DNA of 64,000 nucleotides from Arcobacter porcinus (lineage in GTDB: Bacteria; Campylobacterota; Campylobacteria; Campylobacterales; Arcobacteraceae). Position numbers and translations under genes: made by a program. The stretch is from positions 124,001 to 188,000 of the forward strand of contig NZ_CP036246.2 in NCBI RefSeq assembly GCF_004299785.2, written 5' to 3'. Positions 1 through 64,000 of this stretch are shown in pieces. A model generated the notes under the pieces. That model saw only the letters and a program-made list of their open reading frames with translations. It was not told the origin of the DNA and ran no database searches. Every line of letters starts with the position of its first letter. Position 1 is the stretch's first letter.

Positions 1-1
1 A

Positions 2-2533
2 TTTTTGAAAGCTTCATTGGCATCTTTATTTAATATTGTTCCACTAAAACAAGAACCAGCACCACTTTTAATAGGTGAGCGAAGTAATGCAACAGGAAGT
101 AAAGCTTTTAGAGAACTTTTAAAAGCAAATGATTATGAAGGAACTTTAAGTGTTGCACAGCAACAAGTACGAGCTGGAGCTCATGTTATTGATGTTAGTG
201 TTGGATTTGCTGGAAGAGATGAACGAGAAGATATGGATAAAGTTGTTGCTTTATATTCGCAAAAAATCTCACTTCCACTTATGCCTGATTCTACTCAAAT
301 AAAAGCTTTAGAATCTGCTTTAAAACAAATTGGTGGAAGATGTATTATAAACTCTGTAAATCTTGAAGATGGAGAAGAGAAGTTTGATGAGGTTTGTAAA
401 CTAGCAAAAAAATTTGGTGCAGCACTTGTTTGTTTGGTTATTGATGAAGTTGGGATGGCAAAATCAAAAGAGAGAAAACTAGAGGTTGCTGAAAGAATAT
501 TTGATTTATGTGTAAATAGACATGGTTTTGATCCTGCTGATTTAGTATTTGATATGCTTACTTTTACAATTGGAAGTGGAGATGAAGAGTATAGAACAGC
601 TGGAATTGAAACTATGGAAGCAATTAGAGAGTTTCAAATAAGACATCCAGAAGCTGGTACAACTTTAGGATTATCAAATATATCATTTGGACTTGCTCAA
701 AATGCTAGAATTTATCTAAACTCAATCTATCTTGATCATTGTGTAAAAGCAGGGCTAACAAGTGCTATTGTAAATGTAAAACATATTATTCCATTAAATA
801 AAATAAGTGATGAAGATAAAAAAGCTTGTGATGATTTGATTTTTAATAATCAAGAAAATGGTGACCCACTATTTAAATTTATAGAGCATTTTTCAAATAT
901 TGAAGATAAAACTGAACAAAGTGATGAAGAGTATCAAAGTTTAAGTCCTGAAGAGAAAGTGAAAAAATTACTTTTGGATGGAGATAAAGAAAGAATGATA
1001 CCTTTAGTTCTTGAGCTAAAAGATTCTATGGCTCCTGAAATTATTGTAAATGAGTGGTTAATTGATGGAATGAAAGTAATAGGAGAGCTATTTGGAAGTG
1101 GGCAAATGCAACTTCCTTTTGTTCTTCAAAGTGCAGAAACTATGAAAACAACTGTTGATGCTTTAAATCCATATTTACCAAAACAAGAAAAAGTAAGTGA
1201 AACAACTATGGTGATTGGTACAGTTAAAGGCGATGTTCACGATGTTGGTAAAAATTTAGTTGATATTATTTTAAGCAATAATGGATTTAAAATTATAAAT
1301 ATTGGAATAAAAGCTGACTTATCAAAATTTTTAGAAGCGGCAAAAGAGCATAATGCAGATGCAATTGGAATGAGTGGATTACTTGTAAAAAGTACAGCTG
1401 TTATGAAAGAAAATCTTGAAGAGATGCAAAAGCTTGGAGTTAAAATTCCTGTTATGCTAGGTGGTGCTGCTCTTACAAAAAGCTTTGTAGATGATTATTG
1501 TAGAACAATTTATGATGGACCAATATTTTATTGTAGAGATGCTTTTGATGGTGTTATAGCTATGCAAAGAGTTGAAAAAGGTGGAGAACTTGATACACAA
1601 ATGGCTTCAGATTTAATTGAAAGAATTGATACAAGCGATAAAATAGAGAAAGAAGTAGTAGAAATTCCACCTTATGAAGAGATTGCAATGCCACAAAGAA
1701 CATTTATTGTTCCACCATATTGGCACAGAGTTGCAAAAACAGGTGATGAACTTGATAAAGAGCTTATCTTTTCTTGGATAAATCACAGAGTATTATTTAG
1801 ACAAAGATGGGGATATAAAAGAGGAAAACAGACTCCTGAAGCATTTATGAAATATGAAAGAGAAGTTGTTGAGCCAACTTATGAAGCAATAAAAGAAGAG
1901 TTAATTAGTAAAAAAGTATTTGACCCAATAGCAATTCATAGTTATTTTCCTTGTATTGCACAAGATAACAAACTTTATATTTTTGATAAAAAATATAGTT
2001 ATAACAATCTTGAAGAAGCAAAAAATATTCCACCATTAAGTGAAGCTATAAAAGTGATGGAATTTCCAAGACAAAGAAGAAAGCCTTTTAGATGTATAGC
2101 TGATTTTTTTGCAAATGATAGATTAGATGTTATAGGATTTACACTTGCAAGTGCTGGACTTAAAATAAGTGATTATGAAAGAGAGTATTATGATAAAGGT
2201 GAATTTACAAAATATTATCAAATTCACGGTGTTGGAGTTGAGTTAGCAGAAGCTTTAGCTGAGGTTTTGCATAAGCAAATAAGACTTGATTGGAATATAG
2301 TTCCAAATGAAGGTCATAAAATAAGTGATGTTCAGATGAAACAATATGTAGGATGTAGATATTCTCCAGGTTATGCAGCTTGTCCTGAACTTAGTCAAAG
2401 TAGAGATATTTTTGATTTATTAAATCCAGAAGAGTTTGGAATTGAAATAAGTGAAACTTTTCAAATGCATCCAGAACAAACAACTTGTGCAATTGTTGTT
2501 CACAACAAAGAGGCAAATTATTATAATGTATAA
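2..2533 (+). CDS. metH: Cobalamin-dependent methionine synthase, 3' part (5' end outside window)
   Basis: MetH transfers a methyl group from methyltetrahydrofolate to homocysteine through cobalamin in the cytoplasm. The visible ~843 residues begin at the pterin-binding domain (LLIGERSNATGS near the start) and continue through the cobalamin domain, with its DVHDVGKN motif, to the C-terminal AdoMet reactivation domain (RYSPGYAACPE). The homocysteine-binding N-terminal third is missing because the reading frame runs open through the left edge; full MetH is about 1150-1250 residues. The TTG at position 5 is therefore not the true start. The gene ends in a bidirectional hairpin. luxS, another gene of the activated-methyl cycle, lies 2 kb downstream on the other strand. 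Confidence 0.95.
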   Translation, partial: FLKASLASLFNIVPLKQEPAPLLIGERSNATGSKAFRELLKANDYEGTLSVAQQQVRAGAHVIDVSVGFAGRDEREDMDKVVALYSQKISLPLMPDSTQIKALESALKQIGGRCIINSVNLEDGEEKFDEVCKLAKKFGAALVCLVIDEVGMAKSKERKLEVAERIFDLCVNRHGFDPADLVFDMLTFTIGSGDEEYRTAGIETMEAIREFQIRHPEAGTTLGLSNISFGLAQNARIYLNSIYLDHCVKAGLTSAIVNVKHIIPLNKISDEDKKACDDLIFNNQENGDPLFKFIEHFSNIEDKTEQSDEEYQSLSPEEKVKKLLLDGDKERMIPLVLELKDSMAPEIIVNEWLIDGMKVIGELFGSGQMQLPFVLQSAETMKTTVDALNPYLPKQEKVSETTMVIGTVKGDVHDVGKNLVDIILSNNGFKIINIGIKADLSKFLEAAKEHNADAIGMSGLLVKSTAVMKENLEEMQKLGVKIPVMLGGAALTKSFVDDYCRTIYDGPIFYCRDAFDGVIAMQRVEKGGELDTQMASDLIERIDTSDKIEKEVVEIPPYEEIAMPQRTFIVPPYWHRVAKTGDELDKELIFSWINHRVLFRQRWGYKRGKQTPEAFMKYEREVVEPTYEAIKEELISKKVFDPIAIHSYFPCIAQDNKLYIFDKKYSYNNLEEAKNIPPLSEAIKVMEFPRQRRKPFRCIADFFANDRLDVIGFTLASAGLKISDYEREYYDKGEFTKYYQIHGVGVELAEALAEVLHKQIRLDWNIVPNEGHKISDVQMKQYVGCRYSPGYAACPELSQSRDIFDLLNPEEFGIEISETFQMHPEQTTCAIVVHNKEANYYNV

Positions 2534-2562
2534 AAATAAGAGAGATAAACTCTCTTATTTTT
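2534..2562. terminator. Bidirectional hairpin terminator between metH and doxX-like gene
   Basis: The sequence AATAAGAGAG, a short ATAAA loop and CTCTCTTATT form a near-perfect hairpin flanked by A and T runs. It can therefore end transcription of metH on the plus strand and of the convergent DoxX gene on the minus strand. Confidence 0.75.
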
Positions 2563-2564
2563 TA

Positions 2565-2975
2565 TTATGCTTTTAAGCTATATTTTCCTGAACCTATAAA
2601 CATAATAGAAATTGAACCTAAAAGATAAATTAAAGCTAGTTCAATTTTTAAGCCACCTACAGAATTTAGAGCAAATAATTCATGACTATGAGCTAAAAAT
2701 ATTGCTGCTACCATTGTAAGAGCAAGAAATAGAGCAGAAGTTCTTACAAAAATTCCTAAAACAATCATAATTGGGAATAAAACTTCACCTAAATAAACAC
2801 CATAAGCAAAAAACTCTGGTAAACCAGCTTTTACAGTTAAGTATTTTATTCCAGCAATTCCACCAACAATTTTTGCCCAACCATGAAATAGCATAAGACC
2901 ACCAATTGTTAATCTTAAAATTAATTTCCCAAGATCAGAACTTAAACCAGATAGTTTACTTTCAATACATTTCAT
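2565..2975 (-). CDS. DoxX family membrane protein
   Basis: A 136-residue inner-membrane protein with four predicted hydrophobic segments. It has the DoxX-family opening (LILRLTIGGLMLFHGWAKI) and a second conserved block (YGVYLGEVLFPIMIVLG). DoxX proteins are linked to redox or thiol stress and terminal oxidases in some bacteria, but no specific reaction can be given here. It is a stand-alone gene facing metH and sharing its terminator. A good ribosome site (AAGGAAT) precedes the ATG. Confidence 0.85.
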   Translation of the reverse strand: MKCIESKLSGLSSDLGKLILRLTIGGLMLFHGWAKIVGGIAGIKYLTVKAGLPEFFAYGVYLGEVLFPIMIVLGIFVRTSALFLALTMVAAIFLAHSHELFALNSVGGLKIELALIYLLGSISIMFIGSGKYSLKA

Positions 2976-3095
2976 ATTATTCCTTTATATTTTTTTGAGA
3001 TTGTACCTTGAAAATTATTATCAATAGATTAGGAGTTTTTAACTCTAATTTTAATAAAGTAAGATAAAATACAAAATTAATTTTTAGGGAAAGAT

Positions 3096-3590
3096 ATGAG
3101 AGAAAAAAGCATTTTGACTAGGATTTTAGATTTTGTTTACTCAAAATCTAAACAGCCAGTACTTTTAAAAGATCTATTAGTTGCTTCAATACAACATAGT
3201 AATGGACTTGAAGCAGATAGTACACGATTAGGATTTAGATTAAAACTTACAAGAGCTTATTTTGTTTATATAGGAATAGTTTTGTTTTTTTTAGTGCCAT
3301 TATCTTTGCTTACACATAAAGTATTAGCAAATATAGATTCTCATATTTCTATTTTGGGAGCTATGATAATTACAGCTTTAATTTTTATGGGATTTAATTA
3401 TTTTATAGATTTTCTAAAAACAAGTATGACAAAACAGAGTATTCAAAAAGCATGGAGTTTACATTTTCCATATTTTTCTTATAAAGAGTATTCTTCAAAG
3501 ATAAACTCTATTTTCCAACAAGCTTTAAGAGAAGAAGTACCAAAAAGAGATTTACAAAAATATATTTTGGATAGAGTTTCAACTCTTTAA
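3096..3590 (+). CDS. Small inner-membrane protein of unknown function
   Basis: I do not recognise this 164-residue protein. It has a charged N-terminal ~50 residues, then two clear membrane segments (about residues 54-74 and 84-104), then a basic cytoplasmic tail of ~60 residues. An AGGGAAAG ribosome site lies just before the ATG. The gene converges with the MnmC-like gene and overlaps its end by 4 bases. Codon use looks like that of neighbouring core genes, so it is probably a conserved lineage protein rather than an acquired one. Confidence 0.7.
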   Translation: MREKSILTRILDFVYSKSKQPVLLKDLLVASIQHSNGLEADSTRLGFRLKLTRAYFVYIGIVLFFLVPLSLLTHKVLANIDSHISILGAMIITALIFMGFNYFIDFLKTSMTKQSIQKAWSLHFPYFSYKEYSSKINSIFQQALREEVPKRDLQKYILDRVSTL

Positions 3591-4333
3591 TCATAAAGAG
3601 CTTTTAGCTCTTTATTTACAACTTTTTTCCACTCCATATCTACAATTTTTCCAAGGCTATTTTGTTCTTTTTTAAATCCTAGAGTTATTTTTTTATTTAA
3701 AGCTCTATCTTGATATATTCTAAAACCAGCTTCATACATTGATAATCTAATAGGTGTTGCAATAGCATAAGTTGTAAGAATACAATCTTCTTTACATATT
3801 TTATAAATATCTTCAAAATACTCTTTTGTCCAAAGTTCATAATTTACTTCACTAGAAAAAGCATCTTGAAAAACTATATCAAAATAGTTTGTCTCAAAAC
3901 TATTTATATATTTTCTTGCATCTTTAAAAGAGATCTCTATTTTTAGATTATTTTCTTCATATTCTTGATGTTCTGAAATAGCATTTATTATATGTTTTAT
4001 CTCTTCAAACTCTTGTGGAAATGGAAAATCTTTTAAAGAATAAACCAGACTTTCGTCTAGTTCAGGAGAAAAGATATTTATTTTTATATCAAGATTGTTT
4101 TTTAAAATATAGTAAATAGTTGAAAAAGTATTATATCCAATTCCAAAGCAAATATCCAAAATATTTAGCTCTTTTTTATCTTTATGAAGAGTAAAAGCTG
4201 GAATTATATGTTTGTGTAAAGCTTCGTTTATAGCTCCATCTTTTGTATTGTGAAAGTGCTGATTATATTTGTTTGAGTATAAAGTATTTGAGCCATCTTC
4301 TGTAAAAACTAAGATATTTTGATTATTTTCCAA
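3587..4333 (-). CDS. MnmC-like (DUF752) SAM-dependent methyltransferase
   Basis: The 248-residue protein matches the methyltransferase half of MnmC, which completes the mnm5s2U modification at the tRNA wobble position. The SAM-binding loop is ILDICFGIGYNTF. The family motif FQDAFSSEVNYELWT carries the catalytic Asp. The FAD-dependent oxidoreductase half of bifunctional E. coli MnmC is absent, as in many Campylobacterota that carry a stand-alone DUF752 protein. It lies 38 bases downstream of luxS on the same strand and may be co-transcribed. Confidence 0.8.
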   Translation of the reverse strand: MENNQNILVFTEDGSNTLYSNKYNQHFHNTKDGAINEALHKHIIPAFTLHKDKKELNILDICFGIGYNTFSTIYYILKNNLDIKINIFSPELDESLVYSLKDFPFPQEFEEIKHIINAISEHQEYEENNLKIEISFKDARKYINSFETNYFDIVFQDAFSSEVNYELWTKEYFEDIYKICKEDCILTTYAIATPIRLSMYEAGFRIYQDRALNKKITLGFKKEQNSLGKIVDMEWKKVVNKELKALYD

Positions 4334-4371
4334 ATGATTTGCTCATTTGGAAAGTTTTGTTTTTTGTCATT

Positions 4372-4887
4372 TTAGTTTCCTAAACTTGCCAGTTTTTCAT
4401 CACTTAAAAATAGTTTTTCGTTTGACATTACACCAATTTTTGTATTTAAAATATCACTTGCAATCTCTTTTGCCTCATCAAGTGAGTGCATTTCGCAAGT
4501 TCCACATTGAAAAATATTAAGCTCTGGAATATCGTTTTGATTTTTTACATTTAAAACATCTTTCATGGCATTTTCCCATGCAAGTGCAACTGTTTCTTCT
4601 TTTGGTTCACCAATTAAGCTCATATAAAAACCAGTTCTACAACCCATTGGAGAAACATCGATTATTTCAACTGTTGAAGAGTTTAAATGATCTCTTATAA
4701 ATCCAGCAAAAAGATGCTCTAAAGTGTGAGTTCCTCTTTCTGTCATCATCTTTTCATTTGGTTTGTAAAATCTTAAATCAAAAACTGTGATGATATCTCC
4801 TTTTGGAGTTTTCATTGTTTTTGCAACTCTTACTGCAGGTGCAGGCATAATTGTATGATCAACTCTAAAACTATCTAATAATGGCAT
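4372..4887 (-). CDS. luxS: S-ribosylhomocysteine lyase (LuxS)
   Basis: LuxS cleaves S-ribosylhomocysteine to homocysteine and the autoinducer-2 precursor DPD. At 171 residues it has the standard family length. The metal-binding HTLEH motif (inside [13 protein letters not shown]) and the later CGTCEMHSL segment, with its metal-ligand/catalytic residues, are intact. The N-terminal [19 protein letters not shown] is typical. It feeds homocysteine to MetH, encoded nearby. A TATAAT -10 box lies on the minus strand at 4929-4934 with an AAAGGAAT ribosome site before the ATG. Confidence 0.97.
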
Positions 4888-4928
4888 ATTTATTCCTTTG
4901 TTTTATATATTTTATGAAATTTTGAAAA

Positions 4929-4934
4929 ATTATA
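4929..4934 (-). promoter_or_regulatory. Probable -10 box of luxS
   Basis: Read on the minus strand this is a perfect TATAAT, about 40 bases upstream of the luxS ATG and preceded by a GGA context. No clear -35 is seen, which is normal for Campylobacterota. Confidence 0.5.
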
Positions 4935-5020
4935 TCCAAAGAAATGTAAAGTGCTATTAAATCATAATTTAGATTTCTTTGACTAAGATTAATCAAAAAT
5001 TATCTAAAAAAGAGTTTTCT

Positions 5021-6589
5021 ATGGAATTGGTTTATTTGTGGGTTGAGGATTATAAAAATATAAAGAAACAAGGGTTTAATTTTTCGCCTAGGTTTAAGTG
5101 TGAATATGATGAAGAAAAAAATGAATTAACAATAAATGAAAATAAAGATTATGTGAGTGTTTTCCCTGAAAATATAAATATTACTGCAATTGTTGGAGAG
5201 AATGGGAGTGGGAAAACTTCTATTTCTAACTTTATAAAAGAAATTTTTTCTAAACCTTTATATAAAAAAGAAAAAGAAGTATTAATATTATTTAAAAAAA
5301 AAGAAATTGATAATTTTGAATATATCTCAAATATAGATAATATAAATATAGACCATAAATTTAACTCAAATAAAATTAATAAATTACCAATGTATATTTT
5401 AAATTATTCAGCAGAATTTCAAAAAGAAAAAAATCATGATAATGATATTGTTATTTCTCCAAATGAAATTGCTAAAAATTTAACAGATAATTTTATTTAT
5501 AAAAAAGATTTTAAGATATCATCTTTTATGTTTATTCCTGAAATTATAGAAGTTTCTTTTAATTCAGATTCTTTAAATAAACAATTAGAAAATGTTTTAG
5601 AAAGAGAAAAACAAAGAATAATAAATAAAACTGTTAATGTTTCTTTAGATGAAGAAAAAGTAGCTGAAAAAGACATGAAAAATTCGATATATAACTTAGA
5701 AGATTATTCTGAAGAATTATTTAGTATTGAAGATACTTATCATAAGTTCTTAATTATTTGGTTTATTGACAATTATTATTTTGATTCAGACAGACTCTTA
5801 AATAAAGATTTTTTATTAAAAGAGTATCAGAAACAAGAAACTAATGAACAGATAAGTGAAGATGAATTGTTGGTAAATTTTAGTAAAAAGATAAATGATT
5901 TTACAGATAGAGAAAAAGAAATTTATTTTGAAATATTTTATCAATGTTTTTTATTTAATTTTATTGATTCACTACAAAGAGAATTTAAAGATTTAAGTCA
6001 TGGAGAAAGGGTTTTATTTGGTCAATTCATAAATATTTATCATTATATTAATAATATTAAAAGAACAATTATTCTAAATTTAGATGAGCCTGAGTTATCA
6101 TTACATCCAAATTGGCAGAAAAATTATATTTTTGAGATTATAAACCTATTACAACAATTTAATAATAAAATACATTTAGTAATAACTTCTCATTCTCCTT
6201 TTATTCTTTCAGATTTACCAAAAGAAAATGTAATTTTCTTAGAAAAAGGAAAACAAGTTTATCCATTTGAAGATGGAAAACAAACTTTTGGAGCAAATAT
6301 TCATACTTTACTTTCTCATGGGTTTTTTATGAATGATGGACTTATGGGAGAGTTTGCAAAAGATAAAATAAATAAAGTTTACAATTTTATTTCACAAAAA
6401 GATACAAGTTTTATAAAAACAAAAGAAGAAGCACAAAATATAATTAATCTTATTGGCGAACCAATGCTTAAAAAAGAACTTCAATTTTTATATGATGAAA
6501 AATTTGAAATTGATGATATAGATAAAAAAATAAGAGAGCATGAAGAAGCTATTGAAAAACTAAAATCAAAAAAGAAAAAAAATGATTAA
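5021..6589 (+). CDS. ptuA: Septu-type ATPase (PtuA-like), AAA/ABC ATPase
   Basis: A 522-residue cytoplasmic ATPase of the SMC/OLD-like AAA family. It has a Walker A loop GENGSGKT near residue 60, an ABC-type signature LSHGERVLFGQ, a Walker B with D-loop LNLDEPELSLHP, and a switch histidine in ITSHSPFIL. The opening MELVYLWVEDYKNIKKQGFNFSP is the hallmark start of Septu PtuA proteins. I therefore chose the ATG at 5021, which has a well-placed AAAAAAGAG, over the TTG at 4979. The next gene overlaps its end by 8 bases and encodes an HNH nuclease, giving the two-gene Septu arrangement. In Septu, PtuA assembles with the nuclease and gates its activity during phage infection. Confidence 0.85.
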   Translation: MELVYLWVEDYKNIKKQGFNFSPRFKCEYDEEKNELTINENKDYVSVFPENINITAIVGENGSGKTSISNFIKEIFSKPLYKKEKEVLILFKKKEIDNFEYISNIDNINIDHKFNSNKINKLPMYILNYSAEFQKEKNHDNDIVISPNEIAKNLTDNFIYKKDFKISSFMFIPEIIEVSFNSDSLNKQLENVLEREKQRIINKTVNVSLDEEKVAEKDMKNSIYNLEDYSEELFSIEDTYHKFLIIWFIDNYYFDSDRLLNKDFLLKEYQKQETNEQISEDELLVNFSKKINDFTDREKEIYFEIFYQCFLFNFIDSLQREFKDLSHGERVLFGQFINIYHYINNIKRTIILNLDEPELSLHPNWQKNYIFEIINLLQQFNNKIHLVITSHSPFILSDLPKENVIFLEKGKQVYPFEDGKQTFGANIHTLLSHGFFMNDGLMGEFAKDKINKVYNFISQKDTSFIKTKEEAQNIINLIGEPMLKKELQFLYDEKFEIDDIDKKIREHEEAIEKLKSKKKKND

Positions 6590-7499
6590 AATAGATATTG
6601 ATGAAACAATAGTAAATGACTTTTATAATGGTGTAAAAGAATATATAGGAAAGTATTTCTTTACATCAAACCCAGAGAAAAATTATTTCACAGATGAAAA
6701 AATAGAAGAAATTATAAAATGTGAGATTGATAATTTCCAAAGAATAATAGATGAAATAAATAGTTTAGGATTAAATCAAGAGATAATTAAAAAAGCTTTT
6801 GTGGGAGATAAAAGCAATTATTTTGGATATAAAAAATTTACAACAAAAGCGAAAACAAAGTATAGAGCATACAATTTATCAGAAGCTTTAAATATAGATG
6901 TATGTCCTTATTGTAATAAAAATTATACTTATACAATTGTTAATAAAACTCATCAATACATAAGACCTGATTTTGACCATTTTTTAGCAAAAGAAAAATA
7001 TCCTTATTTTGCAATGTCCTTTTATAATCTAATTCCTTCTTGTCAAGTTTGTAATAGAACATTGAAACATAGAAAAGAGTTCTCTTTAACAACACATTTA
7101 CATCCATATAAAGATGATTTTCATAGTATAAAAAAATTTACAACCAATAAACCTTTACTTCTATGCAATAATGAAAAAGATTTTGAAATAAAATTTAAAG
7201 ATAAATCAAAAGATAAACTACTACTAAAAAAAGCAAATAAAAATATAGAAGATTTTGCATTGCCTTTACAATATAATAAACATAAAGATATTGTTTTAGA
7301 ATTAAAAGATAGATATGACTTATATAATGATGATTCTATAAAAAATATTTTAAAAGATACAAAAGTATTCAAAGAGAAAGGTGAAGAATATATTAAATCT
7401 TTAGTAATTTGTTCAAGTACAAAAGACAAAGATATAAATAAACGCCCACTTTCAAAACTAATCAAAGATATAAGTGAAGAGTTAAAACTAATAAATTAA
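6582..7499 (+). CDS. ptuB: Septu-type HNH nuclease (PtuB-like)
   Basis: A 305-residue protein with an HNH endonuclease core. The zinc-ligand pair C108/C111 (CPYC), an RPDFDHFLAKEKYPY segment with D132-H133, N149 in YNLIPSC, and the second pair C154/C157 give the Cys-DH-N-CxxC pattern of PtuB. It is translationally coupled to the ATPase gene by an 8-base overlap. PtuB is the effector that cuts nucleic acid in Septu. There is no reverse transcriptase or msr/msd nearby, so this is plain Septu rather than a retron with PtuAB. A palindromic terminator follows at once. Confidence 0.83.
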   Translation: MIKIDIDETIVNDFYNGVKEYIGKYFFTSNPEKNYFTDEKIEEIIKCEIDNFQRIIDEINSLGLNQEIIKKAFVGDKSNYFGYKKFTTKAKTKYRAYNLSEALNIDVCPYCNKNYTYTIVNKTHQYIRPDFDHFLAKEKYPYFAMSFYNLIPSCQVCNRTLKHRKEFSLTTHLHPYKDDFHSIKKFTTNKPLLLCNNEKDFEIKFKDKSKDKLLLKKANKNIEDFALPLQYNKHKDIVLELKDRYDLYNDDSIKNILKDTKVFKEKGEEYIKSLVICSSTKDKDINKRPLSKLIKDISEELKLIN

Positions 7500-7508
7500 A
7501 GAAAATAA

Positions 7509-7532
7509 ATCTTTCTAGAAAGATATTTTTTA
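7509..7532 (+). terminator. Terminator after the Septu cassette
   Basis: ATCTTTCTAGAAAGAT is a perfect palindrome followed by ATTTTTTAT. It closes the two-gene cassette and separates it from the Mla operon. Confidence 0.55.
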
Positions 7533-7580
7533 TAAAATTCTGCTAAACTTCCCAAAGCTTATAAAAAAGAGAAAGGTATT

Positions 7581-8690
7581 ATGAAAAAAAGTACATATTT
7601 TACACTTGAAAATTATGAAAACAACTATAATCTAAATCTTCAAAATAGTTGGAATATAGAGAATCTTGAAAAAATTGTAAACTCTTTTAAAAATATATCT
7701 TTCCCAAAAAATGCAAATATAACTATTTCATTTGAAGATTTAAAAAAACTTGATAGTTCAGCAGCAATATTTTTAGTTTCAAAATTAAAAGAGCTAAAAG
7801 AGAATCAATTAAATTTTGAAGATGCAGATAAATATAAAAATATATTTCTTTTTTATTGGGATAATTTTGAACAAAAAGAGCAAGAGAAACAAAAAGAGAA
7901 CTTTATCTATAAAGTTGGAGAAAAAAGTTATAAAATTTATAAAACTTTTAATCTTTTTATTATTTTTGTTGGGGAGCTCTTTTTTCATCTTTATCAATCA
8001 CTATTTAGACCAAACAAAATAAGAGTAAAAACAGTTTTAGAGCAAATTGAAAGTTCAGCATATAAAGCACTTTTAATTGTAGTGGTTACCTCTTTTTTGG
8101 TTGGAGTTGTAATTGCTTACCAAGGAGCTGTTCAGCTTGAAAAATTTGGTGCAAATATTTTTGTTGTTGAGATGATAAGTATATCTATGTTTAGAGAGAT
8201 AGCTCCACTTATTACAGCTATTGTAATTGCTGGAAGAAGTGCAAGTTCTTATACAGCAGAAATAGGAGCTATGAAAATCACAGATGAGATAGATGCTATG
8301 AGAACTATGGGATTTGAACCAGCACTTTATTTAACTCTTCCAAGAGTTTTGGCTCTTGCTATCTCTCTTCCTTTATTGGTTTTTTTAAGTGATATTGTTG
8401 GAATTATGGGTGGAATGCTTGTGGCTTTTGCATCTTTAGATATTACATATTTAGAGTTTGTAAATAGATTACAAAATGAAGTTCCAGTAAAACATCTATT
8501 TTTGGGAGTTTTTAAAGCATTTGTATTTGGTATATTTATTGCACTTATTGCTTGTTTTAGAGGTTTTCAAGTAGAAAACAATACTACAAGTATTGGAAAA
8601 TATACAACAATGAGTGTTGTAAATTCTATTTTTATGGTTATTTTATTAGATGCCTTATTCTCTGTAATTTTTACAAAAATAGGAATATAA
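7581..8690 (+). CDS. mlaE: MlaE-family lipid ABC transporter permease with N-terminal STAS-like (MlaB) domain
   Basis: A 369-residue inner-membrane permease. Residues ~1-85 form a STAS-like domain (ISFEDLKKLDSSAAIFLVSKLKEL) resembling MlaB. Residues ~150-369 are the MlaE permease, with several membrane helices and the family block (VIAGRSASSYTAEIGAMKITDEIDAMRTMG). MlaE works with an ATPase (MlaF) and an MCE protein (MlaD) to move phospholipids across the periplasm. It is the first gene of a tightly packed four-gene operon, one base ahead of the ATPase. The MlaB domain is fused rather than separate. Confidence 0.9.
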   Translation: MKKSTYFTLENYENNYNLNLQNSWNIENLEKIVNSFKNISFPKNANITISFEDLKKLDSSAAIFLVSKLKELKENQLNFEDADKYKNIFLFYWDNFEQKEQEKQKENFIYKVGEKSYKIYKTFNLFIIFVGELFFHLYQSLFRPNKIRVKTVLEQIESSAYKALLIVVVTSFLVGVVIAYQGAVQLEKFGANIFVVEMISISMFREIAPLITAIVIAGRSASSYTAEIGAMKITDEIDAMRTMGFEPALYLTLPRVLALAISLPLLVFLSDIVGIMGGMLVAFASLDITYLEFVNRLQNEVPVKHLFLGVFKAFVFGIFIALIACFRGFQVENNTTSIGKYTTMSVVNSIFMVILLDALFSVIFTKIGI

Positions 8691-8691
8691 A

Positions 8692-9426
8692 ATGAATGTA
8701 GTTGAAGTAAAAAATATCTCTACAAGATTTGGTAAAAAAATTGTTCATGATAATATCTCTTTTGATATAAAACAAGGAGAGATATTTGGAATTTTGGGAA
8801 GTAGTGGTTCTGGAAAAACTGTACTTTTAAAACAACTTGTTATGTTAAATCCTATTCAAAAAGGTAGAGTAGAAATCCTTTCAAAAGATATTACAAAAAT
8901 AAGACAAAAAGATTTAGAAAAATTAAAAAGAGAGTTCTCTTATCTTTTCCAATTTGGGGCTTTGTTCTCTTTTTTAAATGTTATTGAGAATATTTCTGTA
9001 ATGCTAAAAGAGTACACTTCTTTGCCTGATGATGTGATTGAAAATATAGCATATACAAATCTTAAAATAGCAGGATTAAAAAAAGATAGTGCTTTTTTAT
9101 ATCCAAGTGAAATAAGTGGAGGAATGAAGAAAAAAGTTGCTCTTGCAAGATCTTTAGCTTTTAGTCCAAAGATTTTATTTCTTGATGAGCCAACAAGTGG
9201 ACTTGATCCAGCAAGTACAGAAGATGTAAATAAATTGTTGTTGTTTTTAAAAAATGAACTTAAAATGACAATAGTAATAATAACACATGACTTAGATACA
9301 ATAAAAAGTATGCTTGATAGATTTATTATAATAAATGGAAAAAAGATTTTTGATGGAACAATACAAGATGCTTTGAGTAGTGAAGATGAGTTTATACAAG
9401 AGTTTTTAAAAAGTAAAGGAAAATAA
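8692..9426 (+). CDS. mlaF: MlaF-family ABC transporter ATPase
   Basis: A 244-residue ABC ATPase with Walker A GSSGSGKT, signature ISGGMKKKVALARSL, Walker B ILFLDEPTSGLDP and H-loop ITHD. The GGMKKK form of the signature is characteristic of Mla/Ttg2-type lipid transporters. It couples ATP hydrolysis to the MlaE permease. It begins one base after mlaE stops and is followed two bases later by the MCE gene. Confidence 0.92.
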   Translation: MNVVEVKNISTRFGKKIVHDNISFDIKQGEIFGILGSSGSGKTVLLKQLVMLNPIQKGRVEILSKDITKIRQKDLEKLKREFSYLFQFGALFSFLNVIENISVMLKEYTSLPDDVIENIAYTNLKIAGLKKDSAFLYPSEISGGMKKKVALARSLAFSPKILFLDEPTSGLDPASTEDVNKLLLFLKNELKMTIVIITHDLDTIKSMLDRFIIINGKKIFDGTIQDALSSEDEFIQEFLKSKGK

Positions 9427-9428
9427 AG

Positions 9429-10289
9429 ATGAATAGCAATACAAATTTTTATAAAATTGGGATTTTTGTAATCTCATTTTTTGTTATATTTTTACTATTT
9501 GCATTTTGGCTTGGTAAATTTGGTATGGATAGTAAAAAATATGATACATATTATGTAAATTTCAATGAAACAATTTCAGGATTGAATGTAGGTTCGGCTG
9601 TTAAGTTTTTGGGATATGAAATAGGATATGTAGATGATATAACAATTGATGAAGAGGAAGATGAAGCTATAAAAGTGCGACTTTTAATACTTAAAGGAAC
9701 ACCAATAAAAGAGGATAGTTTTGCTGTTTTAGGAAGTTTAGGAATAACAGGATTAAAATATATTGAGCTAAAAGGTGGAAGTAGTATTTCACAATCTGTA
9801 CCAGAAGAAGGAGTTATAAGAAGTCATAAATCAACACTTAAAACAATGGAAGAGTTTGCAAGAGATTTTGCAAAAGAGTTTGCAAATCTTACAAAAACTA
9901 TTTTAAGTGAGAAAAATATAGATAACTTCTCAAAAGTATTAGAAAATAGTAATCATTTTACAGAAAAATTAGATACATTTTTAGAATATCTAATAAAAAA
10001 TGATGAAAAATTTGATGAGGTTTTAACAAGTATTCAGAAGTTTTCAACTCAAGGAGAGAAATCTTTTGTATCTATGGGAAGAACAGCACAAGAGTATGAT
10101 GATTTTGTTCAAGAATTAAGAAAAGAGTTAGAAAAAGGAAGCTTTGATCTTAAAAATATGAGTGAAAATAGTTTCAATGAGTTGGATAATCTTTTAAATA
10201 GTTTAAATAGTTTAATACAAAAATTAGAGAATAGTCCAAGTGATATTTTATTCAAAAAAAGTGTTATAAAAAATGGACCAGGAGAGTAA
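9429..10289 (+). CDS. mlaD: MlaD-family MCE protein
   Basis: A 286-residue protein with one N-terminal membrane anchor (about residues 9-29) and a single MCE domain (NVGSAVKFLGYEIGYVDDI ... GITGLKYIELKGG). The C-terminal half is helical or coiled-coil. MCE proteins form hexameric rings in the periplasm that carry lipids between membranes. It sits between mlaF and the lipoprotein gene in the same operon. Confidence 0.9.
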   Translation: MNSNTNFYKIGIFVISFFVIFLLFAFWLGKFGMDSKKYDTYYVNFNETISGLNVGSAVKFLGYEIGYVDDITIDEEEDEAIKVRLLILKGTPIKEDSFAVLGSLGITGLKYIELKGGSSISQSVPEEGVIRSHKSTLKTMEEFARDFAKEFANLTKTILSEKNIDNFSKVLENSNHFTEKLDTFLEYLIKNDEKFDEVLTSIQKFSTQGEKSFVSMGRTAQEYDDFVQELRKELEKGSFDLKNMSENSFNELDNLLNSLNSLIQKLENSPSDILFKKSVIKNGPGE

Positions 10290-10290
10290 T

Positions 10291-10875
10291 ATGAAATTAT
10301 ATATAAAAAGTATATCTATTTTAATTTTTGCAATTTTATTTGCAGGATGTAGTTTTAAGCAAGATTTAGTGGAGCAAAATAAATATTCAATAAATTTTTC
10401 AACAAATAAAGTTGAAGTATCAAAAAAAGTAGATTCAATATTTATTGAAGAACCAAATGTAAATAAAAGCTTCAATCAAACTGCTATTTTGTATTCAAAT
10501 AAAGAGTTTTTGTTTGAAGAGTATGCAAAAAATAGATGGATAAGTTCACCTTCAAATATGATTTATAATCAACTTATAGACTCTTTTAATAGTAGTAATA
10601 TTTTTAAAAATATCATTTCAAAAGATAAAAGAATTGAGTATAAATATCTTTTAAGAAGTGAAGTTTTAAAACTTTATCAAGTTTTTGAAGAAGATAGCTC
10701 TTATGCAGTTATAAAAGTAAATTTCTATTTTATTGAAAATAATAAAACTATAAAAACATATAATTTTGATAAGAAAATAATCTGTGAAAAAAATAGTGCT
10801 TATGGTTTTGTAAAAGCTGTGAATATTGGTTTTGAAGAGATTATAAATAGTTTGATTGAAGATATAAAACTTTAG
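10291..10875 (+). CDS. ABC-type transport auxiliary lipoprotein (PqiC/LetA-partner-like)
   Basis: A 194-residue lipoprotein with signal peptide and lipobox LFAGC, followed by a domain resembling the ABC_trans_aux family (PqiC-like outer-membrane partners of MCE systems). I place the start at 10291: it is one base after the mlaD stop and has the ribosome site GGAGAG, whereas a longer reading from 10273 would overlap mlaD and spoil the signal peptide. It likely completes the lipid path at the outer membrane in place of soluble MlaC. The end overlaps the convergent AbrB gene by 4 bases. Confidence 0.75.
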   Translation: MKLYIKSISILIFAILFAGCSFKQDLVEQNKYSINFSTNKVEVSKKVDSIFIEEPNVNKSFNQTAILYSNKEFLFEEYAKNRWISSPSNMIYNQLIDSFNSSNIFKNIISKDKRIEYKYLLRSEVLKLYQVFEEDSSYAVIKVNFYFIENNKTIKTYNFDKKIICEKNSAYGFVKAVNIGFEEIINSLIEDIKL

Positions 10876-11906
10876 TTTAATTTTTTTGCAATAATTGGTG
10901 CAATATTCATAACAATTATAAGCCTTACAATATGATGTAAAGTTATATAAGGAAGATTTGCACCAACCAAAAGTGCTATTAAGTTTATCTCTGTTTGCCC
11001 ACCTGGAGAGAAACTAAGCATAATATCTAAAGCTTTAAAATCTAAATAATAAAATATAATTGCTATAAAAATAGCACATAAAATAGCCAAAATTATAAAA
11101 TGCCCTAAAGTTGCAATAAGTGTTTTATAAATAGTTTCAAAAGAAACATCCTTAAATGTAAATCCAATAATAACTCCAAAAACAACTTGAATAAATTTTA
11201 AAAACTCATCTGGAATCGCTACATTAAATGCTCCACTTGAGTATAAAAATATTGCTAAAATCATAGGACCTATTAAAAATGCAGCTGTGAGTTTGAGTTT
11301 TTTTGCTGTAAAAGCAGAAATAACACCCAAAAAATATAATAATATAAACTCAGAAAAATCAATATTTTTCAAAGGAATTGTTAAAAGTTGGTTACCTCTT
11401 ATATCTATTTGGAAAATATATTGAATTATAAAAGGCAAAGATATAACTACAAAAAAGAGTCTTGAACTTTGCATCAAAGTTATTTTGGCTGTATTTGCTT
11501 TTAGTTCTTCTCCAATAATTACCATCTCAATTACACCTCCTGGCATAGAACCCAAATAAGAGGTTTTTAAATCATATTTTAAAACTTTATAGTAGTAATA
11601 TGTTCCAAAAAATATAACTAAAATAGTAAAAGGAATTACAAGTAATAAGCTAAAAGTATATTGTGGAATAAATTGTAAAATTTCAGGTGTAAAAGCACTT
11701 CCAATAGCAAGACCTATTAGAATTCTTGCTGGACTTGAAAAAAGTTTGGGACTTTTTATTGGTATAAAATCAAATCTTATAGCTAAACTTGTTGCAAAAA
11801 TACTTCCCAAAAGCCAAGGAAGTGGCATATGAAGATAGATAAATATTATTGAGCCAATAAGCCCAATAATAAGTGCTAAAAGCATTTTTGCTAAGTTTAT
11901 AAGCAT
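10872..11906 (-). CDS. AbrB-family integral membrane protein
   Basis: A 344-residue protein with about ten hydrophobic segments and the internal duplication typical of the AbrB (AidB-regulator / ammonia monooxygenase-like) family. The repeated signatures are MPLPWLLGSI and GSMPGGVIEMVIIGEEL in the first half, and LTAAFLIGPMIL and FSPGGQTEINLIALL in the second. The family is thought to be transport-related; the substrate is unknown. It lies three bases downstream of the HAD gene, so the two are probably co-transcribed. Confidence 0.82.
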   Translation of the reverse strand: MLINLAKMLLALIIGLIGSIIFIYLHMPLPWLLGSIFATSLAIRFDFIPIKSPKLFSSPARILIGLAIGSAFTPEILQFIPQYTFSLLLVIPFTILVIFFGTYYYYKVLKYDLKTSYLGSMPGGVIEMVIIGEELKANTAKITLMQSSRLFFVVISLPFIIQYIFQIDIRGNQLLTIPLKNIDFSEFILLYFLGVISAFTAKKLKLTAAFLIGPMILAIFLYSSGAFNVAIPDEFLKFIQVVFGVIIGFTFKDVSFETIYKTLIATLGHFIILAILCAIFIAIIFYYLDFKALDIMLSFSPGGQTEINLIALLVGANLPYITLHHIVRLIIVMNIAPIIAKKLN

Positions 11907-11909
11907 AAA

Positions 11910-12569
11910 TTATTTTATAAGAGATTTTAGATATTGCACTGCTTCAAAAGAGTCTTTCTTTACAATATTTGTATATTTCTTTAACTCTTCTTCATTTGAG
12001 TAACCACATAACACACCAATAGAGTTTACATTTGCTTCATTTGCAGCAATTAAATCTAGTTTTGTATCTCCAATCATCCAAACATCATAGTTTTGTATCT
12101 CACAATTCATTTTTTCTAATGCAACTAAAATTGGCTCTGGATGAGGTTTTGGATTTTCAACATTTTCTCTTCCAATTAAAACTTCAAAATATTGCATAAT
12201 ATTTAAATTTTCAAGAAGTGGAACAGAATAAGAACCAGTTTTAGTTGTAACAACTCCAAGCCTTGCAAACTTTGAAGCTTCAACAACTGCTTCATAAGCA
12301 TTTTCTAAAATTGTTGTTTGAGCTAATGATACTTTTCTATATTGTCTTTTATAGCTATCAACAAAATCCCAAACATTTTCTTTATTTACACCTAAAGTTT
12401 CAAACATAATATCAAGAGGATATCCAATCTCTTTTTTTATATCTTCAACACTTCCTTTAAAATAAAAGTTATTCTCTTTAAAACTGTGTAAAAATGTATC
12501 AGTAATCGCATCTGTTGAATCCAAAAGTGTACCATCTAAATCAAATAATATAATCATCTCTTTTTTCAT
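11910..12569 (-). CDS. HAD-superfamily hydrolase, phosphoglycolate-phosphatase-like
   Basis: A 219-residue HAD phosphatase with all four motifs: I LFDLDGTLLDST, II VVTTKTG, III KPHPEP, IV IGDTKLDLIAANEA. The helical cap after motif I is of the Gph/PpaX/PGMB type. Likely substrates are small phosphorylated metabolites such as 2-phosphoglycolate, but the exact one cannot be read from sequence. It follows the peptide-binding protein gene by 10 bases and precedes the AbrB gene. Confidence 0.82.
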   Translation of the reverse strand: MKKEMIILFDLDGTLLDSTDAITDTFLHSFKENNFYFKGSVEDIKKEIGYPLDIMFETLGVNKENVWDFVDSYKRQYRKVSLAQTTILENAYEAVVEASKFARLGVVTTKTGSYSVPLLENLNIMQYFEVLIGRENVENPKPHPEPILVALEKMNCEIQNYDVWMIGDTKLDLIAANEANVNSIGVLCGYSNEEELKKYTNIVKKDSFEAVQYLKSLIK

Positions 12570-12579
12570 TTCTATCCTT

Positions 12580-14082
12580 TTATTCTTCTATTTCCCAATC
12601 TTTTTGGTTGTGCATAACTCCAATAAATGCTGGGTCTATATTTTTTATTTTTTTACTTATTGCACTTATTCCATCAGGAATATATAAAAACAAATAAGGT
12701 AAATCATCACTTATTTGTTTAAAAATCTCTTTATAAATAGTAGCTAACTCTTTTTTATCAATAGTTATCATCCCTTTTTCTATAAGTTCATCAACTCTTT
12801 TATTTTTATAATTAACAAGATTAAAACTACCAAGTTTTGCACTATTACTATGCCAAAGAGGATAAGCATCAGGCATCAAAGCTAAAGACCAACCAAGAAT
12901 AACTGTTTCAAAATTTCTTGGATGAACAATAGTATTTAAAAAAGCTTGCCACTCCATAACTCTTATTTTCATCTGGACACCAATTTTTGAAAGTTGGTAT
13001 TGAAGTATTTGAGCTGTGTTTATTCTAATATCATTTCCAGTATTTGTAATAACTTCAAAAATAAGAGGATTTTTTTCATTATAACCAGCTTCATTTAGAA
13101 GCTTTTTTGCTTTTTCTAAATCTTGTTTTGTCTCTTTTACTTCATCATTATAAGCAAAAGTATTTGGCATAAATGGACCGTTGCAAACTTTAGCATATCC
13201 AAAAAATAAAATATCAACAAGTTCTTGACGGTTTATAGCCAAAGATAAAGCTTGTCGCACTTTTATATCTTTGAATTTTGGATTTTCAAGATTAAATCCA
13301 AGATATGAAAAACTAAAACTAGGAGTTTCTAAAATAGTAAAATCTTTTTTAAATTTATCATCAATTTGTCTTGAAACTTGCATTGGAGTTAATCCACCAA
13401 TATCTAGTTTATTTTGTTTTAGATATAAAAAAGAGGTATTTGAATCTGGTAAAAACTTATATAAAATTCTATCTATTTTTGGTTTTCCATCAAAAAAATC
13501 AGGATTTGCAATAAGCTCAATATCTGAAGAAGTTTTAAACTCTTTTAAAATATATGAACCAGTTCCTATTGGATTTTTATTAAAAGAGCTTGTCATTAAA
13601 TCTTCTTCATCTTTTAATAAATGATAAGGTAAAAGCCCAAACATCCAAATCTCTAAAGCTTTAAAATATGGCTTATTATAAACTACTTCAATAGTAAAAT
13701 CATCAAGAGCTTTTACACTTTTTACCTCTTTAAAATATGATTTTATAGAGTTGAAAACTTTTGGGTCAATTATTTTTTCATAAGTAAAAACTAAATCTTT
13801 TGAAGTTAGTTTTACTTTATCATGCCATAAAACATCTTCTCTTAATTTTATAATTAGTTTTGTAGATGTTTCAAAACGATATTCTTTTGCTAATTCAGTT
13901 ATAATATTTCCATCTTTATCATATTTAAAAAGACCATTAAAAAGCCAATTTGAAATCTCTGAACTAGCACTATCATGTGACAAAATAGGGTTTATCCTAC
14001 TAGGACTTGAATTAATAGATAGAGTTAAAGTTGAAGCACTTAATGATATTAAGAGTATTAGATTTATAAAGAAAATTTTCAT
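12580..14082 (-). CDS. Periplasmic substrate-binding protein, peptide/nickel ABC family (SBP_bac_5)
   Basis: A 500-residue secreted binding protein. It has a signal peptide of ~17-20 residues, then the family-5 extracellular solute-binding fold (LREDVLWHDKVKLTSKDLVFTYEKI; KNPIGTGSYILKEF; KDIKVRQALSLAINRQEL). These proteins deliver peptides, nickel chelates or similar ligands to an ABC permease. No permease or ATPase gene is adjacent, so the partner must lie elsewhere. It is first in a minus-strand unit with the HAD and AbrB genes and diverges from the thiamine operon. Confidence 0.87.
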   Translation of the reverse strand: MKIFFINLILLISLSASTLTLSINSSPSRINPILSHDSASSEISNWLFNGLFKYDKDGNIITELAKEYRFETSTKLIIKLREDVLWHDKVKLTSKDLVFTYEKIIDPKVFNSIKSYFKEVKSVKALDDFTIEVVYNKPYFKALEIWMFGLLPYHLLKDEEDLMTSSFNKNPIGTGSYILKEFKTSSDIELIANPDFFDGKPKIDRILYKFLPDSNTSFLYLKQNKLDIGGLTPMQVSRQIDDKFKKDFTILETPSFSFSYLGFNLENPKFKDIKVRQALSLAINRQELVDILFFGYAKVCNGPFMPNTFAYNDEVKETKQDLEKAKKLLNEAGYNEKNPLIFEVITNTGNDIRINTAQILQYQLSKIGVQMKIRVMEWQAFLNTIVHPRNFETVILGWSLALMPDAYPLWHSNSAKLGSFNLVNYKNKRVDELIEKGMITIDKKELATIYKEIFKQISDDLPYLFLYIPDGISAISKKIKNIDPAFIGVMHNQKDWEIEE

Positions 14083-14141
14083 AAAGAATTGTATAGTTAT
14101 TTAGTAAAAAATATCTTTAACTTCCTTTTAAGAGAAGTTTA

Positions 14142-14150
14142 TGCTAGAAT
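14142..14150 (+). promoter_or_regulatory. Extended -10 promoter of the thiamine operon
   Basis: TGCTAGAAT reads as an extended -10 (TGn plus TAGAAT). A start of transcription about 7 bases later falls just upstream of the riboswitch aptamer, which begins near 14164. Confidence 0.5.
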
Positions 14151-14163
14151 GCTTTTTTTTATT

Positions 14164-14240
14164 GCAGGGGGACGCTTTAGCGTTGAGAAGGTAAAACCTG
14201 ACCCTTAGAACCTGTTGGCTAAAACCAGCGTAGGAAGCGA
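14164..14240 (+). ncRNA. TPP (THI-box) riboswitch aptamer
   Basis: The conserved TPP aptamer elements appear in order: GGGGG plus ACGC opening P2, the GTTGAGA core (usual CTGAGA), ACCCTTAGAACCTG, and the closing GCGTAGGAAGC. P3 is the short AGG/CCT arm and P4-P5 the TTGGCTAAAACCAGC arm. It lies at the head of an operon containing thiC through thiD, the expected context. It senses thiamine pyrophosphate and represses the operon through the terminator hairpin 60 bases downstream. Confidence 0.95.
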
Positions 14241-14298
14241 TTTTTTTAAAGAATTAAATTTAACAAACATAAACTTTGATAAACAAAATTTAATAAAG

Positions 14299-14331
14299 AA
14301 GGTGCTTTCGCAAGAAGCACCTTTTTTTTTG
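14299..14331 (+). terminator. Intrinsic terminator forming the riboswitch expression platform
   Basis: AAGGTGCTT, the loop TCGCAAG, and AAGCACCTT make a strong stem followed by a run of ten Ts. It stands between the aptamer and the first coding region, so ligand-bound riboswitch would favour premature termination. Confidence 0.88.
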
Positions 14332-14385
14332 GTCAAAAATCAAGCTAACAATAAAAGAAAATATATCAATCTAAAGGATTTTAAA

Positions 14386-16294
<1,909 letters not shown>

Positions 16295-16306
16295 AAAGGA
16301 GTTGAA

Positions 16307-16501
16307 ATGATAGTAAATTCAAAAGAAGAGGCTTTAAAAGAGCCTCTTTCTTTATATGATTTTTTGATTTCAAAAGAGTATGATTTATCAAAAATTGCTA
16401 TTGAACTAAACAAACAAATTGTTTCAAAAAAAGATTATGAAAATACTATTTTAAAAGATAGTGATAGTTTAGAAATAGTTTGGTTTGTTGGTGGTGGATG
16501 A
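16307..16501 (+). CDS. thiS: Sulfur carrier protein ThiS
   Basis: A 64-residue ubiquitin-fold protein ending in Gly-Gly-Gly. Its C-terminal glycine is adenylated by ThiF and thiocarboxylated to give sulfur to ThiG. The sequence is diverged at the N-terminus, but length, ending and operon position fit ThiS. The stop overlaps the thiF start (ATGA). Confidence 0.88.
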   Translation: MIVNSKEEALKEPLSLYDFLISKEYDLSKIAIELNKQIVSKKDYENTILKDSDSLEIVWFVGGG

Positions 16502-17301
16502 TGAAAATTATCCTAAATGGAAAAGAGCAAATAAACTCTTTTGAAACAGCATTTGAATTAAGAGATAGTTTAAATAAAAATGCAATGCTCATTTTAAATG
16601 GTTTTTGTATTGATAAAGATGTTGAGTTAAAAGATGGTGATTCTATCGTTCTTATAGAAAAAGGTAAAATGCCATCTTATGATGAACTTGAAAGTGCAAT
16701 GATGTCAAGACATACTCCAAATGTTCATAAAAAATTAAAAGCAAGTAAAGTTGCTATTGCTGGACTTGGTGGACTTGGCTCAAATATTGCAGTTGCTTTA
16801 GCAAGAATTGGTGTTGGAAAACTACTTTTAGTTGATTTTGATATTGTAGAACCTAGTAACTTAAATAGACAATCATACTATGTAAGACATTTAGGAATGA
16901 CAAAAACAGAAGCACTAAAAGAACAAATAAATGAGATTAATCCATTTATTGAAGTTAATATAAAAACTGTAAAAATAGATGAGAATAATATAGTTGAGCT
17001 ATTTTCTGATTATAAAATAGTTTGTGAAGCTTTTGATAAAGCAGACCAAAAAGCTATGATAGTAAATGGAATTTTAGAAAAATTACCAAACACAACAATA
17101 ATTGCAGCATCTGGACTTGCTGGATATGATAGCTCAAATTCAATACAAACAAGAAAAGCTATGAATAATCTTTATATTTGTGGAGATTTAGAAGCTGAGG
17201 CAAAAATAGGAAATGGTCTTATGGCTCCAAGAGTTCAAATATGCGCTGCACATCAGGCAAATATGGTTTTAAGACTTCTTGTTGGAGAAAGTGATGTTTA
17301 A
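16498..17301 (+). CDS. thiF: ThiF family-2 adenylyltransferase with N-terminal ThiS-like domain
   Basis: A ~267-residue protein. Residues ~1-65 form a second ThiS-like ubiquitin fold without a terminal Gly-Gly. Residues ~80-267 form the E1-like adenylating domain, with nucleotide loop AIAGLGGLGSNIA and LLVDFDIVEPSNLNRQSYY. It activates the C-terminus of ThiS with ATP. I start at ATG 16498 (4-base ATGA overlap with thiS); ATG 16501 is equally possible. The fused N-terminal domain is known for the ThiF family-2 group of Campylobacter and clostridia. No CxxC zinc pair typical of MoeB/ThiF type 1 is seen. Confidence 0.88.
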   Translation: MMKIILNGKEQINSFETAFELRDSLNKNAMLILNGFCIDKDVELKDGDSIVLIEKGKMPSYDELESAMMSRHTPNVHKKLKASKVAIAGLGGLGSNIAVALARIGVGKLLLVDFDIVEPSNLNRQSYYVRHLGMTKTEALKEQINEINPFIEVNIKTVKIDENNIVELFSDYKIVCEAFDKADQKAMIVNGILEKLPNTTIIAASGLAGYDSSNSIQTRKAMNNLYICGDLEAEAKIGNGLMAPRVQICAAHQANMVLRLLVGESDV

Positions 17302-17317
17302 AAAATAGGAAATAGCT

Positions 17318-18082
17318 ATGAATGATATATTAAAAATAGGAAAATATGAGTTTAATTCAAGATTTATTTTAGGTTCTGGGAAGTTCTCTTTAGCACTACT
17401 TGAAGTAGTTATAAAAGAGGGTGATGCTGAGATTATAACATTAGCTTTAAGAAGAGCAAATGCAGGTGGAGAAGAGAATATTTTAGATTTTATTCCAAAA
17501 GATATTAAGCTTCTACCAAATACTTCAGGTGCAAAAACTGCACAAGAGGCTCTTAGAATTGCAAGATTGGGAAGAGAGCTTGGTTGTGGGGATATGGTAA
17601 AACTAGAGCTTATTTGTGATTCAAAATATCTTCTACCTGATAATAGTAAAACAATTGAAGCTACAAGATTATTGGTTGAAGATGGTTTTACAGTTTTACC
17701 ATATTGTTATCCTGATTTTTATGTGGCAAAAGAGCTTGAAAGTGCTGGAGCTGCTGCTGTTATGCCTTTGGGTTCGCCTATTGGAAGTAATAGAGGACTT
17801 CAAACAAAAGATTTTATACAAATATTAGTAGATGAGATAAAAGTTCCAATTATTGTAGATGCTGGAATTGGAAAACCATCACAAGCATGTGAAGCTATGG
17901 AGATGGGAGTTGATGCAGTTATGCTTAATACAGCAGTTGCAACAGCCAAAGATATGGTTTTGATGTCAAGAGCATTTAAAAATGCTATAAAAGCAGGAAG
18001 AGATGCATATTTAGGTGGATTAGGAAGAGTTTTAGATAAAGCAGAAGCTTCAAGTCCACTTACAGGGTTTTTAGGAGAGTAG
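17318..18082 (+). CDS. thiG: Thiazole synthase ThiG
   Basis: ThiG builds the thiazole phosphate ring from deoxyxylulose phosphate, dehydroglycine and ThiS thiocarboxylate. The 254-residue TIM barrel carries FILGSGKF at the N-terminus, LLPNTSGAKTAQEALRIARL, VMPLGSPIGSNRGL and the VDAGIGKPSQA phosphate-binding region. The dehydroglycine comes from ThiH, whose ATG follows the thiG stop directly. Confidence 0.97.
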   Translation: MNDILKIGKYEFNSRFILGSGKFSLALLEVVIKEGDAEIITLALRRANAGGEENILDFIPKDIKLLPNTSGAKTAQEALRIARLGRELGCGDMVKLELICDSKYLLPDNSKTIEATRLLVEDGFTVLPYCYPDFYVAKELESAGAAAVMPLGSPIGSNRGLQTKDFIQILVDEIKVPIIVDAGIGKPSQACEAMEMGVDAVMLNTAVATAKDMVLMSRAFKNAIKAGRDAYLGGLGRVLDKAEASSPLTGFLGE

Positions 18083-19231
18083 ATGAAAACTATAAATCAT
18101 CAACTTTTCTATAAAGAGCAAAATGATATAGAATCAGATTTAGAAGAGTTAATTTTACAAGATGTAAATAATTTTGATTATACTAAATATACAAAAGAGG
18201 ATATACAAAGAGTTTTAGAAAAAGATAAATTGGATATTTGGGATTTTGGAACTTTATTATCTCCAAAAGCAGAAGAGTTTATTGAACAAATGGCACAAAA
18301 AGCTTTTGTACAAACTAGAAAATATTTTGGAAACTCAATATCACTTTTTACTCCTTTGTATATTGCAAATTATTGTGAAAATGAGTGTACTTATTGTGGT
18401 TTTAAAGCTACAAATAAAATAAAAAGAGCATCTTTAACACTTGAAGAGATAGAAAAAGAGATGATAAAAATCTCTAAAAGTGGATTAAAAGAGATTTTAC
18501 TTTTAACAGGTGAAGCTAGAAGAAAAACAAGTGTTGAATATATAGCAAGTGCTGTAAAAATGGCTTCAAAATATTTCACAACAGTTGGACTTGAAGTTTA
18601 TCCTGTAAATTTAGATGAGTACAAATATCTTCATGAATGTGGAGCTGATTTTGTATCAATTTATCAAGAAACATATAATAGAGCAAAATATGAAGGTGTT
18701 CATCTTTGGGGTTCAAAAAGAAACTATACATATAGATTAAATGCACAAGAAAGAGCTATAAAAGCTGGGTTTAGAGGAGTTGCATTTGGTACACTTTTAG
18801 GACTTGATGATTTTAGAAAAGATGCTTTTGCAACAGTTTGTCATGCAAAATATATTTTACAAAGATATCCAGATATTGAAATATCTTTTTCTGTTCCAAG
18901 ATTAAGACCATATATAAATAATAAAAATAATAGCTCAAATGATGTTTACGAGAAGCAACTTTTGCAAGTAATGCTTGCTTATAGGCTTTTTATGCCATTT
19001 GCTAGTATTACAATTTCTACAAGAGAAGCTGGGTTTTTTAGAGACAATGTTGTTGGACTTGTTGCAAATAAAATGTCAGCTGGAGTTAGTGTTGCAGTTG
19101 GTGGATATGATGATGAGAAAAAAGGTGATGAGCAGTTTGAGATTTCAGATGAGAGAAGTTTAGATGAAATTAGGCAAATGCTTATAAGTAAAGATTTACA
19201 AGCAGTATTTACAAATCATATAAGGTTGTAG
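18083..19231 (+). CDS. thiH: 2-iminoacetate (dehydroglycine) synthase ThiH
   Basis: A 382-residue radical-SAM enzyme that cleaves tyrosine to dehydroglycine and p-cresol for ThiG. The cluster motif is CENECTYCGF (CxxxCxxC), followed by ILLLTGEARRKTS and VGLEVYPVN. Presence of ThiH and absence of ThiO indicate the oxygen-independent tyrosine route, in keeping with a microaerophile. It abuts thiG with no gap and is followed by thiE after one base. Confidence 0.96.
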   Translation: MKTINHQLFYKEQNDIESDLEELILQDVNNFDYTKYTKEDIQRVLEKDKLDIWDFGTLLSPKAEEFIEQMAQKAFVQTRKYFGNSISLFTPLYIANYCENECTYCGFKATNKIKRASLTLEEIEKEMIKISKSGLKEILLLTGEARRKTSVEYIASAVKMASKYFTTVGLEVYPVNLDEYKYLHECGADFVSIYQETYNRAKYEGVHLWGSKRNYTYRLNAQERAIKAGFRGVAFGTLLGLDDFRKDAFATVCHAKYILQRYPDIEISFSVPRLRPYINNKNNSSNDVYEKQLLQVMLAYRLFMPFASITISTREAGFFRDNVVGLVANKMSAGVSVAVGGYDDEKKGDEQFEISDERSLDEIRQMLISKDLQAVFTNHIRL

Positions 19232-19232
19232 T

Positions 19233-19817
19233 TTGATAGTTTTTCTTACAAGTAGAAATTTATGTAAAGATGATTTTCTAAGTAGAATAGAAAAACTTTG
19301 TATCTCAAAACCAAATATTTTGATATTAAGAGAAAAAGATATGGATTTTGGTTCATATCTTTTTTTGGCTAGAAGTGTTAAAGATATTTGTAAGAAATAT
19401 GAAGTTGATTTTTATATAAATAGTAAAATAGATGTGGCAAAAAAACTTAATATTAAAAATATTCAATTAGGGTTTGATGATTTTTTTAGATATAAAAAAA
19501 GTTTAGAAGAGTTTGAGAATATTATTGTTTCTGTTCATTCACTTGATGAGGTAAAAGCTCTTAAAAATGAAAATATAAAATATATTATTGCTGGGCATAT
19601 TTTTGAAACAGCTTGTAAAAAAGGTTTAGAACCAAGAGGTTTAGAGTTTTTAAAAGAGCTTTGTGAAAATATTGAAATACCAATTTTAGGTATTGGTGGA
19701 ATAGATAAAAACAACTATAAAGAAGTTTTAAAAAATGGTGCAAAAGGTTTTTGTATTATGAGTGAAACAATGCAGACAAAAAATCCACAAACACTAAGCC
19801 AAGATTATAAAAATTAA
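19233..19817 (+). CDS. thiE: Thiamine-phosphate synthase / TenI-like protein (ThiE family)
   Basis: A 194-residue TIM-barrel protein of the ThiE/TenI family, starting with TTG one base after thiH. ILREKDMDFG matches the family's LREKDL, GHIFETACKKGLEPRG the pyrophosphate-binding loop, and ILGIGGID the C-terminal phosphate site. ThiE joins HMP pyrophosphate to thiazole phosphate. The loop differs from the GPVFPTxTK consensus and the HLGQxD segment reads QLGFDD. The protein is also slightly short, so a TenI-type thiazole aromatase is the alternative. Confidence 0.75.
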   Translation: MIVFLTSRNLCKDDFLSRIEKLCISKPNILILREKDMDFGSYLFLARSVKDICKKYEVDFYINSKIDVAKKLNIKNIQLGFDDFFRYKKSLEEFENIIVSVHSLDEVKALKNENIKYIIAGHIFETACKKGLEPRGLEFLKELCENIEIPILGIGGIDKNNYKEVLKNGAKGFCIMSETMQTKNPQTLSQDYKN

Positions 19818-19826
19818 GGAAGATAT

Positions 19827-20615
19827 ATGAAAAAAGTTTTAACAATAGCTGGAAGTGATTGTAGCGGTGGAGCTGGAATACAAGCAGATTTAAAAACATT
19901 TAGTGCTTTTGGAACATTTGGAATGAGTGTTATTACTTCAATTGTTGCTGAAAATACTTTTAGAGTTATTGAGATTCAAGATGCAAGAGTTGATATGGTA
20001 GAAAAACAGCTTATTGCTATTTTTGAAGATATTGTTCCAGATGCAGTTAAAATAGGAATGCTTCCAAGCAAAGAGATTATGAAATGTGTAGCAGATTTTT
20101 TAAGAAAAAATGATGCAAAAAATATAGTTATAGATCCAGTTATGTATGCAAAAAATGGATGTGCTTTGATGGATGTTGAGAATATTGATACTTTGATAAA
20201 AGAGGTTATTCCTTTAGCTTATGTTTTAACTCCAAATATTCCTGAAGCCCAAGAGATAGCAAAAATGAAAATAAACAATCAAGAAGATATGAAAAAAGCT
20301 GCTATAAAAATACACGAAATGGGTTGTAAAAATGTACTTGTAAAAGGTGGTCACTCAAATGAAGATGTGGCTTGTGATATTTTATATGATGGAAAAGAGT
20401 TTTATAAATTTTGTGTAGAGAAAATTGATACAAAAAATACTCACGGAACAGGTTGCACATATTCATCTGCAATTGCTTCAAATCTTGCTTTGGGTGAGAA
20501 AATAGAAGATACACTTAAAATATCGAAAGATTATATTACAAATGCTATAAAACACTCACTTGATATTGGAAAAGGACACGGACCTACAAATCATTTTTAT
20601 AAGTTTTTTAAATAA
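19827..20615 (+). CDS. thiD: HMP / HMP-phosphate kinase ThiD
   Basis: ThiD phosphorylates HMP phosphate to the pyrophosphate used by ThiE. The 262-residue ribokinase-fold protein has TIAGSDCSGGAGIQADLKTFSA at the N-terminus, VIDPVMYAKNG in the middle and the anion-hole motif NTHGTGCTYSSAIASNL at the C-terminus. It is a single-domain kinase, not fused to ThiE. It is the last gene of the riboswitch-controlled operon and converges with the accessory island 15 bases away. Confidence 0.96.
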   Translation: MKKVLTIAGSDCSGGAGIQADLKTFSAFGTFGMSVITSIVAENTFRVIEIQDARVDMVEKQLIAIFEDIVPDAVKIGMLPSKEIMKCVADFLRKNDAKNIVIDPVMYAKNGCALMDVENIDTLIKEVIPLAYVLTPNIPEAQEIAKMKINNQEDMKKAAIKIHEMGCKNVLVKGGHSNEDVACDILYDGKEFYKFCVEKIDTKNTHGTGCTYSSAIASNLALGEKIEDTLKISKDYITNAIKHSLDIGKGHGPTNHFYKFFK

Positions 20616-20630
20616 AGTAAAGAGCTCTTT

Positions 20631-21752
20631 TTAAGACTCTTTGCTTTTAATAATTATCTTTTTGTATTTTAGAATATCAGTTAAAATACTATCACTAGCT
20701 ACTCCTAAAATCTTATCCCTAAGAGCAATTGCATCATATTTTGAAGCATTACTTCCGTGAACTACTTCGTTTCTGATATTTTGTAAAAAATTTATATAGT
20801 ATGGGAGAGTTTTCTTTATAAAGAAGCTTATATTTGATGTTTCAAAGCTATCTCTTATACTATTTTCTACAATATCTATTTTTAAAATAAATTTATATGT
20901 ACCAAGATTTGGTTTATTAGTCAAAATATTAGGCAGGGTATAATCTAATCCATTTACAGAGTATTTAATATTTGATAACTCTTTGCTATTATTTAATAAA
21001 ATTCCAAAAAGTTCTTTAATAAATAGATAAATCTCTTGCTCCATTGTTTTGCTATATTTGACTACAATGCTTGTAAAATCATAAGTTAAATCATCTTTGT
21101 TTTCTTGAAATTCAATCTCTGCTGAAATTATATTATTTATACTTTCTGGATGTATTGAAAAAATATAAGAAGAACCAAAACAAAAATCAATGAGATTTTG
21201 TTTGATATTTAGATATTTTTTTGATTTGAAAATATCAATATAGTATTTGAAATCTTCATCAAGATTTTCAAAGAATCTTTTGTCTTCTTTTTGATTTACG
21301 ATAAGTGGATAAACATAGTTGTTCCCATACACAGCATAAGTATGGTTTCCAAAATTTGTAGCCCTAAGATTTGCTAATACTTCATCTTTTGTCTTTTCAA
21401 AATCATTTCTAATAATCTCACAAATATCTTCTATTAGAAACCAAATTTCTACCTCAAGATTCTTTTCTTTATAGTATTTTGGAGCTAAGTCATACAAATT
21501 TTCATCTGTGATTTTTATAACTTTAGCTACATAAATACTAGAATAATCTGTTAAAAATAGTTGTAGATAGCTGTTATTGTTTATATTTTTATATATTTCT
21601 TCTAAATCATCTTGAAAACTATGTTCTATATTTTTTAGTTTTGATCTAACCTTTCCAAAAGCTACTTTCCCTGTGTCTAGTAAAACTTTTAAGTGTTGTT
21701 CTATCACATCTTCTTGATAGTAAGGATTATATAAAATTAGTAAGTTTTTCAT
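20631..21752 (-). CDS. HEPN-motif protein, distal gene of the island's second operon
   Basis: A 373-residue protein I cannot name. The last ~80 residues read like a HEPN domain: R327-N-E-V-V-H332 fits the Rx4-6H RNase motif, followed by GSNASKYDAIALRDKILG. The N-terminal ~250 residues are mixed alpha/beta with no motif I recognise. It lies 10 bases downstream of the 105-residue gene, and both are behind the element at 22125-22141. HEPN proteins are frequent toxins or effectors in defence systems. Here RNase activity is an inference from the motif alone. Confidence 0.6.
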   Translation of the reverse strand: MKNLLILYNPYYQEDVIEQHLKVLLDTGKVAFGKVRSKLKNIEHSFQDDLEEIYKNINNNSYLQLFLTDYSSIYVAKVIKITDENLYDLAPKYYKEKNLEVEIWFLIEDICEIIRNDFEKTKDEVLANLRATNFGNHTYAVYGNNYVYPLIVNQKEDKRFFENLDEDFKYYIDIFKSKKYLNIKQNLIDFCFGSSYIFSIHPESINNIISAEIEFQENKDDLTYDFTSIVVKYSKTMEQEIYLFIKELFGILLNNSKELSNIKYSVNGLDYTLPNILTNKPNLGTYKFILKIDIVENSIRDSFETSNISFFIKKTLPYYINFLQNIRNEVVHGSNASKYDAIALRDKILGVASDSILTDILKYKKIIIKSKES

Positions 21753-21762
21753 TTTAGTTTCC

Positions 21763-22080
21763 TTATATTCCTGCGGCTAAAATCTTTAAAATAATTTCAT
21801 TCTCTTTTAGAGCTTTATTCTCTTTTTTATCCATAAATATTAAAGCATACCTATTGAGTTTAAAAACAACATCTGTTATCTTATCAAAATCAAAATCATC
21901 ATGTGCTTCAACTTCAATTAGCATACTCTTTGCATTAGATAAGTATTTATAACTTAAAATGTTTTCTTCTATATCATCAATTTTCAATAAAATATTAATG
22001 CCTCGATACTCACCTTTAAAATTTAAAATCTTCTCATTTTCATCAAATTTTAAAGCCTTTATTCTATCACTATCTAACAT
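21763..22080 (-). CDS. 105-residue protein of unknown function, first gene of the HEPN operon
   Basis: A soluble, acidic 105-residue protein without recognised motifs. It has a strong ribosome site (AAAAAAGGATAAGAG) and its own promoter: a TATACT -10 at 22110-22115 with the island's repeated operator just upstream. Its close coupling to the HEPN gene suggests a partner, regulator or antitoxin. That is inference from position. Confidence 0.65.
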   Translation of the reverse strand: MLDSDRIKALKFDENEKILNFKGEYRGINILLKIDDIEENILSYKYLSNAKSMLIEVEAHDDFDFDKITDVVFKLNRYALIFMDKKENKALKENEIILKILAAGI

Positions 22081-22109
22081 CTCTTATCCTTTTTTATAAA
22101 TTAAAACAT

Positions 22110-22115
22110 AGTATA
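22110..22115 (-). promoter_or_regulatory. Extended -10 of the HEPN operon
   Basis: On the minus strand this reads TGC then TATACT, 29 bases before the ATG at 22080. The shared 17-base element lies 9 bases further upstream, covering the -35 position. Confidence 0.6.
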
Positions 22116-22124
22116 GCAAGTGAA

Positions 22125-22141
22125 TTTGACAGCTTGTGTCG
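22125..22141 (-). promoter_or_regulatory. Repeated operator-like element, copy 1
   Basis: The minus strand reads CGACACAAGCTGTCAAA and contains the inverted repeat GACA-5-TGTC. An identical 17-mer stands at 30738-30754. In both cases the element ends 9 bases before an extended -10 box. The island encodes a WYL-type repressor, which makes that protein the obvious candidate ligand. Confidence 0.7.
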
Positions 22142-22148
22142 TAGAGTT

Positions 22149-22352
22149 TTATTTATTTTTTTTAAAAAGTCTACCAAAAAAATATCCTATTAGCATTGAA
22201 ACCAAAGCCATAGTTCCCCAAACATAATTAATAATAAACTCACTCCAAACTACAAAAATAATAAATATTATTAATAAACTACTATACTTCTCTTTTGAGA
22301 ATATAGTAGTTAAGAAACCTATTATTATGAAAAATATGAACCAAATTTGCAT
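22149..22352 (-). CDS. Small multi-pass membrane protein (67 residues)
   Basis: An almost wholly hydrophobic 67-residue protein with two to three membrane segments (about residues 2-18, 25-45 and 47-62) and a basic C-terminal tail FGRLFKKNK. It lies 26 bases downstream of the short GTPase gene on the same strand, probably the last gene of the island's main operon. The function is unknown; a membrane partner for the GTPases is plausible. Confidence 0.6.
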   Translation of the reverse strand: MQIWFIFFIIIGFLTTIFSKEKYSSLLIIFIIFVVWSEFIINYVWGTMALVSMLIGYFFGRLFKKNK

Positions 22353-22378
22353 TTTTAATTATTTGTTATCTATAAACT

Positions 22379-23344
22379 TTATTTATAGACATGATCTTCA
22401 AGCTTTAAATAATTTTTTAAACTTTGTTCAATAGATTTATATCCTAAATAACTATGAAATTTGCTATCCCAATTTTTACCAAAACTATTTTTGAAAAAAT
22501 TTATAAATCCATCAATGTCATCTAAATGGTCAAAATTTAGGTTATTTTTATTTCTATAATATTCTATAAATTTAGAAGATACCGTAAAAACTTTTGGAGA
22601 TTTAAAACCATATTTTTTTGCACTATTTTTGATTTTATCAATAGCTATATTTTCGTAATAAAACCAATGTTTTTTTATATTTGCAAAATACTCCTCTTTT
22701 GAAGATGAACTTTTAATCTCTTCTATTTTTTTATTATCTTCAAAAGCTTTATCTATCTTATTTATGATAAAAAGAACTTCAAAATCTGGAGTTTTCTCTT
22801 TTCTTTGTTTTATTAATCCCCAAAGATTATTTTTATTTAATTCTAAATTTGCATCTATTTGTCCATAATCAAATAAATACAAAACCATATCTGCTTCATT
22901 TAAAATAATATTTTTTGTAGTATCACTATGTTTAAAAGCATGTTCATCTGTATTGTTTGGTCCAGGAGTATCTATAATTATAAAATTTGTATCAAACTTT
23001 TCACTATTTTGAAGTATATGAAAATCCCAATGCAAATCTATCTTTTTGACATTTTTATACTTTTCATCTAAAGTATCACTATCTTTTTGAGCATAAAACT
23101 TTATCTCTTTTTGAACTATATCTTTTGCTAACTCTACTGTTTTCTTACCATCTGTAAACTCTACTATTGCCATATCATTGTCAGGATTATCATCTGAATA
23201 GATATAAATAGGGCAATCTGTTGTCGCATGTGAATATGCAGGTAAAATACTATCTCCAAACAAAGCATTTATAAAAGTAGATTTCCCTGCACTCATATTT
23301 GCAACAACAGCAATTTTATATTGTTTATTTATATTATTTTTCAT
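22379..23344 (-). CDS. Dynamin-like GTPase, short paralogue
   Basis: A 321-residue GTPase of the bacterial dynamin-like family. The G1 loop ANMSAGKS is at residues 15-22, G3 DTPG at 125-128 and G4 NKID at 195-198. It is almost only a GTPase domain: the long helical stalk of its 700-residue neighbour is missing. The two share long identical stretches around G1 and the LPAY.HATTD segment, so they are paralogues. Its start overlaps the 94-residue membrane-protein gene by 4 bases. Unequal dynamin pairs are known in Leo/Eleos-type systems. Confidence 0.82.
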   Translation of the reverse strand: MKNNINKQYKIAVVANMSAGKSTFINALFGDSILPAYSHATTDCPIYIYSDDNPDNDMAIVEFTDGKKTVELAKDIVQKEIKFYAQKDSDTLDEKYKNVKKIDLHWDFHILQNSEKFDTNFIIIDTPGPNNTDEHAFKHSDTTKNIILNEADMVLYLFDYGQIDANLELNKNNLWGLIKQRKEKTPDFEVLFIINKIDKAFEDNKKIEEIKSSSSKEEYFANIKKHWFYYENIAIDKIKNSAKKYGFKSPKVFTVSSKFIEYYRNKNNLNFDHLDDIDGFINFFKNSFGKNWDSKFHSYLGYKSIEQSLKNYLKLEDHVYK

Positions 23345-23625
23345 CTTTTATTTTTTAGTGCTTCTTCAATCATCTTAATTAAATCTGGAAATTCTTTCAC
23401 TCTTCTATCTTTAGACATTGCTTCTAAAGTTTCCCAATCATTCTCAATCATTGCCTCTTCTATGATTTTTTTATCGCTCTTATATCTATCTTCTTTAGTT
23501 GATAAACTATCTGTAAATTCTCTTTTTGGTTTTTGTTTATCACTATTTTTATAAACTAAATAAGCAATTCCTGCTACTACTATAGCTCCACCTATTAATG
23601 CTACTGTTTCTATTGCTGGTGCCAT
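23341..23625 (-). CDS. Single-TM protein between the two dynamin-like genes
   Basis: A 94-residue protein with a glycine/alanine-rich membrane segment (VALIGGAIVVAGIAYLVYK, about residues 8-26) and a highly charged soluble tail. It is 4 bases downstream of the large GTPase gene and overlaps the small one by 4 bases, so the three are translationally linked. It could anchor a GTPase complex to the membrane. No named family is recognised. Confidence 0.7.
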   Translation of the reverse strand: MAPAIETVALIGGAIVVAGIAYLVYKNSDKQKPKREFTDSLSTKEDRYKSDKKIIEEAMIENDWETLEAMSKDRRVKEFPDLIKMIEEALKNKR

Positions 23626-23629
23626 TTTT

Positions 23630-25732
23630 TTACTCCTTTGTTAAATTATTAAAATCTTCTAGTTGTTTTTCTACAACTACTAACTCTTTTTCACTATTCT
23701 TTATATCATCTTGTAATTTAGATATCTCTTCTTGTTTATTTGATTTAAACTCTTCAAAAATTTTAAAGTTTATATCTTTTAAACTATTAATTGTTTTTTT
23801 ATAGTTATTTTTTTCTTTACTATAAAACTGTTTTATGCTTTCTTTCATACTATCTTCTATTGATTTTTTTAAATCTTTTGGGTTTATAGTGAATAGATGT
23901 TCTTCTTCCTGAACTAAAACTTCTATTGTATTACCCCAAGTCCAAGGTTTATACCAATCAGAATCGCTAAATGTTTCATATTCTGCTTCTTGATATTTAT
24001 AATCCAATACACTATTTGGAATAGATATATCAAAACTTAAAGTTGAATCAATATCTACTGTTTGCATCTCTATATTTTGAATATCTATATCTAAAGCATC
24101 TTGAAGCTCAGAATTTAATCTATCTTTTACTTTTCTAAATATTTTTGAAATATCTTCTTCATACTCTCTGAATCTCTTTCTTAAAACTGTTTTAACATCA
24201 AGATAGTTATTTTTATAATCTTCTAAAATTGATTTTATATAATCTTGCATAGCTTTAAAAACAAAATCTGTATCAATATGATTTTCTAACTCAATTTGTA
24301 TATCATTTAATAAGCTAATAGAATGATATTTGTTTTTTGCACTTTTTTGAGCTATTTTAGGTTCTCTACCATATGCTATTTCTTCTGCATAAGCTATTGC
24401 TTTTTTAGACATCTCATCAATTTTTGAAGTTAGTTCATCTTTTATTGCTGTATCAATCAAATCATTTATCTCTTCAATAGCTTTTTCACTTGATATTTTA
24501 AACTTATTATTCATATCTTTCTCAAGCTCTATGGCTTCTTTATTTAAAAAGTTTAAAGCTTTCTCTACATTTGCTGTAGCTTCTTCTTTTGGTTTACTTA
24601 ATGTTTGTATATTAGTTTGTAAACTACTAATTTCATCATTTTTTATAGTTAAAATATTATCAAGCGCAATTTTTAATATTTTATTTTTAACTTCTGTATT
24701 GATATAGTTATTTATATTATCTTCAAGATTTAAAATTCCAAGATATTTTATAAACTCTTCTTCCCAATTATTTTCAAATACTCTTTTAAAATGTTGTTTT
24801 TTGAAAAGATCCAAAAAATCTTCATCATCATAACCTTTTTTATCATTTCTTTCCAAAAGTTGATAATATGAAGATATAGGATAAACCTTTGGATTATCAA
24901 TTCCATGTTTTTTTGCTGCATCTACAATCTTATCTATAGCAATTTTTTCATGTTTAAACCAATTTTCTTTTTTTTGTTTTATGAAATTTTCTCTATCACT
25001 ATTATCCAAATCTTTAAAATTATCATTCATTGACATATCTATTTTATTGATTAAAAAATAGACTTCGAAATTCTTATCTTTTTCATATCTTGTTTTAATG
25101 GTATGCCATAAGCCCTGCTCATCGCTACTCAAGTTTGCATCAAGTTGTCCATAATCAAAAACAAAAAGAGCCATATCGACACTATTTAAAACACTTCTTG
25201 TTTGGTCCTTATGTTTTTGTTTATAACCATCTCCCGTACTATTTGGTCCAGGTGTATCTATAAATGTGATACTAAAATCTTCATTTGAAGATGTTTGAAG
25301 ATTTAAAAATGGATAGTATAAATCTATTTTTTCAACATTTTTATATTTATTGTCTTTACAATCTTCATCTTTTTGAGCATATTGTTTTATCTCTTTTTCC
25401 AAATCTTCAGTGATTGTAATATTTTTTCTTCCATCAGAAAAAAATATTTCTGCTTTTTTTTTTATATTTGGTTTTGAGTATATATACGTGGCACTATCTG
25501 TTGTAGCATGATTATATGCTGGTAATACTTCTTTTCCAAATAAAGCATTTATAAAAGTAGATTTTCCTGAGCTCATATTTGCAACAACTGCTATTTTATA
25601 CTCTTGTTTATCCAAGTTTTGTTTTACATCTTCAAGTTTTTTTGAAGATGTACCATTTTTATATTTAGAAAAATATTTTTCTAAATTATCAATTTTATTT
25701 TTAATTTCTGGTTTTGTTAAATTATTTTGCAT
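23630..25732 (-). CDS. Dynamin-like GTPase, large paralogue
   Basis: A 700-residue dynamin-family protein. An N-terminal helix (~residues 5-45) precedes the GTPase domain, with G1 ANMSSGKS at 51-58, G3 DTPG at 159-162 and G4 NKID at 229-232. A long helical region (~360-560) then reads as stalk or coiled coil, with a final coiled coil at ~640-700. Bacterial dynamins bind and remodel membranes and take part in phage resistance or membrane repair. The gene begins one base after the 101-residue gene stops and belongs to the main island operon. Confidence 0.85.
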   Translation of the reverse strand: MQNNLTKPEIKNKIDNLEKYFSKYKNGTSSKKLEDVKQNLDKQEYKIAVVANMSSGKSTFINALFGKEVLPAYNHATTDSATYIYSKPNIKKKAEIFFSDGRKNITITEDLEKEIKQYAQKDEDCKDNKYKNVEKIDLYYPFLNLQTSSNEDFSITFIDTPGPNSTGDGYKQKHKDQTRSVLNSVDMALFVFDYGQLDANLSSDEQGLWHTIKTRYEKDKNFEVYFLINKIDMSMNDNFKDLDNSDRENFIKQKKENWFKHEKIAIDKIVDAAKKHGIDNPKVYPISSYYQLLERNDKKGYDDEDFLDLFKKQHFKRVFENNWEEEFIKYLGILNLEDNINNYINTEVKNKILKIALDNILTIKNDEISSLQTNIQTLSKPKEEATANVEKALNFLNKEAIELEKDMNNKFKISSEKAIEEINDLIDTAIKDELTSKIDEMSKKAIAYAEEIAYGREPKIAQKSAKNKYHSISLLNDIQIELENHIDTDFVFKAMQDYIKSILEDYKNNYLDVKTVLRKRFREYEEDISKIFRKVKDRLNSELQDALDIDIQNIEMQTVDIDSTLSFDISIPNSVLDYKYQEAEYETFSDSDWYKPWTWGNTIEVLVQEEEHLFTINPKDLKKSIEDSMKESIKQFYSKEKNNYKKTINSLKDINFKIFEEFKSNKQEEISKLQDDIKNSEKELVVVEKQLEDFNNLTKE

Positions 25733-25733
25733 T

Positions 25734-26039
25734 TTAATTTTCCTTATCTTCTAAAAATTGTTTATAATAAAAATCTAATTTCATTTCAATATCATTAGTA
25801 TCTACTTTAATAACTTTATCATAGTATATCTCTAAAAATTTTATGGCATTTTCTGTAAGTAATTTTGAATTTAATGATATTGAAGAATCTATAATATTTA
25901 AATCAATTATTTCTTTTCCATCTTTACTAAGTAAATTATGAGTATTTAAATAATAAAATACTTTTTTAAATTTTTGAATAACTTCATCCTTGTTTTCTCC
26001 AGCATCTATATGCCAAGTTGCTTTATCAAATATTTTCAT
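25734..26039 (-). CDS. 101-residue protein following the nuclease-like gene
   Basis: A small acidic protein (IFDKATWHIDAGENKDEVIQ near the start) with no function I can name. It begins one base downstream of the PD-(D/E)XK-like gene, the position an immunity or chaperone protein would take. The protein looks soluble and helical. Confidence 0.6.
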   Translation of the reverse strand: MKIFDKATWHIDAGENKDEVIQKFKKVFYYLNTHNLLSKDGKEIIDLNIIDSSISLNSKLLTENAIKFLEIYYDKVIKVDTNDIEMKLDFYYKQFLEDKEN

Positions 26040-26040
26040 G

Positions 26041-26580
26041 TTAATCCTTTCTTACTATTACTGTTTTTACATTATTTGGTATTTCAACTAAATTTCCTTC
26101 AGAATCTTTAATGAAATTTCCACCATTTTCTCTAATCCTATCCTCTTTAGCTGACTGGGCAGTCTTATCCGCTGTTTTTGAAGTTACTTCAATAGATTTA
26201 ACCACTTTACCATCTTTAATAACTACAAAATCAATTCTTCTAGCTTCACCCGTTATAGGATCTTTTACAATATTGCCATCTTTATCTCTTAAATAGATTT
26301 CACTTTCAATTTTATATCCATCCTCCTGTGGATATTCTTCCTTTAATTCTTGATAAACTAATTTTTCTCTTTCTAATCCATCTTCCTTATTTTTTATAAT
26401 AGTTTTCTCTTTAACTTCTGAATCTATTCCTTCGATTTCTGTTTTATCTCCACTTATACCAACTTCTTGAGATTTATTTAACAACTCATTTGGTGACATT
26501 TTTTTATTTATTTCATCAAATGATGGTTTGAAATTTTCTAATTTATTTTTAGCAACTTCACTTATCATTGTTTGATACAT
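26041..26580 (-). CDS. PD-(D/E)XK-like nuclease-domain protein
   Basis: A 179-residue protein. The first ~65 residues are charged linker. The rest looks like a PD-(D/E)XK fold: GLEREKLVYQELKEE helix, RRIDFVVIKDG with D117, then SIEVTSKTADKTAQSAK with E131 and K135. The same pattern occurs in nuclease tips of polymorphic toxins. The spacing EVTSK departs from strict ExK, so activity is uncertain. It is wedged without gaps between the HerA ATPase gene and the 101-residue gene, which suggests a nuclease working with the ATPase. Confidence 0.55.
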   Translation of the reverse strand: MYQTMISEVAKNKLENFKPSFDEINKKMSPNELLNKSQEVGISGDKTEIEGIDSEVKEKTIIKNKEDGLEREKLVYQELKEEYPQEDGYKIESEIYLRDKDGNIVKDPITGEARRIDFVVIKDGKVVKSIEVTSKTADKTAQSAKEDRIRENGGNFIKDSEGNLVEIPNNVKTVIVRKD

Positions 26581-29500
26581 TTAAAACCCCTCCTTTATAA
26601 TATTTGTAAAATCTATCTCTTTTTTACCACTTCTTATAGCTCCTAAAGAGTGTCTTAATTGTGGGTTTGTAGTTTTAAATATTTTTTGTGAGATTTTATC
26701 TAATCTATCATTTAGAGATATATCTTCTTTCATTGTTGTATTTACAAACTCATAAATCTCCTCATCTGAAGTGATATTCTCTAAAAAAAGTAGAGTGAAA
26801 TCTATTTCAAAATCTTTATAATTTTTCATAGATGGATAAATTGTTTTTAAACTTAAATGTTCAAAACATTTTTTAAAATTATCTACTCTATTTTCTAAAT
26901 TATTATCTTTTTTTTCAATTATCGTTAGTATTAAAGTTGTAAAACCTTTGATTGAATCTATATAGCAATCAATATTTCTATAAAACTGCATATTTGATAA
27001 GTAGTTTAGTTTATTCCAAAGTTTATTTAATATATAGATATACTCTTTATCATCATCTCTTTTCCCTATATCTTTTTTTAGATTTTCCCAATTTTCCAAA
27101 ATATTTTTTGAGTCAAATAAAATAGAGTTTATAAACTCTACAAGTTTAAGTTTTAATCTATCAAAATCTAAACTATTTATTTCAGGTCTATTTTCTACAT
27201 AGAACCATTTTTCAAACAAAAACTCATATTTATATTCTTCATTTTTTTCTATAAATCTTTTATAGAAATTCTTTATTTCATCATCTGATATTTTTTCTTC
27301 TTTAAACTCATCTATTTTTACCATAAATGCTTGATGAATATCTCTATTATGAACTATTGCTTCACCAGATTTTAGCTCTGCAATATCAAGAATTTGTTCA
27401 TCACTTAGATTTATAGCTTTCCCAACTATTTCTCTATCTTCATAATCCATAGTTCTATGAATTATTTTTATATTTGTATTTTTTATAACATCTCTATGAA
27501 GCTTTGAGGCTATTTGGTCTGCTATGATTATACCTTCCCCATATGCTCTAATTTCAGCTAAAATATTTGTAAATGTTTCTATAGATTTTGCTCTTGAACT
27601 AGCCTCTTCACCACTTTTATCCAAAGATATATTTGGCAATAATCTATGAGCTTCTTCTATAACTGTAATATGATTTAAACTTTTACTTTGTCCTTTTTCT
27701 TCTTTGTAGCTATAAAGTTTATTTAGTATAAGTCCCATTAAAAAAGCTTTTTCTTCATCATCTACTATATTTGATAATTCTATAATAGTTGGTGTTTCAA
27801 AGAGAAGTTCTGAATCAAAACTATGTCTTGAGTTAAAAATTTTGCCTTTTACACCCAATGTAAGATTATTTATTCTTGTTTTTAAAGCCGCTTTTATATT
27901 GTTTTGTAAATCTTGATAATATCCTGCATTTTCAACAACTTGGATAACTTCTTCTTTTAAATCTTCCATATTTGGGAAAAGTAAACTCTTTCTATCATAA
28001 TTCGCATCTTTTGAGTCTGTATAATATGGATGATCTTCTGTTTCAAAACTCCAACCTTTTTTTTCATAAACTTTATGAATAGCTTCTTCTAAGATATATG
28101 GCATTGGTCCATACATTGGAAAAGCTGAACAAAAAGTAGTTTTTAGCATATCTACATGTTTTGTTAAAGTTACACTATTGTTTTTTCTACTATGCTCAAA
28201 AATAAATGGGTTAAATCTAAAAATATCTCCTTTTGCTCCTGGTCTAAAGATTTGTAAATTTGGTATTTTTTTAAGTAGATGTTTATACTCTGATTTTGCA
28301 GGTTCTATAACCAAAAATGGAATTTTATTTTCTAAATTTGTATTATTTTGAAGATTTTCTAAAATACCTTTTATAGTATTTGATTTTCCACCACCTGTAA
28401 TTCCTGATACAAAAAGATGTGAATTTAAACCATCTAAAGATAGTTTAAATTTTTGATTTGTAGATTTTTTCTTATTTAATACATTTCCAATTTCAATAGA
28501 GTTATATTTATCTATTTTAGCTTGAGTAAGTCCAAAACTTGATACTTTTGAAACACTTATTCCATCTATGTCATTGTTTGGAAGAGCTGAAAGTATAGAT
28601 AACTCTTCACTATTTATAGCACTTGAAAATCCTGAAAAGGAGCTGTGAATTGGATGTTTAAAGCTCTTATCAAAATATAGCATTGGTAAATTTTCTATTT
28701 TGATATTTTTATTATCATTTAGATTTTCACTAAATCTTATAGCTTCAAAGTATGTTTCATCTCCACTATAAACACTTTTTAAAGTGTGTTCAAGTTCACT
28801 TAAAGTTGTTTCATCATTTGATTGAATATATAGTGAAGTATTCCACATTCCGTGGTTTAAACCTTTTTGAAATCTCTCTATATACTTATCTATTAGATTT
28901 TCACAATATTCAGCAGATTTATTTATCTCATCAAATGTAATTCCAAGAGTTTTTGTTTTATTCTCATTTGTACCAAAACTTTCATTTGTACTATTAGTTC
29001 TTGATTCTGAATGGCTTTGGCTAGTACTTTCTGATTTTGTTTTTGAAAAAAATTGTGAACCTATAAAAGTAATTCCTCCACCAATAGCAGCACCAATAGC
29101 TGTCCCTGGTCCTGGAATAATACTACCAATAGAAGCACCAATAACAGCACCTCCAACAAAAGAACCAACATTTCCGATTTTACTACCTAATGTTTTATCG
29201 CTTATACTTTCAGAAGAAGAATAACTATCACTTTGTGTTTTACTATTACTTGAACCTTTTGTATGAGAAGTTCCTTGTGAATTACTTTCTTGAATATTTT
29301 TACTCTGTTTAACAAATCTATGAAGTTCACTTCCTAAAGTTTGATAATTTGAAATAATCTCTTTTATAGTGTTATTATCATAGCTTTCTGCAACTACTAC
29401 TATTCGGAAATTCTTATTTTGCATAGGAAATAGTATTTTTTCTAAAGATTGATTATATTTTTTATCTGAATCTCTTTTTAAAGATGGTATTCCAAGCATT

Positions 29501-29916
29501 GCTTTTGAATACTTACTATCTTCAAATTTTGGTTTATCAAAATTTATTTCTGAACCTGAATAAATACCTTGAAAAGTATTATTTAAAAACTCTTGAGAAT
29601 CTTTTAGGGTTCCTAAATACAAATCTATCCCATTATTATTACTTTCTATAACATAAACAAATTTTTTAGTTTTTGATGATATTGCACCAAGGATTTGTTG
29701 AAAATCTATAAGATTTATATCCGTTTCATCTTTGTTCCTATCATAAGAGATATGATTTATTTTTATAAAATCTATAGCTTTGTTCTCTTCTATATCAATA
29801 TTTTGAGTTGAAATATTATAATTTTCATAATAATTTCTTTCTAAGAAGTTTTGTATAACTTTATCAAGTTTTACTTCCTGAATCACATCTGTACTTTTGT
29901 AAATATCTAATTGCAT
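26581..29916 (-). CDS. HerA/DUF87-family ATPase with internal Ser-rich and glycine-zipper insert
   Basis: A 1111-residue ATPase of the HerA/FtsK class. Order of parts: unique N-terminal domain (1-200), Ser-rich stretch (~205-240), hydrophobic glycine-zipper (~245-290: VGGAVIGASIGSIIPGPG), a second Ser-rich stretch (to ~315), then the ATPase core with Walker A GITGGGKS (505-512), Walker B VIEEAHRL (~752-759) and the C-terminal HerA region (GEGIIIADQ; HRTMDYEDREIVGKA). I start at ATG 29916, preceded by AAGGAT. The GTG at 29964 would overlap the small ORF upstream. HerA ATPases pump or translocate DNA and often pair with nucleases in defence systems. Confidence 0.83.
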   Translation of the reverse strand: MQLDIYKSTDVIQEVKLDKVIQNFLERNYYENYNISTQNIDIEENKAIDFIKINHISYDRNKDETDINLIDFQQILGAISSKTKKFVYVIESNNNGIDLYLGTLKDSQEFLNNTFQGIYSGSEINFDKPKFEDSKYSKAMLGIPSLKRDSDKKYNQSLEKILFPMQNKNFRIVVVAESYDNNTIKEIISNYQTLGSELHRFVKQSKNIQESNSQGTSHTKGSSNSKTQSDSYSSSESISDKTLGSKIGNVGSFVGGAVIGASIGSIIPGPGTAIGAAIGGGITFIGSQFFSKTKSESTSQSHSESRTNSTNESFGTNENKTKTLGITFDEINKSAEYCENLIDKYIERFQKGLNHGMWNTSLYIQSNDETTLSELEHTLKSVYSGDETYFEAIRFSENLNDNKNIKIENLPMLYFDKSFKHPIHSSFSGFSSAINSEELSILSALPNNDIDGISVSKVSSFGLTQAKIDKYNSIEIGNVLNKKKSTNQKFKLSLDGLNSHLFVSGITGGGKSNTIKGILENLQNNTNLENKIPFLVIEPAKSEYKHLLKKIPNLQIFRPGAKGDIFRFNPFIFEHSRKNNSVTLTKHVDMLKTTFCSAFPMYGPMPYILEEAIHKVYEKKGWSFETEDHPYYTDSKDANYDRKSLLFPNMEDLKEEVIQVVENAGYYQDLQNNIKAALKTRINNLTLGVKGKIFNSRHSFDSELLFETPTIIELSNIVDDEEKAFLMGLILNKLYSYKEEKGQSKSLNHITVIEEAHRLLPNISLDKSGEEASSRAKSIETFTNILAEIRAYGEGIIIADQIASKLHRDVIKNTNIKIIHRTMDYEDREIVGKAINLSDEQILDIAELKSGEAIVHNRDIHQAFMVKIDEFKEEKISDDEIKNFYKRFIEKNEEYKYEFLFEKWFYVENRPEINSLDFDRLKLKLVEFINSILFDSKNILENWENLKKDIGKRDDDKEYIYILNKLWNKLNYLSNMQFYRNIDCYIDSIKGFTTLILTIIEKKDNNLENRVDNFKKCFEHLSLKTIYPSMKNYKDFEIDFTLLFLENITSDEEIYEFVNTTMKEDISLNDRLDKISQKIFKTTNPQLRHSLGAIRSGKKEIDFTNIIKEGF

Positions 29917-29920
29917 TATT

Positions 29921-30043
29921 TTAATCCTTCTTTCTATTACACAGCAAATTACACAAGAAGCCACTTTTTATGATTTTAGATAGAAATTTATAGCCAAAAT
30001 AAAAAATAATTAGCCAAAAAATTAAATTTAGTAAGAACCCCAT
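29921..30043 (-). CDS. 40-residue single-TM peptide upstream of HerA gene
   Basis: An open frame of 40 codons with an ATG at 30043, an AAGGAA ribosome site 5-6 bases upstream, and a TAA four bases before the HerA ATG. The product opens MGFLLNLIFWLIIFYFGYKF, a classic membrane helix, followed by a basic tail with a CNLLCN pair. The placement exactly fills the gap between two island genes with operon-like spacing, so I think it is real. No family is recognised. Confidence 0.55.
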   Translation of the reverse strand: MGFLLNLIFWLIIFYFGYKFLSKIIKSGFLCNLLCNRKKD

Positions 30044-30135
30044 AATATTTCCTTATGTAAAACATTTTATTATAATCAAAACAAATATAAAGATACTCTA
30101 AAAAGTAATAATTTAGAGTATAAAAATTTATATTA

Positions 30136-30690
30136 TTACTTTTCTAAACATATATTCTCTATCTCTTTTGCCAAAGAGTAAGCTTCATTTATCAAAGCTC
30201 GTTTTTTATCACTAAACTTAGTAAAATCTAGATTTTCATCTTTATCATTTTGTAAAGCTTTTAAAATTGAGTTTAAAACTTCATTATATGATTCTAGCTT
30301 CTCTGTATAATCATATATTATAGTTTCATCTTGATTACTATTTTCATCTATTATCTTTGTCTCAAATATTTTCATATCTTTAATATCAAATATATCAAGA
30401 TTTGTATTCTCTAAAGAGTTAAAATAGTTTGTAAATGAGAGAAAAGAGTCTTTATATACACTTTTTTTTGTATCATAAAACTTTACAAAATCAATCATAT
30501 CATCATCTAAACTATCTAAATAATTATCAAGTGCTACAAGCTTTTCATCTAGCCACTCATCAACTTTTGCAATCTTATCTTCAAGAGCTTGATGAATTTC
30601 ATCTTCATTTTCATCATAAATCTTTTTTGTAACAACTCCTGCAACTGTGCCTATTGCTCCACCAATTATAAACGGTAATACTGGTAACAT
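30136..30690 (-). CDS. Glycine-zipper membrane-anchored helical protein
   Basis: A 184-residue protein. An N-terminal zipper/membrane segment (FIIGGAIGTVAGVVTKKIY, residues ~7-25) is followed by a long acidic helical body. It is the first gene of the main island operon, with its own promoter (-10 at 30723-30728) under the repeated operator. The N-terminal segment resembles the zipper inside the HerA protein, so a shared membrane or assembly role is possible. No named family is recognised. Confidence 0.65.
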   Translation of the reverse strand: MLPVLPFIIGGAIGTVAGVVTKKIYDENEDEIHQALEDKIAKVDEWLDEKLVALDNYLDSLDDDMIDFVKFYDTKKSVYKDSFLSFTNYFNSLENTNLDIFDIKDMKIFETKIIDENSNQDETIIYDYTEKLESYNEVLNSILKALQNDKDENLDFTKFSDKKRALINEAYSLAKEIENICLEK

Positions 30691-30722
30691 CCTAAACTCC
30701 TTGTTTTAAATTTTATAAAAGA

Positions 30723-30728
30723 AGTTTA
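30723..30728 (-). promoter_or_regulatory. Extended -10 of the main island operon
   Basis: On the minus strand this reads TGC then TAAACT, 32 bases before the ATG at 30690. The spacing to the operator-like element (9 bases) is identical to that of the HEPN operon promoter. Confidence 0.6.
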
Positions 30729-30737
30729 GCATTAGCT

Positions 30738-30754
30738 TTTGACAGCTTGTGTCG
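30738..30754 (-). promoter_or_regulatory. Repeated operator-like element, copy 2
   Basis: Identical 17-mer to 22125-22141 (minus strand CGACACAAGCTGTCAAA, inverted repeat GACA-5-TGTC). It stands between the WYL regulator gene and the glycine-zipper gene. It overlaps the -35 position of the promoter, where a bound repressor would block RNA polymerase. Confidence 0.7.
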
Positions 30755-30761
30755 GAAATTT

Positions 30762-31637
30762 TTATATATTTGGTTTTTTTAGATAATCTTTCAAAATATC
30801 TTCAAGCTTTTTTTGAAGTTCAAGAGGTTTTATTATTTGAATATAAGGCAACCAATACTTTACAATATTTAATATCTCATCATCAAAAGCAATATTTGTA
30901 CTTACAATAAAGTACTCATCTTTGTTTTCTACCATTTTCATATTTTGTAATACTTTTTTTCTAAGAAAATACTCTTTTGCACTATTATCTATTTTTAAAT
31001 GAACTTCTTTTAAATCTTTTGATAAGAAATTAACAGACCCCTCTTCAATTTTTTCTAAAACTTTTTCATCTAGCTTAAACTTCTCACTATAAACCATAAG
31101 ATTTTTTATTTTGGAAAAACTATATGATTTCATATTATTACTTTCTAAAGCACATAAATACCATATTCCATTTGTATTGATTAGTTTATAAGGACTTAGT
31201 TCTCTTTTTTTATCATTGTAAATAAAAGAGATTTTATTTTGATTAAGAATTGCAGAACTTAAATTTTCAAATAAATCTTTTTTTGATACAATATCTTCAA
31301 ATCCACTATCATTTATAATATAGGCTTTTTTCATCTTTTCTTCGATTATATTTTTTAGGAACTCTTGACTTAAAGATGGAAAAAGAGATTTAAGACCACT
31401 AAATATTGCAAAGTTTTTTATATCGGTGAAATTTAATTTTCCAACTTCATTTTCACTCAAAAAATATCTTTTATTCTCTTTTTTTAAATTAAACCAAGAG
31501 AAACGAATAAGATCTCTTTGTATTGTTCTTTCTGTTACTCCAAACTCTTCTGCTAATTCTTCAACACTTAATCTTTCTCCTTGATTTAGCTTATAAAGAA
31601 TTATTGATAGTCGTGTTGCCAATTTATCATGTTGCAA
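30762..31637 (-). CDS. HTH + WYL-domain transcriptional regulator
   Basis: A 291-residue regulator. An N-terminal winged helix-turn-helix (residues ~8-60: LSVEELAEEFGVTERTIQRDLIRF) is followed by a WYL domain, visible as NKISFIYNDKKRELSPYKLINTNGIWYLCAL, and a C-terminal WCX-like region. WYL proteins act as ligand-sensing repressors of phage-defence islands (BrxR and CapW types). It is the most upstream gene of the island and reads in the same direction. The two repeated operator-like elements are its probable targets. Its own upstream region lacks the element. Confidence 0.85.
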   Translation of the reverse strand: MQHDKLATRLSIILYKLNQGERLSVEELAEEFGVTERTIQRDLIRFSWFNLKKENKRYFLSENEVGKLNFTDIKNFAIFSGLKSLFPSLSQEFLKNIIEEKMKKAYIINDSGFEDIVSKKDLFENLSSAILNQNKISFIYNDKKRELSPYKLINTNGIWYLCALESNNMKSYSFSKIKNLMVYSEKFKLDEKVLEKIEEGSVNFLSKDLKEVHLKIDNSAKEYFLRKKVLQNMKMVENKDEYFIVSTNIAFDDEILNIVKYWLPYIQIIKPLELQKKLEDILKDYLKKPNI

Positions 31638-31720
31638 TTTTTCTCCTTATTTTAAAGAGAGTATTCTAATGATTTAAAAGATATAACTTACTTAAGCCTT
31701 ATTTAAAATTGTGATAGAAA

Positions 31721-31750
31721 TAAAAAAAGGAGCAACAATGTCGCTCCTTT
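31721..31750 (-). terminator. Terminator of the rplM-rpsI operon
   Basis: On the minus strand AAAGGAGC, a short loop and GCTCCTTT form a strong hairpin followed by a run of Ts, 29 bases after rpsI. It also insulates the island from the ribosomal operon. Confidence 0.8.
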
Positions 31751-31778
31751 GTAAAAATAGGTAAAAGATAAATAATAA

Positions 31779-32168
31779 TTATCTTTTTGAGAATTGAGAA
31801 GATTTTCTCGCTTTTTTTCTTCCGTATTTTTTTCTTTCAACAGATCTTGCATCTCTTGTTAATAAACCATATGGTTTTAAGATAGTTCTGAATTGCTCAT
31901 CATAAGCAACTAAAGCTCTACTAATTCCATGTCTAGCAGCATCAGCTTGAGCAGAATATCCACCACCTAATGTTTTTACTATTACATTTACAGAAGTTTC
32001 TTGTTTAGCTACTTGTAATGGTTGCATAACTCTTTTTTTGATTGACTCATGACCACCAAGCCATTGATCTAAAGATTGTCCATTTACAGTTAATTGTCCA
32101 TTTCCATTCTCTAACCAAACTTTAGCTATTGCTGTTTTTCTTCTTCCAGTTGCATATACTTTTGCCAT
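31779..32168 (-). CDS. rpsI: Ribosomal protein S9
   Basis: The 129-residue small-subunit protein begins [18 protein letters not shown] and ends with the invariant basic tail [19 protein letters not shown], whose final Lys-Arg contacts tRNA in the P site. It follows rplM by 5 bases in the standard L13-S9 operon. Confidence 0.98.
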
Positions 32169-32173
32169 TACTA

Positions 32174-32593
32174 TTATCCTTTAATTTGAGCAGTATGAGG
32201 GTGTTCACTTCCTGCATATACTTTTAATTTTTTTAACATAGCTTTACCAAGAGTAGTTTTTGGAAGCATACCTCTAGTAGCTAATTTGTACAGTTTTTCT
32301 GGGTTTTTTTCAATCATATCAGACATTTTGTGAGTTTTTGTACTTCCAAAATAACCTGAGTGAGTATAGTAATTTTTATCTTCTAATTTATTACCAGAAA
32401 ATTTAGCTTTACTTGCATTGATTATTACAACATAATCTCCACAATCAACATTTGGAGTATAGCAAGGTTTATTTTTACCTCTTAAAATTGTTGCAACTTC
32501 AGTTATGATTCTTCCGAATATTTTACCTTCTGCATCAACTACAATCCAATCTCTTTGAATTTCATTGGCTTTTGCCATTTGAGTAAATTTCAT
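32174..32593 (-). CDS. rplM: Ribosomal protein L13
   Basis: A 139-residue large-subunit protein with [30 protein letters not shown] and the central [31 protein letters not shown] block. It is an early assembly protein of the 50S subunit. The GGGAG ribosome site fits the ATG at 32593; an internal ATG five codons later is possible. It is the first gene of the rplM-rpsI operon. Confidence 0.98.
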
Positions 32594-32720
32594 TATTAAC
32601 TCCCTTTCTTAAATGAGTTGGAATATTATTTAACTTTTACTTATATATAGCTTAAATTAAGTGTTTCTTAATAATAAAAATAGAATATTATAAAAAATTG
32701 TTTTTTGATTTGTAAATATA

Positions 32721-32749
32721 AAAAAAGCATAGCTTAAAACTATGCTTTT
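32721..32749 (-). terminator. Terminator of the rpsT-prfA unit
   Basis: AAAGCATAG, a seven-base loop and CTATGCTTT form a clean hairpin ending in a T run on the minus strand, 10 bases after prfA. Confidence 0.8.
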
Positions 32750-32758
32750 ATAGGGATT

Positions 32759-33826
32759 TTATAGACCGTTAGCTTCTATAAGTCTTGATTGATGATCAGC
32801 AATAAGAGGATCAATTACTTCATCAAACAAACCATCTTCTAAAATGCTATCTAATCTATATAAAGTTAGATTTATTCTGTGGTCGCTTATTCTATTTTGT
32901 GGGAAATTATAAGTTCTAATTCTTCCACTTCTATCTCCAGTTCCAACTTGTTCTTTTCTGTTGGCACCTTCAGCTTCCATTTTCTTTTCCATTTCAATTT
33001 CATAAAGCTTTGCTTTAAGAACTTTCAAGGCTCTTTCTTTATTTTTATGTTGCGATTTTTGATCTTGGTTTGTTACAACAATACCTGATGGAATATGAGT
33101 AATTCTAACAGCAGAATCCGTTGTATTTACAGATTGACCACCATTTCCACTAGCTCTCATTACATCAATTTTTAAATCGCTTTCGCTTATTTCTACTTCA
33201 ACATCATCAACTTCAGGCATAACAGCAACTGTAATAGCTGATGTGTGAACTCTTCCTTGAGATTCAGTTGCAGGAACTCTTTGAACTCTGTGAGTTCCAC
33301 CTTCAAATTTTAGTTTAGAATATACGTGATCACCTTTTACAAGGAAAACAAGTTCTTTGTAACCACCAGCTTCACTATCACTCGAGCTCATAATCTCAAC
33401 TTTCCAATCATTATTCTCGGCATATCTTAAATATCCTCTGAATAGATCAGCAACAAAAAGTGCTGCTTCATCTCCACCTGTTCCAGCTCTTAGCTCCAAA
33501 TAGATATTTCTATCATCATTTGGGTCTTTTGGAATCATTAGAAATTTTATATCTTCTTCTAATTGTGGTTTTCTAGAATCCAACTCTTTTAACTCTTCTT
33601 TTGCTAAATCCCCTAATTCAGGATCATCAAGCATAAGTCTGTTTTCTTCAATGTCATTAAGAACTTTTATATATTCTTTTGCTTTCTCTACTATTGGCTC
33701 AATACTTGACTGCTCTTTAGAAAGCGAAGTCATTCTTTTTATATCACTAGATATATCAGGAGACATCAAAAGATTTGTTATTTCCTCGAATCTAGCAATA
33801 AATGGTTGAAGTTTATCTTTTAACAT
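32759..33826 (-). CDS. prfA: Peptide chain release factor 1
   Basis: RF1 reads UAA and UAG stop codons and triggers peptide release. The 355-residue protein has [13 protein letters not shown], the codon-recognition region [19 protein letters not shown], and the catalytic GGQ motif in [17 protein letters not shown]. It lies 13 bases downstream of rpsT, an arrangement common in Campylobacterota. Confidence 0.97.
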
Positions 33827-33839
33827 ATATGCCTAAAAA

Positions 33840-34100
33840 TTATATTGCATTAACTTTTAATTGAAGTCTGCTTACTTTTCTAGCTGCTGTTCCTTTTGCT
33901 AAAATACCTTTAGAAACACAGTGGTGTAAGTATTTGTTTGCAATTTTCATAGCTTCAACTGCTTTTTCTTTGTCAGCACTTTCAACTGCAACTATTACTT
34001 CTTTAGTGATATTTTTGATTCTTGTTTTGTAAAATCTATTTCTAATAGTTTTTACTATCGTCTGTCTAGCTCTCTTTTCAGAAGATTTATGATTTGCCAT
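33840..34100 (-). CDS. rpsT: Ribosomal protein S20
   Basis: An 86-residue, lysine-rich, all-helical small-subunit protein: [28 protein letters not shown] at the start and [15 protein letters not shown] near the end, both standard for S20. It diverges from glmM and leads the rpsT-prfA unit. Confidence 0.97.
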
Positions 34101-34181
34101 TTTTTAACCTCTTTGTAAATTTTTAAAGGATAGAATACTATCCAAAATAACTTAAACAGAGTTTAATTTTAGGAAGATTTA

Positions 34182-35516
34182 ATGAAACTATTTGGAACAG
34201 ACGGGGTACGAGGAAAAGCTGGGGATTTTTTAGATGTTATAACTGTTATAAAATTAGCTCAAGCTGCTGGAATTCACTTTAGAAAACATTCAACTACAAA
34301 CAAAATTCTTGTAGGAAAAGATACTAGAAGAAGTGGATATATGATTGAAAATGCACTTGTAAGTGGACTTACATCAGTTGGATATAATGTGATTCAAATT
34401 GGACCAATGCCAACTCCTGCAATTGCATATTTAACTGAAAGTATGAGATGTGATGCTGGAATTATGATAAGTGCTTCACATAATCCTTTTGAAGATAATG
34501 GAATTAAATTTTTCGATAATCATGGAGATAAATTAAGTGTAGAAGCTGAAAAATCTATTGAAGATATTTTTAACAATAATGAACAACTGCAATCAAATCA
34601 AGCAACAGGAAAAGAGATTGGTTCTTCAAAGAGAATTGATGATGTTATTGGAAGATATATTGTTTCAATAAAAAGCTCTTTTCCAAAAGATTTAACATTA
34701 AAAGGTCTTAGAATTGTACTTGATTGTGCAAATGGTGCAGCATATAAAGTTGCTCCTACTATTTTAGAAGAGCTTGGTGCTGATGTTATTACAATTAATA
34801 ATAAACCAAATGGATTTAATATTAATGATAATTGTGGAGCAATGCATCCAGAAAATGTTGCAAAATTAGTTTCTGAATATAGAGCTGATATTGGTCTTGC
34901 TCTTGATGGAGATGCTGATAGGCTTGTTGTTGTTGATGAAAAAGGTGAAATTGTTGATGGAGATAAATTAATTGGTGCATTAAGTGTATATTTAAAAGAA
35001 GAAAAGCTTCTAAAAAATGATACTTGTGTTGCAACAGTTATGTCAAATAAAGCTTTAGAAGATTATTTAAACTTACATAAAATTAAACTATTAAGAAGTA
35101 ATGTTGGAGATAAATATGTTCTTGAACTTATGAAAGAGAATGATTCAAATTTTGGTGGAGAGCAAAGTGGACATATAATCTTTTCAGATGCTGCAAAAAC
35201 AGGAGATGGTTTAGCTTCTGCACTTCAAGTTTTAGCATTAATTATAAAATCAAAAAAGAGTGCAAGTGAAGCACTAAATCCATTTACTTTATATCCACAA
35301 ATTTTACACAATATGAAAGTAAGTGAAAAAATTCCTTTAGAAAATATAAAAGGATTAGAAGATCTTTTAAAACCAATTAGAGAAAAAGGTATTAGAGATC
35401 TGATTAGATACTCTGGAACTGAGAATAAAATAAGACTTTTGCTTGAAGGTAAAAGTAAAAAAGATGTAGAAGATTCAATGGAAAAACTTATTGAGTTTTT
35501 CAAAAAAGCTTTATAA
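34182..35516 (+). CDS. glmM: Phosphoglucosamine mutase
   Basis: GlmM converts glucosamine-6-phosphate to glucosamine-1-phosphate for cell-wall and LPS precursors. The 444-residue protein has [14 protein letters not shown], the phosphoserine loop [17 protein letters not shown], the metal loop [12 protein letters not shown], the sugar loop [10 protein letters not shown] and the C-terminal phosphate loop [11 protein letters not shown]. It forms an operon with lspA, three bases downstream. Confidence 0.97.
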
Positions 35517-35519
35517 AAG

Positions 35520-35999
35520 ATGAATAAAAAATTAAAATTGGCAATGATTATTTTCATTGCTGTATTTATTATAGATCAAATTATAAAATATGGCTTTGCA
35601 AATTTAGGCTGGGATGCAAATGGAAGTGTAATGAGTCTGAAACTTGCATATAATTATGGTGTTGCATTTTCAATGTTTGCATTTTTAGATGAATATTTAA
35701 AGTATATACAGCTTATTTTAGTAGTAGCTGGAACAGTTTATCTACTTTTAAATAGAGATATTTTTTATAAATACTATTTTTCAATAGCTTTATTATATGC
35801 AGGTGGATTATCAAATATTTTAGATAGATTTACTTATGGAGCTGTTGTTGATTATTTTTATTGGCACTATTTATTTGAGTTTGCAATTTTTAATTTTGCA
35901 GATGTGATGATAAATTTATCAGTTGCAATAATCATATTTATTCAGATAAAAGATACAAGAGCAGAAAGAAAGCTAAAAAATCAAAAAGATAAAGCTTAA
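35520..35999 (+). CDS. lspA: Lipoprotein signal peptidase (signal peptidase II)
   Basis: A 159-residue inner-membrane aspartyl protease that removes signal peptides from prolipoproteins. Four membrane segments are visible. The conserved blocks are FIIDQIIKYG, LAYNYGVAFSMF, GGLSNILDRFTYGAVVDYFYW (first catalytic Asp) and FAIFNFADVMINLSV (second catalytic Asp). It is translationally linked to glmM. Confidence 0.96.
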   Translation: MNKKLKLAMIIFIAVFIIDQIIKYGFANLGWDANGSVMSLKLAYNYGVAFSMFAFLDEYLKYIQLILVVAGTVYLLLNRDIFYKYYFSIALLYAGGLSNILDRFTYGAVVDYFYWHYLFEFAIFNFADVMINLSVAIIIFIQIKDTRAERKLKNQKDKA

Positions 36000-36058
36000 A
36001 AATATTTAGATATAATCTAAAGCAAAATTTAAAAGTAAAAAATGAGTTAGGATAAAAG

Positions 36059-37339
36059 ATGGGTCAAACAATTACGGAAAAAATATTTAGTGAACATGTT
36101 GGGAAAAAGGTTTTTGCTGGAGAGATTGTAAGAAGCAAAATTGATATGGTTATTGGAAATGATATTACAACTCCAATTTCTATTAGAGCTTTTGAAGAGG
36201 GTGGTTTTGAAAAACTTGCGAATCCAGATGGTTTTGCTATTGTTTTAGATCACTTTATCCCTGCAAAAGATATTGCAAGTGCAAATCAAGCAAAAATTTC
36301 AAGAGATTTTGCGATGAAACATAATCTAAAAAACTTTTTTGATGAAAAAGATATGGGAATAGAGCATGCACTTTTACCTGAAAAAGGATTAGTAATACCA
36401 GGTGATGTAATAATTGGAGCAGATTCTCACACATGTACTCATGGTGCTTTAGGAGCATTTAGTACAGGAATGGGAAGTACAGATATCTCTTTTGGAATGA
36501 TTACAGGTGGAAATTGGTTTAAAGTTCCAGAATCAATAAAAGTTGTATTCAAAGGGAAACCAGCACCATTTGTTACTGGAAAAGACCTTATTTTAGAAAT
36601 TATTAGAATACTTGGAGTTGATGGAGCTTTATATAAAGCTTTAGAATTTACAGGAGATACAATTAAATATCTATCAATGGATGATAGATTCTCTTTATGT
36701 AATATGGCTATTGAAGCAGGTGCTAAAAATGGAATTGTTGCTTATGATCAAGTTACAAAAGAGTTTTTAGATAAAGTTGCTAAGGAAAATGGTGGATTAA
36801 GAGATGAACCAAAGATTCATTATAGTGATGAAAATGCTACATATTGTCAAGTTATTGAAATTGATGTTGAAAAACTTGAACCTGTAATTGCATATCCTTT
36901 TTTACCATCAAATGGACATAGTGTTTCTCAAGCTGTAAAAGATGATATTAGAGTAGATCAAGTATTTATAGGATCTTGTACAAATGGAAGATTAAGTGAT
37001 TTTAAAGTTGCAGCAGAAATTTTAAAAGATAAAAAAGTTGCAAGACATGTAAGATTAATATTGACTCCAGGAACACAAAAGATTTTAAGAGAAGCTACAA
37101 AACTAGGATATATTGATACTTTGGTTGATGCAGGAGCTGTTGTATCAAACCCAACATGTGGAGCCTGTTTAGGTGGATATATGGGGATTTTAGGAGATGG
37201 AGAAGTTTGTATCTCTACAACAAATAGAAACTTTGTTGGAAGAATGGGAAGTAGAAGTTCAAAAATATATTTAGCAAATAGTGCAGTTGCAGCTGCGAGT
37301 GCAATTTCTGGATATATTACAGATCCTAGAAGTTTATAA
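36059..37339 (+). CDS. leuC: 3-isopropylmalate dehydratase large subunit
   Basis: A 426-residue aconitase-superfamily protein of the shorter, HacA/archaeal-like LeuC type. It isomerises isopropylmalate in leucine synthesis with the small subunit LeuD, which is not in this window. Substrate and cluster motifs: GADSHTCTHGALGAFSTGMGSTD with the first cluster Cys, VFIGSCTNGRLSDF, and NPTCGACLGGYMG with the other two. The mobA gene starts one base after its stop. Confidence 0.92.
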   Translation: MGQTITEKIFSEHVGKKVFAGEIVRSKIDMVIGNDITTPISIRAFEEGGFEKLANPDGFAIVLDHFIPAKDIASANQAKISRDFAMKHNLKNFFDEKDMGIEHALLPEKGLVIPGDVIIGADSHTCTHGALGAFSTGMGSTDISFGMITGGNWFKVPESIKVVFKGKPAPFVTGKDLILEIIRILGVDGALYKALEFTGDTIKYLSMDDRFSLCNMAIEAGAKNGIVAYDQVTKEFLDKVAKENGGLRDEPKIHYSDENATYCQVIEIDVEKLEPVIAYPFLPSNGHSVSQAVKDDIRVDQVFIGSCTNGRLSDFKVAAEILKDKKVARHVRLILTPGTQKILREATKLGYIDTLVDAGAVVSNPTCGACLGGYMGILGDGEVCISTTNRNFVGRMGSRSSKIYLANSAVAAASAISGYITDPRSL

Positions 37340-37340
37340 A

Positions 37341-37919
37341 ATGCCTCAAACTCCATTTGAAATACCTTGTGTTATTTTAAGTGGTGGAAAGAGCCAAAGA
37401 ATGGGAGAAGATAAATCTCTTCTACCTTTTGGTTCTTCAAACTCTTTAATAGAGTATCAATATAATAGATTAAAACCATATTTTAGTGATACTTTTATCT
37501 CTTCAAAAACTAATAAATTTTTATTTTTAAAAGATAGTTCAAAACTAATTTTAGATGAAAATAAAGATATATATTCTCCAATTTTAGCACTACAAACAAT
37601 TTTAAAAAGATTTGATAAAGTTTTTATAATAACAGTTGATACTCCTTTTGTAAGAATAGAAACTATAAAAGAGTTAATAGAAAATAGTGATAACTATGAT
37701 GTAGTTATTGCTAAAGATGAAGAGAAAATTCATAATCTTTGTGGGGTGTTTTCTAATAGCTGTTTAAAAAATATTAATTTAATGATTGAAGAAAATATAC
37801 ATAAGATAAACTATTTAATAAAACAAACAAACTTTAAGGAAATAAACTTTAATTATAAAAATGAATTTATCAATATCAACAATAGAACCGAATATCAAAG
37901 AGCCATTGATATAATCTAA
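37341..37919 (+). CDS. mobA: Molybdenum cofactor guanylyltransferase
   Basis: A 192-residue nucleotidyltransferase that attaches GMP to molybdopterin. The N-terminal GTP-binding motif CVILSGGKSQRMGEDKSLLPFG is diagnostic, and VFIITVDTPFV carries the metal-binding Asp. I start at ATG 37341, directly after leuC, because a longer frame from 37281 lies inside leuC. MobA serves bis-MGD enzymes such as formate dehydrogenase and nitrate reductase. Confidence 0.92.
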   Translation: MPQTPFEIPCVILSGGKSQRMGEDKSLLPFGSSNSLIEYQYNRLKPYFSDTFISSKTNKFLFLKDSSKLILDENKDIYSPILALQTILKRFDKVFIITVDTPFVRIETIKELIENSDNYDVVIAKDEEKIHNLCGVFSNSCLKNINLMIEENIHKINYLIKQTNFKEINFNYKNEFININNRTEYQRAIDII

Positions 37920-38013
37920 AATTATAATCATTATAAAAATAAATCTTATAAAAGTAAGTTAAATATTATCTATCATTGGATAAGATAAATTTATTTTTTA
38001 ATAAGGGAAGGGC

Positions 38014-39483
38014 ATGAAAAAAGATGAATTAAATGAGGCATTGAAAATAATTGATGCTGAATTAAAAAAAGCTGGTATATCAAGAAGAGATGCTTTTAAA
38101 TTAGCAGGGCTTGGAGGAGCAGCGTTTTTAGCAGGTGGAAGTGAATTACAAGCAGCAAGCTTAGCACAAGCAAATAGCAGTGCAAAAGGTAAAATTGTAA
38201 TTATTGGTGGTGGTTTAGCAGGTGTTTCAACAGCCGCTTTAATATTAAGAAATATGTCTAATGCAGATATTACAATCGTTGAACCAAATCCTAAGTCTGT
38301 ATCATATCAGCCAGGAACTACACTTATAGGTTCTGGTGTATATACAAAAGAAGATATAGATTATGATACAAAAGATTATTATCCAAAAGAAGTAGAAGTA
38401 ATAGAAAGTAAAGCTATTGATTTCAACCCTGAGTCGAATAAAGTTACTTTAGAGAATGGAAGCGTATTAGATTATGACTTTTTAGTTGTTGCAGCTGGAA
38501 TTGCTCTTGATTATGGATCTATAAAAGGACTTGAAAATATTGGAGATATTTTCAGTGCAGGAGATGGAAGTAAAATAGTTAAAGCTTTTGGAAATAGTGG
38601 AATTACATCTGTATATAATATTGATAGTTCTGTTCATATGTGGGAAGAGAGTAAAAAATTCATAGAAAGAGCTAAAAAAGGTGAAGATTTAAATGCTGTG
38701 TTTACAGCACCAAACACTCCTATTAAATGTGGAGGAGCACCAAAAAAAGTTATGTATCTTTTAAATTCTAGATTAAATGAAGCAAAAGCTAGAAAAAGTG
38801 TAAATATGAGTTACTATGATGATGGTGACAAACTTTTTGGAGTAAAAGAGTATGCAGATGCTATTGAAGAGCAATTTATAAAAAGAGATTTCAAATGGAA
38901 TTTCAAACATAATCTAACAGAAGTTGATGTATCAAAGAAAATTGCAATATTTGATAAGTATTGGGAAGAAAAAGGTGCTTACGATAAAGATTTAGAAGAG
39001 TATGAAATAGTTACTAAAAATGAAAGAGTTGAAGTTAATTTTGATTTTTTACATATAACTCCACCACAAAAAGCTCCAGATGAAATTGGAAAATCTGCAA
39101 TAGGATCAGCAAAATCTTGGGTACCTGTTGATAAAGAGACATTACAACACGTAAAATATAAAAATATATTTGCTCTTGGAGATATTGCAGCAGTTCCAAT
39201 GGGGAAAACAGGTGGAACAGTAAGAAAACAATATAAAGTTTTAGTAGAAAACCTAATATCTGCAATGGAAGGAAAAGAGCTTAGAGCAAAATTTGATGGA
39301 TATACAGTTTGTCCATTAATCACAGATATTGGAAAAGTTATGTTAGCAGAGTTTAACTGGAGTGCAAAACCAACTCCATCATTTCCTTTAGACCCATTAC
39401 AAGAAAGATGGATTTGGTGGCTTTTAAAAGTTTATTTATTAAAACCAATGACTCAATATGGAATGTTAAGCGGTAGAGCATAA
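38014..39483 (+). CDS. Sulfide:quinone oxidoreductase / FccB-like flavoprotein with Tat signal
   Basis: A 489-residue FAD enzyme. The N-terminal ISRRDAFKLAGLGGAAFLAGG is a twin-arginine export signal, so it works in the periplasm. The FAD loop IVIIGGGLAGVS starts near residue 61. Redox cysteines sit in PIKCGGAP (~residue 237) and YTVCPLITDIG, the SQR/FCSD pattern. The C-terminal 45 residues are amphipathic, as in membrane-bound SQR. It oxidises sulfide, passing electrons to quinone or a cytochrome. No FccA-type cytochrome is next to it. A small membrane protein and a triple rhodanese follow. Confidence 0.83.
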   Translation: MKKDELNEALKIIDAELKKAGISRRDAFKLAGLGGAAFLAGGSELQAASLAQANSSAKGKIVIIGGGLAGVSTAALILRNMSNADITIVEPNPKSVSYQPGTTLIGSGVYTKEDIDYDTKDYYPKEVEVIESKAIDFNPESNKVTLENGSVLDYDFLVVAAGIALDYGSIKGLENIGDIFSAGDGSKIVKAFGNSGITSVYNIDSSVHMWEESKKFIERAKKGEDLNAVFTAPNTPIKCGGAPKKVMYLLNSRLNEAKARKSVNMSYYDDGDKLFGVKEYADAIEEQFIKRDFKWNFKHNLTEVDVSKKIAIFDKYWEEKGAYDKDLEEYEIVTKNERVEVNFDFLHITPPQKAPDEIGKSAIGSAKSWVPVDKETLQHVKYKNIFALGDIAAVPMGKTGGTVRKQYKVLVENLISAMEGKELRAKFDGYTVCPLITDIGKVMLAEFNWSAKPTPSFPLDPLQERWIWWLLKVYLLKPMTQYGMLSGRA

Positions 39484-39484
39484 T

Positions 39485-39706
39485 TTGAAAAGTTCTTTGA
39501 AACTTTTTTTTATAACTTTTGTAGTCTTAAGTTTACTTATGCACTACAAAGAGTTTTTAGCTAATCCTATTGATCATATTAAGAACTTATCTATTGCTGG
39601 AGCTTATGGGCTTGGATCGCTTCATCCTATAATCTTTACAGCAATAATCTTTGTCTTGCTTTTAGTAATAAAAGCTATATTAAAAATTTTAAGGGTAATA
39701 AAATGA
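39485..39706 (+). CDS. Small two-TM protein between SQR-like and rhodanese genes
   Basis: A 73-residue hydrophobic protein with segments at about residues 5-21 and 48-66, starting with TTG one base after the flavoprotein gene and overlapping the rhodanese gene by 4 bases. Translational linkage on both sides marks it as part of the sulfide module. The function is unknown; it may anchor the flavoprotein or rhodanese. Confidence 0.7.
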   Translation: MKSSLKLFFITFVVLSLLMHYKEFLANPIDHIKNLSIAGAYGLGSLHPIIFTAIIFVLLLVIKAILKILRVIK

Positions 39707-40881
39707 AAAAAATATTAAGTATATTATTGATTTCTGGTTTATTTATGTTCCTATCTGCTGAAGATAGTAATTTAAAAGCGCCTTCAAGTGAAGTTAAAGA
39801 GCTTATTAAAAAATATAATTTAAAAGAGATTGATTATAAAGGTGTTGAAAAAGCAGTTGGTGTTGGAAATAGGGATTCAGCTAGTGCAGTTTTAATTGAT
39901 GCAAGACCAAATGGAAAATATGTAAGAGGAACTATTCCTTCAAGTATAAATATTGGTGATACAACATTTAAAGAAGATTATAAACAAATTGAGAATCTTG
40001 ATAAAAATAAAGAATTAATAGTATTTTGTGCTGGATATTCTTGTGTAAAAAGTCCAATTGTTGCAAATATGCTAAAAGAAAAAGGTCATAAAAATATAAA
40101 AGTATATAGTGGTGGTGAGCCAGAATGGAAAAGTAGAAACTATTTAGAAGTTGGTACAGTTGTTGTAAAAACTTATTTAGAGAATAATAGTGCACTACTT
40201 GTTGATGCAAGACCAAATGCAAAGTTTATGCAAGAAACTATAGTTGGAAGTATATCAATTCCAGATACTTCTTTTGATAAATTAAAAGGTAGATTTCCAA
40301 TCGATAAAAATGAAAAAATTGTTGCATTTTGTGCTGGTTATGAGTGTGAGAAATCTCATATAATTGCAAAACAACTTTACTCTATGGGGTATAAAAATGT
40401 AATTGTATATGCAGGTGGAGTTCCAGAATGGAAAAAAGAGGGTTTACCTACAACAGCTGGAGCTAAAAAAGCAGTTAGTACAGAAAAAGAAACAAAAGCA
40501 GAATTTAGTAAAAATGGTGTAAAAATAGGTGTTGATGAAGGAACTGTTGATGGAGAGTGGATTAAAGAGTTAATTGCTTCAAATAAAGTTCCAAATAATA
40601 TTCAAATAGTGAATGTTTTACCAGCAAAAGATTTTAAAAAAGGTAATATAAAAGGTTCTATAAATATTGAAGCTGAGAAGTTTAATGCAAAAGAACTTTT
40701 ATCAAAACTTCCAAAAGATAAATCTATTGTATTTCATTGTAGTGCAGGTTCAAGATCTCTTGAAGCTTGGATGAAATTACAAAAAGATAAAATTGATATG
40801 AGTGAAATATTCTATTTAGATGCTGTTATAAAATGTGATGGGAATAAATGTAATATAGAAGTAAATGAGCCTTTAGGATAA
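39703..40881 (+). CDS. Periplasmic protein with three rhodanese domains
   Basis: A 392-residue protein with a signal peptide (residues 1-19) and three rhodanese-like domains. Active-site loops: FCAGYSCVKS (C109 and C113), FCAGYECEKS (C210 and C214) and FHCSAGSRS (C346). Each preceding half-domain has the IDARPNGKY, VDARPNAKF or VNVLPAKDF segment. All three keep the catalytic cysteine, so all may carry persulfide. A CDGNKC pair is near the C-terminus. It probably accepts or relays sulfane sulfur made by the upstream flavoprotein. A bidirectional terminator follows. Confidence 0.87.
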   Translation: MKKILSILLISGLFMFLSAEDSNLKAPSSEVKELIKKYNLKEIDYKGVEKAVGVGNRDSASAVLIDARPNGKYVRGTIPSSINIGDTTFKEDYKQIENLDKNKELIVFCAGYSCVKSPIVANMLKEKGHKNIKVYSGGEPEWKSRNYLEVGTVVVKTYLENNSALLVDARPNAKFMQETIVGSISIPDTSFDKLKGRFPIDKNEKIVAFCAGYECEKSHIIAKQLYSMGYKNVIVYAGGVPEWKKEGLPTTAGAKKAVSTEKETKAEFSKNGVKIGVDEGTVDGEWIKELIASNKVPNNIQIVNVLPAKDFKKGNIKGSINIEAEKFNAKELLSKLPKDKSIVFHCSAGSRSLEAWMKLQKDKIDMSEIFYLDAVIKCDGNKCNIEVNEPLG

Positions 40882-40900
40882 AAAATTAAAGGAAATAAAA

Positions 40901-40932
40901 AAAGGGGAAGAGTTTAATCTCTTCCCCTTTTT
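40901..40932. terminator. Strong bidirectional terminator
   Basis: AAAGGGGAAGAG, a short TTTAAT loop and CTCTTCCCCTTT followed by Ts on one side and As on the other. It ends both the sulfide-oxidation unit and the convergent thrS-infC-rpmI-rplT operon. Confidence 0.88.
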
Positions 40933-40951
40933 TATTATAATTGCAAATTTA

Positions 40952-41308
40952 TTATTTAAGTGCTGCTTTAGCAGAAACTACTAAAGATGCAAATGCAGCA
41001 GAATCATTCATAGCAAGGTCAGCAAGTATTTTTCTATCTAGTTCAATACCTGATAATCTTAGACCATTTATAAATCTTGAGTAGTTAATATCGTTTAATC
41101 TACAAGCTGCATTGATTCTTATAATCCACAGTTTTCTAATATCTCTTTTTTTCTGTCTTCTATCTCTATAAGCATAAACAAGGCTTCTTTCTAATTGTTC
41201 TTTAGCTTTTCTGAAGTGTTTACTTCTTCCACTATAGAAACCTCTTGCTAATTTTAATATTTTTTTGTGTCTTCTTCTTCTTACAACACCAGTTTTTACT
41301 CTTGGCAT
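40952..41308 (-). CDS. rplT: Ribosomal protein L20
   Basis: A 118-residue basic large-subunit assembly protein with [31 protein letters not shown] and the globular C-terminal [24 protein letters not shown]. It is the last gene of the thrS-infC-rpmI-rplT operon. The 95-base gap before it can fold into hairpins (see the findings), a possible L20 autoregulatory site. Confidence 0.98.
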
Positions 41309-41403
41309 ATCTTTCCTTTCTTTACCGTTATACTTAAATAAGGTGTCGGATTTAACCGAACTTATCCATTATAAATGGAGGGACAAACTACTAAAAATAG
41401 TAA

Positions 41404-41601
41404 TTACGCTTTACACAACATCGAAAGAGTTCCAGCTACGTTTGTACTATGTACAGTTTGTGGCCCTCTTAAGTTTCTTTTTCTTTTTTGAGTTTTTTTT
41501 GTCAAAATGTGACTTCTAAAAGCTGAACCTCTTTTAATAGATCCGTTTTTCTTTACTTTAAATCTTTTAACAGCACCTTTAACGCTTTTCATTTTTGGCA
41601 T
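41404..41601 (-). CDS. rpmI: Ribosomal protein L35
   Basis: A 65-residue, very basic protein: [44 protein letters not shown] is the standard L35 sequence pattern. It lies between infC and rplT, as in most bacteria. A good GGATTTC-type ribosome site precedes the ATG. Confidence 0.97.
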
Positions 41602-41721
41602 AAAGAAATCCTTTCATATAAATTTGCATTTTTCTTAATGAAAAAGTTTTGCATTATACCTAAGTAGATATTAATGATAGTTTAAAAAAATGAAAAGAGA
41701 AGTTTCCTTCTCTTTTAAAAG

Positions 41722-42249
41722 TTAGTCTTTTTTAGGAGTTACAAGAAGATTTACGTATCTACCTTCAAGTTTTGGTTCTTTATCCATAACAGCAATGTTT
41801 TCAACCATAGCCCAAACTCTGTTTAGAACTTCAACACCAGCTTCAGGGTTTGCCATCTCTCTACCCTTTAGGAAAACTCTAAATTTAACATGATTTCCAT
41901 CTTCTAAAAATTCAATTGCATGTTTTACTTTGTAATTGATATCATTTTCAGCAATTTTTACAGATAATTTTATCTCTTTTATAACTATTACTTTTTGATT
42001 TTTTTTAGCTTCTTTTTTCTTTTTCTCTTGTTGATATTTGAATTTACTATAATCCATAATCTTAGCAACAGGTGGTTTTGCATCAGGAGCTATAAGAACC
42101 AAATCAAGACCAGCTTCTTCAGCTAAAGAAAGTGCTTGTGTAGTTGGAATTATTCCATAATTCTCTCCATCATCACTTGTACATCTTAACTCTCTTGCTG
42201 TAATGTCTTCATTCATAATTACATCTGATTTTCTATTATCTCTACTCAA
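41722..42249 (-). CDS. infC: Translation initiation factor IF-3, TTG start
   Basis: IF-3 binds the 30S subunit and checks the start codon and initiator tRNA. The 175-residue protein has the N-domain block [11 protein letters not shown], the linker and C-domain [25 protein letters not shown], and [20 protein letters not shown]. The frame opens with TTG, overlapped by the thrS TGA (TTGA), with AAGGAAG seven bases upstream. A downstream ATG would remove only 11 residues but lacks such a site. Use of a non-AUG start is notable because IF-3 discriminates start codons. Confidence 0.93.
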
Positions 42250-44054
42250 ATTTTACTTCCTTTTAGTATATTTATTAAATTCTGCAAAAACTCATCTTTG
42301 CTTAAATTCGATTGCTCTCTTTTTCTTCTATCTCTTAGAGCTACAGTTTTATTTGCAACCTCTTCATCACCAAGAATAACAAGCATTGGAACTCTTTGTT
42401 TCTCTGCCATTCTTATTCTTTTATTTAAACTTTCATTCATATCATAAATTGATGAATCTAAATCATTTTCAATTAGTTCTCTTTGTAACTCTTTAGCATA
42501 AGCAACATGTGGCTCAGCTATTGGTATAAAAATAACTTGTGTTGGAGCAATTGCAAATGGAAACTCTCCAGCACAGTGTTCAGTTAAAATTCCTATAAAT
42601 CTCTCAAATGAACCTAAAATTGCTCTATGAATCATTACAGGTTGCTCTTTTTCACCTTTTTCATTTATATAAGAAATATTGAATCTTGAAGGTAAATTCA
42701 TATCAATTTGAACAGTACCACATTGCCATTTTCTTCCAATTGCATCAAGAATCTTTATATCGATTTTTGGACCATAAAATGCTCCTCCTCCTTCATCAAT
42801 TCCATAAGATATATTTTTTTCATCTAAAGCATTCATAATAGCTTTTGTAGTTGTTTCCCAAAAAATATCATCACCAATTGCTTTTTCTGGTTTTGTTGAT
42901 ACTTCAATCTCATATTTGAAATCAAATAATTTTAAAAGAGAATCAACAAATTCTAAAACTTCAAAAATAACATCTTTTATCTGATTTTGTGTACAAAAAA
43001 TATGTGCATCATCTTGAGTGAACTCTCTTACTCTAAATAATCCATGCATAGCACCACTTAATTCGTGTCTATGTACAACTCCATATTCAAAGAATTTTTT
43101 TGGAAGCTCTTTATATGATACTAAATCATTATCAAATATTTGAATATGACCAACACAGTTCATAGGCTTTATTCCATACTCTTGCTCATCAATAGTCGTA
43201 AAATACATATTCTCTTTGTAGTTCGCGTAGTGTCCTGAAGTTCTCCACATATCTGCTTTTAAAATTTCAGGTCCACGAACAGGCTCATAACCTCTTATTC
43301 TATGCGCTTTATATAAAAGATGTTCTAGTTTACTTCTAAGTCTTGCACCATTTGGAAGCCAAAGTGGAAGTCCAGCTCCTACTTCATCATTAAATGTAAA
43401 TAGTTCAAGTTCAGTACCAAGTTTTCTATGATCTCTTTTTTTAGCTTCTTCAAGCATTGTAATATAGTCATTTAAAGCTTTCTTATCGAAAAATGAGATT
43501 CCATAAATTCTTGTAATCATCTCATTTTTTTCATCTCCTCCAAGATATGCACCAGCAACTCTTGTAAGTTTGAAACTTCTTATCATTCTTGTATTTGGTA
43601 AATGTGGACCTCTACATAAATCTTCAAAATCACCTTGCTTGTAAACAGTGATTACTTCATCTTTAATATTTTTTAAAACAGCTTGTTTTAGTTCATCATT
43701 TTTGAATTTTTCATAAAACTCTTCTCTTGAGGTTTCATGTCTTGTAATTGGGAGTTTCCTATCTGCAAGCTCTTTCATCTTCTTTTCAATTTTTGGTAAA
43801 TCTTCATCTGAGATTTTGCTATTTACCTTAAAATCGTAATAAAATCCTTCATTCACAACAGGACCAACAAAGAATTTTGCTTCAGGATACAGTTCTTTGA
43901 TAGCTTGAGCCATAAGATGAGCAGTTGAATGTCTTAAAATCTCTAAAGATTCGTTTGAGTCGTCAGCTTTAATTGTATCTCCGACAATATTTAAAGCTTC
44001 TGCAGTTTGAAGGTCAAAAATTTGACCATCATTTAAAATACCAATTGGTTCCAA
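42246..44054 (-). CDS. thrS: Threonyl-tRNA synthetase
   Basis: A 602-residue class II synthetase charging tRNA-Thr. The second editing-related domain has [17 protein letters not shown] and the zinc-hydrolase-like HETSREEF region. The catalytic core has motif 2 [29 protein letters not shown], zinc ligands including NCVGHIQIF, and motif 3 [15 protein letters not shown]. The N-terminal TGS domain is shorter than in E. coli (642 residues), as in other Campylobacterota. It overlaps infC by 4 bases. Confidence 0.97.
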
Positions 44055-44163
44055 AAAATTCCTTTTATCTATGTCTAAAATTTAAAATGCAACTATTCTA
44101 TCTTAAAAAGCCTTAATCTAAAAAAATATAGAGATATTTAATAAAAATAAGTTACAATTTGGA

Positions 44164-44670
44164 ATGATTTTAAATATTTCAAAAATAAAAACCGAAGCAC
44201 TTCTACTGTTTTGTAGGGATTTAATAAATTCATATAAAGATTCAGAAAGTAATTTAGGACTTGATGATTTACTTGAAGAAGAGTTTAAAAAGATAAATAG
44301 TGATATATATAAGCAGTTAAATAATCTTCTACAAGAACCAAGTTTTTATATAAAAAATCAAAGCTCATTTAGAGTAAAAGCTATATTAAAATCTTATAAC
44401 TTTATAAATAGCTCTATTTCAAAATCTTTACAAAAAGATGAAGCTTTTAATCCATCAATGCTTCTATTTTCGCTTTTAGCACTTTGGTTTAAAGAGTTTA
44501 ATAAAGAGGCAAATAGTAAAGAGTATATATTTTTTATACTTTATCAATATTCAAATGTTTATGATAAATTTTTATTAAAAATAAAAGATAGTAATTTTAG
44601 AGATATGAATATAAAAATGATTGAAATTGCTGAAAAAACAATTGAAAAATATGAAGAGTTTTCACTATAA
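44164..44670 (+). CDS. Helical protein of unknown function
   Basis: A 168-residue soluble protein, mostly helical and rich in Leu, Lys and Asn, with no motif I recognise. It is a single gene diverging from thrS and converging with the small secreted protein gene. The sequence just upstream of the ATG (AAGTTACAATTTGGA) holds only a weak ribosome site. The start is therefore less certain. Confidence 0.55.
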   Translation: MILNISKIKTEALLLFCRDLINSYKDSESNLGLDDLLEEEFKKINSDIYKQLNNLLQEPSFYIKNQSSFRVKAILKSYNFINSSISKSLQKDEAFNPSMLLFSLLALWFKEFNKEANSKEYIFFILYQYSNVYDKFLLKIKDSNFRDMNIKMIEIAEKTIEKYEEFSL

Positions 44671-44700
44671 AAGAGTTTTCACTCTATTATAGTAAATTAA

Positions 44701-45021
44701 TTAACAAGCTGGAACATTTCCTGAATCACTAGCAAATTCAATAGAAAAATCCATTACACTATCTAAAAGGTTTGGTTTAACTGAACCTTCAACATAGTTT
44801 GGACAAAACTTCATAATTTCAGCTTCTGCTTTACCGTCAGCTTTTATTTGTCTCCACTCATCTTGAGTATGTTTTAAAGCGAATATAGCACCATCCATTC
44901 CACAAGGTTCTTTTAAAAATTTAATAAAAACCTTTTGACCTCTAGCTGAATCAGCCATAAGTGAAGTTGAAGCTATTGATAAAGCTAAAAAAGAAGCTAA
45001 CAATAAGTTTAATAATCTCAT
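44701..45021 (-). CDS. Small secreted protein, cytochrome-like without heme motif
   Basis: A 106-residue periplasmic protein with a clear signal peptide (cleavage after the ADS region, ~residue 24). The mature part has FLKEPCGMDGAIFALKHTQDEW and EIMKFCPNYVE, a pattern found in short Campylobacterota proteins often labelled cytochrome c. There is no CxxCH, so it cannot bind c-type heme in the usual way. Three cysteines remain for disulfides or metal. The function is unknown. Confidence 0.65.
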   Translation of the reverse strand: MRLLNLLLASFLALSIASTSLMADSARGQKVFIKFLKEPCGMDGAIFALKHTQDEWRQIKADGKAEAEIMKFCPNYVEGSVKPNLLDSVMDFSIEFASDSGNVPAC

Positions 45022-45117
45022 ACAATTCTCCTAAATAAAATTTGGGTACAATTATAGCTATTTGAAATAAAGATAGTCTGAAAATTATAATAAAAAACTA
45101 ATAAAAGAGAATATAAA

Positions 45118-46446
45118 ATGAGATACTTTTTACTAAAGAATATAGTTGAATATTTGGCAAGCAATGCCCAATTTATAAAGATTATAAGAAGAATTGATAA
45201 CAATATCATTATAATTGAATTCAATAATTCTAATATTATATATTTTGATTTAACTAAATCAAACTCAATGATATTTAAATCTAAAGAAAAATTAGCTTCA
45301 AAAAAAGAGTTTCAAGCACCTTTTGATGTAGTTTTACAAAAAAGATTTACAAATGCAAAGATAGAAGATATTTTCTTGTTAAATGATGATAAAGTAATAA
45401 GATTTATTACAAACTCTTCAAACTCTTATAAAAAAGAGATTTCTATTTTGCAGTTAGAATTTACAGGAAAATATACAAATATTATAATATTAGATGAAAA
45501 TGAGATTGTACTTGAAGCTTTAAGGCATATTGATGAGCATTCTTCTTTTAGAGTTGTTAAAGTTGGAGTAAAACTTCTTCCTCTTCCAAAAAAAGATATT
45601 GTTTTTAAAGAAGATAAAGTTGATGATATAGAAGAGTTTTTATATAGTATTTATGAGAATAAAGAGGAAAATAGCTTTGAACAAATTAAAAAACAAAAAA
45701 TAAATATTGTAGAAAAAGATATAGAAAAAATAGAGAATATCTTAAAAAGACTTCCAAAAAAAGAGGAGTTGGAACTTGAAGCAAAAGAGATTTATGAAAA
45801 AGCAAATTTAATTTTGGCAAATCTTCATAATATTAAACCTTATCAAAATGAGATTTTAATAATAAACAGTGAAAATGAAGAGATAAAAATAGATTTAGAA
45901 AATACAAATAACCCAAGTATTTATACAAATAAACTTTTTAGAAATGCAAAAAGAGCAAAGCAAAAAGCGAATAATATAAAAATAGAGAAAGATAATTTGG
46001 AAGATAAACTACTTTTTGCAAATAAACTAAAAGTGAATATTGAAAACTCAAATAGTATTGAAGAGTGTGAGTTTTTACTTCCTAAAAAGGATAAAAATCA
46101 AATAAAAACGAAAAAAGAGAAAAATTATGAAAGCTTTTTTTTCGAAGGTTTTAAAATAATGCTTGGAAGCAATGAAAGAGAAAATATATATCTACTTGAA
46201 AACTCAAAAGCTAGTGATTTTTGGTTTCATTTGAAAGATAGACCATCTTGTCATGTAATTGTGCAAAATAGTAAAAAAACTATCCCAACTAATGTTATAG
46301 AAAAAGCTGCTAAATTGTGTGTTGAATTTAGTGTTGATAGTAAAGGTGTTTTTGAAGTTGATTATACACAAAGAAGAAATGTAAAAATACAACATGGTGC
46401 AAATGTGCTATACAATCCTTATAATACTATTGTTGTAAAAGTTTAG
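45118..46446 (+). CDS. NFACT / RqcH-like protein
   Basis: A 442-residue protein of the NFACT family, which includes bacterial RqcH that adds alanine tails to peptides on stalled 50S subunits. The N-terminal NFACT-N portion contains ILQLEFTGKYTNIIILDENEIVLEALRHI. A coiled coil spans ~residues 200-300. The NFACT-R (DUF814) domain ends the protein: ASDFWFHLKDRPSCHVIVQNS and QRRNVKIQHGANVLYNPYNTI. It is shorter than Bacillus RqcH (~570 residues), so the middle helical arms are reduced. The whole reading suggests ribosome quality control. Confidence 0.82.
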   Translation: MRYFLLKNIVEYLASNAQFIKIIRRIDNNIIIIEFNNSNIIYFDLTKSNSMIFKSKEKLASKKEFQAPFDVVLQKRFTNAKIEDIFLLNDDKVIRFITNSSNSYKKEISILQLEFTGKYTNIIILDENEIVLEALRHIDEHSSFRVVKVGVKLLPLPKKDIVFKEDKVDDIEEFLYSIYENKEENSFEQIKKQKINIVEKDIEKIENILKRLPKKEELELEAKEIYEKANLILANLHNIKPYQNEILIINSENEEIKIDLENTNNPSIYTNKLFRNAKRAKQKANNIKIEKDNLEDKLLFANKLKVNIENSNSIEECEFLLPKKDKNQIKTKKEKNYESFFFEGFKIMLGSNERENIYLLENSKASDFWFHLKDRPSCHVIVQNSKKTIPTNVIEKAAKLCVEFSVDSKGVFEVDYTQRRNVKIQHGANVLYNPYNTIVVKV

Positions 46447-46448
46447 TT

Positions 46449-48263
46449 TTAAGGGATAAAGTAGTAGTAAAAACCAAATTTTAAACTATCTTGGTTTTTC
46501 TCTAAATCATTATTTAAATATTTTAAATTTAGTGCAAAATCTTTATTTAGTTTAAAAGTAGAAAAAGCTTCAAAGTTATTTCTTTCAAAACCTTTATCAA
46601 ATTTTGCATAACGATAATCTAAGCCTAATTTAATATTCTTAAAGTAATTACTAACTATTCCAGCTCGTGGACCTACTGAATAAAACTGCTCTTTTGAAGT
46701 AAAAAATGAGTTTAGATCAAGTAAAATATATGCGAAAGTAGAATCTATGCCAAAGCTAGCACCAAAGCTAGGATTTATTTTAAATGAATCATCATTGTTA
46801 AAATCAAATTTCTCATAGCCAGTATTTATAGTCCAAGATAATGATTTAAAAAGTTGATCTCTTGGAGAGAAAGACTCTATATTTAAAAGAGTTATCTTAT
46901 CAATTTTTATATCTTCACTTTTCTCTTTTTTTAAGTTTAATTCAAAGAAATCTATATATGCACCTTGTAAATAACCATCTTCAATATCATAAATATCATG
47001 ATAAGCTGGCTTAATAGAAAATTCAAAATTATCATTTGAATCATAGAAAAACCCAACTCTTGATGAATTATGAGAATAAATAGGATTTGTTGGAGCTTCA
47101 ATATCAAACTCAGAGGAGATTGGATAAGAACTTCTCTCTTTTAATGTAGCTAAATAGTTTTTTACATAATTACTTTTATCTGTACCTTTTTCACTTCTTA
47201 GATATTGAGTATAAGCAATTTTAAGATCTAAATATGCTACTTTGTCCTCTTTGCTTAAACTATCTTCAAGTGTTTTATCTTTTTGTATAAAGTCATTTAT
47301 AAACTCTTTATTTTCTATTTTTTCATTCAAAAGATATTTCATTTTTTTCATTGTTGAGTATCTATATTTTGAATCATCAATTAGTTTTTCATTATCTAAA
47401 AGCTTTATTGTATCAAGAGGTATTGTTTTAAAAGTAAAATGATCTGTAAGCTCTAAATTTGGTCTAGCTACTTCAAAAAGCCATAATAATGAATATGAAC
47501 AGTTTTCCTTAAAAAAGAAATAATCTGCAAAAGAGTCTTTTAGTTCCCAAGAGTGCAAAACTAATCTATCTATTTCATCTTTTTCTAAATTTAAATCATA
47601 TTCCCAAACATCTCTTTGCTCTATATTATTATATGTTTTTAACTTTTCATAATAAGGTTGAATAGTATATTTACCTTCATATCCACCAAAAATCCCTTTG
47701 ATAGCAAAAACTAAGCCATTTTTCTCATTTGTTTCAGCAGCATAATTTAAAGCATAAGATAATAAAGGAGAATCTTTTTGTGATGAAATCTTTAAAAAAG
47801 TATGCCCATACATTGATGCAGGTGAATTTATATGAGAAGCAGGAAATACAAGACTTATAAAATTTGCATTTAGAGTTTTTTTATACTCTTCTAGTTCACT
47901 ACATTCATATTTCTTAATAATATCATCTAAATTAGGAATATTTCTCTTAAGGAAATCTACTCTTAAAGGAAATCTACATAAAACATTGTCTGTTCCATTT
48001 TCTAAGGTTTTTAGAGTTTCAATTAACTCATCTTTCAAATCATATTTACCATTTTTTGATATGAAAAAGTTACTAGAATCTATTTCACTGCTAGATGATT
48101 TATAATGAAATAGTTTTTTGAAATAACTATCTTCATATAATTTCTTTTCAATAGCTAAATTGTAAATATCATTTGAAAATAATGGAGATAAAAAAAAGCA
48201 ACAAAAGAGAAAACTCTTTGTTACTTTTTTAGAAAGATTACATAAGTTTTGCAATAGTATCAA
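46449..48263 (-). CDS. DUF4105-domain outer-envelope protein
   Basis: A 604-residue exported protein. The signal peptide (KSFLFCCFFLSPLFSN) is followed by a DUF4105 domain at ~residues 110-330 (ASHINSPASMYGHTFLKI; FFKENCSYSLLWLFEVARP). The C-terminal third has beta-strand character and ends in FGFYYYFIP, like an outer-membrane barrel. The frame opens with TTG and overlaps the upstream DUF3015 gene by 26 bases; a TTG three codons later is also possible. DUF3015 and DUF4105 genes are often paired. The role is unknown. Confidence 0.78.
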   Translation of the reverse strand: MILLQNLCNLSKKVTKSFLFCCFFLSPLFSNDIYNLAIEKKLYEDSYFKKLFHYKSSSSEIDSSNFFISKNGKYDLKDELIETLKTLENGTDNVLCRFPLRVDFLKRNIPNLDDIIKKYECSELEEYKKTLNANFISLVFPASHINSPASMYGHTFLKISSQKDSPLLSYALNYAAETNEKNGLVFAIKGIFGGYEGKYTIQPYYEKLKTYNNIEQRDVWEYDLNLEKDEIDRLVLHSWELKDSFADYFFFKENCSYSLLWLFEVARPNLELTDHFTFKTIPLDTIKLLDNEKLIDDSKYRYSTMKKMKYLLNEKIENKEFINDFIQKDKTLEDSLSKEDKVAYLDLKIAYTQYLRSEKGTDKSNYVKNYLATLKERSSYPISSEFDIEAPTNPIYSHNSSRVGFFYDSNDNFEFSIKPAYHDIYDIEDGYLQGAYIDFFELNLKKEKSEDIKIDKITLLNIESFSPRDQLFKSLSWTINTGYEKFDFNNDDSFKINPSFGASFGIDSTFAYILLDLNSFFTSKEQFYSVGPRAGIVSNYFKNIKLGLDYRYAKFDKGFERNNFEAFSTFKLNKDFALNLKYLNNDLEKNQDSLKFGFYYYFIP

Positions 48264-48675
48264 TAACTTCAGCAGAACTTACATTTTCATTTGAATAAAT
48301 TTCTGAAAAATTAGCTTGTAATTTTGCAAAAAATGCATCGTTGTTTTTAACATTCATTAAACTTGCAACAGTTAATAAAGTTTCACCATTTCCTGATGAA
48401 ATATCCATTGCTAATTCATCCATATTTTCATTTACAAATCTGTGTAATTTGTCGTTTGAAACAAAACTTGATGGTTGTTTACAGTTTAAAGTACCACTTG
48501 TAATACCAAAAGTTTGGTTTCCTGAAGTACCATTAGTAGTAACTGCTAAAACTTGCATTAAAGTAGTACTTTGGTCTTTTATAACAATAGAACCAAGTCC
48601 ACAACCAGTATTTGCATTTGCAAAAAGCGATGTGCTTAAACCTGCAAGTGCCAATGACATAACTATTTTTCTCAT
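48238..48675 (-). CDS. DUF3015 family secreted protein
   Basis: A 145-residue exported protein with signal peptide (MRKIVMSLALAGLSTSLFANA). The mature body has GCGLGSIVIKDQS and TTNGTSGNQTFGITSGTLNC, the two hallmark blocks of DUF3015, with two cysteines likely to pair. I choose ATG 48675 (AAAGGAT upstream) over TTG 48681. It is upstream of and overlapping the DUF4105 gene, suggesting a joint envelope role. Confidence 0.85.
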   Translation of the reverse strand: MRKIVMSLALAGLSTSLFANANTGCGLGSIVIKDQSTTLMQVLAVTTNGTSGNQTFGITSGTLNCKQPSSFVSNDKLHRFVNENMDELAMDISSGNGETLLTVASLMNVKNNDAFFAKLQANFSEIYSNENVSSAEVIDTIAKLM

Positions 48676-48776
48676 TATCAATCCTTTTAAAATAAAGTTT
48701 TAAATCATATTAGAAATTTTCTTTATATAATCTTAGTTTTTAAAGAAATAATATTTTTTGAAGGAGAGTGAATAAG

Positions 48777-48800
48777 TTCAAAGAGCAAAAGCTCTTTGAA
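48777..48800 (-). terminator. Hairpin after the outer-membrane beta-barrel gene
   Basis: TTCAAAGAGC, AAAA and GCTCTTTGAA form a perfect hairpin two bases after the stop codon of the gene at 48803. The T run on the minus strand is weak, so termination may be partial. Confidence 0.5.
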
Positions 48801-48802
48801 AA

Positions 48803-49411
48803 TTAAAATCTATAGTTTGCGCCAAAATAAAATCTTGTTGCACTATCTGAAGTTTTCCAAGTTTCTGTTTTTGACAACCATGTACCACTATTATATCTAA
48901 CCTCAACATCTTGCCATGATTTACGGTTATAGTCTAAACCAGCCAAAATAGAGATATTTTCTGTAGCTTTAAAATCAACTCCAGCTCCAATAGTTGCAGA
49001 AACAGCTAAGATTGAAGATTCTGAGAAATTTTGATTTGGATCGGTATCCATACTTGTGAATCCAACACCAAATTTAATAAATGGATATACTTTTTCATGA
49101 ACTTTAAACTGTTTCATAACTTCTAAACCAATTTCTGTTGCTTTATCATCATCTGAAAACCAAGGTTTTTTATCGTAAGTTATTGAAGATAGGTAAAGTT
49201 GTGTATACCAATCATTGCCAGTACCTTTACCAATAACAAATTTAAAATCTTTATAGTTATTATCAGTATCTGTTTTAGAACCATTTTTATCTAACTCTGT
49301 AGTATTTGATGCACTACCAACTTCAATCCCTGCATACCACTTTGAGTCTGCACTTGCACTCGATACTAAAAGAGCACTTGCAAGTGCTCCACCTGTAATT
49401 AATTTTTTCAT
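48803..49411 (-). CDS. Small outer-membrane beta-barrel protein
   Basis: A 202-residue exported protein with signal peptide (to about SASA, residue 21). The mature sequence alternates polar and hydrophobic residues in about eight strands and ends in the outer-membrane signature FYFGANYRF. It resembles OmpA/OprF-N or OmpW-size porin-like barrels. No peptidoglycan-binding domain is present, so it is a plain barrel. It is a single-gene unit. Confidence 0.78.
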   Translation of the reverse strand: MKKLITGGALASALLVSSASADSKWYAGIEVGSASNTTELDKNGSKTDTDNNYKDFKFVIGKGTGNDWYTQLYLSSITYDKKPWFSDDDKATEIGLEVMKQFKVHEKVYPFIKFGVGFTSMDTDPNQNFSESSILAVSATIGAGVDFKATENISILAGLDYNRKSWQDVEVRYNSGTWLSKTETWKTSDSATRFYFGANYRF

Positions 49412-49551
49412 TTTGTCTCCTATAAATATAAATAATTGTAATAATATATAAATATTTATAATTTGATAATATATTTCATAATTTTAATAAATATATTAGA
49501 ATAAAAGTTAATTTTGTGTAATATATACACATTTTATTTTAAGGTAACGAA

Positions 49552-50310
49552 ATGTTAGAACTTATTGGAAACTTATCTTTAAGAGTCAAAACAGGAATAG
49601 TGCTTATTGCTTTTGTTCTTATTTTAGGACTTATAGATTCATATTTTATTTTTTGGCTATTTTTTGGAGTAGCTTTGATAATTGCTGTTAATGAATCAAA
49701 AACTTTATACAAACTAGAAGACAAAAGTATTTATGTCTATATAGTGTTACTTTGGGTTGCAGTTTATTTTTATCCAAGTCCAGTTGATCTTATATTTATT
49801 GTAGCTATGGGATATGCTTCTCAACTTGCATATAAAAGAAAACTGGATAAAAAAATGGTTTTACCACTATTTTATCCTACTGCATCTTTTGTATTTTTGA
49901 TGGCACTTTATAGTGAGTATGGAGTTGGAGCACTTTTTTGGCTTTTAATAATAGTTGCAGCAACTGATATAGGAGCATATTTTGCAGGAAAAAATTTTGG
50001 TAAAACAAAATTTTGTGAGACAAGTCCAAATAAGACTTTAGAAGGTGTTTTTGGAGGTATGCTATTAGCTGTGATTTTAGGTGCTTTAACTTCGATTGAT
50101 GATGTTGGTTTTATTGCTTCAATTATTATTGCAGCTATTGTATCTTTGTCTTCAGTTTTTGGAGACTTATATGAGAGTTATTTAAAAAGAGAAGCTGGAG
50201 TAAAAGATAGTGGGAATATTTTACCAGGACATGGTGGGGTATTAGATAGAGTTGATGGATATCTATTTGGTGCAGTTGTGATGCTTGTTCTTCTTAGGGT
50301 AGTTATTTGA
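49552..50310 (+). CDS. cdsA: Phosphatidate cytidylyltransferase
   Basis: CdsA makes CDP-diacylglycerol, the precursor of membrane phospholipids. The 252-residue polytopic protein has the C-terminal CdsA signature SVFGDLYESYLKREAGVKDSGNILPGHGGVLDRVDG and AATDIGAYFAGKNFGKTKFCETSPNKTLEG. It is coupled to dxr by a 4-base TTGA overlap. Confidence 0.96.
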   Translation: MLELIGNLSLRVKTGIVLIAFVLILGLIDSYFIFWLFFGVALIIAVNESKTLYKLEDKSIYVYIVLLWVAVYFYPSPVDLIFIVAMGYASQLAYKRKLDKKMVLPLFYPTASFVFLMALYSEYGVGALFWLLIIVAATDIGAYFAGKNFGKTKFCETSPNKTLEGVFGGMLLAVILGALTSIDDVGFIASIIIAAIVSLSSVFGDLYESYLKREAGVKDSGNILPGHGGVLDRVDGYLFGAVVMLVLLRVVI

Positions 50311-51374
50311 TAATACTTGGAAGTACAGGTTCTATTGGTGTAAATACTTTAGAGATTGCAAAGAAATATAGATTAGATATTGAAGTTTTAGTAGCTGGAA
50401 GAAATATAGATTTACTAAATAAGCAGATAAAAGAACATAATCCTAAAAAAGTAATAATCGCTTTTAAAGAAGATTTATATAAAGTAAATCATTCAAATGT
50501 GAGTTTTGGAGAAGATGCAATTTTAAAAGCTATTGAAGATAGCTCTTCAAAAATTGTTGTAAATGCACTTGTTGGATTTTTAGGATTAAAACCAACATTA
50601 AAAGCAATAGAGTGTAATAAAAAACTATGTTTAGCAAATAAAGAGTCACTTGTTGTTGCAGGAAAATTTATAGATAAAACAAATCTAAGAGCAATAGACA
50701 GTGAACATTTCGCACTTTGGTATTTATATCAAAATAAAAAAATAGATTCTATGATAATAACTGCAAGTGGAGGATCTTTTAGAAATTATCCACTTGAAAA
50801 GTTAAAAAATGTATCAGTAAAAGAGGCGCTTAATCATCCAAATTGGAAAATGGGAAATAAAATTACAATAGATAGTGCAACAATGACAAATAAGATGTTT
50901 GAACTTCTTGAGGCAGCTTGGCTTTTTGATACAAAAAAACTAGATGCAATTATTGAACCAAAATCAATGATTCATGCACTAATAAACTTCACAGATGGAA
51001 GTACAACAGCTCATATTGCAAACACTTCAATGCAACTTCCAATAGCTTATGCCATTTTAGATAAAGTTGAAGATGAGATTTTAAAACCAGTTAATCTTCT
51101 TGAAATTTCATCTTTAAACTTTTTAAAAATAGAAGAGAACAGGTATCCAATTTGGAAAATAAAAGATGAAATACTTTTGAATCCAGATTTAGGAGTTGTT
51201 TTAAACTCTGCAAATGAAGTTGCTGTTTCAAAGTTTTTAGATGGGAAAATAGGCTTTTTGGATATTTCAAAAATTACATTAAATGCTGTTGAAAAGTTCT
51301 CATCCCTAAAAGCTACAAATATAGATGATGTCTTTTTAATTGACAAAGAAGTAAGGGCTTTTTGTGGGAATTGA
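50307..51374 (+). CDS. dxr: 1-deoxy-D-xylulose 5-phosphate reductoisomerase
   Basis: Dxr (IspC) commits DXP to isoprenoid synthesis by the MEP route. The 355-residue protein has the NADPH loop ILGSTGSIGVNTL, the catalytic IDSEHFALWYL, ASGGSFRNYP, the block NHPNWKMGNKITIDSATMTNKMFELLEA and the SANEVAV motif. It starts with TTG, overlapping the cdsA TGA. The cdsA-dxr pairing is widespread. Confidence 0.96.
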   Translation: MIILGSTGSIGVNTLEIAKKYRLDIEVLVAGRNIDLLNKQIKEHNPKKVIIAFKEDLYKVNHSNVSFGEDAILKAIEDSSSKIVVNALVGFLGLKPTLKAIECNKKLCLANKESLVVAGKFIDKTNLRAIDSEHFALWYLYQNKKIDSMIITASGGSFRNYPLEKLKNVSVKEALNHPNWKMGNKITIDSATMTNKMFELLEAAWLFDTKKLDAIIEPKSMIHALINFTDGSTTAHIANTSMQLPIAYAILDKVEDEILKPVNLLEISSLNFLKIEENRYPIWKIKDEILLNPDLGVVLNSANEVAVSKFLDGKIGFLDISKITLNAVEKFSSLKATNIDDVFLIDKEVRAFCGN

Positions 51375-51375
51375 T

Positions 51376-51651
51376 ATGTTAATTCCTTTTGGAATACTAA
51401 TAGTAATAACAATATATTTAATATATAACAGAACAAAATTTGAAAAAGATATTGTAAATATTTATGAAGAAAAATTTGAAGAGTGGAAAAAACATAATCC
51501 TTCAAAAGATGATGAATTAGAGAAAAAAGAGCTTGTTGGACTTATCTTTAAAGAAAAATATAAACTATCTTGCGAACTGTTTGAAGAAGAGATAGAAGAT
51601 AGACTAAGAAGTGCTAAATTTGACATAAAATATATAAAAAGAGAGAATTAA
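51376..51651 (+). CDS. Small single-TM protein, unknown
   Basis: A 91-residue protein with an N-terminal membrane helix (MLIPFGILIVITIYLIY) and an acidic/basic soluble tail. ATG 51376, one base after dxr stops, is the likeliest start; a GTG at 51364 would overlap dxr. It lies within a co-directional string from cdsA to cutA. I do not recognise a family. Confidence 0.6.
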   Translation: MLIPFGILIVITIYLIYNRTKFEKDIVNIYEEKFEEWKKHNPSKDDELEKKELVGLIFKEKYKLSCELFEEEIEDRLRSAKFDIKYIKREN

Positions 51652-51652
51652 A

Positions 51653-52216
51653 ATGAATAGAAAAAGAGTTTTGATTTTACATGGACTTAATGGAAGTGAT
51701 TTTCCACATTGGCAAGCACATCTTGCAAGTGATTTAATAAAAGATAACTATATTGTATCTTTTCCCATATTACCAAATAAAAATAATCCAGAATTGAATG
51801 AATGGAAAAAATTTGTAAAAGATGAAATAAAACATTTCAAACCACAAATTATAGTTTGTCACTCTTTAGCAAATATTTTATGGTTTCATCTTTGTGATGA
51901 ACTTGATATTAATTTAGATAAATTAATGCTTGTAGCTCCTGTAAGAAATAAAGAATTAACAGAGGCAAAGAGTTTTTTCCCTTATCCAATACCTAAAAAT
52001 TTAAAATCAAAAGAAGCAATAATAGCAGCATCTACAAATGATCCTTTTATGAGTATAGAAGAAGCTATAAATTTACAAAGTAAATTAAATATTGGTATGA
52101 AAATTATGGAAAATGCTGGACATATAAATACAAGTGCTGGATTTGGAAAACTTGATTGTGCTTTAGATTGGGTAAAGAGAGAAGAGATTTGTGAAGAGAA
52201 CTCACAAAATATATAG
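51653..52216 (+). CDS. RBBP9/YdeN-family alpha/beta hydrolase
   Basis: A 187-residue serine-hydrolase-fold protein. It has the family opening RVLILHGLNGSDFPHWQAHLASDL, a nucleophile elbow VCHSLAN (Ser in the CHS position), an Asp in STNDPFMS and the catalytic His in NAGHINTSAGFG. Substrates of this family are poorly known. It begins one base after the small membrane protein gene and precedes tsaD by 8 bases. Confidence 0.85.
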   Translation: MNRKRVLILHGLNGSDFPHWQAHLASDLIKDNYIVSFPILPNKNNPELNEWKKFVKDEIKHFKPQIIVCHSLANILWFHLCDELDINLDKLMLVAPVRNKELTEAKSFFPYPIPKNLKSKEAIIAASTNDPFMSIEEAINLQSKLNIGMKIMENAGHINTSAGFGKLDCALDWVKREEICEENSQNI

Positions 52217-52224
52217 GAAGATAA

Positions 52225-53226
52225 ATGATTTTAGCAATTGAATCATCTTGTGATGATAGTTCAATATCAATTACAAGAATAGATAGTTTAGATTTAGTTT
52301 TTCATAAGAAGATATCTCAAGAATTAGAACACAGTTTTTATGGTGGAGTTGTTCCAGAACTTGCAGCTAGACTACATATTGAAGCTTTACCAAAAATATT
52401 TGAAGAGTGTAAAGATTACTTAAAAGATATAAAAGCAGTTGCTGTTACAAATGCTCCTGGACTTAGTGTAACATTAACAGAAGGTGTTGCTATGGCTAAA
52501 GCTATAAGTATAGCTTTAAATCTTCCTTTAATAGCTGTAAATCATTTAAAAGGGCATATATATTCACTTTTTATTGAAAAAGAAGAGAGTTTTCCTATAA
52601 CTGTTCTTTTGGTTTCAGGTGGACATACTCAAATAGTTGAAGCAAATGATTTAAATAATATGAAAACAATTGCTAGAACTTTAGATGATAGTTTTGGTGA
52701 AAGTTTTGATAAAGTTGCAAAAATGATGAATTTGTCATATCCAGGTGGTCCAATAATAGAAGAAAAAGCAAAAAAAGGTGATGAAAATAGATTCTCTTTT
52801 CCTATTCCTTTATCTCAAAGTTCAAATATTGAATTTAGTTATTCAGGATTAAAAAATGCAGTTAGAGTAGAAATAGAAAAGATAAAAGAGCTAAGAAATG
52901 AACTAAGTGAGCAAGATATTTGTGATATAGCAGCAAGTTTCCAAAAAGCAGCAACTAGTCATATTTTGCAAAAATTAAAGAAATTATTTAAAAAATCAGC
53001 ACCAAAAACTTTTGCAATAGTAGGAGGAGCTAGTGCAAATATATATTTAAGAGAAAATATAGAAAAACTTTGTGAAAAACATAATACAAAATTACTTTTA
53101 AGTTCACTAAAATATTGTTCAGATAATGCAGCAATGATTGGAAGAGTTGCAGTTGAACAATATAAAATAAAAGATTTTACAAAAATAGATGAACTAGATA
53201 TAAAAACAAGAGTAAAGGAGCTTTAA
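52225..53226 (+). CDS. tsaD: tRNA N6-threonylcarbamoyladenosine transferase TsaD
   Basis: TsaD transfers threonylcarbamoyl to A37 of ANN-decoding tRNAs. The 333-residue ASKHA protein has [12 protein letters not shown], the metal-binding HLKGHIYS (HxxxH), [28 protein letters not shown], and [12 protein letters not shown]. These features are intact. It is in a run with the SUI1-like gene, whose TTG start is one base downstream. Confidence 0.96.
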
Positions 53227-53227
53227 T

Positions 53228-53578
53228 TTGAGTTTAGCAGATCTTTTAGCAAAGAACATGGGTTCAAAACTCGAAATAAGTAGTTTTGATACACAAAAAG
53301 AGGATAGAAAGAATAAGAATAAAGAAGAAAATTTAATTCTGCCAAAAAATGAGCATAGATTAGTTTTTTTATATGAGAAAAGAAATGGAAAACCAGTTAC
53401 GATTATTGGTCGATTTCAATTAGAAGAGAATGAAAAAAAAGAGGTTTTGAAACTTTTAAAATCAAAACTTGCTTGTGGTGGAGCAATAAAAGATGAATAT
53501 ATAGAGCTTCAAGGAGATTTAAAAGATAAAGCGAAAGTAATTTTAGAAAATAACTCTTGGAAGTTTAAAAATAGATGA
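53228..53578 (+). CDS. SUI1/YciH-family translation factor-like protein
   Basis: A 116-residue protein; residues ~40-105 match the SUI1 (eIF1/YciH) fold: VFLYEKRNGKPVTIIGRFQ followed by KLLKSKLACGGAIKDEYIELQGD, where the CGGA segment is the family hallmark. Bacterial YciH influences start-codon and initiator selection under stress. It starts with TTG and overlaps cutA by 4 bases. Confidence 0.82.
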   Translation: MSLADLLAKNMGSKLEISSFDTQKEDRKNKNKEENLILPKNEHRLVFLYEKRNGKPVTIIGRFQLEENEKKEVLKLLKSKLACGGAIKDEYIELQGDLKDKAKVILENNSWKFKNR

Positions 53579-53931
53579 AAGCTACTATTGTAAAAACAAC
53601 TTGTAATAATGTAGAAGAAGCAAAGAATTTATCCAAAATATTATTAGATAAGAAATTAGCAGCTTGTGTTCAAATAGAAAAAATAGTTTCATATTATAAT
53701 TGGCAAGATAAATTTTGTGAAGAAGATGAATTTTTAATCAATATCAAAACAAGAAAAGATTTATTTCCAAAGCTTAGAAAAGTTATTATAAAAAATCATT
53801 CATATAAAGTTCCCCAAATTATCGAACTTGAGATCAAAAATATAAGTAAAGATTATTTGAAATTTATATTAGAAAATACTAAAAACAGTAAAAAATTAGT
53901 AAAAAACAGAAAAACACTTGACAAAAGGTAA
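53575..53931 (+). CDS. cutA: CutA1 divalent-ion tolerance family protein
   Basis: A 118-residue trimeric ferredoxin-fold protein with AKNLSKILLDKKLAACVQIEKIVSYYNWQDK and the C-terminal HSYKVPQIIELEI block characteristic of CutA1. The family was tied to copper tolerance, but its real role is unclear. The last ~15 residues form an unusual Lys/Asn-rich tail. It is the final gene before the tRNA cluster. Confidence 0.9.
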   Translation: MKATIVKTTCNNVEEAKNLSKILLDKKLAACVQIEKIVSYYNWQDKFCEEDEFLINIKTRKDLFPKLRKVIIKNHSYKVPQIIELEIKNISKDYLKFILENTKNSKKLVKNRKTLDKR

Positions 53932-53978
53932 ATTATATAATATAATTCCGTCCACTTTTTGAGATAAAAGGTGCGTGT

Positions 53979-54056
53979 CGGGGCGTAGCGCAGTCTGGTT
54001 AGCGCACCTGGTTTGGGACCAGGGGGCCGGAGGTTCGAATCCTCTCGCCCCGACCA
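53979..54056 (+). tRNA. tRNA-Pro (anticodon TGG)
   Basis: Acceptor CGGGGCG pairs with CGCCCCG; the anticodon stem-loop CCTGGTTTGGGACCAGG gives anticodon TGG. The T arm GGTTCGAATCC is standard. CCA is encoded. First of five tRNAs in a row. Confidence 0.95.
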
Positions 54057-54071
54057 TTTTTTAACAATTAT

Positions 54072-54149
54072 GGTAGGTATAGCTCAGTTGGTTAGAGCAT
54101 CGGGTTGTGGTTCCGAGGGCCGTGGGTTCAAGTCCCATTATCTACCCCA
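54072..54149 (+). tRNA. tRNA-His (anticodon GTG)
   Basis: The anticodon loop TTGTGGT gives GTG. The extra 5' G (-1) opposite discriminator C73, the histidine identity element, is visible: GGTAGGTA pairs with TATCTAC plus C. CCA is encoded. Confidence 0.95.
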
Positions 54150-54161
54150 TTCTTTTTTTAT

Positions 54162-54238
<77 letters not shown>

Positions 54239-54252
54239 TTTATGTATATTGT

Positions 54253-54337
54253 GCGGATGTGGTGAAATTGGTATACACGCTAGACTTAGGATCTAGTGCC
54301 TCACGGTGTGGAAGTTCGAGTCTTCTCATCCGCACCA
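54253..54337 (+). tRNA. tRNA-Leu (anticodon TAG)
   Basis: Acceptor GCGGATG pairs with CATCCGC; the anticodon arm TAGACTTAGGATCTA gives TAG. A long variable arm (GTGCCTCACGGTGT) makes it class II, as expected for Leu. CCA is encoded. Confidence 0.95.
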
Positions 54338-54353
54338 TATTACAATCTTTATT

Positions 54354-54430
54354 GCGGGAGTAGCTCAGTTGGCTAGAGCTTCTGCCTTCCAAGCAGACTG
54401 TCGCGAGTTCGAGTCTCGTCTCCCGCTCCA
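54354..54430 (+). tRNA. tRNA-Gly (anticodon TCC)
   Basis: Acceptor GCGGGAG pairs with CTCCCGC; the anticodon arm TCTGCCTTCCAAGCAGA gives TCC. T arm GAGTTCGAGTCTC. CCA is encoded. Last of the cluster. Confidence 0.95.
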
Positions 54431-54440
54431 TTATAAATCA

Positions 54441-55310
54441 TTAGAATTCTACTGAAACATAAAAACTAAATTCCAAACTATTATTTACAAAATCAAGCTC
54501 TTCATACACAGCATAAGAAGGTTTAGTAGTAGTCTCATATTCACTCTTTGGAAGCCATTCATGATAAACCCACTGAATAAAAGGAAGTAAATCTTCATTT
54601 TTACACTTTAAATGAAACTTTGCATAAACACCTTCAGCAATATTAAATTTAGGCAATCTATCACTTTTTATTTTTTCTTCGTCTTCAACAATAATACAAG
54701 CAATATATTGGCACTCTTCAAGAGGAGTAATAGTTGGATTATCATGAAATAAAGATGCTTTTTTATATTTTTTAATGTCGTTTGTTAAAAGCCAAGTTTC
54801 TAATTTCTGCCAAGTTGTTTCAATATTCTTGTCATATCCTCTATTTCTTATATAATAGCTTTCAATAGATGATTTTTTTACAATCGTGGGAACTATTGAG
54901 TTAAAGTCTTTATACGACTGTAAAGATAGTTTTGATTGACTAATGATATTATTTGAGTAATCTTTATATCCACCATTTTTCCACTCTTTTGGAGTCATAC
55001 CAAAACGTTCTTTAAATATTTTAATAAAAGATGATTGAGATGAATAACCACAAGAATTTACTATATTTGAAATAGTTGAATACTTATTTGTAAGAAGTAA
55101 ATTTGAAGCTTTTTGAAGTCTAATTAATTTTATACTTTCATATATATTTCTTCCAAAAATCTCTTTAAATACTCTATGCATATGAAATTTACTTATATTT
55201 AAATCAATGCTAAGCTCTTCAATATCAATATTTGTATCAATATGTGTGTAAATATAGTACATAATATCATTTGCAATTTTAGTTCTTTTTTCTAAAGTCT
55301 CTTTTTTCAT
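54441..55310 (-). CDS. AraC-family regulator with GyrI-like effector domain
   Basis: A ~289-residue regulator. Two helix-turn-helix units at the N-terminus (IDIEELSIDLNISKFHMHRVFKEIFGRNIYESIKLIRLQKASNLL ... YSSQSSFIKIFKERFGMTPKEWKNG) are followed by a GyrI-like small-molecule-binding domain (~140-289). This order is that of Rob-type or BmrR-like drug sensors. I prefer ATG 55310 over GTG 55367, which would add a hydrophobic leader without a ribosome site. It faces the tRNA cluster tail-on. Target genes are unknown. Confidence 0.82.
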   Translation of the reverse strand: MKKETLEKRTKIANDIMYYIYTHIDTNIDIEELSIDLNISKFHMHRVFKEIFGRNIYESIKLIRLQKASNLLLTNKYSTISNIVNSCGYSSQSSFIKIFKERFGMTPKEWKNGGYKDYSNNIISQSKLSLQSYKDFNSIVPTIVKKSSIESYYIRNRGYDKNIETTWQKLETWLLTNDIKKYKKASLFHDNPTITPLEECQYIACIIVEDEEKIKSDRLPKFNIAEGVYAKFHLKCKNEDLLPFIQWVYHEWLPKSEYETTTKPSYAVYEELDFVNNSLEFSFYVSVEF

Positions 55311-55433
55311 AAATGAATAATAGCCAAATAATATTAAAATAGCACTAAACAACAATTTATAAAGCACTTAAAAGGAAGAAGTAAAGATATTATTTTCATA
55401 GAATGTCAATCTATAAAATAAAAAGGAAGAGTA

Positions 55434-55682
55434 TTGCTAACATTATTAGAGAACTTTTTTATAGTTATGGGAATTGTTTCAACAGCAATATTTGTTGTTG
55501 GATTTATATTTAAAGCAAAAGGAGTAACTTTTGTAGAGTTTTTTCCAAAAAAAGATAATGCACCTGTACAAAATATTGTTTATAACAATACAATAACACA
55601 GAGTCCCCAAAATTCTTATGGAATTGATTCAAGAAAAGTTGCTGCTATTATGGCTGCTATAAAATATCATAACGAAAAATAA
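55434..55682 (+). CDS. OadG-like sodium-pump decarboxylase gamma subunit
   Basis: An 82-residue protein with one N-terminal membrane helix (LENFFIVMGIVSTAIFVVGFIF) and a hydrophilic tail containing DSRKVAAIMAAIKYHNEK. This layout fits the gamma subunit of sodium-pumping decarboxylases such as oxaloacetate or methylmalonyl-CoA decarboxylase. It starts with TTG after a good AAGGAAGA. The biotin-carrier gene follows 19 bases later, but no alpha or beta subunit gene is in the window. Confidence 0.7.
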   Translation: MLTLLENFFIVMGIVSTAIFVVGFIFKAKGVTFVEFFPKKDNAPVQNIVYNNTITQSPQNSYGIDSRKVAAIMAAIKYHNEK

Positions 55683-55701
55683 ATAGAATAGGAGAGAAAA
55701 G

Positions 55702-56073
55702 ATGGCAAATGGGAATTATACAGTAGTTGTAGATGGGCAAAGATTTAATGTTTCTGTTTTTGAAGGAGATGTTCAAAATATTCAAGTAGCTGCACCTGTA
55801 CAAAATATTGCACCAGTTGAACAAGTTGCACAACAAACACAGGCACAAACAACATATTCAGGAAATGAAGTAAAAGCACCTGTAAATGGTAATGTTTGGA
55901 AACTACTTGTAAAAGAGGGTGATAAAGTTGAAAAAGATCAACAACTTATTATTTTAGAAGCTATGAAAATGGAAATTGATGTAGTCGCAACAGTTTCAGG
56001 AACTGTTACTAAAATTTTAACAGATGTTAATAAGTCTGTTGAAGAGGGACAAACTTTAATTTTAATTTCTTAA
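55702..56073 (+). CDS. Biotin carboxyl carrier (biotinyl-domain) protein
   Basis: A 123-residue protein. An Ala/Gln-rich linker (residues ~35-60) is followed by a biotinyl domain at ~60-123 with the lysine in ILEAMKMEIDV, which biotin ligase modifies. It probably shuttles CO2 for a decarboxylase together with the adjacent OadG-like protein. The N-terminal ~30 residues resemble the C-terminal linker part of decarboxylase alpha subunits. The stand-alone form is typical of multi-subunit sodium-pump enzymes. Confidence 0.85.
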   Translation: MANGNYTVVVDGQRFNVSVFEGDVQNIQVAAPVQNIAPVEQVAQQTQAQTTYSGNEVKAPVNGNVWKLLVKEGDKVEKDQQLIILEAMKMEIDVVATVSGTVTKILTDVNKSVEEGQTLILIS

Positions 56074-56081
56074 ATATAAAG

Positions 56082-56110
56082 CCATCTAAAAGAAAAAGAT
56101 TTTTAGATGG
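56082..56110 (+). terminator. Possible terminator after the biotin-carrier gene
   Basis: CCATCTAAAA, a short loop and TTTTTAGATGG form a hairpin nine bases after the stop codon. There is no long T run after it, so confidence is limited. Confidence 0.45.
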
Positions 56111-56224
56111 TATTGATACTAAAAGTAACATTTTAAATAAGCAATTATTAAAAAAACTAAAAAAAACCTATTGACCAATAATATTAGGTAGAATTTAGAC
56201 TTAAATTTTATATTAAGGAAAAGA

Positions 56225-56569
56225 ATGAAAAAATCATTAATTTTAGGAACAATTTTAGTAGCTACTATTGCTTTTACAGGTTGTAGTAGTGTTAAAATCA
56301 AAAGTGAAGATACTTCAACTCTTATGAGATATGATGGGACAAATACTGATTATTCTAAGTTAGATAGTTACAAGAAGGGAACAGTTTGTACAAGCTATGA
56401 AGTTGGAAGAGGATATGTTGGGTCAACATCAGTTGCAGATGCAGCAAAACAAGCTGGTATTTCTAAAGTAAAGCATGTTGATGTTCATACAGAATATAAA
56501 GAGACACCAGGATTTATGTCTTCAACTAAATCAGATTTTAAGAAATGTGTTACAGTTTACGGAGAGTAA
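56225..56569 (+). CDS. TRL-like lipoprotein
   Basis: A 114-residue lipoprotein: signal peptide with lipobox FTGC (Cys ~20), then a domain with TVCTSYEVGRGYVGSTSVADAAKQAGISKVKHVDV, which resembles the TRL-like family of small periplasmic proteins. Three further cysteine/tyrosine-rich positions may be structural. The function is unknown. It is a single gene ending one base before the convergent Aat-like gene. Confidence 0.7.
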   Translation: MKKSLILGTILVATIAFTGCSSVKIKSEDTSTLMRYDGTNTDYSKLDSYKKGTVCTSYEVGRGYVGSTSVADAAKQAGISKVKHVDVHTEYKETPGFMSSTKSDFKKCVTVYGE

Positions 56570-57283
56570 TTAAATATTAGTACTACTAAGCCATCTTTTT
56601 AAGAAATCTTTTCTTGAATATAAGGTGGCACCCAAATCAAATTTATACTGCATATATGGATGACCTAAATTCCAAAACAAGAAATTGTTTTTTTCTAAAT
56701 ATCTTGCTGTAAGAGTCATTTGAAGTTTACCAAAGTTATTGTATTTTTTATCTTTATTACAAAAACCAGTTAAAGATGTATAAGTAGAAGCTATTCTATA
56801 TCCAATTTCACTTGCTATTAATTCATTGTTATTATAAATAGAAAATTGCATTATTTCAAAATTATCAAGATTCTTTTTCTCTTTTAGTTTATAAATAAGC
56901 TCTTCATATCTATTAATCAACCAATTATCTTTATGGTATATATTTAAATTAATGAAGAATTCTTTTAAGTTGTTATCTATTTTAAATATATAGTTATCTT
57001 TTTTTAAAAGAGTATTTACTTTTTTACTTATATGAAGATTTTTAAAATCTAAAATAGCATATTCAAATTGTATTTCAGGAAGTAGATAAAATTTATTTTC
57101 TATAAATATAGATGTGGAGATAAAACCAGCTTTTGCAAGAAGTATGTAAAAATCTAAAGAAAAATCATCACTTAAATAGTAGTTTTCTTTCAAATTTTCA
57201 TAAAGATAGAGAAGAGTTTCTCTATCTTTTATATTCTCTTTTGAGATTTCATAAAGATGTTTTTTTATTAGAAACTTTCCCAC
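56570..57283 (-). CDS. GNAT-fold protein resembling leucyl/phenylalanyl-tRNA-protein transferase
   Basis: A 237-residue protein. The C-terminal half ([18 protein letters not shown] ... [16 protein letters not shown] ... [26 protein letters not shown]) aligns by eye with the Aat transferase GNAT domain, where the ending HLxSLGAxxxxRxxF is conserved. The Aat GESMF motif is not preserved, so the substrate may differ. It overlaps the chemoreceptor gene by 16 bases on the same strand. Treat the family call as tentative. Confidence 0.45.
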
Positions 57284-59319
57284 TCATCATCATTGTTTAC
57301 TTTTGATGACTTAAACTCTTTTGCTATCTCTTTTTTAGACTCAATCTTTAGTTCTTTTTTTAGAATCTCTTTTTTAATAGGTGAACTATCTTTTTTAGTT
57401 TTATTAGAATTTAATTCATCTTTTCCAACAAACTCTTTACTATTTGCATCTCTTACTATTTGTTTTGCAATATTATCAGTATTTACTGCAATCTCTTTTG
57501 TATCAGCAGCTATACTTGCATTTTTTTGTGTTTGTTGATCTAAACCAGTTATTGCATCATTAATCTGTTTAATTCCAGCTTCTTGCTCTTTTGAAGCAGT
57601 TGCAATTTCTCTTATAGTATCAGATTGTTTTTCAATATTAATTAGTAGCTCTTTATAACCATTAATCATCTCAAAACTAATATCTTTACCTTCATCAGCA
57701 CTTTTTGTAGCTTCTAAAACTATATTTTTAATTTCGTGAGCAGCTTCAGCACTTCTACTTGCAAGATTTCTTACTTCTTGTGCAACAACAGCAAACCCTT
57801 TTCCAGCTTCTCCAGCAGTTGCTGCTTCAACAGCTGCATTTAAACTTAGAATATTTGTTTGGAATGCTATATTATCTATTACACTTATTGCTTCATTAAT
57901 TTTATTTACTTGATTATTTATCTCATCCATAGCATTTGTAGTTTTATTTGCTAGTTCTTGTCCTTTTTTAGCAGAAGAGCTAACTTCATTTGAGTATCTT
58001 GACATTTGATTAACATTATTTGAGTTACTAATAACTGTACTTGTAATCTCTTCAAGAGCCGCTGCTGTTTCTTCTAAAGATGCTGCTGCACTATTAGAGT
58101 TTTGATTTAAAGTATCAACATTTGAAAGAAGAATATTTGAACTATTTTCAAGTGTAAGACCTGTTTCTAAAGATTGTTTAAGAAGATTAGAAATTTCATC
58201 TCCAAGCTCATTCATAGCAACAGCAACCTGAGCATAAGGACTTGGGAATCTATCTGTAAAATCATATTTTTTGTAACTATTTATAACTCTTAAAAGTACA
58301 TTTATATCTCTAGCAATTGTATGCTCTAAATAATCTTGAAGAGTAATTAAAAGCTCTTTTAAATCTTTTAAATTTTTAGTTTCAGGATCTTTCTCTATTC
58401 TTGCTAGCATATTACCATTTGAAAGCTCTTTTATGAACTCTTCAACACAAATAATAAACTCGTCATCTTTCATAACAATATTTTCTGTTTTTATAATGTT
58501 ATCATTTATTGCTCTAGCAATCTCTCCAAACTCATCACTACTATTTAAGTTTATTAATTCAGCTTTTTTATCTTCTTCATTTAAGAAATCAAATAAATTT
58601 AAAACACCAATTTTAACTTTATTAAGAGAATTAACAATTATATTTGAAGTTATAATAGTAAACGCAATAGTAATAATCAAAATAATAATAGATAAAATAA
58701 TTATTAAGTTAAGAGCACTGTTTGAAGATGATACTGCTTCTGCAACCATTTGCTTAGCAAAATTTGTAGTTCTAATTCTTTGAGCATCTATCTCTTTTCC
58801 AAAATTTTTAGAAATTGATAAAATAGAGTAAACATTTTTTTTATAATTTTCAAAAAGAATAGGATAATTATACTCATCTTTGTTCGCTATTAGATCATTT
58901 AATGTTTTATCTATATCCGAATGAGCTTTTTTCCAATTTAAAAAAGAATTTTTTAAATTATTGAATGCATCTTGACCTTTTTTTGTCATTCTTGGAGTGC
59001 TTTCAAAGAAATTCCAATTTTTATCAATCTCTTCCCAAATTTCATATCTTTTAGTTTTTAATGATTTTAAATCATCCACTAGTTTTTCTTTTGAGTTCTG
59101 ATTATACTCTAGTGAGAAAACTTCATAAGTAACTGATCTAAGGTTATATCTAAGTGCATCAATATTCTCAACTGCAATTAAAATAGGTATTCTCTCATCT
59201 GAAATATTAGAAAATTTATCAGAGGATTTCTTTGCATTTATATATGATACAAAACTAATAATTATTAAAGCTAGAGTAAAAATTAGTAATAAAACTCTTA
59301 ACCTATTTTTTATTGTCAT
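57268..59319 (-). CDS. Methyl-accepting chemotaxis protein
   Basis: A 683-residue chemoreceptor. TM1 is ~residues 7-28, a periplasmic four-helix-type sensor spans ~30-205, TM2 ~206-230, and a HAMP plus second helical linker follow. The signalling hairpin has its tip at [47 protein letters not shown]. The sensor looks like the 4HB_MCP type; the ligand is unknown. There is no CheR-binding pentapeptide at the C-terminus (ends DDEWESF). It signals to CheA to steer flagella. Confidence 0.92.
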
Positions 59320-59486
59320 TTACAAACTCCTTGAAATTTTATTGAAATTATATCTAAGCTAAGTATCAAATTAACTTATAGAACTATTATAAATAGAGTT
59401 TTATAAACAATATTTTTTATTAAGAAGATTAAACATCAATTTGATATAATGAAAACTTTAAATAAATCATCAAAATTAGGATAATT

Positions 59487-61406
59487 ATGTCAAAAGAACT
59501 ATTACAAAAACAAGCAAATACAATTAGATTTTTAGCTGCTGATATGGTACAAAGAGCTAATTCAGGACATCCAGGTGCTCCAATGGGAATGGCTGATATA
59601 GCAACAGTTTTGAGCAATCATTTAAATATTAACCCAGCTGATGAAAAATGGTTAAATAGAGATAGATTAGTTTTTAGTGGTGGACATGCAACAGGACTTG
59701 TTTATTCACTTCTTCATTTATGGGGATTTGATGTATCTTTAAATGATATAAAAAACTTTAGACAAGCAAATTCAAAAACTCCAGGTCATCCAGAATATGG
59801 ACATACTCATGGAATAGAGATTACAACAGGACCACTTGGTCAAGGTATTGCAAATGCAGTAGGTTTTGCAGCAGCTAGTAAATATGCAAAAAATATTCTT
59901 GGAGAAGATGTAATAAATCATAAAGTATATTGTCTTTGTGGAGATGGAGATTTACAAGAAGGAATTTCATATGAAGCATGTTCTACGGCAGGACATTTAA
60001 AACTTGATAACCTTGTAATTATTTATGATTCAAATGCTATCACAATTGAAGGTGATACAAGTATTGCTTGGAGTGAAAATGTTAAAAAAAGATTTCAAGC
60101 TATTGATTTTGAAGTAATAGAGATTGATGGACATAATTTTGAACAAATTGATAAAGCTTTAGTTCAAGCAAAAAGTGCAACACAACCTGTTTTAGTAATA
60201 GCTAAAACAACAATTGCAAAAGGTGCAATAACTCTTGAAGGAACAGCAGCTTCTCACGGAGCACCACTTGGAGTTGAAGAGATTAGACAAGCAAAAATAA
60301 AAGCAGGATTTGATCCAGAATTAGATTTTTATGTAAGTGCAGAAGTAAAAGGTGCTTTTGATAAATTAATTATTGGTTCAACTTTACAAAATTCTTGGAA
60401 TGATAGTTTAAATGAAGAGACAAAGAAAAAGATAAATGAATTACAAAATCCAAATTTTGATTCAGTTGTTTATCCAAAATTTGAAGATGGCGCAAGTGTT
60501 GCAACAAGAGATTCAAACCACAAAATATTAAATGCTATTGCTGAAGCAATTCCAGGATTCTTAGGTGGAAGTGCTGATTTAGCTCCATCAAATAAAACAG
60601 AATTAAAAAATATGGGTGATTTTCCAAATGGAAGAAATATTCACTTTGGAATAAAAGAACATGCAATGGCAGCAATAGTAAATGCTATGAATTTATATGG
60701 ATTATTTAGAGTTTATAGTGCAACATTCTTTGTATTTAGTGATTATTTAAAACCAAGTGCAAGAATTGCAGCTTTAGCAAATATTCCACAACATTTTATT
60801 TGGACTCATGATAGTATCGGAGTTGGAGAAGATGGACCAACTCATCAACCAATTGAGCATTTAAGTCAATTTAGAGCATTACCAAATTTTTATACATTTA
60901 GACCAGCTGATGCAAATGAAAATATAGAGTCTTGGAAAATTGCTTTAAAAATGAAAGCACCAACAGCTTTTGTTTGCTCAAGACAAGGTTTAAAAGTATT
61001 AAAAAATGAAAAAGCTTATGGAGATGTTTGTAATGGAGCATATCTATTAACAAAAAGAGAGAATGCAAATATTACAATTATGGCAAGTGGAAGTGAAGTA
61101 ATGCTTGCACTTCAAACTGCTTGTAAGCTTGAAGAAGAAGGGATTATTGCAAATATTGTTTCAGTTCCTTGTTTTGATCTTTTAATGGAACAAGATAAAT
61201 CTTATGTAGAAAAAATCATTGATCCTAAAACAAAAGTTTATGCAGTTGAAGCAGCAAGAGCTTTAGAATATTATAAATATGCTGATGTTGTTTTTGGTAT
61301 GGAAACATTTGGAGCAAGTGGACCAGCTGATATACTTTTTGATGAGTTTGGATTTACTGTTGATAAACTAAAATCAAAAATAGTTGCTGATTTTAAAAAC
61401 AGATAA
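59487..61406 (+). CDS. tkt: Transketolase
   Basis: A 639-residue thiamine-pyrophosphate enzyme of the pentose-phosphate path. It has GHPGAPMGMADIATVL, the TPP/Mg motif GDGDLQEGISYEACSTAGHLKLDNLVIIYDSN, the pyrimidine domain IKEHAMAAIVNAMNLYG and HDSIGVGEDGPTHQPIEHL. Its cofactor is made by the thiamine operon in this window. It heads a co-directional run with the LrgA/LrgB genes. Confidence 0.97.
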   Translation: MSKELLQKQANTIRFLAADMVQRANSGHPGAPMGMADIATVLSNHLNINPADEKWLNRDRLVFSGGHATGLVYSLLHLWGFDVSLNDIKNFRQANSKTPGHPEYGHTHGIEITTGPLGQGIANAVGFAAASKYAKNILGEDVINHKVYCLCGDGDLQEGISYEACSTAGHLKLDNLVIIYDSNAITIEGDTSIAWSENVKKRFQAIDFEVIEIDGHNFEQIDKALVQAKSATQPVLVIAKTTIAKGAITLEGTAASHGAPLGVEEIRQAKIKAGFDPELDFYVSAEVKGAFDKLIIGSTLQNSWNDSLNEETKKKINELQNPNFDSVVYPKFEDGASVATRDSNHKILNAIAEAIPGFLGGSADLAPSNKTELKNMGDFPNGRNIHFGIKEHAMAAIVNAMNLYGLFRVYSATFFVFSDYLKPSARIAALANIPQHFIWTHDSIGVGEDGPTHQPIEHLSQFRALPNFYTFRPADANENIESWKIALKMKAPTAFVCSRQGLKVLKNEKAYGDVCNGAYLLTKRENANITIMASGSEVMLALQTACKLEEEGIIANIVSVPCFDLLMEQDKSYVEKIIDPKTKVYAVEAARALEYYKYADVVFGMETFGASGPADILFDEFGFTVDKLKSKIVADFKNR

Positions 61407-61424
61407 TTTTAAAGAGGAATTAGT

Positions 61425-61778
61425 TTGTTAAAAGGTTTTATCACTCTTCTTGTATTCCAATTTTTAGGAGAGAGTATATCAAAACTTTTTGACTTACTTG
61501 TTCCTGGATCTGTTATTGGAATGCTATTACTTTTAGGATTTTTATTTATTAGAAAAAGTAGTTTTAAAAGTCTTGATAGTGCAGTTTCTATTCATTTGAA
61601 ATATCTTCCACTTCTTTTTATCCCAGCTGCTATGGGAATTATTACTCAAATTGATATAATAAAAAAAGAGTTTTGGGCTATTTTTATAGCACTATTTTTT
61701 GGAACTTTAATAGCTTTAGCATTTAGTTCAAAACTTATGGATTATTTAACTAAAAAGGCAAAAAAAGATGAACTTTGA
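61425..61778 (+). CDS. CidA/LrgA-family membrane protein
   Basis: A 117-residue protein with four membrane helices and the LrgA signature VPGSVIGMLLLLGFLF. It starts with TTG. LrgA/CidA proteins are holin-like and, with LrgB, affect murein hydrolase activity or pyruvate uptake. It overlaps the LrgB gene by 11 bases. Confidence 0.88.
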   Translation: MLKGFITLLVFQFLGESISKLFDLLVPGSVIGMLLLLGFLFIRKSSFKSLDSAVSIHLKYLPLLFIPAAMGIITQIDIIKKEFWAIFIALFFGTLIALAFSSKLMDYLTKKAKKDEL

Positions 61779-62481
61779 TGCTTTAATTGAATATATTCAC
61801 TCAACACCACTTACATGGTTAATCATAACTTTAGCTGCATATAATTTTGGAATGTTTATATATGAAAAGTTTAATAAACAAACCCTTCTTCAACCAATTA
61901 TTGTATCTTATGTAATTATATTAACTATAATTTTACTTACAAATACAAGTTTTGAAGAATATTTTAAAGGTGTAGAGATAATTAACTTTTTTTTAGGTCC
62001 TGCAACAGTTGCTTTGGCTCTTCCTTTATATAATAATTTACAACATATAAAAAGTTTATTTATTCCTATTGTTGTAACACTAATTGTTGCAGGAATATTT
62101 ACAGTTCTTATAGCAGTTCTATTTTTATATATTTTTGGTGCAAAATTAACAACAATTTTAGCAATGACAACAAAATCAATTACAGCTCCAATTGCAATTA
62201 TAACTTCTGAACAAATAGGAGCTATTCCATCTTTAGCTATTGGATTTGTACTTGTAACAGGAATCTTAGGTGCACTTTTTGGAACACTTATTTTTAAGCT
62301 TTGTAGAATTAAGTATGAAACTTCAAAAGGTTTTGCTCTTGGTTTAGTTTCTCATGGAGTTGGAACAGCAAGAGCTATTGAGATTGGAGAAAAAGCTGCT
62401 GCTTTTGGAGCTCTTGCCATGGGACTTTGTGGAGTAGTTACAGCAATATTTTTACCTCTTATAATTACAATTTTAAAGTAG
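61768..62481 (+). CDS. LrgB-family membrane protein
   Basis: A 237-residue polytopic protein with the LrgB blocks FLGPATVALALPLYNN, TTKSITAPIAI and SHGVGTARAIEIGEKAAAFGALAMGLCGVVTAI. It works with the LrgA-like neighbour encoded just upstream, whose gene it overlaps. Autolysis control or pyruvate transport are the known roles of this pair in other bacteria; neither can be chosen here. Confidence 0.92.
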   Translation: MNFDALIEYIHSTPLTWLIITLAAYNFGMFIYEKFNKQTLLQPIIVSYVIILTIILLTNTSFEEYFKGVEIINFFLGPATVALALPLYNNLQHIKSLFIPIVVTLIVAGIFTVLIAVLFLYIFGAKLTTILAMTTKSITAPIAIITSEQIGAIPSLAIGFVLVTGILGALFGTLIFKLCRIKYETSKGFALGLVSHGVGTARAIEIGEKAAAFGALAMGLCGVVTAIFLPLIITILK

Positions 62482-62485
62482 AAAA

Positions 62486-62839
62486 ATGAAAGAGACACTT
62501 TTTGTTTATGGAACTTTGATGCCAAATTGTCCAAATGCTTATGTATTAGAAAATATTGTAGGAAAATTTGTACCAGCAACTGTAAAAGGAAAATTAATAG
62601 ATGCTGGATGGAGTGCTGGAATGGGATATCCTGGAATTAGGCTTGAGATGGGAGAAGATTTGATTCATGGATTTCTATTTTATTCTGATAATTTAATAAA
62701 TCATTGGGAAAAACTTGATATCTTTGAAGGAGAAGAGTTTGTAAGAACTCCTATAATAGTTGAAAGATATGATGAGGTTTTAGTAGAAACATTTATTTAT
62801 ACATTAAAAGATGAGATTTTGGAAGAAGAGAGCTATTAA
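62486..62839 (+). CDS. Gamma-glutamylcyclotransferase-fold (AIG2-like) protein
   Basis: A 117-residue protein with LFVYGTLMPNCPNAYVLEN (the YGTL loop), GWSAGMGYPGIRLE and a glutamate in WEKLDIFEGEEFVRTPIIVERYD, the acid of the GGCT fold. Relatives cyclise gamma-glutamyl amines or repair glutamyl adducts. The substrate is unknown. It lies four bases downstream of the LrgB gene. Confidence 0.8.
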   Translation: MKETLFVYGTLMPNCPNAYVLENIVGKFVPATVKGKLIDAGWSAGMGYPGIRLEMGEDLIHGFLFYSDNLINHWEKLDIFEGEEFVRTPIIVERYDEVLVETFIYTLKDEILEEESY

Positions 62840-62860
62840 AATATTTATAAAAGGAAAAAT

Positions 62861-64000
62861 ATGAGAAAAATAGAGAGTTTAATATTTATAAAAATTGCAT
62901 TTTTATTTGTAGTTTTTTGTAATGCTGTTGTTGATGTATCTCATAAGATTCTTCTTCAAAATATTGCTTTTAAGATTTTTGATGGCTCAACTCAAGTTAT
63001 ATGGGTTTCAATAGTAAATGCTTTAATCATTCTTCCTTTTTTACTTTTATTTACTATAAGTGGATATTTATCTGATAAATATAATAAAAAAGATATTTTG
63101 GTATATGGTGCTTTATCATCTTTTTTACTCGCAAGTTTTATGATAGTTACATATATTATTGGAAATTTCTATTTTGCTATGTTTGGTCTATTTTTATTGG
63201 CTGTTCAAAGTGCAATTTATGGTCCAGCAAAACTAGGAATAATCTTAGATATTTATGGAAAAAAGAACTTATCAAAAGGTAATTCAGCAGTTCAAGCAAT
63301 ATCTATTGTTGCTATTTTATTTGCTATTGGAGTTACATCATTTATATTTGAAAGCTTTTATGATACAAATAATCTTAGTAATTTAAATTCAAAAGATGAA
63401 TTACTTGTGGCTATTTTGCCATTGGCTTACTATATTTTACCTATTGCATTTTTAGAGATGATAGTTTCATTTTTGTTTTTGAAAAAAGTAAGTACAAATT
63501 ATACAAAATCAGAAACACTATTTTTTGATAAAAAAGAGTTTTTTAAAGGTAAATTATTAAAACAAAATATAAAGCATATCTATTCTAAAAATGTAATATT
63601 TTTATCTGTAATTGGTTTATCTTTATTCTTTGGAGTTTCACAAGCTATGCTTGCAGTTTTTCCATCTTTTGCAAAAATGTACTTAGGAATTGAAGATGTT
63701 TTTGTAATAAATGGAATAATAGCTTCTTCGGGAATTGGTATTGCTTTAGGTGCAATAATTTATTCAAGAATTTCAAAGTTTTATATAGAAATAGGAACTA
63801 TTCCTTTATCATTTGTTGGAATGGCTTCTATGATATTTTTATCAACAATATTTCAAACACCATTTCTATTGGCAATAACATTTTTACTATTTGGTCTATT
63901 TGGTGGAATGCTAGTTGTTCCTTTAAACTCTTTAATACAATTTAATGCAAAGAAAAAACTTCTAGGAACAATTTTAGCTGGTAATAATTGGTTTCAATCT
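62861..64000 (+). CDS. LplT/Aas-type MFS transporter, N-terminal part (3' end outside window)
   Basis: The ATG at 62861 (AAGGAAAAA upstream) opens a frame that stays open for 380 codons to the right edge. About ten membrane segments are visible. The family blocks AVQSAIYGPAKLGIILDIYG and NSAVQAISIVAIL, and later VPLNSLIQFNAKKKLLGTILAGNNWFQS, match the lysophospholipid flippase LplT and the MFS half of Aas proteins. In many Campylobacterota this domain is fused to an acyltransferase and an acyl-ACP synthetase. Whether that is so here lies beyond the window. Its likely role is recycling of lysophospholipids. Confidence 0.85.
   Translation, partial: MRKIESLIFIKIAFLFVVFCNAVVDVSHKILLQNIAFKIFDGSTQVIWVSIVNALIILPFLLLFTISGYLSDKYNKKDILVYGALSSFLLASFMIVTYIIGNFYFAMFGLFLLAVQSAIYGPAKLGIILDIYGKKNLSKGNSAVQAISIVAILFAIGVTSFIFESFYDTNNLSNLNSKDELLVAILPLAYYILPIAFLEMIVSFLFLKKVSTNYTKSETLFFDKKEFFKGKLLKQNIKHIYSKNVIFLSVIGLSLFFGVSQAMLAVFPSFAKMYLGIEDVFVINGIIASSGIGIALGAIIYSRISKFYIEIGTIPLSFVGMASMIFLSTIFQTPFLLAITFLLFGLFGGMLVVPLNSLIQFNAKKKLLGTILAGNNWFQS

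Follow-up and report, generated by a model that had tools for sequence, protein, structure and literature searches.

Two operons that lie 8.6 kb apart in the window (the whole 64,000-nucleotide stretch of DNA analysed here) are headed by the same 17-bp element, and one copy of this element starts 7 bp past the stop codon of a gene for a WYL-domain regulator. The locus raises the question of whether this regulator reads the element and, if so, whether it represses both operons, as an earlier note on this DNA had claimed, or switches them on. We consider it likely that the protein is a DriD-like activator, probably triggered by single-stranded DNA (ssDNA), that co-induces the two operons in a genome without detectable LexA.

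The island and its two element-bearing promoters

The genes and promoter elements of the island are as follows.

30762..31637, minus strand: WYL regulator, 291 aa, TTG start, with HTH, WYL and weak WCX domains
30738..30754, minus strand: element copy 1 (core GACACAAGCTGTC at 30741-30753), in the promoter of the HerA/dynamin operon
30723..30728, minus strand: -10 hexamer TAAACT with TGC extension, 12 nt past TGTC
30136..30690, minus strand: small glycine-zipper-like protein (MLPVLPFIIGG...), first gene past copy 1
26581..29964, minus strand: HerA-like (DUF87) ATPase, 1127 aa
26041..26580, minus strand: weak NERD-like nuclease-related protein (E 5e-4, just under the cut-off)
25734..26039, minus strand: 101-aa protein, function not assigned, between the NERD-like gene and dynamin 1
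23630..25732, minus strand: dynamin-like GTPase 1, 700 aa, GTPase part CrfC/RdcA-like
23341..23625, minus strand: 94-aa protein between the dynamin pair, with a homolog between the dynamins of locus L103
22379..23344, minus strand: dynamin-like GTPase 2, 321 aa
22149..22352, minus strand: ORF for a 67-aa membrane protein, which stops 7 bp short of copy 2
22125..22141, minus strand: element copy 2 (core 22128-22140), in the promoter of the p105/HEPN operon
22110..22115, minus strand: -10 hexamer TATACT with TGC extension, 12 nt past TGTC
21763..22080, minus strand: 105-aa protein (p105), first gene past copy 2, with weak PADLOC matches to PDC-M37A/AbiTi
20631..21752, minus strand: HEPN-motif protein (RNEVVH, R-X4-H) of the HP0729 family (NF041917, 3e-156)

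A single WYL gene was identified among the island proteins scanned, the other WYL genes of the genome being far away, and no CBASS or BREX genes were found among the ten island proteins scanned. The HEPN-type motif R-N-X3-H of the HP0729-family protein is kept in six homologs. This family has a name and no assigned function, and it travels with this WYL in many Campylobacterota. In the nearest relative, an AbiEii-type toxin gene occurs just before the HEPN homolog (L037:17699-18382). Ribosomal protein genes seem to border the island: a frame ending at 31779 (31779-32593) looks like S9, with a terminator beside it at 31726-31750, and rpsI may be one insertion end. A thiD-like gene at 19827-20615 marks the neighbourhood of the other end of the island.

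The 17-mer CGACACAAGCTGTCAAA was recovered by exact match at both places given in the earlier note, and each copy holds the inverted repeat GACA-N5-TGTC that had been described. With up to three mismatches allowed, these are the only two occurrences in the window, where 0.06 would be expected. The whole 2.02-Mb genome contains exactly two exact copies, and its next best places (four of them) have 3 mismatches. A chance repeat is thus ruled out, and the many scattered copies that the earlier note had named as telling against a shared regulon are absent. The 12-nt spacers and the flanks differ between the copies, which identifies the 17-mer as a conserved element and rules out a recently duplicated promoter. 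The core has AGCTGTC where the family consensus has ACCTGTC, and is thus one base off.

The element spans -38 to -22 in both promoters and so covers the -35 position, as had been proposed. The register from -35 to -30 reads CACAAG, and thus there is no -35 hexamer. Nine bases, ending in TGC, separate the element from the -10 hexamers TATACT and TAAACT; the distance of nine bases previously given to the extended -10 holds for the hexamer, whereas the TG is 6 bases away. ATG start codons follow 29 and 32 nt past the respective hexamers, close to the 30 or so bases estimated before. A general scan for -35 and -10 elements was uninformative in the AT-rich DNA of the window. The region upstream of the WYL gene has no such site, again as noted earlier; one 2-mismatch GACATTGTTGCTC was localized within the terminator hairpin upstream of this gene.

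Pairing of the WYL protein with the element

The predicted regulator has an N-terminal HTH followed by WYL, the arrangement of a WYL transcription factor, and the motif IWYL is conserved in its family. Pfam matches to WYL (1.1e-8) and HTH_11 (4e-7) are above the cut-off, and the match to WCX (5e-4) is just below it. A WYL search in 104 genomes of the family yielded 18 genomes with close orthologs. Around these orthologs and two truncated copies we identified 19 cores (up to 2 mismatches of GACACAACCTGTC), and all 19 have [TC]ANNNT exactly 12 nt downstream, although the search included no promoter condition.

A profile search of public genomes extended the sample to 80 WYL loci, found in Campylobacterota, in beta-, gamma- and delta-proteobacteria and in a handful of MAGs with other labels. 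Next to orthologs of the window WYL in Campylobacterota and these proteobacterial classes, the core GACAYNNCCTGTC turns up again, and the family WYL orthologs with the core nearby are 36-68% identical. Exact GACA-N5-TGTC occurs 190 times in the 80 loci (about two counts per site, as the pattern is palindromic), whereas eight control palindromes gave 8-72. For TAnnnT, offset 12 stands out, with 58 occurrences versus about 4 elsewhere. Column counts give the consensus AACGACAYNaCCTGTC-N12-TAtacT, and the family consensus core is ACGACAYNACCTGTC.

The exact element was found in 30 of 397 genomes of the class and its reversed control in one. WYL genes (E <= 1e-40) are encoded in 29 of the 30 element-bearing genomes versus 103 of the 397 overall (p ~9e-18), and 37 of 44 sites in the class genomes are within 15 kb of WYL. 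The core is absent from ten loci of more distant WYL paralogs. No recognisable site was found in the DNA examined near 11 of 45 Campylobacterota orthologs. The tree of 45 orthologs has a two-way split with 99/99 support, and a half-site variant, GACA-N5-TTGC (TTGC for TGTC), is confined to the smaller clade: there it accounts for five sites against one TGTC, whereas the larger clade has 26 TGTC and no TTGC (p 3e-5, uncorrected for relatedness). Inspection of the alignment by eye found no recognition-helix residues that explain TGTC versus TTGC. Because regulator and element change together, their pairing is well supported by sequence comparison, and it is very probably the protein encoded at 30762-31637 that reads the element.

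The position of the element relative to its regulator differs between groups. In Campylobacterota it is found past the WYL gene or heading an operon that ends with WYL, and in many proteobacteria it precedes the WYL gene itself by about 45 bp. Homologs or look-alikes of the small protein encoded at 30136..30690 follow the element in many Campylobacterota. The frequency of such glycine-zipper proteins past the sites is what would be expected if the 17-mer were a promoter part carried along by gene duplication or island shuffling and not read by WYL at all. We regard this explanation, already disfavoured, as very improbable: the element also precedes unrelated genes (the HEPN unit, WYL genes, the ATPase of L132, small membrane proteins) across unrelated spacers, it tracks WYL from genome to genome, and its half-site variant goes with the WYL clade.

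The proposal that the HEPN and HerA/dynamin units belong to one regulon gains support from co-location, co-occurrence and the clade-tracking half-site variant. Homologs of the HEPN protein, 39-74% identical, adjoin this WYL in many genomes (about ten other loci), which is further support for this link, and dynamins or HerA are near WYL in still other loci.

Several related loci have features of their own. Element-headed operons in L118, L120, L106 and L113 encode small proteins of the GGVALAATGYG type, often together with a HEPN protein; their GTPases vary (dynamin, IIGP-like, DLP_helical) and are swapped between relatives. In genome G118, five exact elements on contig C22 (~121788-151399) lie no more than 30 kb from the WYL gene; with six elements in total, the regulon is unusually large. 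A different WYL gene, in L063 (G049:C1 ~49116), has GACAAAATATGTC-N12-TATAAT in its own promoter, which suggests that a further WYL clade shares the layout.

Promoter geometry and the sign of regulation

Exactly at +12, NANNNT is present for 83 of the 84 distinct cores, compared with a mean of 6 and a maximum of 14 at other offsets, and the rule holds for 47 of 48 after removal of similar spacers. The distance is kept and the spacer letters are not, as one would expect of a bound protein in contact with RNA polymerase. Good -35 sequences are rarer than at random (at least four matches in 2 of 84 cores versus about 14%), although a clear -35 is often missing from promoters of Campylobacterota in any case. 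Both window promoters, through GACACAAGCTGTC, have the GAC-N7-GTC of DriD-type targets in the -35 region at the constant distance from the -10 that such targets have. The element at -38 to -22 is not on or past the -10, where the operators of CapW and BrxR are located.

These observations bear on the earlier claim that the WYL protein represses both operons, of which one part stands (the protein is the likely reader of both promoters) and the other, repression, gains no support. An exact 12-nt spacing with the -35 replaced, as for DriD and PafBC, does not support repression. A CapW/BrxR-type repressor that blocks sigma at the -35 and is released on phage infection or damage could act at this position. 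The element overlaps the polymerase footprint, an extended -10 could function without an activator, and there are WYL repressors that govern CBASS and BREX within defence islands (PMC9122588, PMC9122601). However, the sites of CapW overlap the -10 and those of BrxR are past it, and a repressor would need neither a 12-nt spacing kept exactly in phyla whose spacers differ nor the loss of a -35. The proteobacterial site ~45 bp before the WYL gene is often seen with autorepressors, but the gene for DriD is likewise preceded by a site (PMC12340889), and the WYL promoter of Campylobacterota is usually without one. Repression is thus unlikely, and this reading is probably wrong.

The regulator could also work as a dual switch, with the promoter closed without ligand and activated with ligand from the same site. 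MerR-type regulators follow this logic and act in the -35 region, where the element is located, and DriD can bind DNA without polymerase. However, ssDNA stimulates DNA binding or complex formation by DriD and PafBC, so that firm binding of the site by the apo form would not be expected. We find a dual switch less probable still than simple repression.

Structural comparison leans towards a DriD-like activator without deciding the matter. An AlphaFold2 model of the WYL protein (mean pLDDT 77, pTM 0.53) matched DriD first in Foldseek (3e-12), followed by PafBC (9e-10), BrxR (6e-8) and CapW (7e-8). The VIA Z values of all four are about 9-12, with activators and repressors overlapping, and TM-scores are low. 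Searching PDB sequences with an alignment profile recovered, among WYL proteins, PafBC and DriD only; phmmer with the single WYL sequence found nothing relevant there. The protein is 17% identical to DriD. Its conserved basic residues K143, K151 and K170 are compatible with ssDNA sensing.

Under activation, a WYL homodimer, suggested by the two half-sites of the element, would bind GACA-N5-TGTC at -37 to -25, flanking the position of sigma domain 4. The target promoters have an extended -10 and no -35, and the bound protein would recruit or stabilise RNA polymerase, as DriD does. The WYL domain would probably sense ssDNA or some other nucleic acid that damage or infection produces. Exactly two operons would be switched on in this genome, the glycine-zipper/HerA/dynamin operon and the p105/HEPN operon. 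No LexA DNA-binding domain was detected in the genome by a search that was positive in 10 of 14 control genomes, and the WYL protein is a candidate for the role of sensing damage or infection in bacteria that lack LexA.

A wider reading, which we offer tentatively and hold to be somewhat less probable than its opposite, is that WYL activators have spread horizontally across several classes with one promoter code, ACGACAYNACCTGTC-N12-TAnnnT, and that they provide LexA-less bacteria with an ssDNA-induced, RecA/LexA-independent defence by dynamin and HEPN proteins. Such a code would be readable from sequence alone and would predict the genes of each regulon, which are two operons here.

Comparison with known WYL and dynamin systems

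The DriD-type layout is already known. In the open-access texts searched, the family, its cross-phylum code and its dynamin and HEPN targets appear undescribed, and nothing relevant was found on WYL together with dynamin or on WYL in Campylobacter or Helicobacter.

DriD, an activator of Caulobacter crescentus, is also an HTH-WYL-WCX protein with a pseudo-palindrome, CGACA-N5-TGTCG, over a non-canonical -35. Its site (oligo ATACGACAGTAACTGTCGTAT) keeps a constant distance from the -10, and sigma4 sits at the centre of this site (PMC12340889). Our own alignment of the didA and CCNA_03891 promoters to the DriD consensus places CAAGGT and CAATCT at +12, giving the same 12 nt from GTC to the -10; the bapE promoter does not fit this rule with the simple DriD consensus (7/14). 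Unlike the WYL protein of this island, DriD controls scattered chromosomal damage genes (didA, bapE, recJ, dnaG) and not a neighbouring island.

The mycobacterial activator PafBC, which acts by sigma adaptation, shares the WYL and WCX domains and a -26 element that replaces the -35. Its consensus tTGTCRgtg-N8-TannnT is equivalent to TGTC-N12-TAnnnT (PMC5656591). PafBC is a heterodimer in which only PafB contacts a half-site, whereas here there is one gene and two half-sites, and the fused or adjacent pair of WYL genes typical of PafBC is absent from the island. SiwR of Mycobacterium smegmatis, likened by layout, is a homodimeric WYL activator encoded beside its targets, with an imperfect palindrome between -35 and -10, and it needs its -26 region (PMC10693628); its targets, in contrast, are DinB-like.

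CapW and BrxR share with the present case a WYL regulator in a defence-type island and inverted-repeat sites, but the CapW site is over the -10 (PMC9122588) and that of BrxR downstream of it (PMC9122601), and both rank lower by structure. These characterised WYL regulators of defence islands are repressors, whereas the window protein looks like an activator.

LeoABC and CrfC(RdcA)-YjcZ(RdcB) do not join their GTPases with a HerA-like ATPase, an HP0729-family HEPN protein or a WYL switch. The likeness is in the paired dynamin GTPases of a controlled operon, and homologs of YjcZ are paired with dynamins in the related WYL loci L113 and L166. Through the promoter code, a HEPN protein of the HP0729 family would share a single response with dynamin pairs.
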